A DNA stretch of 64,000 bases, taken from positions 806,001 to 870,000 of the forward strand of contig NZ_CP063458.1 of the NCBI RefSeq assembly GCF_015169395.1, read 5' to 3'. The DNA is from Humisphaera borealis. Lineage in GTDB: Bacteria > Planctomycetota > Phycisphaerae > Tepidisphaerales > Tepidisphaeraceae. The notes under the pieces were generated by a model. It was not told the DNA's origin and ran no database searches. It was given only the letters and a program-made list of their open reading frames with translations. The position numbers were made by a program, and so were the translations under genes. Below are positions 1-64,000 of the stretch, piece after piece (position 1 is the stretch's first letter; each line of letters starts with the position of its first letter).

Positions 1-169
1 CGCGGTCGCGAGGATGCAGTACCTTGACCGACGGATCCTGCGGCGGTCGGTTTCCGAGTGGCACCTCGTCACCCGAAGGCACATACGCAAACGCGGACCG
101 CGTGCCCAGTGACCCTGCGGCAACTGCAAGGCCAGCCTGGAGCAGTTGACGACGTGAGATAGATCGCAT
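1..169 (-). CDS. Tat-exported protein, N-terminal part only
   Basis: The reading frame starts at an ATG at 169 and runs off the left edge of the window, so only 56 residues are seen. The start is supported by a GGAGG Shine-Dalgarno sequence seven bases upstream. Residues 5-28 form a twin-arginine signal (SRRQLLQAGLAVAAG, then an AFA cleavage-like site), so the product is exported folded through the Tat system. In planctomycetes such signals are common on sugar-phosphate isomerase-like, oxidoreductase and DUF1501 proteins, but too little is present to choose. It is transcribed divergently from the PSD1 gene on its right. Confidence 0.7.
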   Translation of the reverse strand, partial: MRSISRRQLLQAGLAVAAGSLGTRSAFAYVPSGDEVPLGNRPPQDPSVKVLHPRDR

Positions 170-317
170 CGCAGGCCTCCGCGGGAATGCCGTAGTGGAT
201 ATGGCTCGTCCCTCGCTACGCCGACAACCAGCGGACGTTGCGAGCAACCAGGATCACGGTACTGGTATTCGAACATTCCCGAGGAAATGCCGCGGCATTT
301 CTGGCACACTAGTTGCC

Positions 318-3551
<3,234 letters not shown>

Positions 3552-3592
3552 ACGACTGGAAGTTCGCGATGCACCCGGCAACGTGGCAAAAA

Positions 3593-3629
3593 AGAGAGTG
3601 GCGCGGGCAGGAGCCTCGCGCCACTCTCT
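3593..3629. terminator. Bidirectional hairpin between PSD1 gene and pstB
   Basis: A perfect 13-bp inverted repeat (3593-3605 pairs with 3617-3629, core GAGAGTGGCGCG) has an 11-base loop. On the minus strand it is followed directly by a run of six T, a strong intrinsic terminator for the pst operon. It lies between two convergent genes and can also serve the plus-strand gene. Confidence 0.8.
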
Positions 3630-3655
3630 CTTGTCTGCGGTCGGACAGCGAACGA

Positions 3656-4501
3656 TCAGCTGAATTCGCCGCGGATGTACTGCTGGGTTTCGGGGGCCGA
3701 GGGGTCGCGGAAGATCTTGACCGTGTCATCAAACTCGACGAGGTATCCGGTGCGTCCACCCTTGGTGGTGTCGACGAACATGAAACCGGTCTTGTCGGCG
3801 ACGCGGGCGGCCTGCTGCAGGTTGTGCGTTACGATCGCAATCGTGTACTTCTGCTTCAGTTCGATCATCAGTTCTTCCACCCGGCGGGTAGCGATGGGGT
3901 CGAGTGCCGAGCAGGGTTCGTCCATCAGCAGCACTTCGGGTTCGGTCGCGATGGCGCGGGCAATACAAAGCCGCTGCTGCTGCCCGCCCGAAAGGGACAG
4001 GCCGCTTGCCTTGAGCTTGTCCTTCACTTCATCCCAGAGGGCGGCGCCGCGGAGCGACTTTTCCACCTGGGCATGGAGGTCGCCCTTGAAGCGGTTGAGC
4101 TTGAGGCCGAACGCCACGTTGTTGAAAATGCTCATGTGGAACGGGTTGGGCTGCTGGAAGACCATCCCGATGTATCGGCGGACGTTCACCGGATCGACCT
4201 TTTTGTCGTACATGTCCTGGCCGCGGTAGTGGACATGGCCTTCGAAGCGGAACCCCTGAATCAGGTCGTTCATGCGGTTAATGCACCGCAGCGCGGTGCT
4301 CTTGCCGCAGCCCGAGGGCCCGATGAACGCCGTGATGGTATTGCGCTCGATCGGGATATGCGTGTCACGTACGGCCTTGAAGTTGCCGTAGTAGAGCTCC
4401 TTGATGTGGCAATCGATCACGACCTCGCGCTTCGGCTGCGGGGCGTGCACCGGCTCGGAGAGCTTCTTGAGGATGTCCGCGACTTTGGGTTCGCTACTCA
4501 T
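3656..4501 (-). CDS. pstB: Phosphate ABC transporter ATP-binding protein PstB
   Basis: The 281-residue ATPase drives high-affinity phosphate import by the PstSCAB complex at the cytoplasmic face of the inner membrane. Walker A (GPSGCGKST) lies at residues 61-69, the Q-loop at VFQQPNPF (114-121), the ABC signature LSGGQQQRL at 170-178 and Walker B LLMDEP at 191-196. PstB-specific features such as RINRMND-like and PNPFHMSI segments are present. The N-terminal extension of about 25 residues before the core is somewhat long. It is the last gene of the operon, 55 bases after pstA, and is followed by a terminator. No phoU is found nearby. Confidence 0.97.
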
Positions 4502-4556
4502 GAGTTCATACCTCTTGTTGGAACGGAGGGGTACCTCCGGTCCGCACCGGCAAGGT

Positions 4557-5504
4557 TCACCGCTTCGGCCGACTGCCGCGGGACAGTAACTGCCCGCCGA
4601 TGTTGAAGAAGAGCACCATCATCACCAGGACCAGTGAAGCAGCCCATGCAAGGTCAATCAGGTTCTGCGAAAAACTCGCCGACGAATTATAGATGAACAC
4701 GGCCATCGAGCTTGTCGGACGCATCAGGTGGACGAACGGCTGCTTACCGTCGATCGCCCAGCGGAAATTGTTCATCATCGCCGTGAAGATAAGCGGGGCG
4801 GTTTCGCCGGCCGCCCGGGCGACCGCGAGCATGACGCCGGTCAGTATACCCGGCATTGCCGATGGGATGGTGATCTTCCAGGTGACCTGGGCCGGCGTGC
4901 AGCCCATGCCGATCGCCGCATCCTTCATCTTCTGGGGGACCATCTTGATCGCCTCTTCGGCGGTCAGCATGACGATGGGAATCATCAGGACGGACAGGGC
5001 AACACCGCCGGCGACGGCCGAGAAGCCGCCGGTCAGCAGCACCACCGCGACGTACGCGAATACACCTGCCAGGATCGAGGGCAGACCGGTCATAACCTTG
5101 GCGGCGAAGCGGACGAACGTGGACAGCGGGTTCCTGGCACCGAAGGTCGTCAGGAAGATGGCCGCCATAATGCCGAAGGGCACCGCAATCAGAACTGCCA
5201 CGACGACCATGGTGAGGGTTCCCACGATCGCGTTGCCGAACCCGCCTTCACCGGGCTTGGCCATCGCACCGGGCGGAAGCTCGGTAAAGATCGCCAGTCC
5301 GCCTTGAAGCAGACGGGTTCCGCCTCGGACAATCAGCATGAACAGCACGGAGAACAGCGGAATACAGGCGACGACCGTCAGCGTGCCGGCCAGGACAGAA
5401 AGGCCGACGCTGACAAGCGTACGGATCGACTTGTAGTCCCTGTGAAACGCCGACGCCGGCAGGTTGGTTGACGCGGGACTCTTGGTCGGAGTGATCGCTG
5501 TCAT
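4557..5504 (-). CDS. pstA: Phosphate ABC transporter permease PstA
   Basis: The 315-residue inner-membrane permease forms the phosphate channel together with PstC. It has a cytoplasmic N-terminus, about six transmembrane segments and the EAA-type loop ([21 protein letters not shown]), which docks on PstB. PRVA-like family sequence near [13 protein letters not shown] is typical of PstA. Its ATG overlaps the pstC stop in an ATGA (5501-5504), which indicates translational coupling. Confidence 0.96.
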
Positions 5505-6451
5505 TGCCGTGCCCCCTTCTTTCCGCGGTTGGCGACCTGAATGATGCTTGCCCCGATGACATTCACCACCAGCGTGATCGCCAGCAGGGTCATGCCGGCG
5601 AAGAGCAGTACATTCATTTCGACTTCACCGGCTTCGGGGAAGTTGTTGGCGATCAGAGCGGCGAGGGTGTTGCCGGGATCGAGCAGTGAGAAGCTGAAGA
5701 CGTTCTTGTTTCCCAGCAGCATCGCCAAGGCCATTGTTTCACCCAGGGCGCGACCGAACCCCAGAATGACCGACCCGAAAATGCCGGTCGAAGCGGTGGG
5801 AACGATGACCTTGAGAATCGCTTCCCAACGTGTCGCCCCCAGGCCGAACGCCGCCTCTTTGATTCGCGGGTTCACCGACGTGAGCGCGTCGTAGGAAATC
5901 GCGCTGATCGTCGGCAGCACCATGATTGCCAGCACCAGTGCGGCCGGAAGCATGCTACGGGCACCCAGGGTAAAACCAAGCGGTTCGAGCATGTCGCGAA
6001 GAAAAGGAATGACGAAGTAGATGCCCCACAGCCCGTAGACCACGCTGGGGATCGCCGCCAGCAGTTCCACGATGTTCTTGAAGACAACTTCGAGCTTTCG
6101 CGGAATGAACCCCTGGCTCAGGAAGATCGAGATCGCCAGGCCGAAAACCGTGGCGATCGCCAACGCCAGCGCCGAGCTGTAGAGCGTGCCGAGTATGGGT
6201 GCCCGCAGGCCGTACTTGTCGGCGTTGGGCTCGTACTCGTTGCTGGTGATCAGGCTCGCGCCGTGCTCCTTGATCGCCGGGATCGCCGACAGGCCAATCT
6301 CATAAATGATGTAAGCCAGCAGTGCGATCGTACCAATCGCAAAGAACCAGGCGAGGAGCTTGGTACCGGTATTGATGAACCGGTCGAACCCTGAGGGCGG
6401 CTGGGTAATGCTCCCTTGGGTCAGTCCGGAATCGTGACTGATGACTGTCAT
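5501..6451 (-). CDS. pstC: Phosphate ABC transporter permease PstC
   Basis: This 316-residue permease is the PstA partner. After a short hydrophilic N-terminus, the first membrane helix (about residues 33-55) is followed by a periplasmic loop and five more helices. The sequences AAIPSVVYGLWGIYFVIPFLRD and GRALGETMA are PstC hallmarks, and EAAFGLGATRWEAIL is the PstB-docking loop. A 107-base gap containing a hairpin separates it from pstS upstream, so its expression is probably set lower than that of the binding protein. Confidence 0.96.
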   Translation of the reverse strand: MTVISHDSGLTQGSITQPPSGFDRFINTGTKLLAWFFAIGTIALLAYIIYEIGLSAIPAIKEHGASLITSNEYEPNADKYGLRAPILGTLYSSALALAIATVFGLAISIFLSQGFIPRKLEVVFKNIVELLAAIPSVVYGLWGIYFVIPFLRDMLEPLGFTLGARSMLPAALVLAIMVLPTISAISYDALTSVNPRIKEAAFGLGATRWEAILKVIVPTASTGIFGSVILGFGRALGETMALAMLLGNKNVFSFSLLDPGNTLAALIANNFPEAGEVEMNVLLFAGMTLLAITLVVNVIGASIIQVANRGKKGARQ

Positions 6452-6482
6452 GTGGATGAACCTGTAGTCATATCAGACTTCG

Positions 6483-6518
6483 AAAACCGGGGCGGCCGTG
6501 AGAGACCGCCCCGGTTTT
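6483..6518 (-). terminator. Attenuating hairpin between pstS and pstC
   Basis: A perfect 13-bp stem (6483-6495 with 6506-6518, core AAAACCGGGGCGG) with a 10-base loop ends in TTTT when read on the minus strand. Its position directly after pstS and before pstC suggests partial termination, giving more binding protein than permease. The attenuating role is inferred from position and structure. Confidence 0.75.
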
Positions 6519-6557
6519 GATTACGTTGGAACAAATCGACTGCGTTCCGTCGATCGA

Positions 6558-7619
6558 TCAGGCGCCGACCTTGATGGTCTCGGCCTTGGCCTTCACCTTT
6601 GTCACCACCGCGGCGGGCAGGGGGATGTAGCCCAGTTCGTTGGCGATCTTCTGGCCGTCGGTCAGGCCGTATTCGATCATGGTCTTGACGGCCTTGCCCT
6701 TGGCGGCGTCTTCGTAGACTGGCTTGCAGATGAGCCAGGTGTAAGTGACGATCGGGTAGACGGCATCGCCGGCCGGATCGGTGATCCAGGCGATCAGGTT
6801 TTCGGGCATCTCGGTCGCTGCCAAGGCGGCGGCAGCGGTCTCGGCGGTCGCCTTGACGTACTTGCCGGACTTGTTTTCCAGCTCGGCGACCTGAAGGTCC
6901 TTGCTGTAGCTGAACTCGACATAGCCGATCGAGCCGGGGGTCTGCTTCACCTGGGCGGCGATGCCGTCGTTACCCTTGGCCGCCGTGCCCGGGAACTTGG
7001 CGGTCTTTCCGGCCTTCCAGGAAGGGTCAATCGCGGCGAGATGGCTCGTGAAACAGTAGGTGGTGCCGCTGCTGTCGGCGCGAGAGACAACGCTGATGGG
7101 CATGTCAGGCAGCTTCACGCCGGGGTTGGCGGCGGCGATCGCCGGGTCGTTCCACTTGGTGATCTTGCCGCTGAAGATCGCAGGGTAAGCTGCCCGCGAA
7201 AGCTTGATGTTCAGGCCGGGGGCGTTGTAAGCGACGACGACCGAGCCGGCGGTCATCGGCAGCAGGACCACGCCGCCCTTAACCTTGCTGATTTCTTCGT
7301 CAGTCATCGCGGCATCCGAAGCGCCGAAATCGACGGTGCCCGAGGTGAACTGCTTCACGCCGCCGCCGCTGCCGATCCCCTGGTAGTTGACCGTGATGTC
7401 CTTGTTCTTAGCGTTCAGGTCCTTGAACCACTGAGTGTAGATGGGGGCCGGGAAGGTGGCACCCGCGCCGACGAGTTCAACGGAACCACCGCTGCTGCTG
7501 TTGCTGCCACTCTTGCCGTCGCCTTCCGACTTGCAGGACCAGCCGGCCAGGGCAACGCTGACGACCAGTGCGCTGCGGCCCAGAGTGGACAATACGCCTT
7601 GGAATTTGGATCGGATCAT
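6558..7619 (-). CDS. pstS: Phosphate-binding lipoprotein PstS
   Basis: The 353-residue periplasmic phosphate-binding protein delivers phosphate to PstCA. The N-terminus carries a signal of about 28 residues ending at a Cys (SVALAGWSC) followed by a Ser/Gly-rich linker, consistent with a lipoprotein, although Trp at -2 is an atypical lipobox residue. Family motifs include VGAGATFPAPIYTQWF, YQGIGSGGGV, DFGASDAAMTDEE and SRADSSGTTYCF, which contain the phosphate ligands. It is the first gene of pstSCAB. I looked upstream for direct repeats resembling a Pho box and saw none that was convincing. Confidence 0.96.
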   Translation of the reverse strand: MIRSKFQGVLSTLGRSALVVSVALAGWSCKSEGDGKSGSNSSSGGSVELVGAGATFPAPIYTQWFKDLNAKNKDITVNYQGIGSGGGVKQFTSGTVDFGASDAAMTDEEISKVKGGVVLLPMTAGSVVVAYNAPGLNIKLSRAAYPAIFSGKITKWNDPAIAAANPGVKLPDMPISVVSRADSSGTTYCFTSHLAAIDPSWKAGKTAKFPGTAAKGNDGIAAQVKQTPGSIGYVEFSYSKDLQVAELENKSGKYVKATAETAAAALAATEMPENLIAWITDPAGDAVYPIVTYTWLICKPVYEDAAKGKAVKTMIEYGLTDGQKIANELGYIPLPAAVVTKVKAKAETIKVGA

Positions 7620-7929
7620 CGAAGTTCGCTCCCTCTTTCAGCCTTGGATCTAGAGTCGACAGCTCGTCGAACGAGGGCGTAGGTTTACCCCCAAGGCAGA
7701 CGGCTTGTCGACGTCACCCTGCACCCATAGCAGAGACTTAACGCTGCACAAACAATTGGATTTGGCAATCTATTGAAAAATCCCCGCGTCGGCAGCACGG
7801 ATAAAGGTGGGTCGCTTCGTCTCGGAGCTACGTCAGTGTATCCCCTTCGCCCGGGAGAACGGGCGCGTCAACACCGTCTGATAGCCGGCGACTCTACTTT
7901 CGAAATGGGATGGGCGGCCGACGCCACCA
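7620..7929. other. Intergenic region upstream of pstS
   Basis: About 310 bases lie between the pstS start and the end of the next minus-strand gene. The region should hold the pst promoter. An AT-richer patch at about 7745-7785 (around AACAATTGGATTTGGC) is the best candidate zone, but no convincing -35/-10 pair or Pho box could be defined by eye. No gene is evident. Confidence 0.4.
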
Positions 7930-8160
7930 CTATATGTCATCATCCTGCGATGAGTCGGCGGCTGGACCTGACCGCTTGCCGAAGAGCATGTTTCGGCTTT
8001 CCTTGAGCTCGCGCCAGGTCTTCTTGATGAGTGTGTAGGCTTCGTCCGAGGTGATCTTCCCGCCCGTTTCCAACGCGCAGATGAGACTGATGGTATGGCC
8101 AAACTCCCGAATGTTGGCCTCCATGAGTAGTTCTTCCGGCGAGAATGCGTTGTCGGTCAA
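7930..8160 (-). CDS. Small conserved-looking protein of unknown function
   Basis: A 76-residue soluble protein that I do not recognise. It reads as one compact helical domain (REFGHTISLICALETGGKITSDEAYTLIKKTWRELK), followed by a charged tail ending in SSQDDDI. The frame begins at a TTG with GGGAG eight bases upstream; an alternative ATG twelve codons later (8124) also has a GGAAG eight bases before it, so the start is uncertain. It lies between pstS and a sulfatase gene on the same strand, with a terminator upstream, so it is probably transcribed alone. Coding is supported by the plausible protein composition only. Confidence 0.55.
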   Translation of the reverse strand: MTDNAFSPEELLMEANIREFGHTISLICALETGGKITSDEAYTLIKKTWRELKESRNMLFGKRSGPAADSSQDDDI

Positions 8161-8278
8161 GATAGGGTCTCCCGCGGACGAATGCTCCGGCAGTGGTGGG
8201 AGCCGTCACCGGCTTCCGAGGTCTGCGATACTTCGCACGGCACGCCGTTCATTCTGACAGTGTTCCGTGCAAAAACAA

Positions 8279-8298
8279 CAGGCCTGTTCACCGGCCTG
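8279..8298 (-). terminator. Intrinsic terminator after sulfatase gene
   Basis: On the minus strand CAGGCC, an 8-base loop and GGCCTG are followed by TTGTTTTT (8271-8278 on the plus strand is A-rich). It lies about 115 bases downstream of the sulfatase stop. The stem is only six base pairs, so strength is moderate. Confidence 0.55.
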
Positions 8299-8412
8299 CG
8301 GCGAGGCGACGGAATTATCGAAGTATCGGCCGATTGATGCCAGTACTTGTGGCGCTGTTAGCCCCGCAACGCCGAGAGCCTGGCGCAGTCGTGCCGACAT
8401 ACCCGGCCGTCA

Positions 8413-10176
8413 CTACTTGCGCGTCAACAATACCATGCGCACCTCCGCCACCTGCTTGCTGGCCACCTTGACCGCCTTGAGCGTCAGCTCGCCGCGACCG
8501 GCGGTCAGGTTGACCGACCCTAGCGACAGCGGTTTCCAGTCCTTGACGTAACTTTCGCCACCGCGGGATGCCGTACGATCATGTTCTTTCCCGCGCAATG
8601 GTGGGTCGTGCGGCTCGGCAATCCTCGTCGTCGTTTTCACGTCGCCGAGGCTCAGCTCGATTTCCGACCCTACTTCGGCTGCGGGGCAGCTATACCAGAC
8701 GACAACTTCATACCTGCCGGCTGTTTTGACTTCGACGTCCCACGTGATGCGGTCGTCGGTGCTGGTCCAGTTCACGAAATAAGAGCAGTTGGGTGCGCCC
8801 GAGCTCCGCTTCACATTGCCATGCGGTACGCCGTCACGCGCCGGCAACTGCGTCAGTGGGTGCTCCGGCGAGCCGACGGTGTACGGCCGATCGTCCTTCG
8901 ACAGCATCGGAAACATCTCCGCCTTCCAAGCAGCAAGCGCGGCGCTGAGCTTCTCGGCGATCTGGGGATTTTGCCTGGCGACATCGGTCTTCTGACCCGG
9001 GTCGGCCGCCATGTCGTAGAGGATGCCGCCGTCCATTAGGCGGTATTGCTGCGTACGCACCGACACCTTTCGGTTCCAGTGGGAGAAGATCATTCGGTCG
9101 TCGGTCTCGACCTTCTTTCCCGTCAGAACGTCAACGAGCGAACGACCATCGAGCGGACCGTTCGAAAGGACTTTCACGCCAGCGAAATCAGCGAGCGTCG
9201 GCAGCAGATCGATGGCGCCAGAGATCTGCGGGATCCTGGTCCCGGGGGCGATCTTTCCGGGGTACCGAATCAGCAGCGGCGACCGGACGCCGCCTTCGTC
9301 GACGCTGCCCTTCTTCCCCTTCATGCCGCCATTCCAGCGAAAGCCGTTGGGGCCGTTGTCGCTGAAGTAGAGCACGATCGTGTTGTCGGCGAGCTTGAGG
9401 TCGTCGAGATGCTTCAGAATCCGACCGACGTTCCAGTCAATCGCTTCGCACATCGCCAGTGCGGCGCGGGTGTGTTCCAGGTCTTCCTTACCCGGGTTGT
9501 CGTCGCGCAACTTCAGGTCGGCCTTGGCGAACTTGGCGTAGAACCGGTCCGGCACCTGCATCGGCGAGTGCGGAATGTTGTACGGCACATAGCAGAAGAA
9601 CGGTTTGTCCTTGCTGGCAGACATGAACTGCATCGCATGGTCGGTCAGGTCGTCGGCCATGTATCCCTTGCCGGTGACGAGATCGCCGTTGTGATCCATC
9701 AACGCGTCGAAGTAGTCGCCCCAATGACCGGAGGTGAAGCCATAGTATTCTTCGAAGCCGCGGGCATTCGGGTGGTAGGGGAACTGGGTGCCGTTGTGCC
9801 ACTTACCGAACGCACCGGTCTTGTAGCCGGCGGCTTTGAAGGTGTCGGCGATGGTTTTCTCGTCCAGATCGAGCCGCTCGCCGCCGGTGGAGACGTTTCG
9901 AACGCCGCCGCGGGGGTGATAGCGACCGGTCATAAACTCGGCTCGGGTCGGCGAGCAGACGGGGCAGACGTAGAACCGGTCAAACATCGCGCCGTCGCGG
10001 GCGAGCGAATCGATGTTCGGCGTCGAGAGGTTCGTGTTGCCGTGAATGCTCAGGTCGCCCCAGCCCTGGTCGTCGCTCAGGATGACGACGATGTTCGGCG
10101 GAGCGGCGGAAACAGCCCGGGTTGCCGTGCCGCACGTCAGAAAGATTGCAGCGCAAAGCGTGAGCAGTCGGTTCAT
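8413..10176 (-). CDS. Secreted type I sulfatase
   Basis: The 587-residue enzyme hydrolyses a sulfate ester, probably on a polysaccharide. Residues 1-24 are a signal peptide. The sulfatase domain (about 27-420) opens with the metal ligands in SDDQGWGDL (Asp35, Asp36) and has the C-x-P-x-R signature CSPTR at Cys74, the residue converted to formylglycine by a maturase; GKWH and [14 protein letters not shown] motifs follow. The C-terminal 130 residues form a beta-rich domain ([21 protein letters not shown]) resembling a carbohydrate-binding or accessory module. Its upstream region is interrupted by an ISAs1-family element starting 113 bases before the start codon. Confidence 0.93.
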
Positions 10177-10289
10177 GGTGTCGGTTCTACGTGAGAAGGG
10201 CGCAAAGGAATCGATCCATCACTCGGATCGGCCACTCTGCTGCAACGGCTGGACGGTGCGAATATTGAGGGCCTTGTCACCGGATCCCT

Positions 10290-11602
10290 CAGGGCGATTG
10301 CATGTTCAGGTCGTTAGCAGACGGAGCAGGTAGTGCTCGTCCCAACCTGCCTTTAACCGTTTCCCGTGGATCCCGTTTTTGATGCTCTTGTCCCGCTTGA
10401 GAAGATTGAGCGTCAGCCGGCACAACCGGGAGTAGTTCTCCGCACCATAGCCTTTGCGGATCCGCCGCTCGTCCTCGCGGGAGCTCACGTCCAGTTGCCA
10501 GTGCAGCTTGTTCTCGATGGCCCAGTGGCCGCGGATCGCCGCCGCCATCGCCCTGGCGTCGGTCCCTGCGACGCTGCTGATGAAGTAATGCCGCTCGACG
10601 CTGCTCTTGCCGGCAAGCACCTCCCGCTTGCGTTCGACCGCGATCACGCCGGCCAGTCCCGGCCACTGCTGACATAGGTCGCCGAGCCAGTGCACTTCGT
10701 CCATCACCCACACTTTGCGGGTGTCCAGCCGGCCGTGGTCGGCGTCGAACTCCTCGTGGACGCCGTGGCTCACGTCCTTCATGCCGCCCAGGATCGCTTC
10801 GTCCAGCAGCTTCCTGACCTTCGCGTGCAGCGTCGGACGAGGCGAAGCCTGGTCCTCGGCTGGTTCTCCTTCACCGACAGCACGTAGTTGCCGCCGGCAT
10901 CGACGATCTGTCTGGCGATCTGCGTCTGGCAGCCGGCGGCATCGATCGTCACCGTCGCGTCCTGAATGTCTAACAGGCCCAAAAGCCGCGGGATCGCCTC
11001 GATCTCATTGCTCTTGTCATCCACGGCGACCTGGCCGAAGACCATCCGGTGGGCGTCGACGAACGCGCTGACCATGTGGGTCATGTTGTTCCTGGCCCAG
11101 GCGTGTTCGAAGGACCGGCGGATGGCCTTGCCGTCGATCGCGATCAGTCGTCCGCCGGCGGACTGTGCGATCGCGCCGACCCAGGCGTTGAAACACTGCT
11201 CGAAGGCGTCGGGATGGAGCTTGGCGAAGACGCGACCGAAGGTGTCGTGAGACGGGATGCCGTGGGGAAGATCCAGGAAGGTTCGCAGCCAGGAGAGCTT
11301 GCTCTTGCCATAGAGTTCAACGTCGACCCAGCCGTCGGCACCGCAGATGACGGCGCAGACGGAGATGACGAGGATGTCGTGGAGTTTGTGAATCACGTTG
11401 CAGCCGCGAGGATCGGGGAGGTTGGAAAACGCGCGCAGGGTACCACTGGTCGCAGGGCCATCCATGGCGAAGCTCCGTTTCAGGAGATGAAAGTTGTTAC
11501 CAGCGAAGCTTCGCGACCGGTGAAGGAGTGATAGCGAGAGAAGTTAGAAAGCGCAACCCGTACAAAACACAACCATCGACAAAAGGAGATGCGATTGCCC
11601 TC
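10290..11602. mobile_element. ISAs1-family insertion sequence, complete ends, 10-bp target duplication
   Basis: The 1313-bp element is delimited by imperfect terminal inverted repeats (left CAGGGCGATTGCATGTTC, right end read inward GAGGGCAATCGCATCTCC, 13 of 18 matching). It is flanked by an exact 10-bp direct repeat CCGGATCCCT at 10280-10289 and 11603-11612. CAGGG-like ends and 8-10-bp duplications are known for ISAs1. The element carries one transposase gene on the minus strand with a frame break. Removing it would leave a 171-base divergent promoter region between the sulfatase and the lipoprotein gene, so it landed in their shared regulatory space. Confidence 0.9.
10306..11465 (-). pseudogene. 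ISAs1-family transposase, frameshifted
   Basis: The first segment (11465 to about 10857) gives an N-terminal DDE_Tnp_1-associated domain (SNLPDPRGCNVIHKLHDILV) and the first catalytic Asp residues (LIAIDGKAIRRS and VTIDAAGCQTQIA). The second segment (to 10306) continues in another frame with LHAKVRKLLDEAILGGMKD, then HWAIENKLHWQLD, which supplies the catalytic Glu. The shift falls at about 10834-10857, after SVKENQP, and is equivalent to one lost base. Joined, the product would be about 386 residues, normal for ISAs1. No slippery run is present at the break, so a mutation or a sequencing error is more likely than programmed frameshifting. Confidence 0.88.
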
Positions 11603-11670
11603 CCGGATCCCTGCAGAAGAACCAGAAAGCCACAGCGAATCTGGCGGTCGGGCGGTAAACTGTCAATGCC

Positions 11671-12429
11671 ATGCGAACGACTACCTTAACCATCACGGCG
11701 CTCATCCTGTTCGCGATCGGTGCCGGCGGCTGCGGCGGAGGATTGCCGGCGGGGCAGGCTGGGCTGCGCGTGCTGGTCAAGGCCGAACCCAAGACCGGCT
11801 ACACGCTCGACGTGAAGACGGCAGACGTCTACGCCGGTCGACCGGAAGTCGAAGATGCCACCGCGGCCCGGCGCGATCCGTTCCGTCCGCTCGACTACCG
11901 GAACCTCAGCGACATCGTCGTGTACCTGGTTCCCCAGAGCGGTTCGGCGGCAGCAGCACCGACCGCCAAACCGATCGACATCGACGCCGTCGCGGGCAAC
12001 AGGCAGGGACGGTGGACGCTGGGCGTATCGGCAGTGGGGGGAGAAGTGCGGATCGGCAACGCGTCACCGACGCCGCGAGCGGTTTACATCCGCACCGAAG
12101 CCGGCACTTTGAGCGATATCGGCACTGTCGCGCCGGGAGCGAGCGTGTCAGCCACAATGTCCGCTCCCGGCAGCATCACCGTCTGGGCCGAGTCTGGAAA
12201 AGCCGAGGACGACCGCCTGGCCGAAATCTTCGTGGCACCTAATGGCTGGGTGGCGACAACGGTCAGCGGCGGAAACGTCACCTTTGCGCCAGTCCCCGCG
12301 GGAACGTACACGCTGCACACCTGGCATCCGCGATTGCCGGGACAATCGCAGCAAGCAACCCTTGCCGCCGACAAGTACACCGACGCCACAGCGACCGTGA
12401 CGGTCAACGTGCTGCCGCCAGCAAAGTAG
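11671..12429 (+). CDS. Secreted lipoprotein with beta-sandwich domain
   Basis: This 252-residue protein starts with a hydrophobic signal ending at a candidate lipidation Cys (AIGAGGC, Cys21). The middle is beta-rich, and the C-terminal part (GGNVTFAPVPAGTYTLHTWHPRLPG) resembles the carboxypeptidase-regulatory-like/cupredoxin-like segment of planctomycete proteins often annotated as methylamine-utilisation-like. There are no clear copper ligands of a classical cupredoxin, so no reaction is assigned. It was originally divergent from the sulfatase gene, before the ISAs1 element separated them. Function is unknown. Confidence 0.75.
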   Translation: MRTTTLTITALILFAIGAGGCGGGLPAGQAGLRVLVKAEPKTGYTLDVKTADVYAGRPEVEDATAARRDPFRPLDYRNLSDIVVYLVPQSGSAAAAPTAKPIDIDAVAGNRQGRWTLGVSAVGGEVRIGNASPTPRAVYIRTEAGTLSDIGTVAPGASVSATMSAPGSITVWAESGKAEDDRLAEIFVAPNGWVATTVSGGNVTFAPVPAGTYTLHTWHPRLPGQSQQATLAADKYTDATATVTVNVLPPAK

Positions 12430-12456
12430 GGCAGGCCGTGTCCGTCTCTGCCAGGA

Positions 12457-13188
12457 TCATCCCCCCAGATACGCTTCCTTGACCTCCGGATCGTTGAGGA
12501 GCGTCTGCGCCTTGTCGCTCTTGATGACCCGCCCCGTTTGCAGGACATACGCGCGATGCGCGATGGTCAGCGCGAGGTGGGCGTTCTGCTCGACGAGAAA
12601 GATCGTCGTCCCCTGTTCGTTGATCTCGCGGATGATCTGGAAAATCTTGCGGACAACGAGCGGCGCCAAGCCCAGCGAAGGTTCATCCAAGAGCAGCAGC
12701 TGGGGCTTCTGCATCAGTGCCCGACCGATCGCGAGCATCTGCTGTTCGCCGCCGGACAGCGTCCCCGATCGCTGGCTTCTTCGCTCTGCGAGCACGGGGA
12801 ACAGCGTGAAGCACCGGTCCAGGTCGGCGGTGATGTCATCCGTCCGCTGGTACGCGCCCAGACGCAAGTTCTCGAGTACCGTCAGGCTCGCGAAAACCTG
12901 CCGGCCCTCCGGCACATGGCTGACGCCTAGGCGGACGATCTCGTGCGCGGGCCGGTAGTGAATGTCGCCATCCTTACCGACCTGCTTGGGCAGGCATTCC
13001 CCGTGCCATTTAACGCACCCCTTGGTCGGCCGAAGCAAGCCGCTGATGGTCCGAAGTAAAGTGGTCTTGCCGGCACCGTTGGCGCCGATCAGCGTGACGA
13101 TCTCGCCGCGATCGATGTGCAGGGAAACGCCGTGCAGCGCTTTAATGGCACCGTAGGAGACGTCGAGGCTGTCTACGCTGAGTAGCAT
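12457..13188 (-). CDS. livF: Branched-chain amino acid ABC transporter ATPase LivF
   Basis: The 243-residue ATPase is the second nucleotide-binding subunit of a LivKHMGF-type importer. It has Walker A GANGAGKTT, a Q-loop, the signature LSGGEQQML and Walker B LLLLDEPSLGLAP; the phrases VSHVPEGRQVFASLTV and FLVEQNAHLAL are LivF-specific. An unusual insert of about 14 residues (KWHGECLPKQVGKDGD) replaces the short loop normally found between Walker A and the Q-loop. It is the last gene of the operon, 46 bases after livG. Confidence 0.95.
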   Translation of the reverse strand: MLLSVDSLDVSYGAIKALHGVSLHIDRGEIVTLIGANGAGKTTLLRTISGLLRPTKGCVKWHGECLPKQVGKDGDIHYRPAHEIVRLGVSHVPEGRQVFASLTVLENLRLGAYQRTDDITADLDRCFTLFPVLAERRSQRSGTLSGGEQQMLAIGRALMQKPQLLLLDEPSLGLAPLVVRKIFQIIREINEQGTTIFLVEQNAHLALTIAHRAYVLQTGRVIKSDKAQTLLNDPEVKEAYLGG

Positions 13189-13202
13189 TTCAGAGTTCCG
13201 AT

Positions 13203-13231
13203 CCCTCTCCCCCGAGTACGAGGGAGAAGGG
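13203..13231. repeat. Intergenic palindrome, CCCTC...GAGTAC...GAGGG family
   Basis: The gap between livG and livF holds CCCTCTCCCCCGAGTACG followed by AGGGAGAAGGG, an imperfect hairpin centred on GAGTAC. It resembles palindromes at 41187-41228, 41390-41423 and 60678-60712, which share pyrimidine/purine arms around a GGTAC or GAGTAC core. Confidence 0.55.
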
Positions 13232-13234
13232 AAA

Positions 13235-14056
13235 CTATCCCGGTTCGCCCAGATACGCTTCGATCACCTTCGGATTCGCCTGAATCTCCGCCGGTATGCC
13301 GACGGCGATGGTTTCACCGTGATCAAGTACGGTGATGCGCTGGCAGATGCTCATGACGAGCTTCATATCGTGTTCGATCAGGAGAATGGCGACCCTGAAT
13401 CGATCGCGGATGAAGCGGATCAATTCCATCAGTTCGAGTTTTTCCTGCGGGTTCATCCCGGCGGCGGGTTCGTCCAGCAACAGCACTTTCGGCTGGGTCG
13501 CCAGGGCGCGGGCGATCTCCAGGCGGCGCTGGTCGCCGTAGGGAAGATTCTTCGCCTGCTCATGGGCACGATCGAGCAAGCCGAAGATCTCGAGCAGCTC
13601 TACCGACTCACGGACGACCGTTCGTTCGTCGGCGACCTGCCGGCCCAGGCGGAGGATCGCGCCGAACAGCCCGTGACGATGCCGCATCTGGGCGCCGAGT
13701 CGCACGTTGTCGAGTACGGACAATTCACCGAAAAGCCGGATGTTCTGAAAGGTCCGCGCCAATCCGGCGCGGGCCACCTGATGGGCTTTCATTCCGGTGA
13801 TGTCGGCACCGTTGAGGAAGATCGCTCCGGTATCGGGGCGGTAGATCCCGGTCAGCAGATTGAAGCAGGTGGTCTTGCCCGCACCGTTCGGACCGATCAG
13901 TCCGTACAAACCATTTTCAGGCAGGGCGAGGCTGAAGTCCTTCGCTGCCGTCAGCCCGCCAAAAGAGATGCCAATGCCGCGCACATCGAGCATCGGCGCC
14001 GTGCCGATGGCGGGCGAGGCGGCGGCGGGAGCGGCTGACGTTATCTGGGCCGTCAT
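13235..14056 (-). CDS. livG: Branched-chain amino acid ABC transporter ATPase LivG
   Basis: The 273-residue ATPase pairs with LivF. A 20-residue Ala/Pro-rich N-terminal extension precedes the core. Walker A is GPNGAGKTT, the LivG-typical ARTFQNIRLFGELSVLDNV follows, the signature region is LPYGDQRRLEIARALA and Walker B is LLLDEPAAGMNP. The C-terminal sequence LIEHDMKLVMSICQRITVLDHGETIAVG is highly typical. Its ATG overlaps the livM stop in an ATGA at 14053-14056. Confidence 0.96.
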   Translation of the reverse strand: MTAQITSAAPAAASPAIGTAPMLDVRGIGISFGGLTAAKDFSLALPENGLYGLIGPNGAGKTTCFNLLTGIYRPDTGAIFLNGADITGMKAHQVARAGLARTFQNIRLFGELSVLDNVRLGAQMRHRHGLFGAILRLGRQVADERTVVRESVELLEIFGLLDRAHEQAKNLPYGDQRRLEIARALATQPKVLLLDEPAAGMNPQEKLELMELIRFIRDRFRVAILLIEHDMKLVMSICQRITVLDHGETIAVGIPAEIQANPKVIEAYLGEPG

Positions 14057-15441
14057 CGCTTCTCCTGCAAAGCGACAGCCCCGGCAGTTGCCGTGGACGA
14101 TGACCGCAGCGGGCGACGGAGGAACGGCAGCTTGTTCAGCGGCCAGACTTCCCAGATTTCATGCACGCCTAGAAGTCCCTGCGGCCGGAGGATCATCAGC
14201 AGCACGAGAACCGCCGCGTAGATGATCATGCGGAAATCGGAGAGCTTTCGGCCGGAGACATCGGCACCCCAGCGGGCCAACTCGTATGCCAGGCACACTC
14301 CCACGATCAATCCCAGCACGCGCCACCGATGGCGGGCGCGAACCGCCGCAATCAGCGCCAGTACGGCAATGACAGCGAGCACCGTCGGATCATAGATTCG
14401 CGGCGGGTCGCGCAAAACTTCGGGAAGGAATGTCAGCAGAATGGCGGCCATGAACGCGCCGGAGATCGACCCCAAGCCGCCGAGCACCACCATGATGATG
14501 ATCTCGAATGATCGCGAGAAGCCTAGGTCGCCGGCCTTGATCTGCCCGACATAAAGTGCCGTTAGCACGCCGGCGATACCGGCGAAGAAAGCCGATAGCA
14601 TGAACGCGCGGACGTTGTACTTCGTCACGTCCACGCCGATCGACCGGGCAGCGACGAGGTCTTCGCGAATGCTCAGCAGTGAACGCCCGTAGCCGCTGTA
14701 CTTCACGCGAACCGCCACCGCCAGCACGATCGCCACCCAGACGTAAATCCAGAAATGCGACGCGTAGGTGGGCAGCCCGTTAAATGCCTGAGGCCCGCCC
14801 ACGCGGTGCAAAAGGCCGAAAAACGACGACTTGTCCACGATCACCTGATCAACCGAGGACAGCGTTCCATAGGGACTGATCTGCGACGGCGTGCCCTCGA
14901 GCAGGACTCGAACAATCTCGCCGAAGCCGAGTGTCACGATCGCCAGGTAGTCCCCGCGCAGTCGCAGCGACGGCAGCCCGACGAGATAACCTGCGGCGAC
15001 CGAAAGCAACCCGCCCAGAATACACCCGGCCAGGAAGAGCAGTTCGCCTCCGAGCAATGGCATGGATGGCGTACTCCGTGCCGAGCCCAGATAGCTCAGG
15101 TATCCGCCGTGAAAGTTGAAGTCGCCGTAGATCGCGTAGCTGCCGTAGTAGACGATCGACGCGCCAAAGTACCCGCCGACCGCCATAAACCCGGCGTGGC
15201 CGATCGAGAACTGGCCGGCGAAGCCGTTCACGAGGTTGAGCGATACGGCCAGGAGGATGTTGATGCCGGCGAACGCAATCACCGAGCTGAAGGTCGGCGT
15301 GTTGGGGACGACCAACTCCTGCAGGCAGTAGGCCAGCACCACGCCGACCACTACCGGCCAGACGGCGCGTGGGATGGCCGTCCAGCCGGGCGGCCGAAGT
15401 GCCGAAGCGCCATCGTCGGAAGTTGTTGCCAGTTCGGTCAT
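14053..15441 (-). CDS. livM: Branched-chain amino acid ABC transporter permease LivM
   Basis: The 462-residue permease has about ten membrane segments. LivM hallmarks are NLVNGFAGQFSIGHAGFMAVGGYFGA, LPSLRLRGDYLAIVTLGFGEIVR, and the ATPase-docking region REDLVAARSIGVDVTKYNVRAFMLSAFFAGIAG. At 462 residues it is longer than many family members, with an extra hydrophilic stretch after the first GYFGAS segment and a long C-terminal tail. It overlaps livH by an ATGA at 15438-15441. Confidence 0.95.
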   Translation of the reverse strand: MTELATTSDDGASALRPPGWTAIPRAVWPVVVGVVLAYCLQELVVPNTPTFSSVIAFAGINILLAVSLNLVNGFAGQFSIGHAGFMAVGGYFGASIVYYGSYAIYGDFNFHGGYLSYLGSARSTPSMPLLGGELLFLAGCILGGLLSVAAGYLVGLPSLRLRGDYLAIVTLGFGEIVRVLLEGTPSQISPYGTLSSVDQVIVDKSSFFGLLHRVGGPQAFNGLPTYASHFWIYVWVAIVLAVAVRVKYSGYGRSLLSIREDLVAARSIGVDVTKYNVRAFMLSAFFAGIAGVLTALYVGQIKAGDLGFSRSFEIIIMVVLGGLGSISGAFMAAILLTFLPEVLRDPPRIYDPTVLAVIAVLALIAAVRARHRWRVLGLIVGVCLAYELARWGADVSGRKLSDFRMIIYAAVLVLLMILRPQGLLGVHEIWEVWPLNKLPFLRRPLRSSSTATAGAVALQEKR

Positions 15442-16406
15442 ACCTTTTCGACAACCGCCTTGCCGAGAATGCCGTTCGGCCGGACGAGCAGCACCACGAT
15501 CAGAATGGAGAAGACGTAGACGTCGCGATAGTCGCTGGAGATGGTGCTGACGCCGAGAAACTCAATTAGCCCGATGCACAGCCCGCCGAGCATCGCACCC
15601 CGGATGTTGCCAATTCCGCCGACGACCGCCGCGACGAATCCCTTGAGCCCGAAGAGCACCCACATGGTGTCTGCGGTCTGACGGAGCTGGGGGTACTTCA
15701 GGCAGTAAAGGAACCCCGCCGCGCCGGCAAGCACCGCTCCTGTGACGAAGGTGAACGACACCACGCGGTCGACGTTCACCCCCATCAGCGCCGCCGTGCG
15801 ATGGTTGAACGACACAGCCCGCATCGCCAGGCCGATCTTGGTGTGGAAGATCATCCACTCGATGCCGATCATGATGACCATGGCGACGGCGAGGATGATC
15901 AGGTCCACCGTGTTGAACGTCACGCCGAGAAAGGTGATCGACTCGTTCACGATCATCGGCGGCATCACGCGGGGGAAGGGGCCGAACGGAATCGAGTAGA
16001 CTGTCATCCCCTGATTCTTGGCCCTGAAGATTTCCAGCTGTCCGATGTTCTGCAAGAGCAGCGACACGCCGATCGCTGTGATCAGCACGTTCAATCGCGG
16101 TGCGTTGCGGAGCGGTCGATAGGCGAGGCGCTCGATGGCGTAGCCGAACGCACCGCAGACCACCATCGCCGCCAGCAGCACGAGGAGCGTGAGATAGAAC
16201 GGCGGAACCTGCGCGCCGAACGCCGAAGACAACCCGAGCATCGCGGCGGCGGTCAGGCTGGCCCACGCGCCCAGCGCGAATACATCGCTATGAGCGAAGT
16301 TGATGAACTGGAGAATTCCGTAGACGAGCGTGTAGCCCAACGCCACCAGGGCGTAGAGGGCACCGATCGAGATGCCATCGGCAATGATTTGGAAGAAGCT
16401 AGTCAC
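15438..16406 (-). CDS. livH: Branched-chain amino acid ABC transporter permease LivH
   Basis: This 322-residue permease is the LivM partner. It opens with the family-typical DGISIGALYALVALGYTLVYGILQFINFAHSDVFALGAW and has about eight membrane helices; AAVVGGIGNIRGAMLGG near the C-terminus is the docking-region signature. Translation appears to start at a GTG (16404-16406), and no strong Shine-Dalgarno sequence is visible. It follows livK by 51 bases. Confidence 0.95.
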   Translation of the reverse strand: MTSFFQIIADGISIGALYALVALGYTLVYGILQFINFAHSDVFALGAWASLTAAAMLGLSSAFGAQVPPFYLTLLVLLAAMVVCGAFGYAIERLAYRPLRNAPRLNVLITAIGVSLLLQNIGQLEIFRAKNQGMTVYSIPFGPFPRVMPPMIVNESITFLGVTFNTVDLIILAVAMVIMIGIEWMIFHTKIGLAMRAVSFNHRTAALMGVNVDRVVSFTFVTGAVLAGAAGFLYCLKYPQLRQTADTMWVLFGLKGFVAAVVGGIGNIRGAMLGGLCIGLIEFLGVSTISSDYRDVYVFSILIVVLLVRPNGILGKAVVEKV

Positions 16407-16457
16407 AGTAACAGGTGGCGGCGTCGCGGTTGACCTCTTCGGCGGCGTGCACCCGGC

Positions 16458-17624
16458 TTACTTCTCAACTTCGTAAGCCTTGAAGAACACGAAATCCCCG
16501 TTCTGCATCTTCTGCACCACGGCCCGCTTCTCGACGTCCCGGTTGGCGTTCAGCGTGATCTTCCCGGTGACGCCGGCGAAGTCTTTCGTGTCGGCAATCG
16601 CCTTGGCGAGGTCGTCGCCGTTGAGCGTGGGGGCCTTGGCCATCGCAGCAAACAGCACGCCGGCGGCGTCGTAGCCCAGGGCGGCCATGCTGTCGGGCTC
16701 GGAACCGAACTCCTTCTTGTACTTGGCGACGAAGTTCTCGACTTCCGGGCGCTTCTCTTCCTTCGAGTAGTGATCGGTGAAGTAAGAGCCGTTCAGCGAG
16801 TCACGCGAGCTCTTGAGCACGTCCGACACCCAGCCGTCGCCGCCGATCATCGGCAGCTTGATGCCAAGGGTCTGGGCCTCCAGGCCGATGTTGACGATCG
16901 CGCTGTAATAGGCCGGAACGTAGATGAAGTCGGGCTTCGCCGCCGCGATTTCCTTGAGCTGGGCGGAGAAGCTGGTATCGCCGCCGCTAAACGCCTGCTG
17001 CGTGACGATTTCGCCGCCGCGCTTCTTGAAGGCATCGACAAACCCTTCATTCAGGCCGCTGGAATAGGCCTGTGTGCGGTCGTAAAGCGTTGCACCCTTC
17101 TTGAGCTTCAGCTCTTCTAGGACGAACCGGGCGCCGATCGCGCCCTGATAGGTGTCGATGAAGCAGACACGCGAAATCATCGGGCCGATCTTCGTGACAT
17201 CGGGGTTCGTGCTCGATGGGGAGATCATCGGCACGCCTTCCTTCTGGCAGATCTGCCCGCCGGCCTTGCTCAGGCTCGACGCGACTTCCCCGATGATCGC
17301 CAGCGCCTTGTCCTGCTGGATGAGTTTATTGACGGCATTGACGGCATCGGCCTGCTTGCCGGCGTCGTCTTCGGTCTGAAGCTTTACCTTGCGCCCTTTG
17401 ATGCCGCCTTTTTCATTGATCTCTTTGACGGCGAGCTTGATGCCGTTGTCGGTCGATTGTCCGAAGGTGGCTTCGCTGCCGGTCATCGACGCGTAATGAC
17501 CGATCACGATGTCGCCCGTGCCTGTATCGCGACCGGCACCACCGGCCTGAGGATCCTTCTTGCACCCGATGACGGCACTGAACAGAGCGAGCGGGAGCAG
17601 CAAAGCGAGATGGCGGGGCGACAT
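16458..17624 (-). CDS. livK: Branched-chain amino acid-binding lipoprotein LivK-type
   Basis: The 388-residue periplasmic binding protein captures the substrate for LivHMGF. The start at 17624 is preferred over an upstream open stretch because it has a GAGGAG Shine-Dalgarno sequence and begins a lipoprotein signal (LALFSAVIGC, Cys21). The Peripla_BP_6 fold follows: IVIGHYASMTGSEATFGQSTDNGIKLAVKEINEKGGIKGRK, then ISPSSTNPDVTKIGP. The C-terminal region (GVTGKITLNANRDVEKRAVVQKMQNG) is typical. The true ligand could be Leu/Ile/Val, another amino acid, or a urea/amide-type compound, since these binding proteins are promiscuous. First gene of the operon. Confidence 0.92.
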   Translation of the reverse strand: MSPRHLALLLPLALFSAVIGCKKDPQAGGAGRDTGTGDIVIGHYASMTGSEATFGQSTDNGIKLAVKEINEKGGIKGRKVKLQTEDDAGKQADAVNAVNKLIQQDKALAIIGEVASSLSKAGGQICQKEGVPMISPSSTNPDVTKIGPMISRVCFIDTYQGAIGARFVLEELKLKKGATLYDRTQAYSSGLNEGFVDAFKKRGGEIVTQQAFSGGDTSFSAQLKEIAAAKPDFIYVPAYYSAIVNIGLEAQTLGIKLPMIGGDGWVSDVLKSSRDSLNGSYFTDHYSKEEKRPEVENFVAKYKKEFGSEPDSMAALGYDAAGVLFAAMAKAPTLNGDDLAKAIADTKDFAGVTGKITLNANRDVEKRAVVQKMQNGDFVFFKAYEVEK

Positions 17625-17849
17625 GATAAACTCCTCTAAGAGCTTGATTCCGCCGGGAATGTAGCGGCCGCGCCCGCCGGCGGCAAGACGATTCGAACGT
17701 CCATCTCCCCGCGAGCGCCCTTTTCGATCCACGGCCCGGTCGATACAGTCATCGTCGTGGCGGGCAGTGGCCCGACAGCGCCGAATTTGTCAGCAGCGAT
17801 CGCCCGTCTGCGTCGCTTCGTACGCCTTCGAACACACCCAGGAGCGGGC

Positions 17850-18818
17850 ATGGCTTGGACAGCAGCGTCTCTTCGATCAGGAATTGCCACGGTCGCCTTT
17901 GCCGCCGTTTTCACCTCGGCCTCTGCCCGTGCCCAGGTTGCTGCCCCGGCGATCGAGGAATCACGTCCGATCGTTCTGCTTCGCCCGTTTGCCCTGGTCG
18001 ATCAACCCGAATCGATCTACCCCGATCCCGAGCCGCCGAAACCGAATACGGGCGTCAACGAAGGTGGCGTTCATATCAGCCTGAACGTCAGCTATCTGAC
18101 CGACTATGTGTACCGCGGTATCGATCGCAGCGAGATCGGCGCGATCGATCCATCTGAGACCGGCGACGTCACCGAGGACGCGCCGAACCTGCAATTCAAC
18201 GGCAAGCTGACCTTCGACCTCGGTCGCGCACCACACCCGTTCGTTGGCCTTTTCGCCAACGTCTACAACGACGATCCCGTCTCCCGCTTCCAGGAGGTCC
18301 GTCCCTACTTCGGCCTAGACTGGACCATCCGCCCGCTGCGTTTGACCGCCGGGTGGCAGACGTACATCTATCCGGAGCGCGACGACTTCAACACTTCAGA
18401 GATCTTCGGCAGCATCGAGATTGATGACTCGGTCTTCTTTCGGACGGACCGGCCCATCTTCGCCCCGTATATCTACGCGGCGTATGACCACGATCTCTAC
18501 GACGGCCTCTACCTGGAGGCTGGCCTGAAACACGACTTTGTCATTGAGGGCACCGGCGTCACACTCACCCTGACGGGAAATGTCGGCTTCGTCGCCGGTC
18601 ACGGGTACTTTACGGCTCAAAACGGGGAGGACACCGGATTTCAACACTACGAAGTGGGATTGATCGGGGCCTACTCGCTCAACACACTCGCCAACATCAG
18701 CAAGCGATATGGCGACTGGAAGCTGCGGGGCTACCTCTTTTACACCGATGGGCTAAACAACGATCTTCGGGCTGATACGCAGATCTGGGGCGGGGTGGGT
18801 ATCGGATTTGACTATTGA
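17850..18818 (+). CDS. Outer-membrane beta-barrel protein, TorF/porin-like
   Basis: The 322-residue protein has a signal peptide (VAFAAVFTSASARAQ), a Pro-rich linker (YPDPEPPKPNTG), then alternating amphipathic strands ending in an aromatic residue (final GGVGIGFDY), the pattern of an outer-membrane barrel. The sequence LNVSYLTDYVYRGID near the first strand is characteristic of the TorF-family putative porin group. The start at 17850 is chosen because GGAG precedes it and the signal peptide begins there. The cargo is unknown. A long stem-loop follows the gene. Confidence 0.75.
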   Translation: MAWTAASLRSGIATVAFAAVFTSASARAQVAAPAIEESRPIVLLRPFALVDQPESIYPDPEPPKPNTGVNEGGVHISLNVSYLTDYVYRGIDRSEIGAIDPSETGDVTEDAPNLQFNGKLTFDLGRAPHPFVGLFANVYNDDPVSRFQEVRPYFGLDWTIRPLRLTAGWQTYIYPERDDFNTSEIFGSIEIDDSVFFRTDRPIFAPYIYAAYDHDLYDGLYLEAGLKHDFVIEGTGVTLTLTGNVGFVAGHGYFTAQNGEDTGFQHYEVGLIGAYSLNTLANISKRYGDWKLRGYLFYTDGLNNDLRADTQIWGGVGIGFDY

Positions 18819-18861
18819 GTAGCTGAATAGCCGCCCGTGGATCGTCAACCTTCGCAAAGTG

Positions 18862-18904
18862 AACGTCCTCGTCGGCAGTTTCTACAACTGGCGACGAGGA
18901 CGTT
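18862..18904. terminator. Long stem-loop between barrel protein gene and atpC
   Basis: AACGTCCTCGTCG (18862-18874) pairs perfectly with 18892-18904, and an inner CAGTT/AACTG extends the stem past one G-G mismatch around a 5-base loop. It lies between two convergent genes and probably terminates both. The T-run is weak on both strands. Confidence 0.7.
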
Positions 18905-18966
18905 GTTATTGCCGGCGGGGGGCTGGTGAAACTGATCCGAACCCTGCCTCGCTAATCGCCGGAACC

Positions 18967-19362
18967 TCACTTCGCGCCGGCCATCTCCTGCTTCATCTTT
19001 GCCCGGTTCAGCTTACGCTGGCGATCCTGCACGCCACGCTGATCGCTGGGCTTGGCGTTAAGTGCTTCGTCGTACTCGGCCCGGGCGGCGGCGGCGTCGA
19101 TGTCCTGCGGCGCCCAGGCGGCCGACGTAAGAACCGTCAGCTTGTTGTCCTTCATCTGGGCGATTCCGCCGTCAACAAGGTAAGTCTGTCGCTTTCCACC
19201 AGCCAGGTCGATCTGGAGTTTGCCCAGGCCGAGCTTGACCAGAAGCGGTGCCCGGCTGGTCAGAATGCCGATCTGCCCGTCGTGCGCCGGCAAAATCGCC
19301 TGGGTGACGGTCTGGTCCAGAAGTTGTTGTTCGGGGGTAACGATCGTGCACTGGAAAGACAT
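18967..19362 (-). CDS. atpC: ATP synthase F1 epsilon subunit, detached from an atp operon
   Basis: The 131-residue protein is the epsilon subunit of F1, which links gamma to the rotor and can inhibit ATP hydrolysis. The N-terminal beta-sandwich is clear (CTIVTPEQQLLDQTVTQAILPAHDGQIGILTSRAPLLVKLGLGKL, with the GILTSRAPLL core), followed by a helical C-terminal arm (AAARAEYDEALNAKPSDQ) and a Lys-rich end. No other ATP synthase gene lies in the window. A tRNA gene on the opposite strand lies immediately upstream, so it has its own promoter or is a second copy. Confidence 0.9.
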   Translation of the reverse strand: MSFQCTIVTPEQQLLDQTVTQAILPAHDGQIGILTSRAPLLVKLGLGKLQIDLAGGKRQTYLVDGGIAQMKDNKLTVLTSAAWAPQDIDAAAARAEYDEALNAKPSDQRGVQDRQRKLNRAKMKQEMAGAK

Positions 19363-19440
19363 CTCGGGCTCCGCTGGTATCAGGGTTTAGGGCGGGAAGT
19401 GTAGAGGCGTCGCCGAAGCACGTCAACGCAACAAGGCGAC

Positions 19441-19468
19441 TTGACGAAACCGGAATGTCGTGTAAACT
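19441..19468 (+). promoter_or_regulatory. Sigma-70-like promoter for tRNA-Gly
   Basis: TTGACG (19441-19446) and TAAACT (19463-19468) are separated by 16 bases. The expected start site is about 15 bases before the tRNA. This matches the vegetative consensus at five of six and four of six positions. Confidence 0.55.
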
Positions 19469-19489
19469 TTCCGACCTAGTTAGTGGTTC

Positions 19490-19561
19490 GCGGGCGTAGC
19501 TCAGTGGTAGAGCGTCACGTTGCCAACGTGAATGTCGAGGGTTCAAGTCCCTTCGCCCGCT
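19490..19561 (+). tRNA. tRNA-Gly (anticodon GCC)
   Basis: The acceptor arm GCGGGCG (19490-19496) pairs with CGCCCGC (19554-19560), the D-arm is GCTCAGTGGTAGAGC, the anticodon stem is TCACG/CGTGA with loop TTGCCAA (anticodon GCC at 19522-19524), and the T-arm is GAGGGTTCAAGTCCCTT. No CCA is encoded. It lies on the opposite strand from atpC. Confidence 0.97.
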
Positions 19562-19696
19562 TTGATGACGGCTCGTTGTCCTGAACGGACAGCGAGCCGT
19601 TTTCGTTTATGGGTCCTCGTCACCTGTTTATCTCCGGGCGATCGGTTGTCTGTTGCCGATCTTGGAATCGCGCCTTCAGCTGGACCAGGAGGTAGG

Positions 19697-20551
19697 ATGT
19701 CCGCTATGCAATCGACGGTGCCCCGGGTACGCCCGCAGACAATCGTTGCCGAAGTGCTGGAACCGCGGGCACTGTTTTCCGTGTCGGAAGTTGCCCCGGT
19801 GGAGGTCAATCTTTCGGCTTCTGATCTGACGGTGGTCGCACCGCCGGCCGTCATCATCGGGCAGAAGTTCAAGGCCGGCGTTTCGCTCGCGGTCGGGAAT
19901 GCTGGCACAACCGCTGTCGCCACACGCGGGACGATTGAGTTGTTTCTGTCGCAGGACCACGACCTAAGTTCGGACGACACGGTTTTTTCGACCGTCACGC
20001 CGAAACTCAATCTCAAGCCCGGTCAGCAGCGGGTGGTTAAGGTTGCGATTACATCGCTACCGTCAGTCCCGAACGGCCAATACCACGTGATCGCCCGGCT
20101 TTCGGCCGGTACCAACAAGGTTGAAACGGACGCGGCCGACAACATCGCCGCCAATGTCAACGTTCACATCGACGTCGCGCAGCCCCGGATTGATCTTAGC
20201 GGAGGTTTCGGACTGACCCCAACAACCGCACGGCCTGGTAAGACGCTCGCCGTGGAACTTTCGGTGTTCAACAGTGCCAATATCACGGCGACAGGGAAGT
20301 TGTCGGTTCTCGTTTCGGCCACCACCGACAAACTCGCCGACCCGGTCGGCACGCCACTGGGCATCGGGAAGGTCACCATCAAAGTGCCGCCTGACGAGAT
20401 TCGCACCTATCGATTGCGCGTGCGTGTCCCTGCCAGTCTTCCACCCGGCAGCTATTACCTTCTCGGCTCGGTCGACTCGGCTGCTGCGTTCACAGAATCG
20501 AACGAATCAAACAACTCGTTCCCGGGTTACACGCTTATCCAGATCGGATAG
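19697..20551 (+). CDS. Secreted CARDB-like protein with LEPR-XLL-type N-terminus
   Basis: The 284-residue protein starts at an ATG with AGGAGG upstream; the open frame before it overlaps the tRNA and is not coding. Residues near 26-33 read VLEPRALFS, matching the LEPR-XLL motif found at the N-terminus of exported planctomycete proteins. Two repeated beta-sandwich units follow (each with ...PGQQ/PDEIRTYRLRVRVPASLPPGSYYLLGSVDSAAAFTESNESNN), typical of CARDB-type adhesion modules with the closing NESNN motif. It probably acts at the cell surface or is secreted. No catalytic domain is seen. Confidence 0.8.
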   Translation: MSAMQSTVPRVRPQTIVAEVLEPRALFSVSEVAPVEVNLSASDLTVVAPPAVIIGQKFKAGVSLAVGNAGTTAVATRGTIELFLSQDHDLSSDDTVFSTVTPKLNLKPGQQRVVKVAITSLPSVPNGQYHVIARLSAGTNKVETDAADNIAANVNVHIDVAQPRIDLSGGFGLTPTTARPGKTLAVELSVFNSANITATGKLSVLVSATTDKLADPVGTPLGIGKVTIKVPPDEIRTYRLRVRVPASLPPGSYYLLGSVDSAAAFTESNESNNSFPGYTLIQIG

Positions 20552-20571
20552 GCGCACCCGGTGCGCGGCGG

Positions 20572-21069
20572 TCACAGCACTGGCGACCGCTGTGATACCT
20601 CGGTGCCGCTCAGGGTGTGGGAGTGCTTCCGGCTTCGCCGTCTGCTCAGGTACGGATAGACGAGGGCATCCAGCGAAAACCAACCCGGGCCAGTGAAGAC
20701 GAGGCCGAGAAACGCAGCAAAGTAGAGCAGCGCCAGTTCCTTGCTCGCCGGGCTGTTACCGAACGACAGCGTCCACGGGTCGTTCGCGTGGATGACGAAC
20801 GCGGCGACCCCCATCGTAAAGGCGACAGGCAGCGCGGCGATGCGCGTGAGCAGCCCCAATGCCACCAGAAACGCGCAGAAGAACTCGGCACCCGTTGCAC
20901 AGATCAGGCTGAGTCGGCCACCCATGCCAAGCGGATCGGGGAAGTTGGTCTGTCCATTCACCAGCATCTCCAGCTTCGCGTAGCCGTGCGTCATCATGAA
21001 TCCGCCCATGCCGATGCGAATGATGAGCAACCCGATGGATGTCAAAATGCCTTGTCTGCGTTCGTTCAT
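20572..21069 (-). CDS. DoxX-family membrane protein
   Basis: The 165-residue protein has four hydrophobic helices and the DoxX start LLIIRIGMGGFMMTHGYAKL, followed by GAEFFCAFLVALGLLTRIAALP and a C-terminal GPGWFSLDAL. Family members are small inner-membrane proteins implicated in redox or oxidative-stress roles, but the reaction is unclear. The C-terminal 25 residues (RRRSRKHSHTLSGTEVSQ) are charged and cytoplasmic. It is a single-gene unit convergent with the CARDB-like gene. Confidence 0.88.
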   Translation of the reverse strand: MNERRQGILTSIGLLIIRIGMGGFMMTHGYAKLEMLVNGQTNFPDPLGMGGRLSLICATGAEFFCAFLVALGLLTRIAALPVAFTMGVAAFVIHANDPWTLSFGNSPASKELALLYFAAFLGLVFTGPGWFSLDALVYPYLSRRRSRKHSHTLSGTEVSQRSPVL

Positions 21070-21456
21070 GGCTGTACGACTCTTTCCGCCGCGAACAATG
21101 GCGTACTACTCTGCGTCTTTTCGCCGGCTCGGCTGGCTTACGCGGGCGGCAAACGGCCGCCTCTGTGAAGAGTTGGTGTACCGGCAGGCGGTCAGTATCG
21201 GCAACGGTCGAAATCGAAGCACTTCACGGCTGGCCGCAGTTTCACTCTTCCCCTCCGCTCTACCGGCTCGTGCAGATGCCCGGTTGCCGGAAACTCCTGG
21301 CTCGGCGTCGTCGGTGAGGCACGAGTAGCCCGATTCGCCCCCACATCATGACCACGCTATCCGTCGGCACGAATCCCTCGTGCCGACTTCTTTCTCGATG
21401 GCCCCACAGTCCTCCCACCAGGAGTGCTGCTGGGCCATTCTGCTTTCAGGAGGTCT
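21070..21456. other. Intergenic region with palindrome
   Basis: About 390 bases between the DoxX gene start and the end of the DUF1501 gene. No convincing gene is present. GTCGGCACGA (21363-21372) pairs perfectly with 21378-21387 and is followed on the plus strand by TTCTTTCTC; a longer ATGGCCC/GGGCCAT pair lies at 21398-21438. The first hairpin resembles the dispersed intergenic palindromes elsewhere in this window. Confidence 0.5.
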
Positions 21457-22962
21457 CTAGCCGGCGGACGCGGAACGCTTCAGCGGCAGGGTGACGGGAT
21501 TCGCCAGGATCTCCGGGATTACGTGGCCGCCAACGTCAGTCAGGCGGAAGTCTCTACCGCTGTAACGATAGGTGAGCTTCTCGTGGTCGAGGCCGAGGAG
21601 GTGGAGAATGGTGGCGTGAAGGTCATTGACGTGAACCTTGTGTTCGACGGCCTTGTAGCCGAACTCGTCGGTCGAGCCGTGGTGGCAGCCGCCTTTGACG
21701 CCACCGCCGGCCATCCAGATGGTGAAGCCGTTGGGGTTATGGTCGCGGCCGACGGAACCCTGGCTGTCGCTGGTTCGGCCGAACTCGCCGCCCCAGATGA
21801 CAAGCGTGTCATCGAGCATGCCGCGCGATTTGAGGTCTGCCAGCAGGGCGGCCGCCGGCTGGTCGGTAGCGGCGGCACACGAGCGGTGGTTGGCCTCGAT
21901 GTTGTTGTGGCCATCCCAGGGTACGTCGCCGACGGACCCGTCGCCGGAGGATCCCCGGCCGGCGAAGATCTGCACGAACCTGACGCCGCGTTCCACCAGC
22001 CGCCGGGCGATCAGGCATTGGCGTGCGAAGGTCTCACACTCCTTGTTATCAATCCCGTAGAGCTTTTTGGTTGCTTCGGATTCCGACACATAATCCATCG
22101 CCTCAGGGGCGGTTGACTGCATGCGATATGCCAGTTCGAAGCTGTTGATCCGGGAGATCAGGTCGGCCTGGGTCGGTCGGGTGCGTGCGTGATCTGAGTT
22201 CACTTCCCGCAGCAGATCGAGTGCCGCGCGCTGCTGGGCGTCGGTTTCGTCCTTCGGGCGGACGAGGTTGTCGATCTCTTCCTTCCGGCGCGCGTCGAGT
22301 GCCAGCGCTCCATAGGTCTTTGGCAGAAACCCGGCCGACCAGATCTGGTCGTCGCCGCGAGGCTTCTGGCCGTGCATCACCACGTACGCCGGAAGGTTCT
22401 GGTTCATCGAACCCAGCCCGTAGGTTGCCCACGCGCCGGCGGCGGGGCGGCCGGGGACGGTGGACCCGCACATCAACTCGATGCTCGCCGGCGCATGGTT
22501 GTTCGCCCGCAGGTACATCGAGTGAATGAACGCCATGTCATCCACATGGCGGGACAGGTGGGGGAACAAGTCGCTCACCCACGAACCCGACTGGCCGTAC
22601 TGATTCCAGCCGAATGGGGACTTGAGGCACTTGCCCGAAGTGGTGAAGAAGCCGGTCTTGGAATCGCTGCCGGGCAGCTTCTCGCCGTGCATCTTCTGCA
22701 GGGTCGGCTTGTAATCGAACGTGTCCACCTGCGACGGAGCACCGGTCATGAAGAGCCAGATGACCGCCTTGGCGCGGGGCGCAAAGTGCGGCCCGCGGGC
22801 GGGGAGGGCATCGACCGATGGTGATGCGGGCGACGTCGCGGCACGGGTCGTCTCAGCCAGCATTGTTGCCAATGCCAGCGAGCCCAGCCCCATCCCGGAG
22901 TGCTGCAGAAACTTCCGGCGGGACGGCAGGGCGAGGTCACCAGGGGTGTAGTGATTGAACAT
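21457..22962 (-). CDS. DUF1501 family Tat-secreted protein
   Basis: The 501-residue protein belongs to a family that commonly accompanies PSCyt/PSD1 proteins and is structurally related to the sulfatase/alkaline phosphatase fold. A twin-arginine signal starts with PSRRKFLQHSGMGLGSLALATML. Typical family blocks are AVIWLFMTGAPSQVDTFDYKP, FPHLSRHVDDMAFIHSM, ANNHAPASIELMCGSTVPGRPAAGAWATYGLGS, and GEFGRTSDSQGSVGRDHNPNGFTIWMAGGGVKGG (which holds likely metal ligands). It lies 43 bases after the PSD1 gene on the same strand, so the two are an operon. The enzymatic activity is not established. Confidence 0.93.
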   Translation of the reverse strand: MFNHYTPGDLALPSRRKFLQHSGMGLGSLALATMLAETTRAATSPASPSVDALPARGPHFAPRAKAVIWLFMTGAPSQVDTFDYKPTLQKMHGEKLPGSDSKTGFFTTSGKCLKSPFGWNQYGQSGSWVSDLFPHLSRHVDDMAFIHSMYLRANNHAPASIELMCGSTVPGRPAAGAWATYGLGSMNQNLPAYVVMHGQKPRGDDQIWSAGFLPKTYGALALDARRKEEIDNLVRPKDETDAQQRAALDLLREVNSDHARTRPTQADLISRINSFELAYRMQSTAPEAMDYVSESEATKKLYGIDNKECETFARQCLIARRLVERGVRFVQIFAGRGSSGDGSVGDVPWDGHNNIEANHRSCAAATDQPAAALLADLKSRGMLDDTLVIWGGEFGRTSDSQGSVGRDHNPNGFTIWMAGGGVKGGCHHGSTDEFGYKAVEHKVHVNDLHATILHLLGLDHEKLTYRYSGRDFRLTDVGGHVIPEILANPVTLPLKRSASAG

Positions 22963-23005
22963 GACGGGTTCCGACTTCTGTGCTTCTGGGTACTGACGGC
23001 GGGCG

Positions 23006-26000
23006 TCAATCGACGTAAATGAACTCGTTCGAGCAAAGAATGATCATGCAGGCCTGCAAGAGCGCCCGCTCGGTTGCTGCCACTGTTGCCGCCGGGTTCT
23101 TGTCGGCCGGCTGAAGCTCGGCAATCTGGGTACGAATATGGCTCTCGAACAGGTTGCGTTCCCGGGCATTTGGAGAGCGGCCCAGCGCGATCTTGAACGC
23201 ATGGTCTACTGCCTCTTCCGTGGTCTTGGCGTCGGCCCGGGCGCGCTTGGCAAGCCGACTGGCGGTGTCGCGGACGAACGGGCTGTTCATGAGCGTCAGC
23301 GCCTGCGTCGGCACGGTTGTCGTTCCGCGGTCGCCGATGCTCTGGGTCGGCTCCGGCCCGTCGAAAAGGGTCATGAACGGCACCAGTTCGCTCCGTTTGA
23401 CGCGGAGGTAAACCGAGCGGCGTGGCGATTCGAGTGCGGCAACGCTCGGACCGTACAGTTGCGAATCCAGTCGACCGCCAACCACCAGCAGTGAATCGCG
23501 AACCGCTTCGGCTTCCAGACGCCGCGACGGCCGATGCCACCAGAGCTTGTTCTCGGGGTCACGCTGCATCGCGGCCGGGGCGTTGTCGGCGCCCTGCTGA
23601 TAGGCCGCGCTGGTCATGATCAGCCGGTGCAGCGGCTTGAGTTGCCAATTGTTCCTGATGAGTTCCGACGCGAGATAATCCAGCAGTTCCGGGTGCGTCG
23701 GCTTGTCTCCCTGTATACCGAAATCGTTCGGCGTGCGGACGAGGCCTTCGCCAAAGTGATACTTCCAGACTCGATTCACAATCACCCGCGCCAGCAGCTG
23801 TCCGGCACCTGCCTTGGTATCGGTGATCCAGTAGGCCAGGGCGACCCGGCCGTCGGGACCGGTCGGGGGTGTCGAGGGCGGCGTTGCCCTGGCCGCCCTC
23901 GCTGCGGATCGACCTCGGCCCTGCATCGGAGCTGCGGGGTTGCCCGGCGCAGCGGCGATGGTGTTGGCGGCATTGATCCACTGATCGGCCTCGCCCGTCG
24001 TCAGCACCTGAAGGAACGAAACGTCCGCCTTGCCCGCCTTGTTATCGACTTCGCCGCGCTTCAGGAGGTAGACATCGGCGCCGCCTGCACGCGTGGAATA
24101 GACGTTGATCAGCGGAGGGCGGGGACGCTTCATCTCCTGGTTCTGGAGGGCCGCCAGGAGACCAGAGGCCTTTTCGTCCACTGCGCCGAACCATCGCAGG
24201 AGGTGGTTCTTCGTCGGATCGGCTTGTGCCGCCGGAGTGGCTTGTTTGCTGGCGGCGGCGGGGCCACGATCGTTCGGCGTCACATTTGATGTCACCGCCG
24301 GGGTTCGCAGCATCGCCAGCAGTTCTCGCAAGTTTTGCGGCTCGACCGGCGTCTCAAGGGCCAGCGGATTCTCGGCATTTCCGAACGACAACCGCGCCTT
24401 GCCCAGGCCGAAGAAGCGGCTGAACTTCAGCTGTATTTCCAACTCTGTCCCGCCAGGGAAGCCGACCGACTGACCCTCGATGCCGAAGACGGCGGCGTGA
24501 TCGACACCCAACTTGGGTGATACGGCCCAGCCGGACTGAGGGCTGTTGTCCACAGCCGCCGATAAGGGGTAGTCCTTCTGTTCAAAGGTCGCCTTGACCG
24601 CGTTGAGCTTCAGCGTGATGGGCTTGGTCTTGTCGGCCGGATCGAGCGGCTTGGCGATGACCTTCAGGTCCGCCAGGACGAAGTTACCGTTGTCCGACAA
24701 TCCCGGGCCGTTCTTCGGCGATGCCTTGTCTGCCAGCGCGTCCAGGCGGATTTGGCTCAAGCCTGTCTGGAACGTCACCGCCTTGATGGTGTAGGTGTCG
24801 TCCTTTTCCTTGCCGCTTTCGTAACGAATGATCCCGCCGGCGGCGACGTGGAGCTGGGCCGAGACGGCCGACGCGCTGAGGACATCAAGCGCCTGCCATC
24901 TCGTTGCCGGCTCGTACTTGATCGTCGGGAGCTTCTGCGTCCGCCAGGCTTCGAGCCGGCCGGGCAGTTCGTCCCTGGTGTATGCCGCCAGCGCCTCGCG
25001 CATCGGCCGGGTGGCTGCTTCAAACGCTTCGACCTTTTGTTGCGTCTCCGCGTGGTTCGGATCGATTTTGACATCCCCGTGCTCGGTGCGTGCCAGCGCC
25101 GATGCCAGGCCGTAGTAGTCTTTCTGCGGAATCGGGTCGTACTTGTGTTCGTGGCAGCGGACGCACTTGAGCGTGGTCGCGAGCATCGCCTCCCCGGTGG
25201 TGGCGATCATGTCGTCCAGTTGGTCGTAGCGGATGCGCTCTCGTGTCTTGGCGGTGATCTGTCCCGGGTAGGGTCCGGATACGAGAAAGCCGGCCGCTGC
25301 GGCGCCTTCGAGCTCGCCGGGCATCAGCTTATCGCCGGCCAACTGCATGCGGACAAACTGGTCGTACGGCATGTCGTTGTTGATCGCCTTGATGACCCAG
25401 TCCCGATAGTGATAGGCGCCTGGCCGAAAGGCGTCGAACTCATATCCGCCGGACTCGGCGTAACGGACGACGTCGAGCCAGTGCCGGCCCCATCGCTCTC
25501 CGTATTGCTCGCTGGCCAGCAGCCTGTCGAGGAGCTTTCCGAAGGCGGTCGGCGACTCGTCGGCAAGAAACTCCCGCATCTGCTCGGGCGTTGGCGGCAG
25601 GCCGGTCAGATCAAAGTAAGCCCGGCGGGCGAGCTTCTCGCGCGACACCGGGGCGCTGGGGGCGATTCCGGCAGACTCCAACCCCGCGAGGATAAAGCGG
25701 TCGATGTCAGTCGTCGCCCAGGCGGTGTTCTTCACCTGCGGAATCGGAACCTTCTGTAGCGGGCGATAGGACCAGTGTTCGCGTCCTGCCACGATGTCGA
25801 TCTCTCGTTTTGCGATCGGTCCCCCGGTTCGGGGATCCGGTGCTCCCATGTCGATCCAGCGGGCGAAGTCGGAGATGACGGAATCAGGAAGCCGAGTCTT
25901 CGGCGGCATTTGCAGGTTGTCGTCGTCCCACTTCATCGCCTTGATAAGAAGGCTCTTCGCAGACTGCCCTGGCACAATGGCCGGTCCGGTGTCGCCACCT

Positions 26001-26230
26001 TTGAGCAGACCTTCGCGGGAATCGACATAAAGGCCGCCCTTGAGCTTCTTGTTCGTCACAGCCGCTGCCGAGTGGCACTGGTAGCACGACTCCACCAGTA
26101 CGGGACGAATTTTCTGCTCGAAGAACGCCGTCTGTTCGGGGGTGGGCAGACTCTGGTCCGAGGCAGTCGCGTGCCGAACCAATGCTGCCAGCATAAACGA
26201 GCCGACCGTGATGAAGAATCGATTGGTCAT
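23006..26230 (-). CDS. Secreted PSCyt1/PSCyt2/PSD1 dihaem-type protein
   Basis: The 1074-residue protein is a second member of the planctomycete DUF1549/DUF1553 family, not a close copy of the one at 318-3551. The start at 26230 is chosen for the signal sequence MTNRFFITVGSFMLAALVRHATAS. CYQCH lies at residues 49-53 in PSCyt1, a second CxxCH (CVRCHEHKYDP) in PSCyt2, and PSD1 occupies the C-terminal 300 residues (ARVIVNRVWKYHFGEGLVRTPNDFG). The central region has a beta-rich segment (about 440-620) and a Gly/Ala/Pro-rich linker (about 800). It is followed by the DUF1501 gene, the classic two-gene arrangement. Confidence 0.93.
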   Translation of the reverse strand: MTNRFFITVGSFMLAALVRHATASDQSLPTPEQTAFFEQKIRPVLVESCYQCHSAAAVTNKKLKGGLYVDSREGLLKGGDTGPAIVPGQSAKSLLIKAMKWDDDNLQMPPKTRLPDSVISDFARWIDMGAPDPRTGGPIAKREIDIVAGREHWSYRPLQKVPIPQVKNTAWATTDIDRFILAGLESAGIAPSAPVSREKLARRAYFDLTGLPPTPEQMREFLADESPTAFGKLLDRLLASEQYGERWGRHWLDVVRYAESGGYEFDAFRPGAYHYRDWVIKAINNDMPYDQFVRMQLAGDKLMPGELEGAAAAGFLVSGPYPGQITAKTRERIRYDQLDDMIATTGEAMLATTLKCVRCHEHKYDPIPQKDYYGLASALARTEHGDVKIDPNHAETQQKVEAFEAATRPMREALAAYTRDELPGRLEAWRTQKLPTIKYEPATRWQALDVLSASAVSAQLHVAAGGIIRYESGKEKDDTYTIKAVTFQTGLSQIRLDALADKASPKNGPGLSDNGNFVLADLKVIAKPLDPADKTKPITLKLNAVKATFEQKDYPLSAAVDNSPQSGWAVSPKLGVDHAAVFGIEGQSVGFPGGTELEIQLKFSRFFGLGKARLSFGNAENPLALETPVEPQNLRELLAMLRTPAVTSNVTPNDRGPAAASKQATPAAQADPTKNHLLRWFGAVDEKASGLLAALQNQEMKRPRPPLINVYSTRAGGADVYLLKRGEVDNKAGKADVSFLQVLTTGEADQWINAANTIAAAPGNPAAPMQGRGRSAARAARATPPSTPPTGPDGRVALAYWITDTKAGAGQLLARVIVNRVWKYHFGEGLVRTPNDFGIQGDKPTHPELLDYLASELIRNNWQLKPLHRLIMTSAAYQQGADNAPAAMQRDPENKLWWHRPSRRLEAEAVRDSLLVVGGRLDSQLYGPSVAALESPRRSVYLRVKRSELVPFMTLFDGPEPTQSIGDRGTTTVPTQALTLMNSPFVRDTASRLAKRARADAKTTEEAVDHAFKIALGRSPNARERNLFESHIRTQIAELQPADKNPAATVAATERALLQACMIILCSNEFIYVD

Positions 26231-26468
26231 ATCCGGAATCTTGCCTTCCTCCATCGGATTACCAGCTTTAAGGTCGTCTTGTTGGCACCTTTCTCTTTCC
26301 AAATCCGGTGATTGAACCCGACAGGTAGAATCCAGTACTCAGTCATTGTGGAATGCGATCGGTGGCGATCGTTCGATCCTCGTCATGGCCACGGCAGATC
26401 GGGTTGCCGCGTGGGCGACGTCGGTTCGTGCTGGATCGGCCCCTTGTATCCTGCCATCCGGCCACCCC

Positions 26469-26792
26469 ATGTCCGACGTCACGCGAATCCTCAGAGCGAT
26501 CGAGTCCGGCGACGTGCAGGCGGCGAGTGAACTGTTGCCTCTCGTCTGCGATGAACTACGGAAACTCAATCACCGACGCCCAGGCACGGGAAGCCGAGTT
26601 GAAGAAACGCATGCCGCATTCGCGGAAGCCCAGCGGCCGTTGGAAATGGCGGCCGGGCGCGTGGAGCTTCGGTAGAAGGCCCGAGTGCAGGCTGAAATCG
26701 TTCTCAGGGAACAATTTCAGGTCACAGGCGGGGGCATCCAGTGGGAGGTGAGGTCTGGATCGGCTGATCTCGCGCGGGTACCGACGCAGTAG
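26469..26792 (+). pseudogene. ECF sigma factor remnant fused to decayed coiled-coil fragment
   Basis: From an ATG at 26469 the first 33 residues (MSDVTRILRAIESGDVQAA, then SELLPLVCDELRKL) match the N-terminus of the planctomycete ECF sigma family, which normally continues with LAAQ and a full region 2. Here homology stops at about 26567. The next part reads as an Ala/Glu-rich coil (DAQAREAELKKR, then in another frame AAFAEAQRPLEMAAGRVELR), with an in-frame TAG at 26673-26675 and an apparent natural end at 26790-26792 after ARVPTQ. The locus is thus a deletion fusion of two dead fragments. The neighbouring IS5 element lies 45 bases downstream. Confidence 0.65.
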
Positions 26793-26833
26793 GGACAGAT
26801 CGGTCCAACTCGCGACGTTATGCTACAAATCTG

Positions 26834-27672
26834 CTAGGCTCTGTCTAATGGACCCAGAATCCTCAAGTATTTCAGCATGATTCCGAGTTTTACGAAGCCA
26901 AGGAAGCTTAGTCCGAGCTTTTCGTACCGGGTGGCCAGTCTCCGGCACTCTTTCAACCAGCCCACGGCCTGCTCGATGCGGGATCGTTTCCGGTAGGTTT
27001 TCTTGTCGAAACGTTCGCCTATGGGGCGTTTCTGGTTGCTCTTTCGCGGGATGACCGGCTCGATGCCGCAGTCTTTGAGGAACTCGCGAGTTGATTCGTA
27101 GCTGTATCCCTTGTCGCCTGCCAGTTGATCGGGCCAGCCGATCCGACGAGGTCTGCGGACACTGTGGATCAGGTTGTGGAGTTGCGTCGATTCGTGCGTC
27201 TGACCGGCCGTGAGGGTGGCTCCGAGGATAAGGCCCTTGCCGTCAGTAACCAGGTGGAGTTTCGATCCCCATCCGCCGCGGCTGCGGCCCAAATGGTGGT
27301 CGTCGGGTTCGAGGGTGTCGAGCGGGTGCTTTTTTTGCGAGCACCGGCCGCGGCCCGGCCGGCGCGGATGTTCGTGCCGTCGACCAGCCACAGGTCCCAG
27401 TCGATCTTGCCGGCCTTGTCCAGTCGGATCTGAAGGGCCTTGAGGATCTTGTCGAAGGTGCCGTCGCGACGCCAGCGGTTGAAGCGTTGGTTGACCGTTC
27501 CGAACTTGCCGTAGCGTTCGGGCAGGTCACGCCAAGGAGCGCCCGAGCGGAGAATCCAGAGCATGCCGTTGAGGACGGTGCGATGATTGAGCCACTTGCC
27601 GCCGCGAGCCTGCCTGGGAAACAGGTCCTTGAGAAGGGCCCATTGATCGTCCGTGATTTCGTAGCGAGCCAT
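26834..27672 (-). CDS. IS5-family transposase made by -1 frameshift (orfA/orfB)
   Basis: OrfA (27672 to 27169) begins MARYEITDDQWALLKDLFPRQARGGK, the DUF4096 domain, and contains the first catalytic Asp (LWLVDGTNIRAG). OrfB continues with HPLDTLEPDDHHLGRSRGGWG, the second Asp (LAGDKGYSYES) and the catalytic Glu (RSRIEQAVGWLKECRR). The frames meet at a run of seven A (27336 to 27330). A -1 shift there gives a 279-residue DDE transposase of normal length. The orfB stop codon TAG is at 26836-26834, inside the CTAG target duplication, so the host sequence finishes the protein. The orfA start has only a modest upstream ribosome site. Confidence 0.9.
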
Positions 27673-27761
27673 CAGAACCTCCGTGTGGAGGCAGCATGGC
27701 ATGCAATAATAGAAAGCGCAATTCCTAACGAGCGCCGAACTTGGCATCCATTAGACAGAGC
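26838..27761. mobile_element. IS5-family (IS427-like) insertion sequence, complete
   Basis: The 924-bp element has perfect inverted ends (GCTCTGTCTAATGGA at 26838-26852 and its complement at 27747-27761). It is flanked by CTAG on both sides (26834-26837 and 27762-27765), the four-base YTAR-type target duplication known for this IS group; the identity continues into TG/CA beyond it. One transposase spans the element in two overlapping frames. Perfect ends suggest a recent or still active copy. Confidence 0.92.
27330..27336 (-). promoter_or_regulatory. A7 slippery site for transposase frameshift
   Basis: In the orfA frame the codons read CGC AAA AAA AGC. A -1 slip of tRNA-Lys on the A run, or an extra A from transcriptional slippage, moves reading into orfB (AAG CAC CCG CTC). 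IS427-type elements are known to use such runs. Which mechanism acts here is not visible. Confidence 0.75.
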
Positions 27762-27825
27762 CTAGCACGCCTACGCCGTTCCGTACCTTTTCGTGCCGCT
27801 CCATACCACTTGCGACACCAACAAA

Positions 27826-27858
27826 AAACGCCCGTAAGTCGTTAACTTACGGGCGTTT
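27826..27858 (-). terminator. Terminator of tRNA-Leu
   Basis: A perfect 14-bp stem (AAACGCCCGTAAGT at 27826-27839 with 27845-27858) around a 5-base loop is followed on the minus strand by a further run of T (27823-27828 is all A). It lies 9 bases downstream of the tRNA 3' end. Confidence 0.88.
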
Positions 27859-27866
27859 CTAGATTA

Positions 27867-27949
27867 TGCGGCCGACAGGAGTTGAACCTGCACGTCTTGT
27901 GGACACTAGAACCTGAATCTAGCGCGTCTGCCAATTCCGCCACGGCCGC
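27867..27949 (-). tRNA. tRNA-Leu (anticodon CAG)
   Basis: Reading the minus strand, the acceptor GCGGCCG pairs with CGGCCGC and discriminator A, the D-arm is GGCGGAATTGGCAGACGC, the anticodon stem CTAGA/TCTAG carries loop TTCAGGT (CAG, complement of 27913-27915), and a long variable arm (TGTCCACAAGACGT) identifies a class II leucine tRNA. The T-arm is GCAGGTTCAACTCCTGT. No CCA is encoded. Confidence 0.97.
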
Positions 27950-28032
27950 GTGGGGAGGGGAGATACTATCCGATCCATCGATTTGGTCAAGACCGCCTGA
28001 TTTGTCCGTTTCAGCCGTGTCTTCTGATGATC

Positions 28033-28974
28033 TCAGGTTTTGAGGCCGAAGAGCCTGGCGGCTGTCTGGCCGAGAATCTTTGCCTGATCCGAGGCCGGCA
28101 GGTGTGCCAGATACTTGGAGGCGGCGTCGATTGCCGCACGGTAGGAAGCGCCCGTGGCGCCGGCGTCGAACCCGCCGCCATACATCAGCCGATCCGGGCC
28201 GAAGGTTTCGGTCAGACGCCTGATGGTCGCGGTGATATCGCGGTGAGGGTAGGTGGTCGTCGCGGGGATGGACGACAGCTTCATGACGGTGTTTCGGAAC
28301 CGCGACCATTTCACGACGCGATCGTACTCAGCGGGCGTCCCCTGGAAGGGCCGGCCCAGATGGTCGATCAGCACGGTGGTTTGGGGAAACGCCTCGATCA
28401 GTGGTTCGAAGCCAGGCGCGTAGCGCGGCTCGAAATGAAGCTGGATGGCCAGTCCGAGGTCGGCGGCCTGCTTCCAGAGGGCGCGCAGTTCCGGTTTGTC
28501 GAATGGGGGCAGGCGATCGGGCGCGTAGGCATGGATGCGGGCGGCGACGAGCGGCGTCCGCCGGGCGAGGTCGGCCATTGCGGTGAGCGATCCGGGACGA
28601 TCGGCAAAGAACAGGCACGTGCCCTTCAGTCGCCCCTTGCCGACCGCCAGGCAGTGCTCGAGGTATCGATGATCGTCCTGGTACGGCTCGGGATGGACGA
28701 CAATCGCGTGGGTGACGCCGGCTTCATCCATGCACTTGATCAGGTGCTCAGGGGTCGCCGCCGCCGGCGGGCGATAAGGGGCATTGGCGTGATATGGGAA
28801 CCGGCTGTCGTTATTGCCGGCGAAACAGTGGAGGTGAGTATCGACCCTTACCGCCGGCGCGGTTTCGGGCGGCGACGCCGCGCCCGCCGGCCAACCTCCG
28901 ATGGTGGCCGCTCCCGCCAACGCCGCACCCAGGATGTGCCTTCTGGTCAACGCATGCCCATGTGATCGAGTCAT
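28033..28974 (-). CDS. Tat-exported amidohydrolase (TIM-barrel, Amidohydro_2)
   Basis: The 313-residue protein starts at an ATG at 28974 and has a Tat signal (TRRHILGAALAGAATIGGWPAGAA). The mature part begins VRVDTHLHCFAG, the HxH metal motif of amidohydrolase-related TIM barrels, and contains HPEPYQDDHRYLEHC, LAIQLHFEPRY (His), TVLIDHLGRPFQGTPAEY (Asp/His) and GPDRLMYGGGFDAG (the family usually has GSDWP here). The absence of the final Asp in GGGFD-for-GSDWP form makes the exact metal set uncertain. Likely activities are lactonase or decarboxylase on small sugar-acid substrates. It is divergent from the DUF5522 gene. Confidence 0.8.
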   Translation of the reverse strand: MTRSHGHALTRRHILGAALAGAATIGGWPAGAASPPETAPAVRVDTHLHCFAGNNDSRFPYHANAPYRPPAAATPEHLIKCMDEAGVTHAIVVHPEPYQDDHRYLEHCLAVGKGRLKGTCLFFADRPGSLTAMADLARRTPLVAARIHAYAPDRLPPFDKPELRALWKQAADLGLAIQLHFEPRYAPGFEPLIEAFPQTTVLIDHLGRPFQGTPAEYDRVVKWSRFRNTVMKLSSIPATTTYPHRDITATIRRLTETFGPDRLMYGGGFDAGATGASYRAAIDAASKYLAHLPASDQAKILGQTAARLFGLKT

Positions 28975-29110
28975 GGTGGTAGTATCCCCGCGGTAGCAGA
29001 TTTGGGCGAGAGGCTCTGGCGAAATCCGTGACGCCGGATCGATGTCGCGTGTCGCCCGCCACCCGGTCGCCAGCTCGCCGTTCGTTTGCTCGTGTACACA
29101 GCAATCAGCT

Positions 29111-29326
29111 ATGGAATTCCGTCGTTCCGAGTCCTCGCAGCCGAATCCGACCGTCGCTTCGGCGAAGGGCGTCAACACGCCTCTGGTAGAAAACGTGGAC
29201 TACTACATCGAGCAGGGGCGGTGGGTGTTCACGGCCGTTTTCCACAGGAAGCGCGGTCACTGCTGTGGCTCGGGCTGCCGTCACTGTCCTTACGAGCACT
29301 GCAACGTTCCGCCGGCTGACGATTGA
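29111..29326 (+). CDS. Small Cys-rich DUF5522-like protein
   Basis: The 71-residue soluble protein contains VDYYIEQGRWVFTAVFHRKRGHCCGSGCRHCPY, a block with four to five closely spaced Cys (CCGSGCRHC) typical of a small conserved family (DUF5522). The Cys cluster suggests metal binding, which is untested. It is 140 bases upstream of recO on the same strand and may share its transcript. Start chosen at the ATG at 29111; the frame is open upstream but without family similarity. Confidence 0.75.
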   Translation: MEFRRSESSQPNPTVASAKGVNTPLVENVDYYIEQGRWVFTAVFHRKRGHCCGSGCRHCPYEHCNVPPADD

Positions 29327-29466
29327 GTTCCCCGGCACGGCAGATGCTGCACGACGGACACGGGCCGTGCCACCCCAGGTCTTTTGGCGGCGTACGGCAG
29401 CCTGGCCTATACTTAGGGGTTCAAAGCGGGATCGCCGCACACCCGGCCAGCCTCACGACCGCCAAC

Positions 29467-30237
29467 ATGCCCCTCGTTCGCGACCGCTGCATCTGCCTCC
29501 GCATCACCGAGTATAGCGAGACCTCGCAGATCGTAACGCTGCTGTCGCGCGACGTCGGCGTCGTTCGGGCGATCGCCAAGGGCGCCCATCGCAAGACCAA
29601 GGCCGGTGCTGGCAAGTTCGACGGCGGGATGGATTACCTGGAAGTCGGCGAAGCAGTCTTCATCTTCGACCCGGCCAAGGAAATGGCCACCCTCACCGAG
29701 TGGACGCTGCGCGAAGGGCACCTGGCACTGCGCAACACGCTCCGCGGCATTTATCTCGCGCTCTATGCCGGCGAACTGGTCGATCGGCTGTTCGAACTGC
29801 ATGACCCCCATCCCGAAGTCTTCGACCGCCTCGAATCGACCCTGCCGCTGCTGGCAACCGATCGGCGGGAGCAGGCGTTCCTGGCGCTGGAACTCGAAGT
29901 ACTGCGCGAGTCGGGGTATCTCGCCGAGCTCGACATTTGTGTCGAATGCGGTCGGCCGGCGGGGGGAACGCCGATGTCGTACTTCTCGGCGAAGCTGGGA
30001 GGCGTCGTCTGTCGCGACTGCGAGGCGGTCGTGCCCGATCGGCGGACGATCGACAACCGTCTCGTGCGAATCGTGCAGGGGATCCTGAAGCTTCCGCGAC
30101 ACAGCGGCACCACGCTGCGCCTGCCGTTCCTCACCCGTCATCAGACCGATCCGATCAACCGCATGCTCGCCGACCATGTGCAGCACACACTCGGACGGGG
30201 ACTGGCGATGGGGCGGTGGGTTTTGGGAAACTCGTAG
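29467..30237 (+). CDS. recO: DNA repair protein RecO
   Basis: The 256-residue protein helps RecR load RecA on SSB-coated gaps. It shows an N-terminal OB fold (RDRCICLRITEYSETSQIVTLLSRDVGVVRAIAKGAHRKTK), a helical middle (LFELHDPHPEVFDRLESTLPLL) and a zinc site formed by CVECG and CRDC (residues about 158-186). The C-terminal part is helical. Length is normal for the family. It starts at 29467; a longer open frame upstream lacks similarity. Confidence 0.93.
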   Translation: MPLVRDRCICLRITEYSETSQIVTLLSRDVGVVRAIAKGAHRKTKAGAGKFDGGMDYLEVGEAVFIFDPAKEMATLTEWTLREGHLALRNTLRGIYLALYAGELVDRLFELHDPHPEVFDRLESTLPLLATDRREQAFLALELEVLRESGYLAELDICVECGRPAGGTPMSYFSAKLGGVVCRDCEAVVPDRRTIDNRLVRIVQGILKLPRHSGTTLRLPFLTRHQTDPINRMLADHVQHTLGRGLAMGRWVLGNS

Positions 30238-30263
30238 ATCGGCGACGCGCACGTCTCCTGTCC

Positions 30264-31745
30264 TCACGCCGCGCCCACGTCGCCCCAGGTCAGCCAGAAC
30301 TCCATCCCGGCCAGCTTCTGCGGAGTCACATCGACGAACGGGCTGGCACCGCCCCACGGATTCCGCAGGCACAGGCTCGTCACGCGGCCGGCAGTGTCGC
30401 GGGTTACGCTTGTGACGGTGTAGGTGTGCTGTGCGACGAGACCTTCGATGGCACACGGCCCGGTGGAGAACGCAACGGCCTTGCGAGCGTTCCACTGCGT
30501 GAATAGCTCGTTGGCAAATGCGACGCCGCTATTCTCGGGATGGTAGTTCCAACCCATATTGGTGGCGCGGACAGCCGTCAGCAGCTCATTGGGATCGCCG
30601 TAGCAGAGGTCTTCATAGTTGCCGCGATAGTCGCCGTTGGCGATGGCGAATCGATGGGTCGCGTACGCCTTTTCGACGATCGCCACCCACAGGCTTCCGC
30701 CGGTGCCGGTGCGGGCAAACTGCGGCGTTGCGCCATCGGCTTGCACCGGAAGGTCGGCATCGACGCGGTAGAAGCTTCCGCCCAGCGCGACGGCGAATGT
30801 GCCGTCGGCCAGGTCTACGACGGTCGCCCGGACGGTCAGCGGGGCGGCCTGCGCCACGGCACCGAGTTGCCCCAGCAACCAGCAGTTGGCACTGCTGCCC
30901 TGGGTGATGTCGCTGGCGGTCGGGCCGCCGGGGCCGAACAGTGGCCTGCCGGCGAAGCTGCGGTAGCTGACGTCAGTGACCGGGTCGACGACACGATCGC
31001 CGTCGAGCGTCTTGTCCACGCGGTTGGCGAAAGAGGTCACCAGGCGAACGGTGCGGGCGGCCTCATACGCGCTGGCATCGCTCACAATGTCGCGCGCCGC
31101 GCCCGTGCCGCGGTCGGCCCAGACGATGTCGTTGCCCGGTCCGCCGGTCAGGACGTCGGAGGTGCAGGCGTCGATGGCGACGAACGTGTCGTTGCCGTTG
31201 CCGCCTAACATGACGTCTTTGCCTGCGCCGCCGTTGAGATAGTCGTCACCGTCGACACCGAAAAGCTTGTCGTCACCGCCACCACCGACGATCCAGTCAT
31301 TGCCGGCGTCGCCGCTCAGGGCGTCGGCGTTTGACCCGCCAATGAGCGTGTCGTTTCCCGTTCCGCCCCAGATCGTTGCGGTCTTTGACGCTGCCGCTTT
31401 GAGGGTGTCGTTGCCGGACCCACCGTTGAATGTCATCGGCTGATTGACGAAGTCGGATGCCGTGCCGGCAGTGGATACGCAATCGTTCCCGCCACCGGCA
31501 TTGACGGTGATCTGCTTCACCGCATCAAAGCGGACAGAGAACACAACGCGGGCCGGCTTTCCGACCAGTACGTCCAGCTTCTGACTGGACGGGAGAGTTC
31601 CAGCGACCGTGCGACGAAGAACGATTTGATCGGCGTTCTCAGTCCCGGTGACCGTCAGCAGGCCGACACTTGGGTCGAATGCCGCACTGACCGCACTCAA
31701 CAAACGACGTGATTCCAAACGCTCGCAGCGGATCTCGCTTCGCAT
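30264..31745 (-). CDS. Calpain-like cysteine protease with RTX calcium repeats
   Basis: The 493-residue protein starts with an LEPR-XLL-like motif (RLESRRLLS, residues 9-17), suggesting export. Residues about 100-210 hold several GGxGND-type RTX repeats (GGSGNDTL, GGTGNDTL, GDAGND, GGGGDD, GGNGNDTF), which bind calcium. Residues 255-490 form a peptidase C2 (calpain) domain with the full triad: Cys288 in QGSSANCWLLGQLGA, His440 in VAQHTYTV and Asn462 in LRNPWGG. Calpains in bacteria are rare and mostly extracellular here. Calcium may both stabilise and activate it. It is convergent with recO. Confidence 0.85.
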   Translation of the reverse strand: MRSEIRCERLESRRLLSAVSAAFDPSVGLLTVTGTENADQIVLRRTVAGTLPSSQKLDVLVGKPARVVFSVRFDAVKQITVNAGGGNDCVSTAGTASDFVNQPMTFNGGSGNDTLKAAASKTATIWGGTGNDTLIGGSNADALSGDAGNDWIVGGGGDDKLFGVDGDDYLNGGAGKDVMLGGNGNDTFVAIDACTSDVLTGGPGNDIVWADRGTGAARDIVSDASAYEAARTVRLVTSFANRVDKTLDGDRVVDPVTDVSYRSFAGRPLFGPGGPTASDITQGSSANCWLLGQLGAVAQAAPLTVRATVVDLADGTFAVALGGSFYRVDADLPVQADGATPQFARTGTGGSLWVAIVEKAYATHRFAIANGDYRGNYEDLCYGDPNELLTAVRATNMGWNYHPENSGVAFANELFTQWNARKAVAFSTGPCAIEGLVAQHTYTVTSVTRDTAGRVTSLCLRNPWGGASPFVDVTPQKLAGMEFWLTWGDVGAA

Positions 31746-32082
31746 GACCTCACCGCCCTTCAAGCCAGTACGAAAGGCTTTTCCGGATATCGGCGGCTCA
31801 GACCGTCACTTGCGATACGACCGCAAGCGACTCCAATGGTATGACGGGTATCGAGTAACCGGACGTTCGAAAATCTCGCGGGATGAGCCCGGTAGTCCGA
31901 TTTCCAACTGATGTCGAAGTCGAGGGTTACGACGGGTAATTTGGTAGGATTTGAAGGCGAAGCCGACGCGGCGCAACAGGAGCAGGGGTTTCGGACGCTC
32001 GCCCCGGCGTAACCTCATTGCAACCAGTGCGTACAAGCTGCTGTATGCAGAGGGGGAAGGTCACTTCACTTCGAGGAACGCC
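31746..32082. other. Divergent intergenic region
   Basis: About 340 bases separate the calpain gene start from the small Lys/Asp-rich protein gene. It must hold both promoters. The only repeated element noted is GTACAAGCTGCTGT (32031-32044), also present at 36620-36633. No further gene is evident. Confidence 0.4.
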
Positions 32083-32670
32083 ATGCAAATGCGCTACGTC
32101 CGCTCCGTGTCAATGCTCTTCGCCCTTCTGGCCTCTGCCGCGATCGCTGTCGCCGACGCCAAGGGAAAGGACGAAGGCAAATCGGCACGCGATGAACAGT
32201 TGTCTGGCGAAAAGGAGTCTTCCAAGAAGGGGCAGGACCTGGGTGCACGCGTTGACGCACTGGAGCGCCAGGTTCGAGAACTGGTGGCGACCCTGAAAGG
32301 CCATAAAGAAAGTGGCGGAGACAAAGCAGCGGCGATGAAGAAGAGCAACCCTCAAGATGAAGCCGATGCCATCGCCGCCAAGAACAAGATGAAAGCCGCG
32401 ATGGAAGCGAAGATGGCATCCGACAGGAAGCAGCCGGAGAAGAAGCCCGCCGTCCAGAAGGCGATCGACGACGGCCCGATGGTCATCAAGGGCAAGGACG
32501 GGCAGCTCTACGTCCGACTGTCGGCCCTGCCTGAAGAACTCCGCAAGAAGTTCGGCGGTGGCGAGAACGAACAAGCCGCCGAATTGAAACATCCTGACAA
32601 GAAGAAACCCCAGAAGGACGATGACGACGATCACAACCAAGGCAAGAAGCCGAGCCAGAAAGACGACTGA
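32083..32670 (+). CDS. Secreted Lys/Asp-rich coiled-coil protein
   Basis: The 195-residue protein has a signal peptide (VSMLFALLASAAIAVADA). The mature part is highly charged: a coiled coil (DLGARVDALERQVRELVATLKGHKE), a Lys/Glu/Ala-rich segment, and an acidic-basic tail (KDDDDDHNQGKKPSQKDD). GPMVIKGKDGQLYVRLSALPEELRKKFGG is the only ordered-looking block. I do not recognise a family. GAGGAA precedes the start. A second small charged exported protein is encoded at 36228-36464, with which it shares composition only. Confidence 0.7.
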   Translation: MQMRYVRSVSMLFALLASAAIAVADAKGKDEGKSARDEQLSGEKESSKKGQDLGARVDALERQVRELVATLKGHKESGGDKAAAMKKSNPQDEADAIAAKNKMKAAMEAKMASDRKQPEKKPAVQKAIDDGPMVIKGKDGQLYVRLSALPEELRKKFGGGENEQAAELKHPDKKKPQKDDDDDHNQGKKPSQKDD

Positions 32671-32803
32671 ACGCTGGAACTATCGACTTGCTCACTGAAA
32701 CCCACGCACGTTCGACGTCGGACTTCAAACGAAGTACAGAAGACGTCTCGTACAGCCGTTGAACCCGAAGAACCGTTTCATATCCCAACGCAGGAGGAAC
32801 CTC

Positions 32804-33409
32804 ATGTCGATCCGAAGCCGCCGCTCCGCCGCACTGTTGATCGCCCTGGCGATCTCGCCGTTCACGCTGATTGCCGCCGACGCGCCCAAGGCAGAATCCA
32901 AAACCGAAGCGCCCAAAGCCGCTGCCGCCAAAGCCGTTGAACTGTTCAACGGCAAGGACCTCACCGGTTGGGGCTACAAGACCGGCGAGAAGTTCGACGG
33001 CAAGACCGAGTCGGACGACAAGCGCTACTCGGCGAAGGACGGCGTATTGACCGTTAATCCGGGCACCGGCATCCGCCAGCTCTGGACGACCGCCCAGTTC
33101 ACTGGCGACTTCGAGTTGCGGCTGGAGTTCCGCGCCGGCGTCGCCGCCGACAGCGGACTGTTCGTCCGCGGCCCGCAGTTACAGGTCCGCGACTACCTCG
33201 TCGCCGGCCCGTACAAGGAACTCAAGAAGTACAAGGCGCAGGACTGGAACGAGATCATCGTGATCGTTAAAGACGGCGTCGCCCACTGCACCTGCAACGG
33301 CGAAGTGCTCAATGCGGCGATGAAGGTGCCCGCCACCGGCGGCATCGGCTTGGAGGCCGACAAAGGGACCATGGAGTATCGCAATCTCCGGCTGACGCCG
33401 GCGAAGTGA
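32804..33409 (+). CDS. Secreted DUF1080 (3-keto-disaccharide hydrolase-like) protein
   Basis: The 201-residue protein has a signal peptide (ALLIALAISPFTLIAADA) and a DUF1080 domain of concanavalin-like fold, recognised by VELFNGKDLTGWGYKT, GVLTVNPGTGIRQLWT, FELRLEFRAGVAADSGLFVRGP and the ending GGIGLEADKGTMEYRNLRLTPAK. Family members cleave 3-keto-disaccharides and other glycosides or act as carbohydrate-binding domains. The start is fixed by AGGAGG eight bases upstream. It is a typical planctomycete exported glycan-acting protein. Confidence 0.9.
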   Translation: MSIRSRRSAALLIALAISPFTLIAADAPKAESKTEAPKAAAAKAVELFNGKDLTGWGYKTGEKFDGKTESDDKRYSAKDGVLTVNPGTGIRQLWTTAQFTGDFELRLEFRAGVAADSGLFVRGPQLQVRDYLVAGPYKELKKYKAQDWNEIIVIVKDGVAHCTCNGEVLNAAMKVPATGGIGLEADKGTMEYRNLRLTPAK

Positions 33410-33428
33410 GCGGATTGGATGGCAGAGG

Positions 33429-33527
33429 AACGAAGGTACGAAGGGGCACGAAGGCACGAAGTTTTTTGTACACTGCAGTCAGGCACGCATTTCTTTGTGT
33501 CCTTCGTGTCTTCGTGCCCTTCGTGTT
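33429..33527. repeat. Inverted array of CACGAAGG-type short repeats
   Basis: The left arm is a tandem of ACGAAGG-like units (33429-33461), the right arm its complement (CCTTCGTG units, 33493-33527), with about 30 bases between. The whole can fold into a long hairpin. Related arrays built on CGCCAAG and CACGGAG lie at 47229-47473. Confidence 0.75.
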
Positions 33528-33543
33528 CAAAACGAACGTCGAG

Positions 33544-33563
33544 TCTCTCTCTCTCTCTCTCTC
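33544..33563. repeat. CT dinucleotide repeat
   Basis: About ten CT units occur 70 bases before the helicase start codon. Such microsatellites can vary in length by slippage. Confidence 0.7.
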
Positions 33564-33634
33564 GCACGGGGCCGTGACGTACGGAAGTCATCCGACGAGC
33601 GGCGGCGGCATCGGACTTCCGCTACCATCCGGCG

Positions 33635-36067
33635 GTGATCTCTCGCGACGAAATCATCCTCGACTATCTCGAACGCCTTGCGTACGCGCCTTACCCCGTG
33701 CAGGAAGAGGCGCTGTACGCCTGGGCCGCGTCCGAGCAGGGGGTGCTGCTGTCGGCGCCGACGGGCACCGGCAAGACGCTCGTCGCTGAGGCGGCGGTAT
33801 ACGAAGGGCTGCGCACCGGAAAGAGCGTCTACTACTCCACGCCGCTGATTGCCCTCACCGACCAGAAGCTCATCGAACTTCAGGACACCGTCGAACGCTG
33901 GGGCTACGAGCGCGACACCGTCGGCCTGGTCACCGGGCACCGCACGGTGAACCCTAACGCGCCGATCAAGGTCGTCGTCGCCGAGGTGCTGCTCAACCGG
34001 CTGCTCCACCCCGAGGCGTACGACTTTGCCAATGTCGGCGCGGTGGTGATGGACGAGTTCCACAACTTTAACGAGCCGCAGCGGGGGATCGTCTGGGAAT
34101 TGGCGTTGTCGCTGCTGCCGGCGCACGTCCGCGTCATGCTGCTGTCGGCGACGGTGGGGGCGGCTTCGGAGTTCGTCAACTGGATGGCCCGCAGCCTCGA
34201 TCGGCGGGTGACGCTCGTTGAGGGCAGAGAGCGCAAGGTTCCGCTCCATTTCCACTGGGTGGGCGACGAACTGCTGCCCGATTTCGTGGAGAGTATCGCC
34301 CGCGGCGAAGACACGCGCCGGCGTACGCCATTGCTGATCTTTTGTTTCGACCGCGAGATCTGCTGGGTGACGGCCGATGTGCTCAAAGGACGCGACGTGT
34401 TCGTCGAGGGCCAGCGTAAGGCGCTGCTCGACCGGCTGGAATCGTTCGACTTTTCCGTCGGTTCCGGTAACAAGCTGCGGACGTTTCTGACGCGCGGCAT
34501 CGGCATCCACCACGCAGGTCTGCTGCCGCGCTACCGGCGGGTGGTGGAGATGCTGTTCCAGGAAAAGCTGCTGCCGGTCTGTGTCTGCACGGAAACGCTC
34601 GCGGCCGGCATCAACCTGCCGGCGCGGTCGGTCATTCTGACGACGCTGGTCAAAGGGCCGCGCGACAAGAAGAAACTGATCGACCCCAGCGCCGCGCAGC
34701 AGATGTTCGGCCGGGCCGGCAGGCCGCAGTTCGATACTGAGGGGCACGTCTTTGCGATGGCGCACGAAGACGACGTGAAGCTGTTCCGCTGGAAGGAAAA
34801 GTACGACTCCATCCCCGAAGACACCAAGGACCCGGGGCTGATGAAGGCCAAGAAGGCGCTGCTGAAGAAGAAGCCGACGCGGCGGGCCAACTTCACCTAT
34901 TGGAACGCCGACCAGTTCACCAAGCTGCAGACCGCGCCACCGGCCCGGCTGGCGAGCAAGGGGCGGCTCACCTGGCGGTGGCTGGGGTTCCTGCTGGAGG
35001 CCAACCCGGCCGTCGAGCCGATACGCCAGGTCATCCGCCGTCGGTTGATGGACTTGCCGACGATCGAAGGCGAGATCAAACGGCTGACGCGCATGCTGGT
35101 GACGCTCAGTCATATGGGCGTGGTGTTGCTCGACCCGCCGCCGCCCAAGAGCTGGCTCGACGCGATCAAGCCTGCAGGCAGTTCGGCCGGGGCGGCGGCG
35201 GTCGATCCCGCCGACGCGGCAGCACCGCCGGACGACGACGAAGACGATGCCGAACCATCGACAGCGGCTTCTCCGACATCGACCACGGATCTGCTCGGCC
35301 GGCTGAAGCTTGGTGAGCACGTCGGCGCGACCGTCGCCGCTGCGACGGCGAAAGCCGCCGGCAAAAACGCACCCGCGTTCACCGAGCCGTACGACGTCAT
35401 TACCGCCACGCCCACGCCACGCCTCAAAGACCTGATGGTCTTCCGCGCCGTGCATCCGTTGTACGGCTTGTTCCTGATGGACTACCTCGCCAAGGCCGAG
35501 GACCACGAGCTGGTGCAGATCCTGGAGAGCCTGCTGGAGATGCCCGGCTCGGTCGCCAAATCGCTGCGGGTGCCGTGGCCGGATGATTTGCCGCCCGGGC
35601 GGCTTGCGCTGGAAGTGGTGGACCCGGCGATCCTGACGCGCGGGCTGGCCGCGCACGAGGACCTCTATCCGCCGTCGGATCAATCCGACCTGCCGCCCGA
35701 GATGCGCAAGTACCCCGTGCCGCTGGCGCAGAAGGTGCGGATGCTGTTCGAGAGCGAGATCGACCACGCCGGTGGACTGTTCATCACGCCGGTTTGGGGC
35801 ATCGGCGACTTGCTGAATCACGGCGGCGACTTCGACAAGTTCGTCCGTTCGCGCGACCTGCTGAAGCAGGAGGGCATCTTCTTCAAGCATGTGCTGCGGA
35901 TGATCCTGCTCTGCGAAGAGTTCGCCCAGCTCACGCCTAAAGACGTGAACCGCGACGAATGGCAGACCCGGCTGCGGAGTATCGCTGCCGTATTGACGAC
36001 GGCATGCCGCACGGTCGATCCGCAGTCGACCGACGAAATCCTGGAGGAACTGGTGGACCAGATCTAG
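33635..36067 (+). CDS. Ski2-like superfamily 2 RNA/DNA helicase
   Basis: The 810-residue ATPase has the SF2 motifs: Walker A SAPTGTGKT (residues 40-48), motif Ia STPLIALTDQK, DEFH box at 140-143, motif III LLSATVG, motif IV-V regions (GIGIHHAGLLPRYR, CTETLAAGINLPARSVIL) and motif VI QMFGRAGRPQFD. The HHAGL and GxN-PAR blocks mark the Ski2-like group. Residues about 510-560 form a Pro/Asp-rich linker (PDDDEDDAEP). The product probably unwinds RNA or DNA. Translation starts at GTG (33635). The whole opposite strand is also open, which reflects base composition. Confidence 0.9.
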   Translation: MISRDEIILDYLERLAYAPYPVQEEALYAWAASEQGVLLSAPTGTGKTLVAEAAVYEGLRTGKSVYYSTPLIALTDQKLIELQDTVERWGYERDTVGLVTGHRTVNPNAPIKVVVAEVLLNRLLHPEAYDFANVGAVVMDEFHNFNEPQRGIVWELALSLLPAHVRVMLLSATVGAASEFVNWMARSLDRRVTLVEGRERKVPLHFHWVGDELLPDFVESIARGEDTRRRTPLLIFCFDREICWVTADVLKGRDVFVEGQRKALLDRLESFDFSVGSGNKLRTFLTRGIGIHHAGLLPRYRRVVEMLFQEKLLPVCVCTETLAAGINLPARSVILTTLVKGPRDKKKLIDPSAAQQMFGRAGRPQFDTEGHVFAMAHEDDVKLFRWKEKYDSIPEDTKDPGLMKAKKALLKKKPTRRANFTYWNADQFTKLQTAPPARLASKGRLTWRWLGFLLEANPAVEPIRQVIRRRLMDLPTIEGEIKRLTRMLVTLSHMGVVLLDPPPPKSWLDAIKPAGSSAGAAAVDPADAAAPPDDDEDDAEPSTAASPTSTTDLLGRLKLGEHVGATVAAATAKAAGKNAPAFTEPYDVITATPTPRLKDLMVFRAVHPLYGLFLMDYLAKAEDHELVQILESLLEMPGSVAKSLRVPWPDDLPPGRLALEVVDPAILTRGLAAHEDLYPPSDQSDLPPEMRKYPVPLAQKVRMLFESEIDHAGGLFITPVWGIGDLLNHGGDFDKFVRSRDLLKQEGIFFKHVLRMILLCEEFAQLTPKDVNRDEWQTRLRSIAAVLTTACRTVDPQSTDEILEELVDQI

Positions 36068-36166
36068 GCGTTGGCAGCGCGCTGTGCCGCGAGCCAGGAA
36101 CGCCGCCACCGCAGTGCAGCAGCGCCGCATCAGCCGAGGCGGCGGCCAGGCCGCGCACAGAGAGGG

Positions 36167-36199
36167 CCGGCGTGCCGTCCAGTATGGATGGCACGCCGG
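36167..36199. terminator. Hairpin between helicase and small secreted protein genes
   Basis: CCGGCGTGCCGTCC (36167-36180) pairs with 36186-36199 at 13 of 14 positions around loop AGTAT. It lies between convergent genes. No T-run follows on either strand, so it may be a factor-dependent terminator or a dispersed palindrome. Confidence 0.4.
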
Positions 36200-36227
36200 T
36201 CCCCGTCTACGGACTTCAGGCGAGGAC

Positions 36228-36464
36228 TTACCTGTGGTTCGGGCCGTCGTCGTGACCACCCTTTTTCTTTCCGCCTTTGTCGTCGGCGATCTTGCCCGCT
36301 TTCCTGACAGCATCCTTTTTGACATTCTTTCCGCTCCTGCTGCCGCGGTCGTCCTTCTTTTCGGCTTCCCGGCCGCGAGACTCGGCTTCCTTCGCCATCG
36401 ACGGAGTGGCCGTCACGCACAAGCCGAGCATCAGAGCCGCAACCAGCGAAACTCGCTTCAACAT
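36228..36464 (-). CDS. Small basic secreted protein
   Basis: The 78-residue protein starts at an ATG with GGAGG nine bases upstream and has a signal peptide (VSLVAALMLGLCVTATPSMA). The mature 55 residues are almost wholly charged (Lys, Arg, Asp, Glu) and end GGKKKGGHDDGPNHR. I recognise no family. Its composition resembles the mature part of the protein at 32083-32670. It may bind polyanions, but this is inference. Confidence 0.65.
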   Translation of the reverse strand: MLKRVSLVAALMLGLCVTATPSMAKEAESRGREAEKKDDRGSRSGKNVKKDAVRKAGKIADDKGGKKKGGHDDGPNHR

Positions 36465-36753
36465 ACGAACCTCCACGAGCGTGCATGGCACGCTAAAACA
36501 GATTCGGCAGCAGCGATCCAACCGCCGATCGATGACTCACGAGCACAAGACCGCTGCAAGAAACTTAGCGATTCCGAGCTGTTTTCGACGGCACTGCAAA
36601 GAATGCAGGTATTCACGCGGTACAAGCTGCTGTGAACGTGCGCGTTCGTTGCGGGCGAAGGCTCACGACCACCCAATGCGTGGAGATTCAAGAGCGAACG
36701 CACCTCCGATCGCACGGTACTACCGGGCGGGGTGTGCGCAGCCCGGGAGATGC

Positions 36754-38811
36754 ATGAAGACTTATGGATTTGCGGTCGTTGTCTTCGCGTTGTCGGCGCT
36801 TGGCGTGAATGCAGCGGGTGAGGCTGCGCCGGTCGTCGATTCGATCGGCATGAAACTCATCCGCATCGAGCCCGGTTCCTTCACTATGGGCCAGGACGGC
36901 CCGCCGGCCGACCACCACATGAACAAGCACCCGGCGGAGTTCGATCGCGCCGACTGGGACGAGAAGCCGGCGCATAAGGTGACGATCTCCGGCGCGTTTT
37001 ACATCGGCGAGAAGGAAGTCACACTCGGTCAGTATCGCCAGTTCAAACCGAAGCATCGGCCCAAGAACACCGACGACGAGGCGGCGACGGGCGTCAGTTG
37101 GTTCGACGCCGTCGCGTACTGCCAATGGCTCTCGAAAAAGGAAGGCAAGCCGTACCGCCTGCCCACCGAGGCCGAGTGGGAATACGCCTGCCGCGCCGGC
37201 ACCACCACCCTGTTCAACACCGGCGATACGCTTCCGCCGGGGTCGCACAAATGGTTCGGCGATTCCGGCAGGCGGTCGCTCTACTTCGGCACCAACCCCA
37301 TGCCGCCGGAGTACAAGGTGATCGACGGCCCGGTGTCGCTTCGGGGCGGAGAGGGCACGCCCAACGCGTGGGGCCTCTACGACATGCACGGCAACGCCGC
37401 CGAGTGGTGCGCCGACTGGTACGGCCCCTACGAAGCCGGCGAGCAGACCGACCCCCTCGGCCGCAGCGACGGCGACTTTCGAGTTTTTCGCGGCGGGACG
37501 CATTCGACCTTCAGCCGTCTGCTTCGCTCGGCGAACCGCGCCGCCTGGATCCCCGAGTCGGCCAGTGAAAACATCGGCTTCCGCGTCGTGCAGGCCGATG
37601 CGCCCAAGGGCAAGTTGCTGCCGCCGGCCACGCCGCCGCTCAATGCGCGGAACGTCAGCCAGTTGATTCCCAAGCTTCAGAAGCCTTCGCCGGAGATTCC
37701 GCATTTCGCCGGCCCCGTTCCATTCGTGAACATTCCGCCCGGCTCAGCCGGTCCGATGTACTCGTGGCACAACCACAGCCCCGCGATCACCGAATGCCCC
37801 AACGGCGATCTGCTGGCGACCTGGTTTTCGTGCGTCGACGAAGGCGGCAGCGAACTCTGCAACCTCGCCTCGCGCCTTCGCTGGGGCACCACCGAGTGGG
37901 AACCGGCAACTCCGTTCTGGGACGGCGCCGACGTCAACGACCACGCCCCCAAGCTCTGGTGGGACGGCAACCAGACGATCTATCACCTGGCCCGCGGCCT
38001 TGTCGAAGACGTCGTGCGAACCTCCAACGACAACGGTGCGACCTGGTCCAAGGCCCGCACGATCTTTCCCAACGGCGAGTTCGGCAATCAGATGATCCGC
38101 ACCCGCGAAGGACACCTGTTCATCACCCACGACTCGCGAACGACCGGGCTTGTCAGCAGCGTCGATAACGGCAAATCGTGGAACTCCATCCTCCTGGCCA
38201 AAAAGGATTCCGACATCCGCCCTGGCGGAACGGGTGGTCGCCCGCCGGGTATTCATGCGCCGATCGTCCAACTCGCCGACGGCAGCATCATGGCCTACAG
38301 TCGGCAGGACCCGCCCGAAGACCAGGCTGCGTTCCACGGCAAAACGCCGCTCAGTATCACCCGCGACGGCGGCAAGACCTGGACCTTCTCCGAGTCGGAG
38401 TTCCCGGCGATCAGCACCGCGCAGCGTGCCGTGATGATCCGCCTGCGCGAAGGCCCGATCCTGCTCTGCTCGTACACCGACCAGGCCCGCGACTGGAAGG
38501 ACCGCAATGGGATGACCTTCAAAGCCGAGGGCGATGTCGAGTTCACCGGCTACGGGCTCTTCGCGGCGGTCTCGATGGACGATGGCAAGACCTGGCCGCA
38601 CCGTCGGCTGATTACCCCCGGCGGGGCGCCACGCGAACTCCCGACAATCGATCGAGGCATCGCGACGTTCAGCGACACCATGTCCGAGCGCAGCGGATAC
38701 CTCGCCGCGATCCAGACGCGCGACGATCGCGTGCAGCTCATCAGCAGCAAGAACCACTACGTCTTCAACCTCGCCTGGGTGAAAACGCTTCCCCCGGCAC
38801 CGAAGAAGTAG
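36754..38811 (+). CDS. SUMF1-like domain fused to sialidase-like domain, secreted
   Basis: The 685-residue protein has a signal peptide (FAVVVFALSALGVNAAGEA), a SUMF1/FGE-sulfatase domain (about residues 27-275: RIEPGSFTMGQ, YRLPTEAEWEYACRAGT, DMHGNAAEWCADWYG, ENIGFRVV) and a C-terminal exo-sialidase-like beta-propeller (about 310-675) with Asp-box-like turns (SNDNGATWSKARTIF, SVDNGKSWNS, TRDGGKTWTF, SMDDGKTWPHRR). The SUMF1 part lacks the CxxxxC-type pair that true formylglycine-generating enzymes use (here GGTHSTFSRLLRSAN), so it is probably a binding domain. The sialidase part may cleave or bind sialylated or other acidic glycans. GGGAGA precedes the start. Confidence 0.85.
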   Translation: MKTYGFAVVVFALSALGVNAAGEAAPVVDSIGMKLIRIEPGSFTMGQDGPPADHHMNKHPAEFDRADWDEKPAHKVTISGAFYIGEKEVTLGQYRQFKPKHRPKNTDDEAATGVSWFDAVAYCQWLSKKEGKPYRLPTEAEWEYACRAGTTTLFNTGDTLPPGSHKWFGDSGRRSLYFGTNPMPPEYKVIDGPVSLRGGEGTPNAWGLYDMHGNAAEWCADWYGPYEAGEQTDPLGRSDGDFRVFRGGTHSTFSRLLRSANRAAWIPESASENIGFRVVQADAPKGKLLPPATPPLNARNVSQLIPKLQKPSPEIPHFAGPVPFVNIPPGSAGPMYSWHNHSPAITECPNGDLLATWFSCVDEGGSELCNLASRLRWGTTEWEPATPFWDGADVNDHAPKLWWDGNQTIYHLARGLVEDVVRTSNDNGATWSKARTIFPNGEFGNQMIRTREGHLFITHDSRTTGLVSSVDNGKSWNSILLAKKDSDIRPGGTGGRPPGIHAPIVQLADGSIMAYSRQDPPEDQAAFHGKTPLSITRDGGKTWTFSESEFPAISTAQRAVMIRLREGPILLCSYTDQARDWKDRNGMTFKAEGDVEFTGYGLFAAVSMDDGKTWPHRRLITPGGAPRELPTIDRGIATFSDTMSERSGYLAAIQTRDDRVQLISSKNHYVFNLAWVKTLPPAPKK

Positions 38812-38824
38812 CCACCTCGACCCA

Positions 38825-40753
38825 CTACCGCCGCGCACCTGTCACACGCTTGGATCGAACCGGTTCCGGACGCCGGACGGCGGTCCGGGCAGGCGAGCGC
38901 GGGGATGGTGGATCGGTCGCCGGGGCGTCGTCCGGCGACGGCAGTTTTTCGCTTGGCGGTTTCGCGCCTGGCGCTTTCACTCTGGACCGCTCGCCGGGCA
39001 GTGCCGGCTTCGTTGCAAACTCCGCGCGGGCGGCTTCCAAGAGTTCCCTTGCCTGGGCGAGCGTGGTCGGCGTAATCCGCTGGCCGCCGGTCATCTCCGC
39101 CAGTTCCTGCACGCGCTCTTCCCCTTCCATCACCCGCACCTGCGTCTCGGTCTTGTCGTTGACGACCTCCTTCCGCACGGTCAGATGGTGGTCGGCGTAG
39201 CTGGCGATCTGCGGCAGGTGGGTGATGCACAGCACTTGGTGGTGCGCGGCCAGGCTGCGCAGCTTGTTGCCGATGATACTGCCGAGGCGTCCGCCGACGT
39301 TGCTGTCGATCTCGTCGAACACCAGCACGCTGATGCGATCGCCTTGGGCCAGAATGCCCTTGAGCGCAAGCATGATGCGCGACAACTCGCCGCCGGACGC
39401 GATCTTGCGCAACGGCTGCGCGAGCTGGCCGGGATTGGTCTGCGCAATAAACTCGACGTGATCGAACCCGGAAGGGGTGCCGAGGTCGGATTGTGGTGCA
39501 GCCGTCCCGACCGCAATTGCAGGCCGGACGCCAACACCACAAGTGCCCGCCGGCATCACCGCGATGGTGAACTTTGCCTTCTCCATGCCCAGGTCAGACA
39601 ACTGACCTTCGATCAACGGCGACAGCTTTTTCGCGATCGCGGTTCGCTTTACGGTCAGCTCGGCGCCCAGCTTTCGCAGGTCGGCAAGCATCGGGACGAG
39701 CCGTGCTTGCAGGCCGCTGTCGTCGTCGCTCGCCTTTTCCAGCTCGGCAAGATTGGTCCGCAGTTCCTCGCGATAGGCGAGCGCGCCTTCGACAGAGTTG
39801 CCGTACTTCTGGGCGACGCGGTGGATCGCATTCAGACGGTCGTTCACCTCAGCCAACTCGGCGGGGTCGAGGTCGAGCTTGTCGAGGTAACGCGACAGGT
39901 CGTACGCCGCCTCTTCCACCTGGATGGTCGCATCGCGCATCGCGACGGCGACCGGTTTGAGATTGGTATCGAGATCGGAAAGCTCCATCAGGATGCTCGC
40001 CGCCCCTTTGAGCCGTTCGAGCACCGAGCCGTCCACTTCATAGATCACCGTATGCACGGTGCCGGCGTCGCGCTTGAGCTTCTCTAGGTTGGTCAGCACA
40101 CTCGCCCGGCTTTCCAGCTCGAGGTACTCGGCGGGGTCGAGGTTGGCCGCGTCGATCTCATCCGCCTGGAAGCGGTAGAGCTCCAGTTGCTGTCGGCGGA
40201 GGGTTCGGCTGGCGTCGAGCTCGGCAATCCGCTGCCGGGCCTCGATCACCTGAAGGTAGATCGCGTGGTACCGAGACCGCAGGTCGAGCAGACCGCCGAA
40301 CTGATCGATCACGTCGAGCTGATTGGACGGCTTGAGCAGGTACTGGTGGTCGTGCTGGCCGTGGACATCCACGAGGTGCTCGGCGACGAGCTTGAGCATC
40401 GCGAGGGTGATCGGGTGGCCGTTGAGGCTGACCGACGACCGGCCCGAGGCGTAGAGCCGGCGCGTGAGCAGCAGTTCACCGCCGTCGTCGGCGAGGGGAA
40501 TGTCTGTCAGGGCCTGGAGTTGCGACAGCAGTTCGGCCCCGCGCACCTCGAAGACGCCAGACACCCGGCCTTCGTCGGCACCCGGGCGGAGCATCTCGCT
40601 CGGGGAGCGCAGGCCCAGCAACACTTCGACCGCGCCGATGACCAGGCTTTTGCCCGCGCCGGTGGCTCCGGTGAAGCAGTTGAGCCCCGGTCCCAAGGCG
40701 ATCCGGACGTCGGAAATGACAGCGAGGTTGGATATGTGAAGTTCGCGGAGCAT
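38825..40753 (-). CDS. recN: DNA repair protein RecN
   Basis: The 642-residue SMC-like protein acts early in double-strand break repair. It begins MLRELHISNLAVISDVRIALGPGLNCFTGATGAGKS, with Walker A at residues 29-36. The long helical arms hold the hinge-like break, and the C-terminal part has the signature LRKIASGGELSRIMLALKGILAQ and Walker B VLVFDEIDSNVGGRLG. A Pro-rich tail of about 70 residues (SRVKAPGAKPPSEKLPSPDDAPATDPPSPRSPART) beyond the usual end is a lineage-specific addition. The start at 40753 gives the normal N-terminus. It is convergent with the SUMF1-sialidase gene. Confidence 0.95.
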   Translation of the reverse strand: MLRELHISNLAVISDVRIALGPGLNCFTGATGAGKSLVIGAVEVLLGLRSPSEMLRPGADEGRVSGVFEVRGAELLSQLQALTDIPLADDGGELLLTRRLYASGRSSVSLNGHPITLAMLKLVAEHLVDVHGQHDHQYLLKPSNQLDVIDQFGGLLDLRSRYHAIYLQVIEARQRIAELDASRTLRRQQLELYRFQADEIDAANLDPAEYLELESRASVLTNLEKLKRDAGTVHTVIYEVDGSVLERLKGAASILMELSDLDTNLKPVAVAMRDATIQVEEAAYDLSRYLDKLDLDPAELAEVNDRLNAIHRVAQKYGNSVEGALAYREELRTNLAELEKASDDDSGLQARLVPMLADLRKLGAELTVKRTAIAKKLSPLIEGQLSDLGMEKAKFTIAVMPAGTCGVGVRPAIAVGTAAPQSDLGTPSGFDHVEFIAQTNPGQLAQPLRKIASGGELSRIMLALKGILAQGDRISVLVFDEIDSNVGGRLGSIIGNKLRSLAAHHQVLCITHLPQIASYADHHLTVRKEVVNDKTETQVRVMEGEERVQELAEMTGGQRITPTTLAQARELLEAARAEFATKPALPGERSRVKAPGAKPPSEKLPSPDDAPATDPPSPRSPARTAVRRPEPVRSKRVTGARR

Positions 40754-40864
40754 GTGAACGTTTCCGAATGACAGATGTCGTAGGCGTTCCTGCAAATCCC
40801 CTGGACCCCGGTGGGGCAACGATGGATCGACGCCCCGCGGCGAACACCAGACGGCGACCGCCAC

Positions 40865-40886
40865 GGGCAAGCGAGTACGCTTGCCC
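40865..40886. repeat. Short palindrome upstream of recN
   Basis: GGGCAAGC (40865-40872) pairs with GCTTGCCC (40879-40886) around GAGTAC and is followed by ATGCCACCC. This looks like one more member of the intergenic palindrome set described for this window. Confidence 0.5.
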
Positions 40887-40911
40887 ATGCCACCCAGGAT
40901 TTTCCTGTCGA

Positions 40912-40949
40912 CTGACTCGGAGGTCCGGCGAAGCCGGCCTCCGAGTCAG
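40912..40949. repeat. Long hairpin at the edge of the 19-bp array
   Basis: CTGACTCGGAGG plus TCCGGC pairs with GCCGGCCTCCGAGTCAG over 17 positions, with one bulged T and loop GAA. Its right arm contains the first GAGTCAG of the 19-bp repeat array, so the array appears to grow out of this hairpin. Confidence 0.75.
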
Positions 40950-41132
40950 CCAAACGAACCCGAGTCAGCCAAACGAACCCGAGTCAGCCAAACGAACCCG
41001 AGTCAGCCAAACGAACCCGAGTCAGCCAAACGAACCCGAGTCAGCCAAACGAACCCGAGTCAGCCAAACGAACCCGAGTCAGCCAAACGAACCCGAGTCA
41101 GCCAAACGAACCCGAGTCAGCCAAACGAACCC
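40943..41132 (+). repeat. Ten exact tandem copies of a 19-bp unit
   Basis: The unit GAGTCAGCCAAACGAACCC is repeated ten times without a mismatch (190 bp). The unit length is not a multiple of three and no gene spans it, so it is non-coding. It sits about 190 bases upstream of the recN start and 740 bases from the tRNA-binding domain gene. There are no spacers, so it is not a CRISPR array. Perfect identity points to recent expansion by slippage. Confidence 0.97.
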
Positions 41133-41186
41133 GAGATCGGCTGCAAATCGGCAAAAGACCTGCGACCATCGGATGTCTCCGGTCCC

Positions 41187-41228
41187 CTCCTCCGGTACGC
41201 CGGGTTAGGGTTAGGGTTAGGGTGGGGG
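41187..41228. repeat. G-rich TTAGGG-like tract beside CCGGTACGCCGG core
   Basis: After CCCCTCCTCCGGTACGCCGG come GGG followed by three TTAGGG-like units and GTGGGGG (41202-41228). Four or more GGG runs in 27 bases could form a G-quadruplex. The CCGGTACGCCGG core relates it to the 13203, 41390 and 60678 palindromes. Confidence 0.7.
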
Positions 41229-41238
41229 TTGCTTCAGA

Positions 41239-41264
41239 CGACGTTCCCGACTCGAGAGCCGGGA
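41239..41264. repeat. Hairpin CGTTCCCG...CGGGAACG
   Basis: CGTTCCCGACTCGAGAGCC and GGGAACG form an imperfect hairpin within the 690-base gap between recN and the MetRS-like gene. The rest of the gap (41265-41389) is pyrimidine-rich with repeated TTCATTC words and no gene. Confidence 0.45.
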
Positions 41265-41447
41265 ACGAAGAACGTACAACCAAGAATGCAGAACCGGCGA
41301 CCGCTGTCGCGGCCACCATCTCTGTCATTCATTCCCCGTCCTTCATTCTTCATTCACCGTTCTTCATTCCGCCCATCACCCGAAGCAACCCTCAACCTGG
41401 CCCTCCCCCGGCGTACCGAAGGAGGCGACTGGAATACCGCATGGCGT

Positions 41448-41873
41448 TCAGCTCACCTTGCTTCCGGCCGAGACCGCTTCGCTCGGGCTCAATACGATCA
41501 CCTTCCCGGTCGCCGGGTCGTGCGCCGCCAGCAACATGCCCTGGCTCTCCAGGCCCATCATTTTTCGGGGCGCCAGGTTGGCCACGACGATGATCTGCTT
41601 GCCGACCATCTGTTCCGGCGAATAGTGCTGGCGAATGCCGGCCAGGATGGTCCGCTGCTCGGTGCCCAGGTCCACCTTCAGCACCAGCAGCTTGTCCCCC
41701 TTGGGGGCCGGGGCCGCTTCCAGCACCGTCGCCACGCGAAACTCGACCTTCACAAAGTCGTCAATGGTGATGGTCGGTGGCAGCGCCACCACACCCGCCG
41801 GCGAGTTAGCCGGCACCTGCCCCGGCGTAGCGGTGGCAGGGATGGACGTGGACGGCATGGGTTCATTCGACAT
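41448..41873 (-). CDS. Stand-alone MetRS C-terminal / EMAPII-type tRNA-binding domain
   Basis: The 141-residue protein has a Pro/Thr/Ala-rich N-terminal tail (about 35 residues) and an OB-fold tRNA-binding domain: ITIDDFVKVEFRVATVLEAAPAPKGDKLLVLKVDLGTEQRTILAGIRQHYSPEQMVGKQIIVVANLAPRKMMGLESQGMLLAA. This matches the C-terminal beta-subunit domain of methionyl-tRNA synthetase, normally fused to MetG. Here it is a free subunit, as in some archaea and bacteria, or it is a CsaA-like chaperone. The ATG at 41873 has AAGGAG eight bases upstream. Confidence 0.88.
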   Translation of the reverse strand: MSNEPMPSTSIPATATPGQVPANSPAGVVALPPTITIDDFVKVEFRVATVLEAAPAPKGDKLLVLKVDLGTEQRTILAGIRQHYSPEQMVGKQIIVVANLAPRKMMGLESQGMLLAAHDPATGKVIVLSPSEAVSAGSKVS

Positions 41874-42001
41874 CGCAAACACTCCTTCTGTATCGGACAG
41901 TATACCCGAACGTTGTTAGGAATAAAGTCGGAATAACGGAATACGGACAAAACGTGCTCAGCAGGGGTCGGCTGAGACCGGTTGACTGGCGCGAAACGCC
42001 C

Positions 42002-42035
42002 ACGGCGACGCCGTCGACCCCACCGCACCGCGGTG
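42002..42035. repeat. Double-hairpin palindrome, copy 1
   Basis: ACGGCGACGCCGT (42002-42014) and CACCGCACCGCGGTG (42021-42035) form two adjacent small hairpins. On the reverse strand the second copy at 58196-58236 has the same order (CACGGC.../CCCCACCGC...GCGGTG), so they are homologous. Confidence 0.6.
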
Positions 42036-42171
42036 AGCGTGCCAAGGGGAGCATGATCGTCAAGAACGGGGAAGCCGTCGAGGGGCAAACGACGGCAGGT
42101 GCCTTCGGTTGCTACGGGATTCGAGCAACCGTAAATTCCGGACTGGGGAAGCACTTCTGAGCAGGAGAGTC

Positions 42172-43665
42172 ATGTCCCGTCATATCCATCACGTAGCGCT
42201 CCTTGTCATCCTGATCCTGTCCGCCCCGTGGTCGCTGGCCGCCGCGCCTTCGCCAGACAAGCCCAACATCCTGTTTATCCTGACCGACGACCAGGGGTAT
42301 TCGTCGCTCGGCTGCTACGGCGGAAAGCTGGTGGCCACCCCGCATCTGGATCGGCTGGCAGCGGAAGGCGCGCGATTCACCGACGCCTACGCGACGCCTC
42401 AGTGCACGCCCACGCGGGCTTCCCTGCTGACAGGACAGTATTCCTCGCGGCACGGGATGTGGCACGTACTTCCGTGGTACGGATCGCCATGGGCACCGAT
42501 CGCCGAGCCTCCGTTCGTCGAGTCACTGCCCCGAGAGACGGTCAATCTTGCCAAGCGGCTTAAGGCCGCGGACTACCGGACGGCGTGCATCGGCAAGTGG
42601 CACCTGACGAGCGGCGCTGACGGTAACGCCGCGTCGCTGTCGGCGACCGGTGCCGCCCACTTCGGCTTTGATGTTGTCGCCCCGCAGCCGAGGGGCAAGG
42701 GGGCCGAAGAGAAGGACAAATTCGTAGAATTCCTGACGGATCGATCGATTGCCTTCATCGAAAGCCCGAGCGATCGCCCCTGGTTCTGCCTGCTGACCCA
42801 CCACACGGTCCACGGCAAGGTTTACGCGCCCGAAGCGCTGGTCGCCAAGTACCTGAAGGCGGGCGCTCCCGCCGACGGCCTTCACAATGCCACCTATCGC
42901 GCGGCCCTTGAGCACCTCGATACATCGGTCGGACGCCTGATGGCCGCGGTCGATCGGCAGGGGTCGCAGCGGCAGACGATGGTCGTTTTCATGAGCGACA
43001 ACGGCGGGGTCTTCCAGGCACGAAAACTCCCGGCGGCGTCCGCCAGCGGGGAGCGCACACGACTGGCCATCGCCCGTGAGGAATACAGCAATACGCCGCT
43101 TCGCGCCGGCAAGGGCTCGCCGTACGAAGGGGGAATTCGTGTGCCGCTCATCATCCGCTGGCGCGGCGTCGCCGAGCCGGGCCTTACCGTCTCAACGCCG
43201 GTTCATGTGGTCGACATGATGCCAACGCTGTGCGCCGTGGCGGCCGCTGCGGCGGCGCCGGCAAACCATCCGCTTGACGGGGTCAACCTGCTGCCGCTCC
43301 TCAAGACCGGCGGGTCCATTGCGCCTCGCCCGCTTATGTTCTACATGCCGCTCTACGACCTACGCTGGGCGGCAACGCCTTGCGCCGCGGTCCGCGACGG
43401 CGACTTGAAGCTCATTGAATACTTCGGCGATTCCTTCGCCGACGACGGTACCTATCGCCCCGGCGCACGGCTCGAACTGTACGACCTGCGGAATGATCTC
43501 GGCGAACAGCATGACCTGTCGGCGGCACGACCCGATGACGTCAGCCGATTACAGAAAGTCCTGCGCGACCACCTGAAGTCTGTAAACGCGGTGATCCCGG
43601 GCCCCAACCCGAAGCACCAGCCCGCTAAGGAGTTTCAGGAAACGCGCGCCAAGCCGAATGACTGA
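42172..43665 (+). CDS. Secreted sulfatase
   Basis: The 497-residue enzyme has a signal peptide (LLVILILSAPWSLAAA), the metal-ligand start NILFILTDDQGYSSLGCYGG and the C-x-P-x-R motif CTPTR at Cys78, the residue oxidised to formylglycine. IGKWHL, HTVHGKVYAPE and VFMSDNGG are further family motifs. AGGAG lies six bases before the ATG at 42172. The substrate is unknown; the enzyme is likely to remove sulfate from polysaccharides. It is followed in the same direction by another sulfatase, but 237 bases and a palindrome lie between them. Confidence 0.93.
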   Translation: MSRHIHHVALLVILILSAPWSLAAAPSPDKPNILFILTDDQGYSSLGCYGGKLVATPHLDRLAAEGARFTDAYATPQCTPTRASLLTGQYSSRHGMWHVLPWYGSPWAPIAEPPFVESLPRETVNLAKRLKAADYRTACIGKWHLTSGADGNAASLSATGAAHFGFDVVAPQPRGKGAEEKDKFVEFLTDRSIAFIESPSDRPWFCLLTHHTVHGKVYAPEALVAKYLKAGAPADGLHNATYRAALEHLDTSVGRLMAAVDRQGSQRQTMVVFMSDNGGVFQARKLPAASASGERTRLAIAREEYSNTPLRAGKGSPYEGGIRVPLIIRWRGVAEPGLTVSTPVHVVDMMPTLCAVAAAAAAPANHPLDGVNLLPLLKTGGSIAPRPLMFYMPLYDLRWAATPCAAVRDGDLKLIEYFGDSFADDGTYRPGARLELYDLRNDLGEQHDLSAARPDDVSRLQKVLRDHLKSVNAVIPGPNPKHQPAKEFQETRAKPND

Positions 43666-43751
43666 GACTCGATCGAGCCGATCACGTCGTTTACCGAGCC
43701 GTTGCCACCGCTCATCGGTGGGATCTGAATGACCGTGTGGGATTCAGCACC

Positions 43752-43782
43752 TTGTGGTGCAGCCGGGACGGCTGCACCACAA
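43752..43782. repeat. Perfect palindrome between two sulfatase genes
   Basis: TTGTGGTGCAGCCG (43752-43765) pairs perfectly with 43769-43782 around GGA. It could act as a terminator but has no T-run. It looks like a dispersed GGTGCAGCCG-type element. Confidence 0.7.
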
Positions 43783-43902
43783 CGACGCCGATCACGACGC
43801 GGTGAACTTTCGAATGGGAATCAGTGGGGGGTGACCAATAGCGGAATCGGCATCCTGCAATTTCTATGAACCGCAGGCGTTCCACGCTCAGGAGAAATCT
43901 GA

Positions 43903-45336
43903 ATGTCGAACCGCGCCCGCTTGCCTTGTTCCCTTCCCTTCGCACTGCTGTTTGCCCTGGTCACCCTGAATGCAGGGCCCGTCTCGGCAGCGGAACGGCC
44001 GAACTTTCTGCTGATCATCGCAGACGACCTGAACTGGCGCGACCTCGGTTACGAGGGGAACAAGGACGTCGTCACCCCGAACCTCGACAAGCTGCGGACC
44101 GAGGGGATGAAACTGAGCGGCATGTATACGCCCGCACCGACCTGCTCACCCTGTCGCCATGCGCTCTACACCGGTCTGTACAGCATGCGATCGGGGGCGT
44201 ATCCGAACCACACGCGCGCGTACGACGGCACGAAGAGTGTTTTCACGCACCTGAAGGCCAACGGGTACAGGGTCGCGCTGCAGGGCAAGACGCACATCGG
44301 TCCGCCTGCCTCGTTTCCGTACGAATACATTGGCAAGAAGGGTGACGATGATTTCGACGCGAGCAAGAACTTCATCACCGCCGACGGCACCAAGCCATGG
44401 CTGCTGGTGTTCGCGTCGAACGATCCGCACAGCCCCTGGACCCGCGGCAACAAGGCCGACCTGGCGAAAATCTCCGTTCCGCCTTATCTGCACGACAATC
44501 AGGTCACCCGGACGTTGCTCGCCGACTATTACGGCGAAATCAACAAGCTCGACTGGCAGGTGGGCCGACTGTTGAAAGTGCTCGAGGAGGCCGGGCAATC
44601 GGACAACACACTGGTGATGTTCGTCAGCGAACAGGGGAGCAGTTTTCCCTACGGCGGCAAGTGGAGCCTTTACGACAACGGGATCAGGGTCTCGGGCCTG
44701 GTTCGCTGGCCGGGCAAGGTGAAGCCTGGGTCCTCCAGTACCGCGCTGATGCAATATGTTGACGTGCCGCCGACCTTCCTTGCCGCCGCGGGAATTGACC
44801 CGGCGAAGATCGACGTGGGCTGCCCCGATGCCAATGGCAAGACCGGTTTCGACGGGCGTAGTTTTCTCGACGTGTTGACGGGCAAGCGCGATTCGCTGCG
44901 CGACTACATCTACGCCCAGCACACGACGGTCGGAATCAACGGCTACAAGGAGCCGTATCCGATCCGGGCCGTCCGCGACGCCCGCTACAAGTACATTCGC
45001 AATCTTGCACCGGGCAATACCTATGAAATCGGCGGCATTCACAAGGGTGAGCCGATCGAGTCATGGAAGGCCGATGCCGCGACCCGCCCGGAACTTCAGG
45101 CGCGGATCGACTGGCTCTTCAAGCGGCCGGGGGAAGAACTCTACGACGTGCAGAACGACGAGTACGAAACGAAGAATCTCGCCGGCGATCCGGCAATGGC
45201 CGCCATCAAGACCAGGCTGTCGGCCGAGCTGGATGCGTGGATGGCGCAGCAGGGGGACAAAGGCATGGAAACCGAGAAAAAAGCGCCGAGCCGCCAGGGT
45301 GACAAGCGACAGGCGAAGGACCGCGACGCGCAGTAG
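43903..45336 (+). CDS. Secreted sulfatase, heparan N-sulfatase-like
   Basis: The 477-residue enzyme has a signal peptide (ALLFALVTLNAGPVSAA), ADDLNWRDLGYEGN, and CSPCR at Cys81 (C-x-P-x-R with an unusual second Cys inside the motif). LQGKTHIGP takes the place of the usual GKWH, and LVMFVSEQGSSFPYGGKWSLYDNGIR resembles the N-sulfoglucosamine sulfohydrolase group. AGGAG precedes the start. The C-terminus is a Lys/Glu/Gln-rich tail (EKKAPSRQGDKRQAKDRD). The likely role is desulfation of sulfated sugars. Confidence 0.92.
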   Translation: MSNRARLPCSLPFALLFALVTLNAGPVSAAERPNFLLIIADDLNWRDLGYEGNKDVVTPNLDKLRTEGMKLSGMYTPAPTCSPCRHALYTGLYSMRSGAYPNHTRAYDGTKSVFTHLKANGYRVALQGKTHIGPPASFPYEYIGKKGDDDFDASKNFITADGTKPWLLVFASNDPHSPWTRGNKADLAKISVPPYLHDNQVTRTLLADYYGEINKLDWQVGRLLKVLEEAGQSDNTLVMFVSEQGSSFPYGGKWSLYDNGIRVSGLVRWPGKVKPGSSSTALMQYVDVPPTFLAAAGIDPAKIDVGCPDANGKTGFDGRSFLDVLTGKRDSLRDYIYAQHTTVGINGYKEPYPIRAVRDARYKYIRNLAPGNTYEIGGIHKGEPIESWKADAATRPELQARIDWLFKRPGEELYDVQNDEYETKNLAGDPAMAAIKTRLSAELDAWMAQQGDKGMETEKKAPSRQGDKRQAKDRDAQ

Positions 45337-45375
45337 GTGTTTGCGCGAGCCCCGGCGGGGCTGATCGTCCGCCCG

Positions 45376-46800
45376 TCACACCGCCCATCCGCCTGCCGTC
45401 GGCGTGACGGTGACCGGGTACGCTGATAGCGCACCGCCGTTGTACGCGTAGCCGCCGCCGTAACCCCAGAAGCCGAACCTCGGTACGAACCAGAAGACCG
45501 GTGTCTGGTCCTGCGCCGGCGCGGTCGCGGTCGAGCCTGCAACGGCCTTGGTGGCGTTGGCGATGTCCAGCGTGCCGCCGGTGACGGTTTGGCCGAGGAT
45601 CGACGACTGCTGGTTTACGCCGGCGAGCAATTGGCTCTTGAGCTGCGCCGCCGTCAGCGACGGGTTCTGCGAGAGCATCAGCGCGAGTGTGCCGGCGACG
45701 TGGGGCGTTGCCATCGAGGTGCCGCTTTCGGTTTCGTACGTGCCGTCCAGGTAGGTGCTGTAGATGTCGTCGCCGGGGGCGGCGAGATCGACGGAGGTTT
45801 CGCCGTAGTTCGACCAGGAGGTCAGCGAACTGCCGCTGTTGCTGGCGGCGACGGAGATGATGTTCGACAGGTCGTAGGTGGCGGGGTAGCTGGCGTCCCA
45901 ACTGCTGTCGTTATTCACGCCGTCGTTGCCGGCGGCATAGACCATGAGCATGCCCTTTTGCTCGGCGTAGACGAGGGCGCGGTAGAGCCCGTCGGTCGTG
46001 CCGCCCGATCCGCCGTAACTGTTGCTGGTGATCTTCACGCCGTTGTCGGCGGCGTAGCGAATGGCGGCGGCGATGTCGGCATCGCTGGCGCCGTCCTGGC
46101 CGTTGCCGAAAATCTTGAGCGCCATCAGGCTCGTCTTCCAGACCACGCCGGCGGTGCCGACGCCGTTGTTGCCGATCGCGCCGATCGTGCCGGCGGTGTG
46201 GGTGCCGTGGCCGTCGTCGTCCATGGGGTTGTTGTCGTTGTCGCCGAAATCCCAGCCGATGATGTCATCGACGTATTTGTCTCCCTTGTAGCTCTTGCCG
46301 TTGCGGCCGTCCTCCCAGCCGCCGCTGAGGTTGGCCTTCCACGGCCTGAGCAGATCGCCGGCGTCGATGTGGCCGTTGGCGTTACCGTCATGCACATAGG
46401 CGGCGTTGGCGGAATTGTTGAGGTCGTAGAAGGTGATAAGGCCGTCGGCGTCGGTATCGACGAGCTTCTTCTTGAGCGCCTTGGGGATCTCGGCCTGGTT
46501 GATCCAGACGTTGAGGTAGAGATCTTCGTGGGTGTAGTCGATGCCGGAATCGATGTGCCCGACGACCACCGCCGCGCTGCCCGTGCCGGCGTCCCACGCG
46601 GATTCGGCGTTCGAACCGGACAGACCCCATTGGTCGGCGTAGCCGGGGTCGTTGGGGACGGTGGACATCAGCGTGCGCTTCTCAAGTGTGTCGAAGCGGC
46701 AGTCACGTGAGAGCGACGGCGACAGCCGCTGTTGCCAGCGGCGGAAAGCGCGGAAGACCGGCAGGCGATCGAAGTGGTTTGAGAAGGTGGGCAGGCGCAT
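45376..46800 (-). CDS. Subtilisin-like serine protease with EF-hand insert
   Basis: The 474-residue protease has the S8 triad Asp84 (GHIDSGID), His198 (DGHGTHTAG) and Ser362 (SGTSMATPHVAG), with the oxyanion Asn at about 292 (AAGND). Between Asp and His are two EF-hand-like loops: DTDADGLITFYD (115-126) and DGNANGHIDAGD (138-149), so calcium probably stabilises it. The N-terminal FDTLEKRTLMS resembles LEPR-XLL. No ordinary signal peptide is seen, so export may use that N-terminal region. GAGG lies six bases before the ATG at 46800; earlier ATGs are less well placed. Confidence 0.9.
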   Translation of the reverse strand: MRLPTFSNHFDRLPVFRAFRRWQQRLSPSLSRDCRFDTLEKRTLMSTVPNDPGYADQWGLSGSNAESAWDAGTGSAAVVVGHIDSGIDYTHEDLYLNVWINQAEIPKALKKKLVDTDADGLITFYDLNNSANAAYVHDGNANGHIDAGDLLRPWKANLSGGWEDGRNGKSYKGDKYVDDIIGWDFGDNDNNPMDDDGHGTHTAGTIGAIGNNGVGTAGVVWKTSLMALKIFGNGQDGASDADIAAAIRYAADNGVKITSNSYGGSGGTTDGLYRALVYAEQKGMLMVYAAGNDGVNNDSSWDASYPATYDLSNIISVAASNSGSSLTSWSNYGETSVDLAAPGDDIYSTYLDGTYETESGTSMATPHVAGTLALMLSQNPSLTAAQLKSQLLAGVNQQSSILGQTVTGGTLDIANATKAVAGSTATAPAQDQTPVFWFVPRFGFWGYGGGYAYNGGALSAYPVTVTPTAGGWAV

Positions 46801-47228
46801 GGTCATCCTCTGAAAGTCGGAGCGCACCGAGGGCATTGGCGCTCGCCGGGCAGGCGGTGGCGCGACGGAGCCGCAGTCGGGGCAATCGGGTGTTTGGGTT
46901 TACGGCCGCCGGTTTGGCGAGTGCCAACACGTCGCGGCAGGAGGCAGGTTCGTCGCCGTGGGGGCTAGAACAACATCCTTGCGATTAATCGGACACCCGA
47001 GCGGGGTAAGTTCTTCCCGGGAAATTGCCGGCGCGGGGAATTTCGGCGAGTGGCGGGTAGGAGCGAACGGCGGCGTTGAGTGTTACGTACGGACGGTCTT
47101 GAATGCGGTTTCAGATTCGGTCGAGTGTCGGGCCGGCTCGCGTACTAAATGCGGACTTACCACGGAGTTCATCTTGAAGCCTCTTGCCTCTCACCGAGAT
47201 GATGAAACCTTGGTACGGTGCCAGGATT

Positions 47229-47301
47229 GAACGCCAAGCCGAGACGCCAAGAGTTGCCTTGCCTTGGATGGCGTCCTTGGCGACTCGGCGTCTTGGCGTT
47301 C
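47229..47301. repeat. Inverted array of CGCCAAG units
   Basis: GAACGCCAAGCCGAGACGCC (47229-47248) and its complement CTTGGCGACTCGGCGTCTTG (47276-47301 region) flank about 27 bases. The arrangement equals that of the CACGAAGG array at 33429, although the unit differs. Confidence 0.7.
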
Positions 47302-47316
47302 ATCACTTCTGTTTTC

Positions 47317-47473
47317 GGAGCAGGACACGGAGTTCACGGAGATGAAGACCGAGAAAGGACTTCTGCGGACTCTGGCGCGGCCACTGTGTATTGTGGGGTG
47401 GCCTCGGTCACGATCCGGCGCGGCCTCCGTGGCTTCTCCGTGTCCTCAGTGTTCTCCGTGGTGAGTCTTCATT
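47317..47473. repeat. Inverted array of CACGGAG units
   Basis: ACACGGAGTTCACGGAG (left, from about 47324) and CTCCGTG-rich sequence ending GTGAGTCTTCAT (right, 47427-47473) form a long interrupted inverted repeat. It stands directly beside the CGCCAAG array. Confidence 0.65.
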
Positions 47474-47480
47474 TTTCGGG

Positions 47481-47549
47481 TTAGCGGTCGCACCGCAGGT
47501 GCACTCTTGCGAACGCAAGAAAGGCGTGCACTTTCCGTGCGACCGCTAA
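47481..47549. repeat. TTAGCGGTCGCACC palindrome, copy 1
   Basis: The left arm TTAGCGGTCGCACCGCAGG continues TGCACTCTT and pairs with GTGCACTTTCCGTGCGACC...TAA with three mismatches. The first 28 bases are identical to the copy at 62611-62638. It lies 29 bases beyond the 3' end of the BPL_N gene. Confidence 0.85.
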
Positions 47550-47577
47550 CCGCTTCAGATTGGAGGCTTGGTCCAGC

Positions 47578-48384
47578 TCAGGGCTTTTCGGTGGGCGTCG
47601 GCGCGTTGGCCACCCACCTGACGGCGTTGCGGATGAGTCCGTCGAGGCCGGCGCTGCGTTCGGGGTGTGGGCTGATGCAGATGACCCGTCCCTTGCCGAA
47701 GTTCGCCTGGGCAGCGGCGGTGGTGCCCTTCATGACGCCGACGGGAGCGCCGTTCTTGGCAATCTCGGTTTCAAACGTCGCCAGGGGTTGGTAGGCGGGC
47801 AAGTCGGGCTTGTTATCGGGGGCCAGCAGGGGGCCCTGGGCATAGTCCACGGGAACGATCTCGTCCTTGACGCCGGCCAGTGATTTGCCGTCGGACGTCA
47901 GGCGGAGCTGGACGGTGCCGGTGCCGCGGGCCCAGTGCTTGGTGTCGACGACCTGGGCGTTGAGCAGGCCGATCGACCATTTGTAGTGCGTGGTGGCGAG
48001 GTATGCTCCGCCGCAGATGCCGACATACCCGCCGCCGTCCTGAACGAACTTTTTGATGATCTCGCGCCCTTCGGGCTGGAGGGTTTCGGCCTGCTTGGAC
48101 CCGCTGCCGCCGGGTTGGACGAGGACGTCAAAATCCTTGAGTTTGCCGGCGCGGATATCCTGGGCGGTGACGAGCGTGTAGGTGAAGTCGCCGGAGCGGG
48201 AAAGGCATTTGCCGACATTATCCTTGTCGGTTCCGCCGGTATCACGATAGACGGCGACGCGCAGCACCTTACCGGCAGGCTGGGTCGAAGGGCGCGTTGC
48301 CGGCACATCGCCCGCGAGCACAAGGTGCGGAATGAAGGTGATCAGAGAAAGTGCACAGAGCATCAGACGGTCGATCGGCTTCAT
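47578..48384 (-). CDS. BPL_N / glutamine-amidotransferase-like protein, secreted
   Basis: The 268-residue protein has a signal peptide (LMLCALSLITFIPHLVLAG). The rest is a class I glutamine-amidotransferase-like (BPL_N) domain: VLRVAVYRDTGG, FDVLVQPGGSGSKQAETLQ, FVQDGGGYVGICGGAYLATTH (with the nucleophile-type Cys in GICGGAYLA) and RVICISPHPERSAGLDGLIRNAVRWVAN. This combination is seen in planctomycete proteins of unknown activity. Residue order suggests a working Cys-His pair. The start at 48384 gives the signal peptide; upstream open frame is ignored. Confidence 0.8.
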   Translation of the reverse strand: MKPIDRLMLCALSLITFIPHLVLAGDVPATRPSTQPAGKVLRVAVYRDTGGTDKDNVGKCLSRSGDFTYTLVTAQDIRAGKLKDFDVLVQPGGSGSKQAETLQPEGREIIKKFVQDGGGYVGICGGAYLATTHYKWSIGLLNAQVVDTKHWARGTGTVQLRLTSDGKSLAGVKDEIVPVDYAQGPLLAPDNKPDLPAYQPLATFETEIAKNGAPVGVMKGTTAAAQANFGKGRVICISPHPERSAGLDGLIRNAVRWVANAPTPTEKP

Positions 48385-48511
48385 GGACGTCGACTCTATC
48401 AGCCCGACGCTCATGCGATCAAAAAGAAACGCGAAATGCGTCGCGGGCCTTGCGAGGTTCAATCCGGACACAGTGTGATTCATCGCCGCCGAGACGGGTA
48501 AGACGTCAGAT

Positions 48512-49288
48512 TTACCGCGGCTGCTTGAACCTGGCGGCGAGTTGTTCGGTGTGACGGGCCAGGAGATTCAGGTCGCTGCCGACGGCGACGAATGTCGCGC
48601 CCAGGTCGAGCCAGTGGCGGGCGTCGGCCTCGAGCGGGGCGAGGATGCCGGCGGCCTTGCCGGACTGGTGGATCCGCACGATCGCCGACGCGATCGCCTG
48701 GCGGACCTCCGGATGGCTGATGTTGCCCAGATGACCCATCGACGCCGCCAGGTCGCTGGGGCCGATGAACAGGCCGTCCACGCCGGGGACGGCGGCGATC
48801 GCCTCCAGGTTGTTCAAAGCCTCCGTCGTTTCGAGTTGTAGCAACACGCACATGTTGTCGTTGGCATGCGAGAAGTAACGCTTGTCGCGGGCGTACTGGT
48901 TGGCCCGATGGATCGATGCCACGCCACGCACGCCGGCCGGAGGATAGCGCGTGGCGGCGACGGCGGCGGCGGCTTCGTCGGCGTTCTGAATGTAGGGAAT
49001 CAACAGGTTCTGCACCCCGATGTCCAGGTAACGCTTGATAACCACGGTGTCGTTCCAGGGCGGTCGCAGCACTGCAACGGCGGTGCCGCCGGTCATCGCG
49101 TGGAGCTGCCCGATCACCGTGGTGACGTCGTTGGGCGCGTGTTCGGCGTCGATCAGCAGCCAGTCGAACCCCGCACCGGCGGTGACTTCCGTCGCGATCG
49201 GGTTGCACAGATTGGCCCACAGTCCGATCTGTACCCGTCCGGCGAGAATCGCGTGCTTGAAGGGGTTTACGGGGATGGATTCGTTCAT
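48512..49288 (-). CDS. HpcH/HpaI-family class II aldolase
   Basis: The 258-residue enzyme is a metal-dependent pyruvate aldolase of the HpaI type (4-hydroxy-2-oxoheptanedioate or 2-keto-3-deoxy-sugar-acid aldolase). Motifs are [79 protein letters not shown] (metal-ligand Glu) and [17 protein letters not shown] (Asp ligand). It probably cleaves sugar-acid breakdown products in the cytoplasm. AGGAG lies a few bases before the ATG. Confidence in the exact substrate is low. Confidence 0.9.
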
Positions 49289-49313
49289 GCGATCGCTCCT
49301 GGGTGCTGTTAAC

Positions 49314-52300
49314 CTACTTGGCGACGCGGATCGTCTTGATGATCTGCGTCAGGACGGGAAGCGAGCTTTCCGCATTCTGCGGCGCGTGCGCGAAGTTGAC
49401 CGCGACGATGCCCTTTGGCGTTGAAATGAGGTTCACGCCCATGGCGTAGACCAGGTTCCCCGCCATGAACTGCCCGACATAGCCGGTGGCGTCGACGCCG
49501 TCGATCTTCATCGGCTTGCCGGCTTCGAACTGGGATTGCAGGCCCATCTGCTGCATGGCGGCGACGAGCGCCCGCATGACGCGATTGGGGTCGCGCTCGC
49601 CGTCGAACCGGATGATCTCCACGCCGGCGAGCAACTGGTTGTCGATCGCGTTGAAATCGAAGCCGGGGAGCAGCTGCCGCTTGTTGTTCACCAGCGCGGC
49701 CTGGTTGGGGAGGTTGGGCGGAACGGCGAGCGATACGATGCCGTTGCCGTCGCTGACGATGGCCCAGCCCTGTGGGACCACCCGCTCGGGTGGCTGGCCG
49801 CCGTTGTTGACCACCGGGCCGCCACCCTTCTTGACCCAGAAGATGTTCATCTCCAGGCCGAGCGGGCGGGCCATGATGATTCCCTTATCCGGGACGAAGA
49901 ACAGCGGCCCCATCAGTGCGCCTTCCGGCCGGTTGCCGGAGGTGCCCAATTGCATGTGGAACGACGGTAGGCCCTCCAGCGTGACAAAGAGCATCCCGCG
50001 GCGGACGGCCGGTTTGCCGTCCGGGCCGGGCATGGTGAGTTCAACCGAATAGGCGAGCGGCCCCTTCGTCGGCCGGACGACCATCGAACCGATCTGCTGC
50101 GGGGGCTCGGTGGGGATGGTCCAGTCGAAGGTGCCGACGAGCATCTCCGACTTGAACTGCCGGAAGTTCTGTTTCGACGCGACAATGTTGGGGTCTACCT
50201 CCACCTTGAACGGGAAGCGGGTGCGGGCCATGGCACCGGTCATGGTCTCGGCGGTGAGGATGCTCTCGTAGTCGCCGGCGGGGAGCAGATCGATATGGAA
50301 GATGAGCCCCTTGCCGTAGTTGATCGCGCCGCGGGTCACCATGGAGACAGTTCCGTCGTCCTTGATGAACGGGAACCGCGGCATGATTTTAGTCTGCTCG
50401 CCGGGCTCCAGTGCCGCCCGGCGGACGCCTTGCGGTGACTCGATAAAGACGATCACCTGCTCGACGACCATGCCGGTGAAACCGCTTTTGAGAATGCCGC
50501 GCACTGGCGCTTCACCCAGCGCGGGGTCCTGCACCATGACCGGCACGACGAAGTCGCCGAGCTCGCCGAGCCCGGAGTTGTCGAGCATGACTTCGACGGT
50601 GTCGTGGCCGTCGGTCATCATGGCGCGGAGTCCGTACTGAAACTGCCGGACGCGGTTATGTCCGTCCTTGAACTGGGGGAGGATAATGTCATCTTCCTGG
50701 CCGAACTTCTTGTGAGAGTCCTCCATTTTTTCCAGGAAGTTCTCATCGACGACGACGGTCGACATGATCGCCCGCACGCCACCGGCCTCGCGGACGGCCG
50801 TCATGTCCTTGATCCATACGATGCTGTTGCCCTCGATCTCGATCGCGAGCCGGGTCCCGGAGACGGCCTGTAGCGACGGTACCGGCTTGTCGTCGCTGCT
50901 GACCAGCTCGACTTTCTTAAACACCGGCGGCTGGTTGTTCCTGGCCTGCTCGGGGTAGAGCGCCTTAATGAGCTTTGGCCAGCTGCTGCCCTGGTAGAAC
51001 TTCAGCTTCTCGTAGTCGGGGTCGTACGCGCCCTGGATGACCGGGGCGTAGATCGCGACGCCGTTGCTCTGCCAGTGTCGCGTGCTGTTGGCGCTGGTGA
51101 TGACGTAGCGGTCCATGACCGCGACGAGGTCCTTAAACTCTGCCTCGGCGGGGAACTCGGAGAACGTGCCGCGGCACTTCTTGAGCACGTCCAGCATGTC
51201 GACGCTTTGCAGCGCAAACACGCCCATTCGGAAGTCGTCGCGGCTCTGGTTGTACTGCTCGGCGTGAAAAATGCTTTTCGCGAACGACGACCACTGCTTC
51301 GGCAGCACGGTCACCAGCTTGTCGCAGACCGCGTTCAGTTTGGTATTGACCTCGGGGAACAGCGTCAGGTCGACCGCAGATAGCGTGGTGGTGGATTTTG
51401 AACTGGTTTTATAGAACTTGTCGAACTCGGTGACGATCTCGGAGGCGATGCGACGGCCGCCGAAGGTGCCGCGTGAAAATGCCTCCAGCACCTTGTCGTA
51501 CGGCACACCCTGGCCGGGCTCGACATCCTGGCTGGCGATCATGATGTCGGCCAGGCCGTACATCTCGGCGGCGACTTCGAGCTGGGCCATCAGGCACATG
51601 TCGAAGATGAAAACGTCCCACTTCTTCAGCCCGGCGGCCTTCATGCCGTCGCTGAGGCCCTGGCGGAATCCCGGGAGGGTCATGCCGAAGATCCTGCGGT
51701 CGGGGGCACCGGCGTTGTCGTCGCTGTGGAGGCTCTGCCAGCCGCCACCGTGATTCCAGGCGATGCTGGCGTACTGCTTGGCGGGATAGGTTTTGAGGGT
51801 CCACTCGGTGAACGCGGCCAGGAGCCGGGGGTCGGTCATGTCGAGGATGCCGAACTCTTTGAGCACTTCGGAGTCGAGTGCTTCGGTCTTGTTTTTCCTG
51901 ACGCGGTAGAGTCGCGACTTGCGCTCCTGGCCCTTTCGGTCTTTGCCGACGGGGCGGTCGTAGAGCGCGATCATCTCGACGCCGTCGCCGATCCCGCGTT
52001 CTGCCATCTCCAGGTTGTAGACGCCGTTGGCGTCGAGATTGCTGTCTCCGTTGAGGTACAGCACGATCAGCCACTCACGCTTCGGGTCGGCCTGTAGGGT
52101 GACGGGGGCTTTGAAGAACGCGATCGCGGCGTCGTGGGTGGGGCTCTGGATAGGCGGCGGCGGGGCCGGGCGGCTGGTGGGGTAGGTCGGCTGCGGGAAC
52201 GACTGCTGCGGTGCGGGAGCCGGACCTGTCGCAGGCAGCGGGACGTCAAGTTTCAATTCGTAGGTACTGCTGCCGCTGCGGAGCGTCAGCAGTTGCTTCT

Positions 52301-52550
52301 CGAGCGTGGCTGTGAACTCAAACGTCGAGGTACCCGCCTTGAACATCCCCTTCAGACCGCCGGCATCCTCCCGGGCCGAGACGGGATATTCCTTTCCCTT
52401 GACCGTAAGCCGTCCCGTGTACCCGCCGCCACCAGCGGTGAGTTGCAGCGTGACGTCCGCGTTGAGGTAAGTGCCGGAAAAGTCGGCGGCATGCACGCTG
52501 GCGGCAGATGCCAAAATGACTAGGACACAAGACAACCTGAAGGCATGCAT
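49314..52550 (-). CDS. Large clostripain-family (C11) cysteine peptidase, secreted
   Basis: The 1078-residue protein has a signal peptide ([18 protein letters not shown]). A small beta-rich segment (about 25-105) and a Pro/Gln-rich linker (110-140) precede a peptidase C11 domain (about 158-520): [25 protein letters not shown] (His267), [17 protein letters not shown] (Cys319). The last 550 residues are beta-rich repeats of unknown type, with a final region ([18 protein letters not shown]). C11 enzymes cleave after Arg or Lys and need calcium. Family members are usually much shorter, so the C-terminal extension is unusual. Confidence 0.85.
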
Positions 52551-52652
52551 AGTGCTCCCGCTTAAAGTGGACCGGTTTTGTTGCGCCCGGCGCAAGGAAC
52601 CATAATCGGTCGCCCATGCAACTGCCACGAACTTTTGCATTGGTGAACGCGA

Positions 52653-52684
52653 AAACACCCACGGACGACTGTCCGTGGGTGTTT
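52653..52684 (-). terminator. Terminator after ftsH
   Basis: AAACACCCACGGAC (52653-52666) pairs perfectly over 14 bp with 52671-52684 around a 4-base loop; read on the minus strand it ends with a T-run. It lies 36 bases downstream of the ftsH stop and separates it from the clostripain-like gene. Confidence 0.9.
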
Positions 52685-52719
52685 CGTGATCGTCACTGAT
52701 CGATTCTGCGAAGGGGGTC

Positions 52720-54759
52720 TCAACCGGGGCTCGGCATCGCGCCGAAACCGGGCGTGACGTCGGGGGCCGACGGCGTCGGGCCGGGCTGGATCACTGTACC
52801 GCTGCGGCTCTGCTGATCGAGCAGGTCGCTGATCGTCGGCTTGTTCAGGTTGTCGCCACGCATGATGCGGTCGACGTCCGACGCGTCCAGCGTTTCGTAC
52901 TTGACCAGAGCCTTGGCCATCGCATCGACGCGGTCCTTGTGGGTGGTCAGCAGTTGTCGGGCTTCCTCGTAAAGGAAGTCGATCAGCTTCTTGACCTCTT
53001 CGTCGATCGTCTTGGCCGTCTCGTCGGAGTACGCCTTGCCTTCGCCGAAGCCGCCGAACATGTTGGGCTTGCTGTCGTCATCGCCGTAGAAGACGAAGCC
53101 GAGGCGGTCGTTCATGCCCCACTCGGTGACCATCTTGCGGGCCAGCCCGGTGACCTGGCGGATGTCGCTCATCACGCCGGTGTTCACGTCGCCGCAGAAC
53201 ATCTCCTCGGCGATGCGTCCGCCGAACAGTACCTTCATGGTGGCCAGGCACCACTTCTTGCTGTAGTTGGAACGGTCCTTCTCCGGCAGGCTCATCGTCG
53301 CGCCGCCGTAGTTGCCACGCGGGATGACCGTCACCTTGTGGATCGGGTCGCTGTCGGGGCGCAACACCCACTGGATCACCGCATGACCGGCTTCATGGTA
53401 GGCGGTGGCGAGTTTTTCCTTTTCGTCGATCACGCGGCTCTTCCTGGCCCGGCCGAAGCGAACCTTGTCGCGGGCCTCTTCCATGTCGTCCTGCTCGATG
53501 AACTCCTTGCCCGCCAGCGTCGCACCCAGCGCCGACTCGTTGATGATCGCCGCCAGGTCGGCACCGCTGAAACCGGGTGTAGCCTTGGCGAGCTTCATCA
53601 GGTCTACGTTGGGTCCGAGCTTTACCTTCCGGCTGTGGACCTTCAGGATTTCCATACGGCCCTTGATGTCGGGCAGCGGGACATAAATCTGCCGGTCGAA
53701 CCGGCCCGGGCGGGTAAGAGCCGGGTCGAGCACGTCCACGCGATTGGTGGCGGCGCACACGATGACCTGCTCGTTAGTCTCAAAGCCGTCCATCTCGACG
53801 AGGATCGCGTTGAGCGTCTGTTCGCGTTCGTCGTGACCGCCGGACGAGAACCCCGAGCCGCGGCGACGGCCGACGGCATCGATTTCGTCCAGGAACACGA
53901 TACACGGGCTGTTGTCCTTGGCCTGCTTGAACAGGTCGCGGACACGGCTGGCACCGACGCCGACGAACATCTCGACGAAATCGGAACCCGAGATCGAGAA
54001 GAACGGCACATCGGCTTCGCCGGCGATCGCCTTGGCGAGCAGCGTTTTACCGGTGCCCGGTTCGCCGACCAGCAGCACGCCACGCGGAATGCGCCCGCCC
54101 AGCCGCTGGAACTTCTTGGGGTTCTTCAGGAACTCGACGATTTCCATCACCTCGTCCTTGGCTTCTTCGACGCCGGCGACGTCTTCGAAGGTGACGTGAG
54201 TGTGTTCCTTGCTGGTAATGCGGGCCTTGCTCTTGCCGAAGTTGCCGAGCATGTTCGCGCCGCCGGCCGATCGAATCTGCCGGAAGACGAAGAACCAGAT
54301 GAAGCCGAAGATCAGCAGCCAGGGGATGAACGGCAGCAGGAAGTTCAGCCAGAAGCTGTCGCGGTTATCGACTTCAATACGGGTGGTGGTCTTGGCGTTG
54401 AGCAGTTCGCCGAACCCGCGCTGGGCCATGTAACCGGTCGGGAACTCGGCGCGGAACTCGCTGACCGGGACGGCCTGCCCGTCAACGGTCAGGGTCGTCT
54501 TTTCCTTGAGCTTGCCGGAGACCTCGTCGCTTTCGACCTTCAGGACGGCAACCTTGTCGGCATTGAAAGCGTTCCAGAAGTCGCCGGTGGCGATCTTGAC
54601 CTGGCTGCGGTTGCCGCTCTTGACGAGCATCACCAGCAGCACGGCCAGACCGATAAACAGGAGCCAGCCCACCAGCCCACTGCGGTACTTCAGATTGCCG
54701 TTGCCCGGACCCGGTCGGCCGGGCTTGCGGTTGGGGCGGTCGGGTTTTTGTTCAGCCAT
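52720..54759 (-). CDS. ftsH: ATP-dependent zinc metalloprotease FtsH
   Basis: The 679-residue membrane protease degrades unfolded and short-lived proteins. It has two N-terminal transmembrane helices (about 30-47 and 137-160), an AAA domain with Walker A GEPGTGKT (232-239; the family norm is GPPGTGKT), Walker B VFLDEID (288-294), the SRH region [19 protein letters not shown], and the zinc motif HEAGH at 455-459. The C-terminus is Pro/Gly-rich. The ATG at 54759 is preferred over the longer open frame because AGGAAAG precedes it. It follows the lptE-like gene by 266 bases. Confidence 0.96.
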
Positions 54760-55025
54760 AGGTTTCTTTCCTGGCGAGGGGTCCTTCCTCGCAGCGGTGC
54801 TAGCAGGCGTTCTCGAGACTTTTTGAAGACTGGGGTGTACCGCCGGTGTAACCGGCGCGGCACCATCGATCATACGTCCGCCAGCATGATACGGTTGGGA
54901 CTGGGGGGTTTTCTATCCCTCGCGTCCGCCAACACTGGTGAAATCTCTGAACCCGATAGTCCATCGGCCCGATGCCGTCCGGGCCTTTGCCGAAACGGCG
55001 GCGGTCATGCAGTCGCAAGCGGCAG

Positions 55026-55658
55026 TCACCACGCGGCTTGCAGCTCCTGAACGATCGCCAGGGCCAGCCGCTCCATGTTTTGCTGTTGTCCGGTGAACTG
55101 CCCTTCGCCGAGCGTCGGGTAGTAGGGTGCCGCTTGCTCGAAATCCTTGCGTTCGACCAGAATCTTGCCCGTCCGCAGGTCTTTCCAGACGAAACTCACC
55201 CGAACGGTATACAGCTGTTCCTGGGGCGTCACGGCACCGGGGGCCTCGCTGAGCGTCCGCAGGCGAACCCGCGTGATCTCGCCTTCCAGAAGGGTGTCGG
55301 CCTGCTCCCGCGGCGCGATTCGGTAGGGGCTTTGCGCTTCCAGTTGCTGACTGACCGCCTCGGTCAGGTTGAACTCCACGTTCCGGTAAAAGGTCTTATT
55401 GGTGAAGATCGGGACGGCGACTGACTTCACGTCGCCACGGTAAAGACTCTTCCATTGATAGCCGGCCGGCGCATTCTGGGCGGAACCTGACTGCTGGTAA
55501 CCGCAGCCGGCGCCCGCGAACACACACGCCAGGCCGGCCCACACCAGCACCATGGTCCCGGCGGCCGGGCGAATACCGAGTGCCCGTGGCGACGCCATGG
55601 TGACCATAGACTGGCTTCGGGTGCTTCGCAGGGTCTGGTTCGGGTGACAGAGGGTCAT
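55026..55658 (-). CDS. LptE-like LPS-assembly lipoprotein
   Basis: This roughly 210-residue lipoprotein has a signal that ends in a lipobox (ACVFAGAGC). The core SVAVPIFTNKTFYRNVEFNLTEAVSQQLEAQSPYRIAPREQADTLLEGEITRVRLRTLSEAPG matches the LptE (DUF) family, in which the protein plugs LptD to insert LPS-like material in the outer membrane. The start is uncertain; the ATG at 55658 is used, with alternatives at 55607 and 55598. It follows the bamD-like gene by 37 bases and is probably co-transcribed with it. Confidence 0.75.
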   Translation of the reverse strand: MTLCHPNQTLRSTRSQSMVTMASPRALGIRPAAGTMVLVWAGLACVFAGAGCGYQQSGSAQNAPAGYQWKSLYRGDVKSVAVPIFTNKTFYRNVEFNLTEAVSQQLEAQSPYRIAPREQADTLLEGEITRVRLRTLSEAPGAVTPQEQLYTVRVSFVWKDLRTGKILVERKDFEQAAPYYPTLGEGQFTGQQQNMERLALAIVQELQAAW

Positions 55659-55695
55659 TCGCCGCGGCTCTTTCTGAGACGGGTTCAACACGCAA

Positions 55696-56760
55696 CTACT
55701 TCTTGGGCTGAAGCTCGGCCGGCTTTTCCGGTCCGATGGGACGAGTCGCCGCCGTCGGCACTCGGATGGCCTCGGCCTGATCGACGGCGACCTGCGGCAA
55801 CCGTTTGAGTTCGCTCCGGGCCTGGTCGGCCTCGGGAAGCAGCGGATACGTTGAGATCAGTGTCAGCAGGGTGTACGCAGCGGCCTTGGGCTTGCTCGTC
55901 CGCCGGTAGAAGTCTGCGGTGCCGAGCATCTTGCGGGCAAGGGTCGTGTTGATCGTGTCGATGAACTTCTGGACGTTGGCCTGCTGCGCCAGCTCGGGGT
56001 ATCGGGTTTTGACATCCTCGAACTGGGCTCGCGCGTCGATCAGTGGCGTGGCGTCATGCCGGCTGCCGCGGAACTGCGCGAACGACGCCAACGCCCGCTG
56101 CAGCCGAACCCGTCCGATTTCAGGACTCCGGGGGTAGCTGCGCCCGTAGGCGCCGTAGGCATCGGCGGCCAATTCCCATTCGGACTTGCTGAAGTAGAAA
56201 TCCGCCGACCGCAGCAGCGACCGTTCCGCCAATGGCGAGCCCGGCGACCGCTCCTGAATGCGGAAGAGCATGTCGATCGCTTCCTCGTCCACCGAGAAGA
56301 TCGGAATCCCCAGCAGCTTTCGCTTGCGACCCTTCAGGTACTCGTCGGCGATCAGGTACTGCTTCTCCAGCGCCGGATAGAAGAACCGGCTTTCGGGGTA
56401 GTAATCCAGCAGCTCGTCGAGGTGGTAGAACGCGGTGATGCGCTCGTCGTCCTGGTAGTAGGCCTCGGCGAGCAGGAACAGCCCGCGGTCGCGATCGGGC
56501 GCCAGGCGGTTCTCTGGCGCCTTGATCCATTGCAACGCCAATTCCAGCGCCGGACCGTGCTGATTGCTGCCGAGCAACTGTTCGACCTTGTCCAGCGTCA
56601 CGTTCGCGACCGGCTGAGAGGTCGGCTGCTGAACTTCGTTCCAACGGCCGCGACCGCTGAAATCCCATGTCTTGGCAGACTTGGTGTCGGCGGCCGTGGG
56701 ACTGGCGCTCCACGCCAGGACCGAGAGCAGGCAGGTTAAAAGGCAGGCGTTCCGTCGCAT
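55696..56760 (-). CDS. BamD-like TPR outer-membrane assembly protein
   Basis: The 354-residue exported protein (signal LTCLLSVLAWSASPTAA) is built of helical TPR-like pairs: LEQLLGSNQHGPALELALQW, DRDRGLFLLAEAYYQDDERITAFYHLDELLDYYPES, LLRSADFYFSKSEWELAADAYGAYGRSYPRSPEIGRVRLQRALASF. This matches the outer membrane assembly factor BamD group, which inserts beta-barrels. Its C-terminus is Pro/Glu-rich. Together with the LptE-like neighbour it forms an outer-membrane assembly unit. The lack of a clear lipobox Cys is unlike proteobacterial BamD. Confidence 0.8.
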   Translation of the reverse strand: MRRNACLLTCLLSVLAWSASPTAADTKSAKTWDFSGRGRWNEVQQPTSQPVANVTLDKVEQLLGSNQHGPALELALQWIKAPENRLAPDRDRGLFLLAEAYYQDDERITAFYHLDELLDYYPESRFFYPALEKQYLIADEYLKGRKRKLLGIPIFSVDEEAIDMLFRIQERSPGSPLAERSLLRSADFYFSKSEWELAADAYGAYGRSYPRSPEIGRVRLQRALASFAQFRGSRHDATPLIDARAQFEDVKTRYPELAQQANVQKFIDTINTTLARKMLGTADFYRRTSKPKAAAYTLLTLISTYPLLPEADQARSELKRLPQVAVDQAEAIRVPTAATRPIGPEKPAELQPKK

Positions 56761-56946
56761 GGCGGTGAATGATAAAGGTGGCGAAGGGTTTTGTCATTTC
56801 TCCGCGGTCATTTGTCATTTGCACCGGGGGCACGCCGCCGCTCGAGGGTGTGGCTTGAAATGACAGGGGGTCTTCCATAGTCTCTCCCGCCCGCCTTCAC
56901 TGCGGAAACCGTTCATTGCGCATGCCAATCTGATAGGAGTTTGCTC

Positions 56947-58152
56947 ATGTTTCCCCTCGCCGACCGGATGTCCCTCATTGCCGATTCGATCACGCTGGCC
57001 GTCAGTGCCAAGGCGGGAGCGATGAAGAAAGCGGGCATTGATGTCGTCGGCTTTGGAGCGGGCGAGCCCGACTTCGACACCCCGGCGTTCATCAAGGAAG
57101 CTGCCAAGGCCGCCCTCGACAAGGGGCAAACCAAGTACACCCCCACGCCGTGCTTCCCCGAACTGAAAGCCGCGATCGCCGACAAGTTCGTCAAGGAAAA
57201 TGGCCTGGCATATAAGCCCGAGAACATCACCGTCGGTGCCGGCGGCAAGCATTGCCTGTACATGGCGTTCATGGCGGTCCTCAATCCCGGCGACGAGGTG
57301 TTGATTCCGTCGCCATACTGGGTGAGCTACCCGGAACAGGTGAAGCTTGCCGGCGGCGTACCCAAGATCGTCCGTGGCGAAGAAGCCAACGGCTTCAAGA
57401 TCACCCCGCAGCAGTTCGAAGCGGCGATCACGCCGAAAACCCGCGTGTTCGTCATCAATAGCCCGAGCAATCCCGCCGGCCACGCATACACGGCCGAAGA
57501 ACTGAAGGCGCTCGCCGACGTCGTTGCGAAGCACCCGCAGGTTGTCGTCTTCTCCGACGAGATCTACGAGAAGCTCCTGTACGGCGGTTTGAAGTTCGCC
57601 AGCTTCGCGACGCTCAACCCGGTGCTGTTCGACCGGACTCTGACGTTCAATTGTCATAGCAAGAGCTTCGCGATGACCGGCTGGCGGGTGGGGTACATCG
57701 GCGGGCCGAAGTTTGTGATCGACGCGATCAATAAGCTGCAAAGCCAGATGAACAGCCACATCACCAGCTTCACGCAGATCCCGGCCGCGATCGCGCTGAC
57801 CGACCCCCAAGCGGCGGTGACGGTCGAGCAGATGCGCCAGGAGTTCGAGAAGCGCGGCCAGCACATGTGGAAGCGGCTGAGCGAGTTGCCGAAGGTGACG
57901 TGCGTCCGGCCGCAGGGAGCGTTCTACTGCTTCCCCAACGTCAGCGCGTACTTCGGGAAGACAGCGGGCACGGCAAAAATCACCGACGCCGTTAGCTTCG
58001 CCGCGGCGCTGCTGGAGCAAAGCCACGTCGCCGTCGTCCCCGGCAATGACAGCGGTTTCGAGACCCACGTGCGGCTGAGTTTTGCGACCAGCATGGCGCA
58101 GATCGACAAGGGTTTGGATCGGATTGCGGAGTTCTTGAAGAAGCTGGGATAG
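56947..58152 (+). CDS. Class I aminotransferase (aspartate aminotransferase-like)
   Basis: The 401-residue PLP enzyme transfers amino groups, probably between aspartate and 2-oxoglutarate. It opens FPLADRMSLIADSITLAVSAKAGAMKKAGIDVVGFGAGEPDFDTP; NSPSNPAG and FSDEIYEKLLYGG are PLP-pocket motifs, and the PLP lysine is at residue 239 in CHSKSFAMTGWRVGYIGG. The final RLSFATSM includes the conserved Arg that binds the substrate carboxylate. AGGAG lies seven bases before the ATG. It is a single transcription unit in the plus direction with a hairpin (CGGGACGAAGTCCCG) downstream. Confidence 0.93.
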   Translation: MFPLADRMSLIADSITLAVSAKAGAMKKAGIDVVGFGAGEPDFDTPAFIKEAAKAALDKGQTKYTPTPCFPELKAAIADKFVKENGLAYKPENITVGAGGKHCLYMAFMAVLNPGDEVLIPSPYWVSYPEQVKLAGGVPKIVRGEEANGFKITPQQFEAAITPKTRVFVINSPSNPAGHAYTAEELKALADVVAKHPQVVVFSDEIYEKLLYGGLKFASFATLNPVLFDRTLTFNCHSKSFAMTGWRVGYIGGPKFVIDAINKLQSQMNSHITSFTQIPAAIALTDPQAAVTVEQMRQEFEKRGQHMWKRLSELPKVTCVRPQGAFYCFPNVSAYFGKTAGTAKITDAVSFAAALLEQSHVAVVPGNDSGFETHVRLSFATSMAQIDKGLDRIAEFLKKLG

Positions 58153-58153
58153 T

Positions 58154-58168
58154 CGGGACGAAGTCCCG
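58154..58168 (+). terminator. Short hairpin after aminotransferase gene
   Basis: CGGGAC and GTCCCG flank GAA just beyond the stop codon. There is no T-run, so the terminator call is weak. Confidence 0.35.
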
Positions 58169-58195
58169 GTATCGTACAGCGAAGGGTGATCCTGA

Positions 58196-58236
58196 ACGCC
58201 CACCGCGTTGCGGTGGGGTCCATGGCCGCGCCGTGG
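58196..58236. repeat. Double-hairpin palindrome, copy 2
   Basis: CACCGCGTTGCGGTG (58201-58215) and CATGGCCGCGCCGTG (58221-58235) form two adjacent hairpins. The reverse complement matches the copy at 42002-42035 in order and sequence. Confidence 0.6.
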
Positions 58237-58347
58237 GTGTCCGAGTAGAAACAACTCTCCAACTTTCACCTACCCAACGCCCGTAAGATTCGCTACCGTT
58301 CGGACATCTGTCCGCAGACATTTGCACCGGTTTCTGAGGGTATCGCC

Positions 58348-60657
58348 ATGCATGCACGACTCCTGATTGCGGCTTTTGCCGCATTTGCGTTCTGTTTCGT
58401 CGCCAAACCTGCCGCCGCACAGACGGTGCTCGTGGAAGCCGAAAGCTTTCAGGACCATGGCGGATGGTCATTGGACACGCAGTTTATTCATATCATGGGC
58501 TCGCCATATCTTCTGGCGCACGGCCTTGGCCAGCCGGTGAAGGACGCGACGACGACCGTCGTGTTCCCCGAGACGGGCAAATACAACGTTTTCGTCCGCA
58601 CCAAGGACTGGGTCGCCCGCTGGAAGGCCCAAGGCGCGCCCGGCAAGTTCCAACTGCTCGTTGGCGGCAAGGCGCTCGACAAGACCTTCGGCGTTGAAGG
58701 TGCCGACTGGCACTGGCAGGCCGGCGGGGCGGTGGACATTACCAAGGCCGAGACGACCGTCGCACTGAAAGACCTCACTGGGTTCGCCGGTCGGTGTGAT
58801 GCCATCGTCTTCTCGAAGGACGCCAAGCTCACCCCGCCGAACGACGGCACGCTCGCTGCCTGGCGGAAGAAGACGCGCGGCCTCCCTGAGAACCCGAAGG
58901 ACGTCGGTCCGTTCGATCTCGTCGTCGTCGGCGGCGGTTATGGCGGTCTGGGCACGGCGATCTCGGCCGCCCGCATGGGCTGCAAGGTGGCGTTCATCCA
59001 GAACCGCCCGGTGCTGGGTGGTAACGGCTCATCGGAGATCCGCGTCTGGTCGATGGGCGGCACGACGCTCGGCAAATATCCCAAGCTCGGCGAAATCGTC
59101 GAAGAGTTCGCCGACCGGGCCAAGGCCTCGCCCGGCACCGAAGAAGAGTTCGGCGACGACCGCAAAGACCTCATCGTCCGCGCCGAGAAGAACATCTCCC
59201 TGTTCCTGAACACCCACGCCAACGGCGTCGAGATGGACGGCAAGTCGATCAAGGCGGTCAAGGCGTTCAACACGATGACCGGCGAGGAACTGCGCTTCAC
59301 CGGCAAGCTCTTTGCCGATACGACGGGCCACGGCGACATCGCCGCGCTGGCCGGTGCCGAGTTCGACATGCTCGAACATGGTCACATGGGCATGAGCAAC
59401 ATGTGGCGGTGGAGCGAAGGGGACAAGCCGACCGCGTTCCCCGAAACACCCTGGGCTCTGCCGCTGGAGATGAAAGACTTCCCGTATCCCAATCGCGGCA
59501 AGGCCGAGTGGTTCTGGGAGAGCGGCTTCTACCGCCACCCGTTGACGGACCTGGAATACATCCGCGACTGGAACTTCCGTGCAGCCTACGGCGCGTTCAA
59601 CGCGATGAAGAACGGCGGCGGCAAGGACAAGCACCCCAATGCAAAGCTCGAATGGATGGCCTACATTGGTGGCAACCGCGAATCGCGGCTGATCAAAGGG
59701 GACGTCATTCTTTCGCGCGAAGACATCGTCAGCAAGAAAGACTTCCCCGATGGCTTCGTCCCCACCACCTGGGATATTGACCTGCACGAACCCAAGGAAC
59801 AGTACGCCGCCAAGTTCCCCGAAGACCCGTTCATCTCCAAGGCGATCTTCGGCAAGGGCGTTGATCGGCAGAACGGCTATCCGGTTCCCTATCGCTGCTT
59901 CTACTCCAAGGACATTCCCAACCTGTTCATGGCCGGCCGGCACATCAGCGTTAACCATGAGGCCCTGGGCACGATTCGCGTGATGCGAACGATCGGCATG
60001 ATGGGCGAGATCGTCGGCAAGGCGGCGAGCATCTGTATCAAGAACAACTGCCTGCCGCGCGACGTCTACGCACAGTACCTCGACGAGCTCAAGGAACTGG
60101 CGAACATGCCCGGCGTCGCCCGCCGCGAGAAGGTCGGCGATCCGGTCAACCCGACCGCCGCGCTTCCGTACGACCAGAATACGACTGGTGGCCGGGCCAA
60201 GCCGCACCGCCGAAGCGAGGCGACCGGCGAAGGCATCGATCCCAAGAAGCTTCCGGGCCTGGTGATCGATGACAGCGCCGCCAAGGTGACCGGCGAGTGG
60301 AGCAGCGGGGCGGGCCTGCCCGGCTTTGTCGGCACGGCTTACCGCTACACCTCCGGCGGCAAAGGCAAATCGGCACAGTTCAACTTCAAGGTCGCCGCCG
60401 ATGGCAAGTATGAGGTCCGCTTCCTGCACTCGGCTCACGAAAACCGTGCCGACAAGGTGACGATCAAGATCGTCTCCGCCGACGGCGAGAAGTCGGTCGT
60501 CACCAACCAGAAGGTCAAGGGCACGCTCGACAACGGCTTCATCACGCTCGGGACGTACCAGTTCAATGCGGCCACTGAGGGCTCGGTCATCGTGTTGACC
60601 GACGGCGCGACCGGCAACGTGTCGATCGACGCGGTGCAGGTACTGCCGGCGAAGTAG
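58348..60657 (+). CDS. Secreted FAD-dependent oxidoreductase with flanking beta-domains
   Basis: The 769-residue protein has a signal peptide (FAFCFVAKPAAA), an N-terminal beta-rich module (about 30-160, LVEAESFQDHGGWSLDTQ), then an FAD-dependent oxidoreductase domain with a dinucleotide motif GGGYGGLG near residue 193 and the following AAISAARMGCKVAFIQNRPVLGGNGSSEIRV. The region HISVNHEALGTIRVMRTIGMMGE fits the FAD-binding end. The C-terminal 130 residues form another beta-domain (GKSAQFNFKVAADGKYEVRFLHSAHENRADKVTIKIVSADG). Such proteins occur in planctomycetes next to carbohydrate-acting genes; the substrate is unknown. Translation starts at 58348. Confidence 0.85.
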   Translation: MHARLLIAAFAAFAFCFVAKPAAAQTVLVEAESFQDHGGWSLDTQFIHIMGSPYLLAHGLGQPVKDATTTVVFPETGKYNVFVRTKDWVARWKAQGAPGKFQLLVGGKALDKTFGVEGADWHWQAGGAVDITKAETTVALKDLTGFAGRCDAIVFSKDAKLTPPNDGTLAAWRKKTRGLPENPKDVGPFDLVVVGGGYGGLGTAISAARMGCKVAFIQNRPVLGGNGSSEIRVWSMGGTTLGKYPKLGEIVEEFADRAKASPGTEEEFGDDRKDLIVRAEKNISLFLNTHANGVEMDGKSIKAVKAFNTMTGEELRFTGKLFADTTGHGDIAALAGAEFDMLEHGHMGMSNMWRWSEGDKPTAFPETPWALPLEMKDFPYPNRGKAEWFWESGFYRHPLTDLEYIRDWNFRAAYGAFNAMKNGGGKDKHPNAKLEWMAYIGGNRESRLIKGDVILSREDIVSKKDFPDGFVPTTWDIDLHEPKEQYAAKFPEDPFISKAIFGKGVDRQNGYPVPYRCFYSKDIPNLFMAGRHISVNHEALGTIRVMRTIGMMGEIVGKAASICIKNNCLPRDVYAQYLDELKELANMPGVARREKVGDPVNPTAALPYDQNTTGGRAKPHRRSEATGEGIDPKKLPGLVIDDSAAKVTGEWSSGAGLPGFVGTAYRYTSGGKGKSAQFNFKVAADGKYEVRFLHSAHENRADKVTIKIVSADGEKSVVTNQKVKGTLDNGFITLGTYQFNAATEGSVIVLTDGATGNVSIDAVQVLPAK

Positions 60658-60677
60658 TGAGTCGATCGAAGTAATCC

Positions 60678-60712
60678 CCCCAACCCTCCTGCGGAGTACC
60701 GGAGGAGGGGGC
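60678..60712. repeat. Palindrome with CGGAGTACCGG core
   Basis: ACCCTCCTGCGGAGTACCGG followed by AGGAGGGGG folds into a hairpin in the gap between the FAD enzyme and the next gene. It resembles the palindromes at 13203, 41187 and 41390. Confidence 0.55.
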
Positions 60713-60718
60713 CAACTT

Positions 60719-62194
60719 ATGCCGCAACTGAAGGTGATCCAGCCAAGCGAGCCGCCAACCCGGGCCGGTCCGCCGGCCGGATCACCTTCTTCGCGCGCAG
60801 CGGTCGGATCCCGATGGAAGCCCTGGGCGACCCGCCTGTATCGCCTGGCGGTGATCGTCGCGATCGTCTGGCTGGTACACGATCTGCGATCTGCCGTGCA
60901 ACGACGCAACGGCATACCCATCAAGGTCGAAGAGGTCCGGCCGTTTCTCAATGCCGCCGCGAGTCTCGAACGCGACGACTCTCCCCGAAGCGGGCAGTAC
61001 GTGCTCGATGCGGCGGGAAGCCGCGTCGGCTACGCACTTCGCACCAGTCCGGTGACCGACAAGATCACCGGCTACGTCGGCCCGACCGATACGCTCGTCG
61101 TTCTCGACCCCCAATGGAAAGTCGTCGGCCTGCGAATCCGCAGCAGCCAGGACACGAAGGAACACGTCGGCGATGTCGCCAACGACGAGTACTTCATGAC
61201 CTACTGGAACGGCAAATCCTGGGACGAGGTCGCGAAGATCTCGCCGAAGGAAATGCGCGTCGAGGGGACGTCAGGCGCATCGCTGACCAGCCTGGCGATC
61301 GCCGAAGGGCTGCACCTGCGGTTCAAGAAGGCATCGGCCGAGATGAGCACGGCGCCGCAAGTTCCTTCCTTGTCGTGGGACAACGCGACACCTGCATCCG
61401 TCTGGCAGACTGGGACGGCGGCGATCGCGTCGATTCACTGGCGTTGGGATGACCTGGGGCTGGTGCTTGTCATCCTCGTGTCGCTCGCGTTCGCGTTCAC
61501 GCCCCTGAAGAGCGTGCCCTGGGCGCGGCGGGTCTTCCAAGTCGTGTTGATCGGCTATTTCGGATTGATGAACGGGCAGATCCTGGCCCAGTCGCTGCTG
61601 TCGGGGTGGATGGCGTCGGCGATTCCCTGGCGGGTGGCGCCGGGGCTGATACTGCTCGCCGCGGCGGCGCTGGTCATTCCCTGGGCGACCCGCCGACAGG
61701 TCTACTGTTCGCACATCTGTCCCCACGGAGCGGCGCAGGAGCTTGCCGGTCGGCTTTCGAAGACAAAGCTGCACCTTCCGAAGAGCCTGGACCGCAGTCT
61801 CCGCTGGCTCCCGGCACTGCTGATCGTGGCCGTGCTCTTCGTCACCATGCTCGGCCTGCCGTTCGAGCTGGCGGGAATCGAACCCTTTGACGCCTACCTG
61901 ATCAAGACCGCCGGCGTCGCGACGATTGCCGTCGCGATTGCCGGCCTGATCGCGGCGGTGTTCGTGCCGATGGCCTACTGCAAGTACGGGTGCCCGACGG
62001 GAATGGTCCTGAACTTCGTCCGCTCACACGGCAAGGCCGATCACTTCGGTCGGCGCGACCTGGCGGCGGGGCTGATGGTGCTGTTCGTCGTCGGCGTCTA
62101 CATCAAGCACGACCAGATCGATCTTGCAATCCGCGGCGAGCCGCCGGTCTTCAAGCAGCCTTCGACCAACATCAAGGGGATGGAAAAGACATAG
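60719..62194 (+). CDS. FMN-binding and 4Fe-4S membrane protein, NosR/RnfG-like
   Basis: The 491-residue membrane protein begins with a cytoplasmic tail and one helix (LYRLAVIVAIVWLVHDL), followed by a periplasmic FMN-binding domain whose GTSGASLTS (about residues 183-191) matches the covalent FMN-attachment site. A set of membrane helices follows, with two Cys clusters: CSHICPHG at residues 330-337 and CKYGCPTG at 421-428, the 4Fe-4S-type sites of NosR/NapH-like proteins. It probably passes electrons across the inner membrane to exported redox enzymes. It is 61 bases after the FAD enzyme gene, so the two may be one operon. Its ApbE-type maturase is not in the window. Confidence 0.85.
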   Translation: MPQLKVIQPSEPPTRAGPPAGSPSSRAAVGSRWKPWATRLYRLAVIVAIVWLVHDLRSAVQRRNGIPIKVEEVRPFLNAAASLERDDSPRSGQYVLDAAGSRVGYALRTSPVTDKITGYVGPTDTLVVLDPQWKVVGLRIRSSQDTKEHVGDVANDEYFMTYWNGKSWDEVAKISPKEMRVEGTSGASLTSLAIAEGLHLRFKKASAEMSTAPQVPSLSWDNATPASVWQTGTAAIASIHWRWDDLGLVLVILVSLAFAFTPLKSVPWARRVFQVVLIGYFGLMNGQILAQSLLSGWMASAIPWRVAPGLILLAAAALVIPWATRRQVYCSHICPHGAAQELAGRLSKTKLHLPKSLDRSLRWLPALLIVAVLFVTMLGLPFELAGIEPFDAYLIKTAGVATIAVAIAGLIAAVFVPMAYCKYGCPTGMVLNFVRSHGKADHFGRRDLAAGLMVLFVVGVYIKHDQIDLAIRGEPPVFKQPSTNIKGMEKT

Positions 62195-62212
62195 CTGCGC
62201 TATCATGTCGCA

Positions 62213-62614
62213 ATGGCAACGCAACCCATCCATACGCGCCGCTGGAACGATCCGCCGGCCGCGGCCGACGAGGGCACACGAATCCTCGTCACCCGCTACC
62301 GCCCCCGTGGCGTCGCCAAGGCCGATGAGACATGGGATGAATGGGATCCCGCCCTGGGCCCAAGCAAGGAACTCCACGCCGCCGCCTACGGCAAGGGGAT
62401 GCTGGCGATTCCCTGGGAAACCTATCGCACACTCTATCTGCGAGAAATGCGGCTCCAGAAGGACCGGATTGCGGCGCTGGCGAAACGCGTTGCGGCGGGG
62501 GAGACGCTGACGCTGATCTGCTCGTCCGCCTGCGACCGGGAAAGCCGGTGCCATCGATCGCTGCTGCGCGAGTTGATCGAGAAGGCACTGACCCCGCCCG
62601 ATCCGACAGATTAG
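62213..62614 (+). CDS. DUF488-family protein
   Basis: The 133-residue protein has the DUF488 pattern: RILVTRYRPRGVAKADETWDEWDPALGPSKEL, LAIPWETYRTLYLREM, and LTLICSSACDRESRCHRSLLRELIEKA, with the conserved Cys in ICSSACDRESRCHRS. The activity is unknown. It follows the NosR-like gene by 18 bases. The stop TAG is the first part of the TTAGCGG palindrome, so the repeat completes the gene. Confidence 0.9.
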   Translation: MATQPIHTRRWNDPPAAADEGTRILVTRYRPRGVAKADETWDEWDPALGPSKELHAAAYGKGMLAIPWETYRTLYLREMRLQKDRIAALAKRVAAGETLTLICSSACDRESRCHRSLLRELIEKALTPPDPTD

Positions 62615-62689
62615 CGGTCGCACCGCAGGTGCACTCTTCTCGTCGGGTGCAGGGGAAAGAAAACAGTGCACCTGCGGTGCGACCGCTAA
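62611..62689. repeat. TTAGCGGTCGCACC palindrome, copy 2
   Basis: A perfect 25-bp inverted repeat (TTAGCGGTCGCACCGCAGG then TGCACT at 62611-62635 with 62665-62689) has a 29-base loop. It matches the copy at 47481-47549 over the first 28 bases. It sits between two convergent genes and may end both transcripts. Confidence 0.9.
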
Positions 62690-62712
62690 TCAGGAACCCT
62701 TCCTCAGGAACA

Positions 62713-63822
62713 TCACTGCGGAAAGAGCGTCGGCCCGGCGTCCTGATAGCCTTCGCCGCTCAGCGCCTCCATGAACGCGACGAGTGCATCGACTTCCGAA
62801 CTGCTGAGATTCAGCGGCTTCATTTTCGGGCTCAGGTGCGGATTGGGTTGGCCGCCCTTGCTGTAGAAATCGACCACTTCCCTGAGTGTCTTGTGTGACC
62901 CATCGTGCATGTATGGAGCGCGGCTGGCGATTTCGCGCAGCGTCGGGGTTTTGAACGCACCGCGATCCTCGGTCCTTCTGCTGACCACGGAACGGCCTTC
63001 GTCTTTGAACGTCTTGGCCTGTTCGTCCCAGCCGACGCCGAGGTTGTGGAACTGCGAATCCGTAAAGTTCTGCCCGAGATGGCACTGGTTGCATGCAGCC
63101 TTCCCGAAGAAGAAAAGCTGGTGGCCGAGTTTCACCTGGTCATTAACGGCGTTTGCATCGCCCGCTTGCCAGCGGTCCCACGGGCTGTTGCCGCTGAGCC
63201 GCGTGCGCTCGTAGTCGGCGATCGCCCGGGCGATGCGCTCCTTGCTGATCGCGGCGTCGCCGAAGGCCTGACTGAAATACGGGGCGTACGCCTTGATACC
63301 CGAGATCGTGGCGATCATCGCTTCGTGCGAATTGCCCATCTCGATTGGGTTGGTCACCGGGCCCAGCGCCTGTTCTTCCAACGAACCGGCCCGGCCGTCC
63401 CAGAAGAAGTTTGGGAATATGGTCCACGCCAGGTTGAGGATCGGCGGCGCTTTGCGAGTTCCCTTCTGGCCGCGTGATCCGGTGGATACGGGTGTCGGCT
63501 CCGAGAAGCCGTTCGCCGGTCGGTGACAGGTGGCACAGGAAATGGTGCCATCAGCGCTCAGCCGTTTGTCGAAGAAAAGCCAGCGACCCAGTCGCACGGT
63601 TTCGGGCGTCGGCGGGATCGAAAGCTCGTCGAACGAACGGTCGATTCCCAGCGGCGGCCGGGGCAACGGGCTGAGGGGATTGTCGGCATCCAGTGCCGAG
63701 ACCGGCCCGGATGCCTGCTCGCGCTTCGACAGTTCCTGCCGATGGGCAAACACGCCGCCGGCCCAAAGGCCTGCACCGAGCAGTCCGAACAACAGGAGGA
63801 TTGCGACAGAACGGAGGGTCAT
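62713..63822 (-). CDS. Dihaem cytochrome c peroxidase / MauG-like protein
   Basis: The 369-residue protein has an N-terminal signal anchor (SVAILLLFGLLGAGLWAGGVFA) and two c-type haem sites, CATCH (96-100) and CNQCH (244-248). Family motifs include LGRWLFFDKRLSADGTISCATCHRPANGFSE, PPILNLAWTIFPNFFWDGRAGSLEEQALGPVTNPIEMGNS and FKTPTLREIASRAPYMHDGSHKTLREVVDFY (with the distal Met/Tyr region). It acts in the periplasm and could reduce peroxide or oxidise an exported partner. A convergent hairpin repeat lies at its 3' end. It overlaps no other gene and is downstream of the partial gene at the window edge. Confidence 0.92.
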   Translation of the reverse strand: MTLRSVAILLLFGLLGAGLWAGGVFAHRQELSKREQASGPVSALDADNPLSPLPRPPLGIDRSFDELSIPPTPETVRLGRWLFFDKRLSADGTISCATCHRPANGFSEPTPVSTGSRGQKGTRKAPPILNLAWTIFPNFFWDGRAGSLEEQALGPVTNPIEMGNSHEAMIATISGIKAYAPYFSQAFGDAAISKERIARAIADYERTRLSGNSPWDRWQAGDANAVNDQVKLGHQLFFFGKAACNQCHLGQNFTDSQFHNLGVGWDEQAKTFKDEGRSVVSRRTEDRGAFKTPTLREIASRAPYMHDGSHKTLREVVDFYSKGGQPNPHLSPKMKPLNLSSSEVDALVAFMEALSGEGYQDAGPTLFPQ

Positions 63823-63858
63823 CTCGGGTGGTTGGTCGCCTGAGCGTAGCATCCTCTT

Positions 63859-64000
63859 TCAGGCCGGTGGAATGAGGGGCGGCGTTTCAGGACTTTCTTT
63901 CTGGTCGCGCAGTTGCGCAACTTGCCGTGGCAACCACTTGCGGGCCACCAGCGCCGCCAGAAGGGGAATCATACCGGAGAGGATGATCGCCGGTGCAAAG
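63859..64000 (-). CDS. C-terminal end of a membrane protein, cut by the window edge
   Basis: The frame runs in from the right edge and stops at 63861-63859. It encodes 46 residues: a hydrophobic helix (APAIILSGMIPLLAALVARK) and a soluble Pro/Glu-rich tail (VAQLRDQKESPETPPLIPP). The stop lies 36 bases before the peroxidase start, so the two are probably one operon. No family can be assigned. Confidence 0.6.
   Translation of the reverse strand, partial: FAPAIILSGMIPLLAALVARKWLPRQVAQLRDQKESPETPPLIPPA

Follow-up and report, generated by a model that had tools for sequence, protein, structure and literature searches.

Three long hairpins in one stretch of the Humisphaera borealis genome are each built of a different short repeat but share a design, which raises the question of what kind of process makes them. 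The stretch (hereafter the window, i.e. all 64,000 nucleotides at G000:C1:806001-870000) belongs to a GC-rich genome of 7.19 Mb. An initial annotation had placed the arrays at 33429, 47229 and 47317, had described them as tandem units on the left and complementary units on the right of a short centre, and had favoured an ongoing process, such as a repeat-forming or terminator system, over the descent of one element.

Three inverted arrays in the window

We confirmed the coordinates of all three as real inverted unit arrays (Table 1). They share the plan of tandem units followed by complementary ones, but the centre can be called short only loosely, as it measures 31 nt in the CACGAAG array, about 20 in the CGCCAAG array and 83 nt in the CACGGAG array. 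Two units in the left arm of the CACGAAG array are exact copies of CACGAAG and two are degenerate; this array starts about 20 nt past the stop of the gene with a 3-keto-disaccharide hydrolase domain. Compared with dinucleotide shuffles, the RNA fold energies gave z values of -5.5, -6.7 and -3.6 for the CACGAAG, CGCCAAG and CACGGAG arrays, respectively. The whole window contains 196 pairs of reverse-complementary 9-mers within 160 bp, against 56-99 in 20 order-1 Markov resamplings. None of the window arrays matched a curated Rfam family, the gathering score being reached in the window by two tRNAs only.

Table 1 Arrays in the window and their neighbouring genes (positions are those of the window).
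Feature	Position	Strand	Units and remarks
3-keto-disaccharide hydrolase domain gene	32804..33409	+	upstream of CACGAAG array
CACGAAG array, left arm	33430..33461	+	ACGAAGG, ACGAAGGG, CACGAAGG, CACGAAG
CACGAAG array, centre	33462..33492	no strand	
CACGAAG array, right arm	33493..33525	-	four inverted units: CTTTGTG, CTTCGTG, CTTCGTG, CTTCGTG
DEAD-box helicase gene	33635..36067	+	downstream of CACGAAG array; start 109 nt past array
Subtilase gene	45376..46836	-	next on minus strand; start about 390 nt beyond 47-kb arrays
CGCCAAG array, whole extent	47228-47302		
CGCCAAG array, left arm	47228..47251	+	outer cap TGAACGCC
CGCCAAG array, right arm	47270..47302	-	CTTGGCG units, outer cap GGCGTTCA
CACGGAG array, whole extent	47326-47460		
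CACGGAG array, left arm	47326..47341	+	two units, 9-bp step
CACGGAG array, right arm	47425..47460	-	three CTCCGTG units, outer cap GTGGTGA
BPL_N/ThuA-like gene	47578..48414	-	upstream; stop faces both 47-kb arrays

The window holds other repeats as well. A perfect (TC)10 run lies at 33544-33563, 18 bp past the CACGAAG array, and at 40941-41135 a 19-bp unit, CCGAGTCAGCCAAACGAAC, forms a perfect tandem array of 10.3 copies, adjoined by an inverted copy of the first part of the unit. Two very stable hairpins have GATTAGCGGTCGCACCGCAGGTGCAC arms in common, one at 47479-47551, directly after the 47-kb arrays, and the other at 62609-62691; about 18 intergenic gaps in the genome sample also contain this motif.

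Many units on one design

Further arrays are neither few nor without a common structure. Genome-wide, the two-unit CRCSRAG pattern (CRCSRAGNCRCSRAG) had 444 matches, against 24 for a reversed-pattern control. We sampled 1.66 Mb systematically, as the window and 80 further stretches of 20 kb each, and found 35 paired arrays; their arms run plus-then-minus in 29 groups and minus-then-plus in one, which consists of the two adjacent arrays in the window. A de novo survey of the sampled sequence gave 332 strong intergenic inverted repeats, of which 42 had tandem-repeat arms with a period of 7-10 bp; none did after arm shuffling. This survey added units of the same design (AGTAGGC, ATCGAAC, GTCACTG, CGCAGATTT, CACAGATGAA and CACGAATGGA), so CACGAAG, CACGGAG and CGCCAAG are simply the most frequent among many units. 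Units are 7-10 bp long, and the commonest formula is CRCNRAG plus one base. With so many unit sequences on one plan, 'different units, same design' is therefore a broad class.

The centres of the arrays are mostly unrelated from copy to copy, with few related pairs, such as two CGCCAAG arrays of this genome that are alike over 188 bp. Unrelated loops, like the many unrelated units on one plan, would suit a purely mutational origin, in which inverted arrays develop from chance tandem repeats through slippage and foldback template switching and no mobile element takes part.

Judging from the listed places, the first 200 kb of the contig (G000:C1:12518-201396) seem to hold forward array matches at roughly four times the density of the remainder. 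Palindromes nested in palindromes, often near the centre, were also seen (L076 at 17729-18023, L084, L095 and L104; in Holophagaceae L461 and L464), for example a CACAAAG array within a CACGAAG array and a repeat flanking a Y1 gene (L036) within a CACGGAG array. Near-centred nesting (11 of 17 nested pairs, KS p 0.04) might point to insertion precisely at the centre of a palindrome, but the spacers are partly complementary, and long decayed palindromes would account for much of the pattern.

Position relative to genes

With genes called in this genome by our own codon-usage model, 32 arrays could be placed between genes: 20 in codirectional gaps, 8 in convergent gaps and 4 in divergent gaps. 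Divergent gaps are depleted, about a third being predicted from gap length (p 0.008). In codirectional gaps 16 of 17 arrays lie nearer to the upstream stop than to the next start (p 2.7e-4), at median distances of 36 nt and 106 nt, respectively. This 3' bias was not confirmed at cross-phylum loci (23 of 37, p 0.19), where gene calls were crude and many arrays fell inside spurious ORFs. No orthologous intergenic DNA around the window array could be aligned in relatives at 75-79% identity.

Exchange of arrays at orthologous sites

The same site could be followed between relatives in five Holophagaceae genomes with coding anchors 81-99% identical, in which 19 orthologous sites were read from short anchors beside the arrays. 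At 9 of the 19, the unit type differs between two or more of the genomes; as these are MAGs, misassembly of an individual array is conceivable, but at the sites quoted here the flanking genes agree on both sides. A site may hold a CACGAAG, CGCCAAG, CACCAAG or CGCAGAG array, an ordinary terminator, or neither. Three genomes differ at one site, with CACGAAG, CGCCAAG and the CGCAGAG type, respectively (L267/L389/L387), and another site has CACCAAG, CGCAGAG and CGCCAAG forms (L419/L467/L474). At L431/L455, where the coding anchor is 99% identical, CACGAAG in one genome corresponds to CGCCAAG in the other, and the edges AAATCTCACC and GGTGATCCTTTGCTTTT are kept. In other cases the array is missing (L201 vs L403 and L391; L432 vs L486) or reduced to a single unit per side (L463), or an ordinary intrinsic terminator stands in its place (L237 vs L393; L231 vs L385, L398 and L399). 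Comparison of empty with filled sites, whose edges are imprecise, revealed no target-site duplication.

Any single absence may be a loss or a lack of gain. Taken together, the comparisons show that one site can gain, lose and swap hairpins, which supports an ongoing process. They also bear on a purely mutational origin: the number of units at one site varies between relatives, as such an origin would allow, whereas a wholesale change of unit at one site between genomes 97-99% identical argues against it.

Breadth across bacteria

A scan for the complete CACGAAG array, with one genome per species, gave hits that include, among the matches listed, Planctomycetota, Verrucomicrobiota, Acidobacteriota, Chloroflexota, Nitrospirota, Gemmatimonadota and alpha-, beta- and gammaproteobacteria; Bacteroidota were added through the GxxExxY search described below. 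The same design thus occurs in at least 8 phyla, which also have unit sequences and caps in common. Distribution is patchy. A three-unit match was found in 87 of 392 planctomycete genomes, with 1 to 241 per genome, and in one Azospirillum species we counted about 13 hairpins of 74 bp, nearly identical and with related loops, whereas 36 of 40 congeners have none. This uneven copy number, within a genus and within a phylum, and the unit differences, absences and plain terminators at orthologous sites bear out the proposal that a process is still at work and that the arrays do not descend from a single element.

A plasmid BLAST with an array gave no match for an 80-base query with the low-complexity filter on. 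Three-unit CACGAAG arms were seen in 26 stretches of IMG/VR contigs (L270-L295), one 41.5-kb contig holding several. A search of open-licence papers under the unit sequences, the design or GxxExxY returned no description of the class. Repeat-armed hairpins are a very large and apparently undescribed class.

Pairing at the DNA or the RNA level

For type A, the two arms of an array resemble each other more closely than they resemble the arms of other arrays (p 2.6e-4); for type B the difference is not significant. Something therefore keeps the paired arms alike, and their likeness is consistent with a purely mutational origin. Selection on an RNA hairpin predicts an excess of G-U over A-C among mismatches of the transcribed strand. 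The array arms gave no signal of such selection, with G-U:A-C ratios of 40:41 in this genome and 23:24 in other phyla (together 63:65, with modest power), whereas ordinary 3' hairpins of this genome, taken as a control, gave 43:24 (difference from arrays p 0.05, again with modest power). Because the array mismatches lack the G-U bias of ordinary 3' hairpins, the counts are modest evidence that the process acts on DNA, for example by foldback template switching.

The same counts weigh against a reading in which the arrays are RNA terminators or mRNA 3' stabilisers selected as RNA hairpins, the likeness of units and their swaps then being due to convergence and repeated terminator replacement. 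Such selection would fit the location of the arrays 3' of genes, their strong RNA folds and the ordinary terminators at the same orthologous sites, but not the sites that hold nothing in the array's place; nor does termination require identical octamers across phyla. Holophagaceae arrays lend it some support with an A-rich left flank (0.45) and a T-rich right flank (0.54), against 0.16, but no T-tract follows the hairpin in this genome (T fraction 0.26, no run), and in Azospirillum the T's precede the hairpin and none follow as a T-tract. We regard this reading as an unlikely account of the class.

Termination may nevertheless be a use to which some arrays are put. Because of their A- and T-rich flanks and their alternation with plain terminators, we infer that the Holophagaceae arrays very probably terminate transcription. 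Given the lack of a T-tract in this genome and the T's before the hairpin in Azospirillum, terminator function is a lineage-specific use and does not define the class. The terminator system first envisaged for the window therefore survives in part: it agrees with the 3' position and with the Holophagaceae sites, but not with the missing T-tracts and the missing G-U bias.

A GxxExxY gene between array arms

At two Holophagaceae loci, which represent the same orthologous site with CGCCAAG arms in one case and CACCAAG arms in the other, and at one verrucomicrobial locus, the arms enclose a small ORF. It belongs to the GxxExxY family (TIGR04256, E 6e-39; PF13366 PD-(D/E)XK, E 5e-38). All six GxxExxY genes at loci selected by their arrays are bracketed, with the plus arm 25-68 bp before and the minus arm 19-118 bp after the gene; two of the six (L218 and L242) come from closely similar loci. 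To guard against circularity, we searched plasmid records by protein alone, without regard to arrays, and obtained 8 GxxExxY genes, 4 of which lie between inverted arms: those of Bacteroides finegoldii and Bernardetia (CACAGAG arms in both), Gemmatirosa (CGCAGAG arms) and Sphingomonas (CGCGAAG arms). In each of the four, the arm pair is the only same-unit bracketing pair in the surrounding 25-40 kb. The Sphingomonas element is situated between fabD and fabG, its ORF ends inside the right arm, and the insertion is absent from another Sphingomonas species. Gene-bearing elements are 0.4-0.6 kb in size.

The other four genes, from Treponema, Fusobacteria, Persicobacter and Prevotella, have no such arms, and a short ACACGGATTCG inverted repeat is present at the Treponema gene. 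Those of Prevotella and a fusobacterium (L492 and L495) were seen between direct repeats of other sequence. A scan of 2.06 Mb of this genome (29%) revealed no GxxExxY gene, and none was found in viral contigs or in phages.

GxxExxY is plausibly an active nuclease, because 12 sequences all share residues E28, D68, E78, K80 and Q92. By sequence it had no relatives in the PDB, and structure prediction from three close sequences gave a pLDDT of 40, too low to be of use.

The bracketing of GxxExxY by array arms is hard to reconcile with hairpins that arise by mutation only, as are the unit sequences and caps shared across phyla and the related loops of the Azospirillum copies. Together with the change of whole unit types in close relatives, these observations make a purely mutational origin improbable, even though it accounts for the diversity of units and the likeness of arms.

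Relation to known repeats and mobile elements

Cyanobacterial STRR repeats are intergenic tandem heptamers, like the units described here, but to our knowledge they do not occur as inverted pairs. Bidirectional intrinsic terminators also form hairpins 3' of genes and resemble the Holophagaceae arrays in their A- and T-rich flanks; the arrays are much longer and built of repeats, and those of this genome and of Azospirillum lack the T-tract. MITEs have inverted ends, no coding capacity and many copies. The arrays differ from them in that interiors are mostly unrelated between copies, no target duplication was seen, the ends are tandem octamers and the unit type is exchangeable. A candidate autonomous partner, of the sort a MITE would have, exists as GxxExxY elements with such ends in other lineages, but not in the scanned 29% of this genome.

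REP, BIME and REPIN sequences with their RAYT genes (PMC3733652) are likewise short dispersed palindromes, intergenic, mostly downstream of coding regions and patchy among genomes. In the arrays, tandem repeats take the place of the 20-40 bp palindrome and linkage to RAYT genes is lacking, and we saw no REP tag (GTAG or CGTC) on inspection, the array arms and outer caps reading TTTCACC, GATCACC and TTGAACG. TIRtrons and TIRYT repeats (PMC3733652) also consist of long inverted repeats round a small gene, with gene-less copies elsewhere in the genome, but the gene enclosed by the arrays is of the PD-(D/E)XK family rather than a Y1 transposase, and TIRtrons exist separately in this genome. The gene-bearing form, and only this form, also resembles the intervening sequences of 23S rRNA, which are about 0.43 kb long with complementary ends and a small ORF in the loop and are regarded as selfish (PMC4990558): both are about 0.4 kb, with hairpin ends and one ORF. 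Intervening sequences, however, lie inside rRNA genes and carry an S23/IVP ORF, whereas the arrays lie between protein genes, have ends made of repeat arrays and enclose GxxExxY.

The link to REP-associated transposases suggested in the initial annotation was rejected on linkage. No array lies within 1.5 kb of any of the 11 Y1_Tnp (RAYT-family) genes of this genome. Each of them (L031-L041) is instead flanked by an inverted repeat of its own, in a TIRtron-like arrangement, and several of these repeats belong to palindrome families with multiple copies. A Y1 gene was not found in four array-bearing genomes of other phyla, two of them isolates, or in G366, a 99%-complete planctomycete with 15 array matches. 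Y1_Tnp is commoner in planctomycete genomes with at least 10 matches (24 of 26, vs 221 of 366 others; p 6e-4), but genome size confounds this comparison, since larger genomes may hold more of both. Although RAYT-like genes are known whose long flanking inverted repeats make up repeat families (PMC3733652), the idea that arrays are non-autonomous, REP-like repeats moved by resident RAYT/TIRYT (Y1) transposases is largely refuted and has very little probability left.

Proposed mechanism and significance

Our preferred reading, to which we assign a probability of about one half, is that the arrays are the gene-less form of small, putatively selfish hairpin elements that may be gene-bearing or gene-less, are reshaped at the DNA level, and are tolerated and sometimes used as terminators. 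The hairpin would be opened or cut by the enclosed PD-(D/E)XK protein, or by a host nuclease acting on cruciforms, which could lead to insertion, loss and replacement of arrays. Foldback template switching and unit-length slippage in DNA would keep unit number and variants alike in both arms. The elements would survive mainly at the 3' ends of genes, because promoters are not disturbed there, and in some lineages, such as the Holophagaceae, elements with A/T tracts may have taken over as intrinsic terminators.

Several observations weigh against such selfish elements: the scanned part of this genome has no GxxExxY gene, half of the array-blind GxxExxY genes are without such arms, two of the six array-selected loci are closely similar, and the arrays, unlike a classical MITE, have mostly unrelated centres and no visible target-site duplication. 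The data show that the arrays exist, where they lie, how widely they occur, that they are exchanged at single sites and that they are associated with GxxExxY; mobilisation by GxxExxY, template switching and termination are inferred. Only tentatively do we extend the preferred reading to a multi-phylum class of mobile elements with inverted octamer-array ends and GxxExxY as the mobiliser, whose gene-less copies would home to terminator sites and replace one another with a change of repeat type, so that 3' ends turn over faster than genes; on balance this extension is doubtful.

If the selfish hairpin elements are real, a widespread and unnamed repeat class would be explained, and GxxExxY, a common but uncharacterised family, would gain a genetic context and a testable role. 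The exchange of hairpin types at one site shows that gene 3' ends are remodelled between genomes whose coding sequences differ by only a few percent. The arrays would also provide a natural system for hairpin and cruciform processing and for terminator evolution in bacteria.
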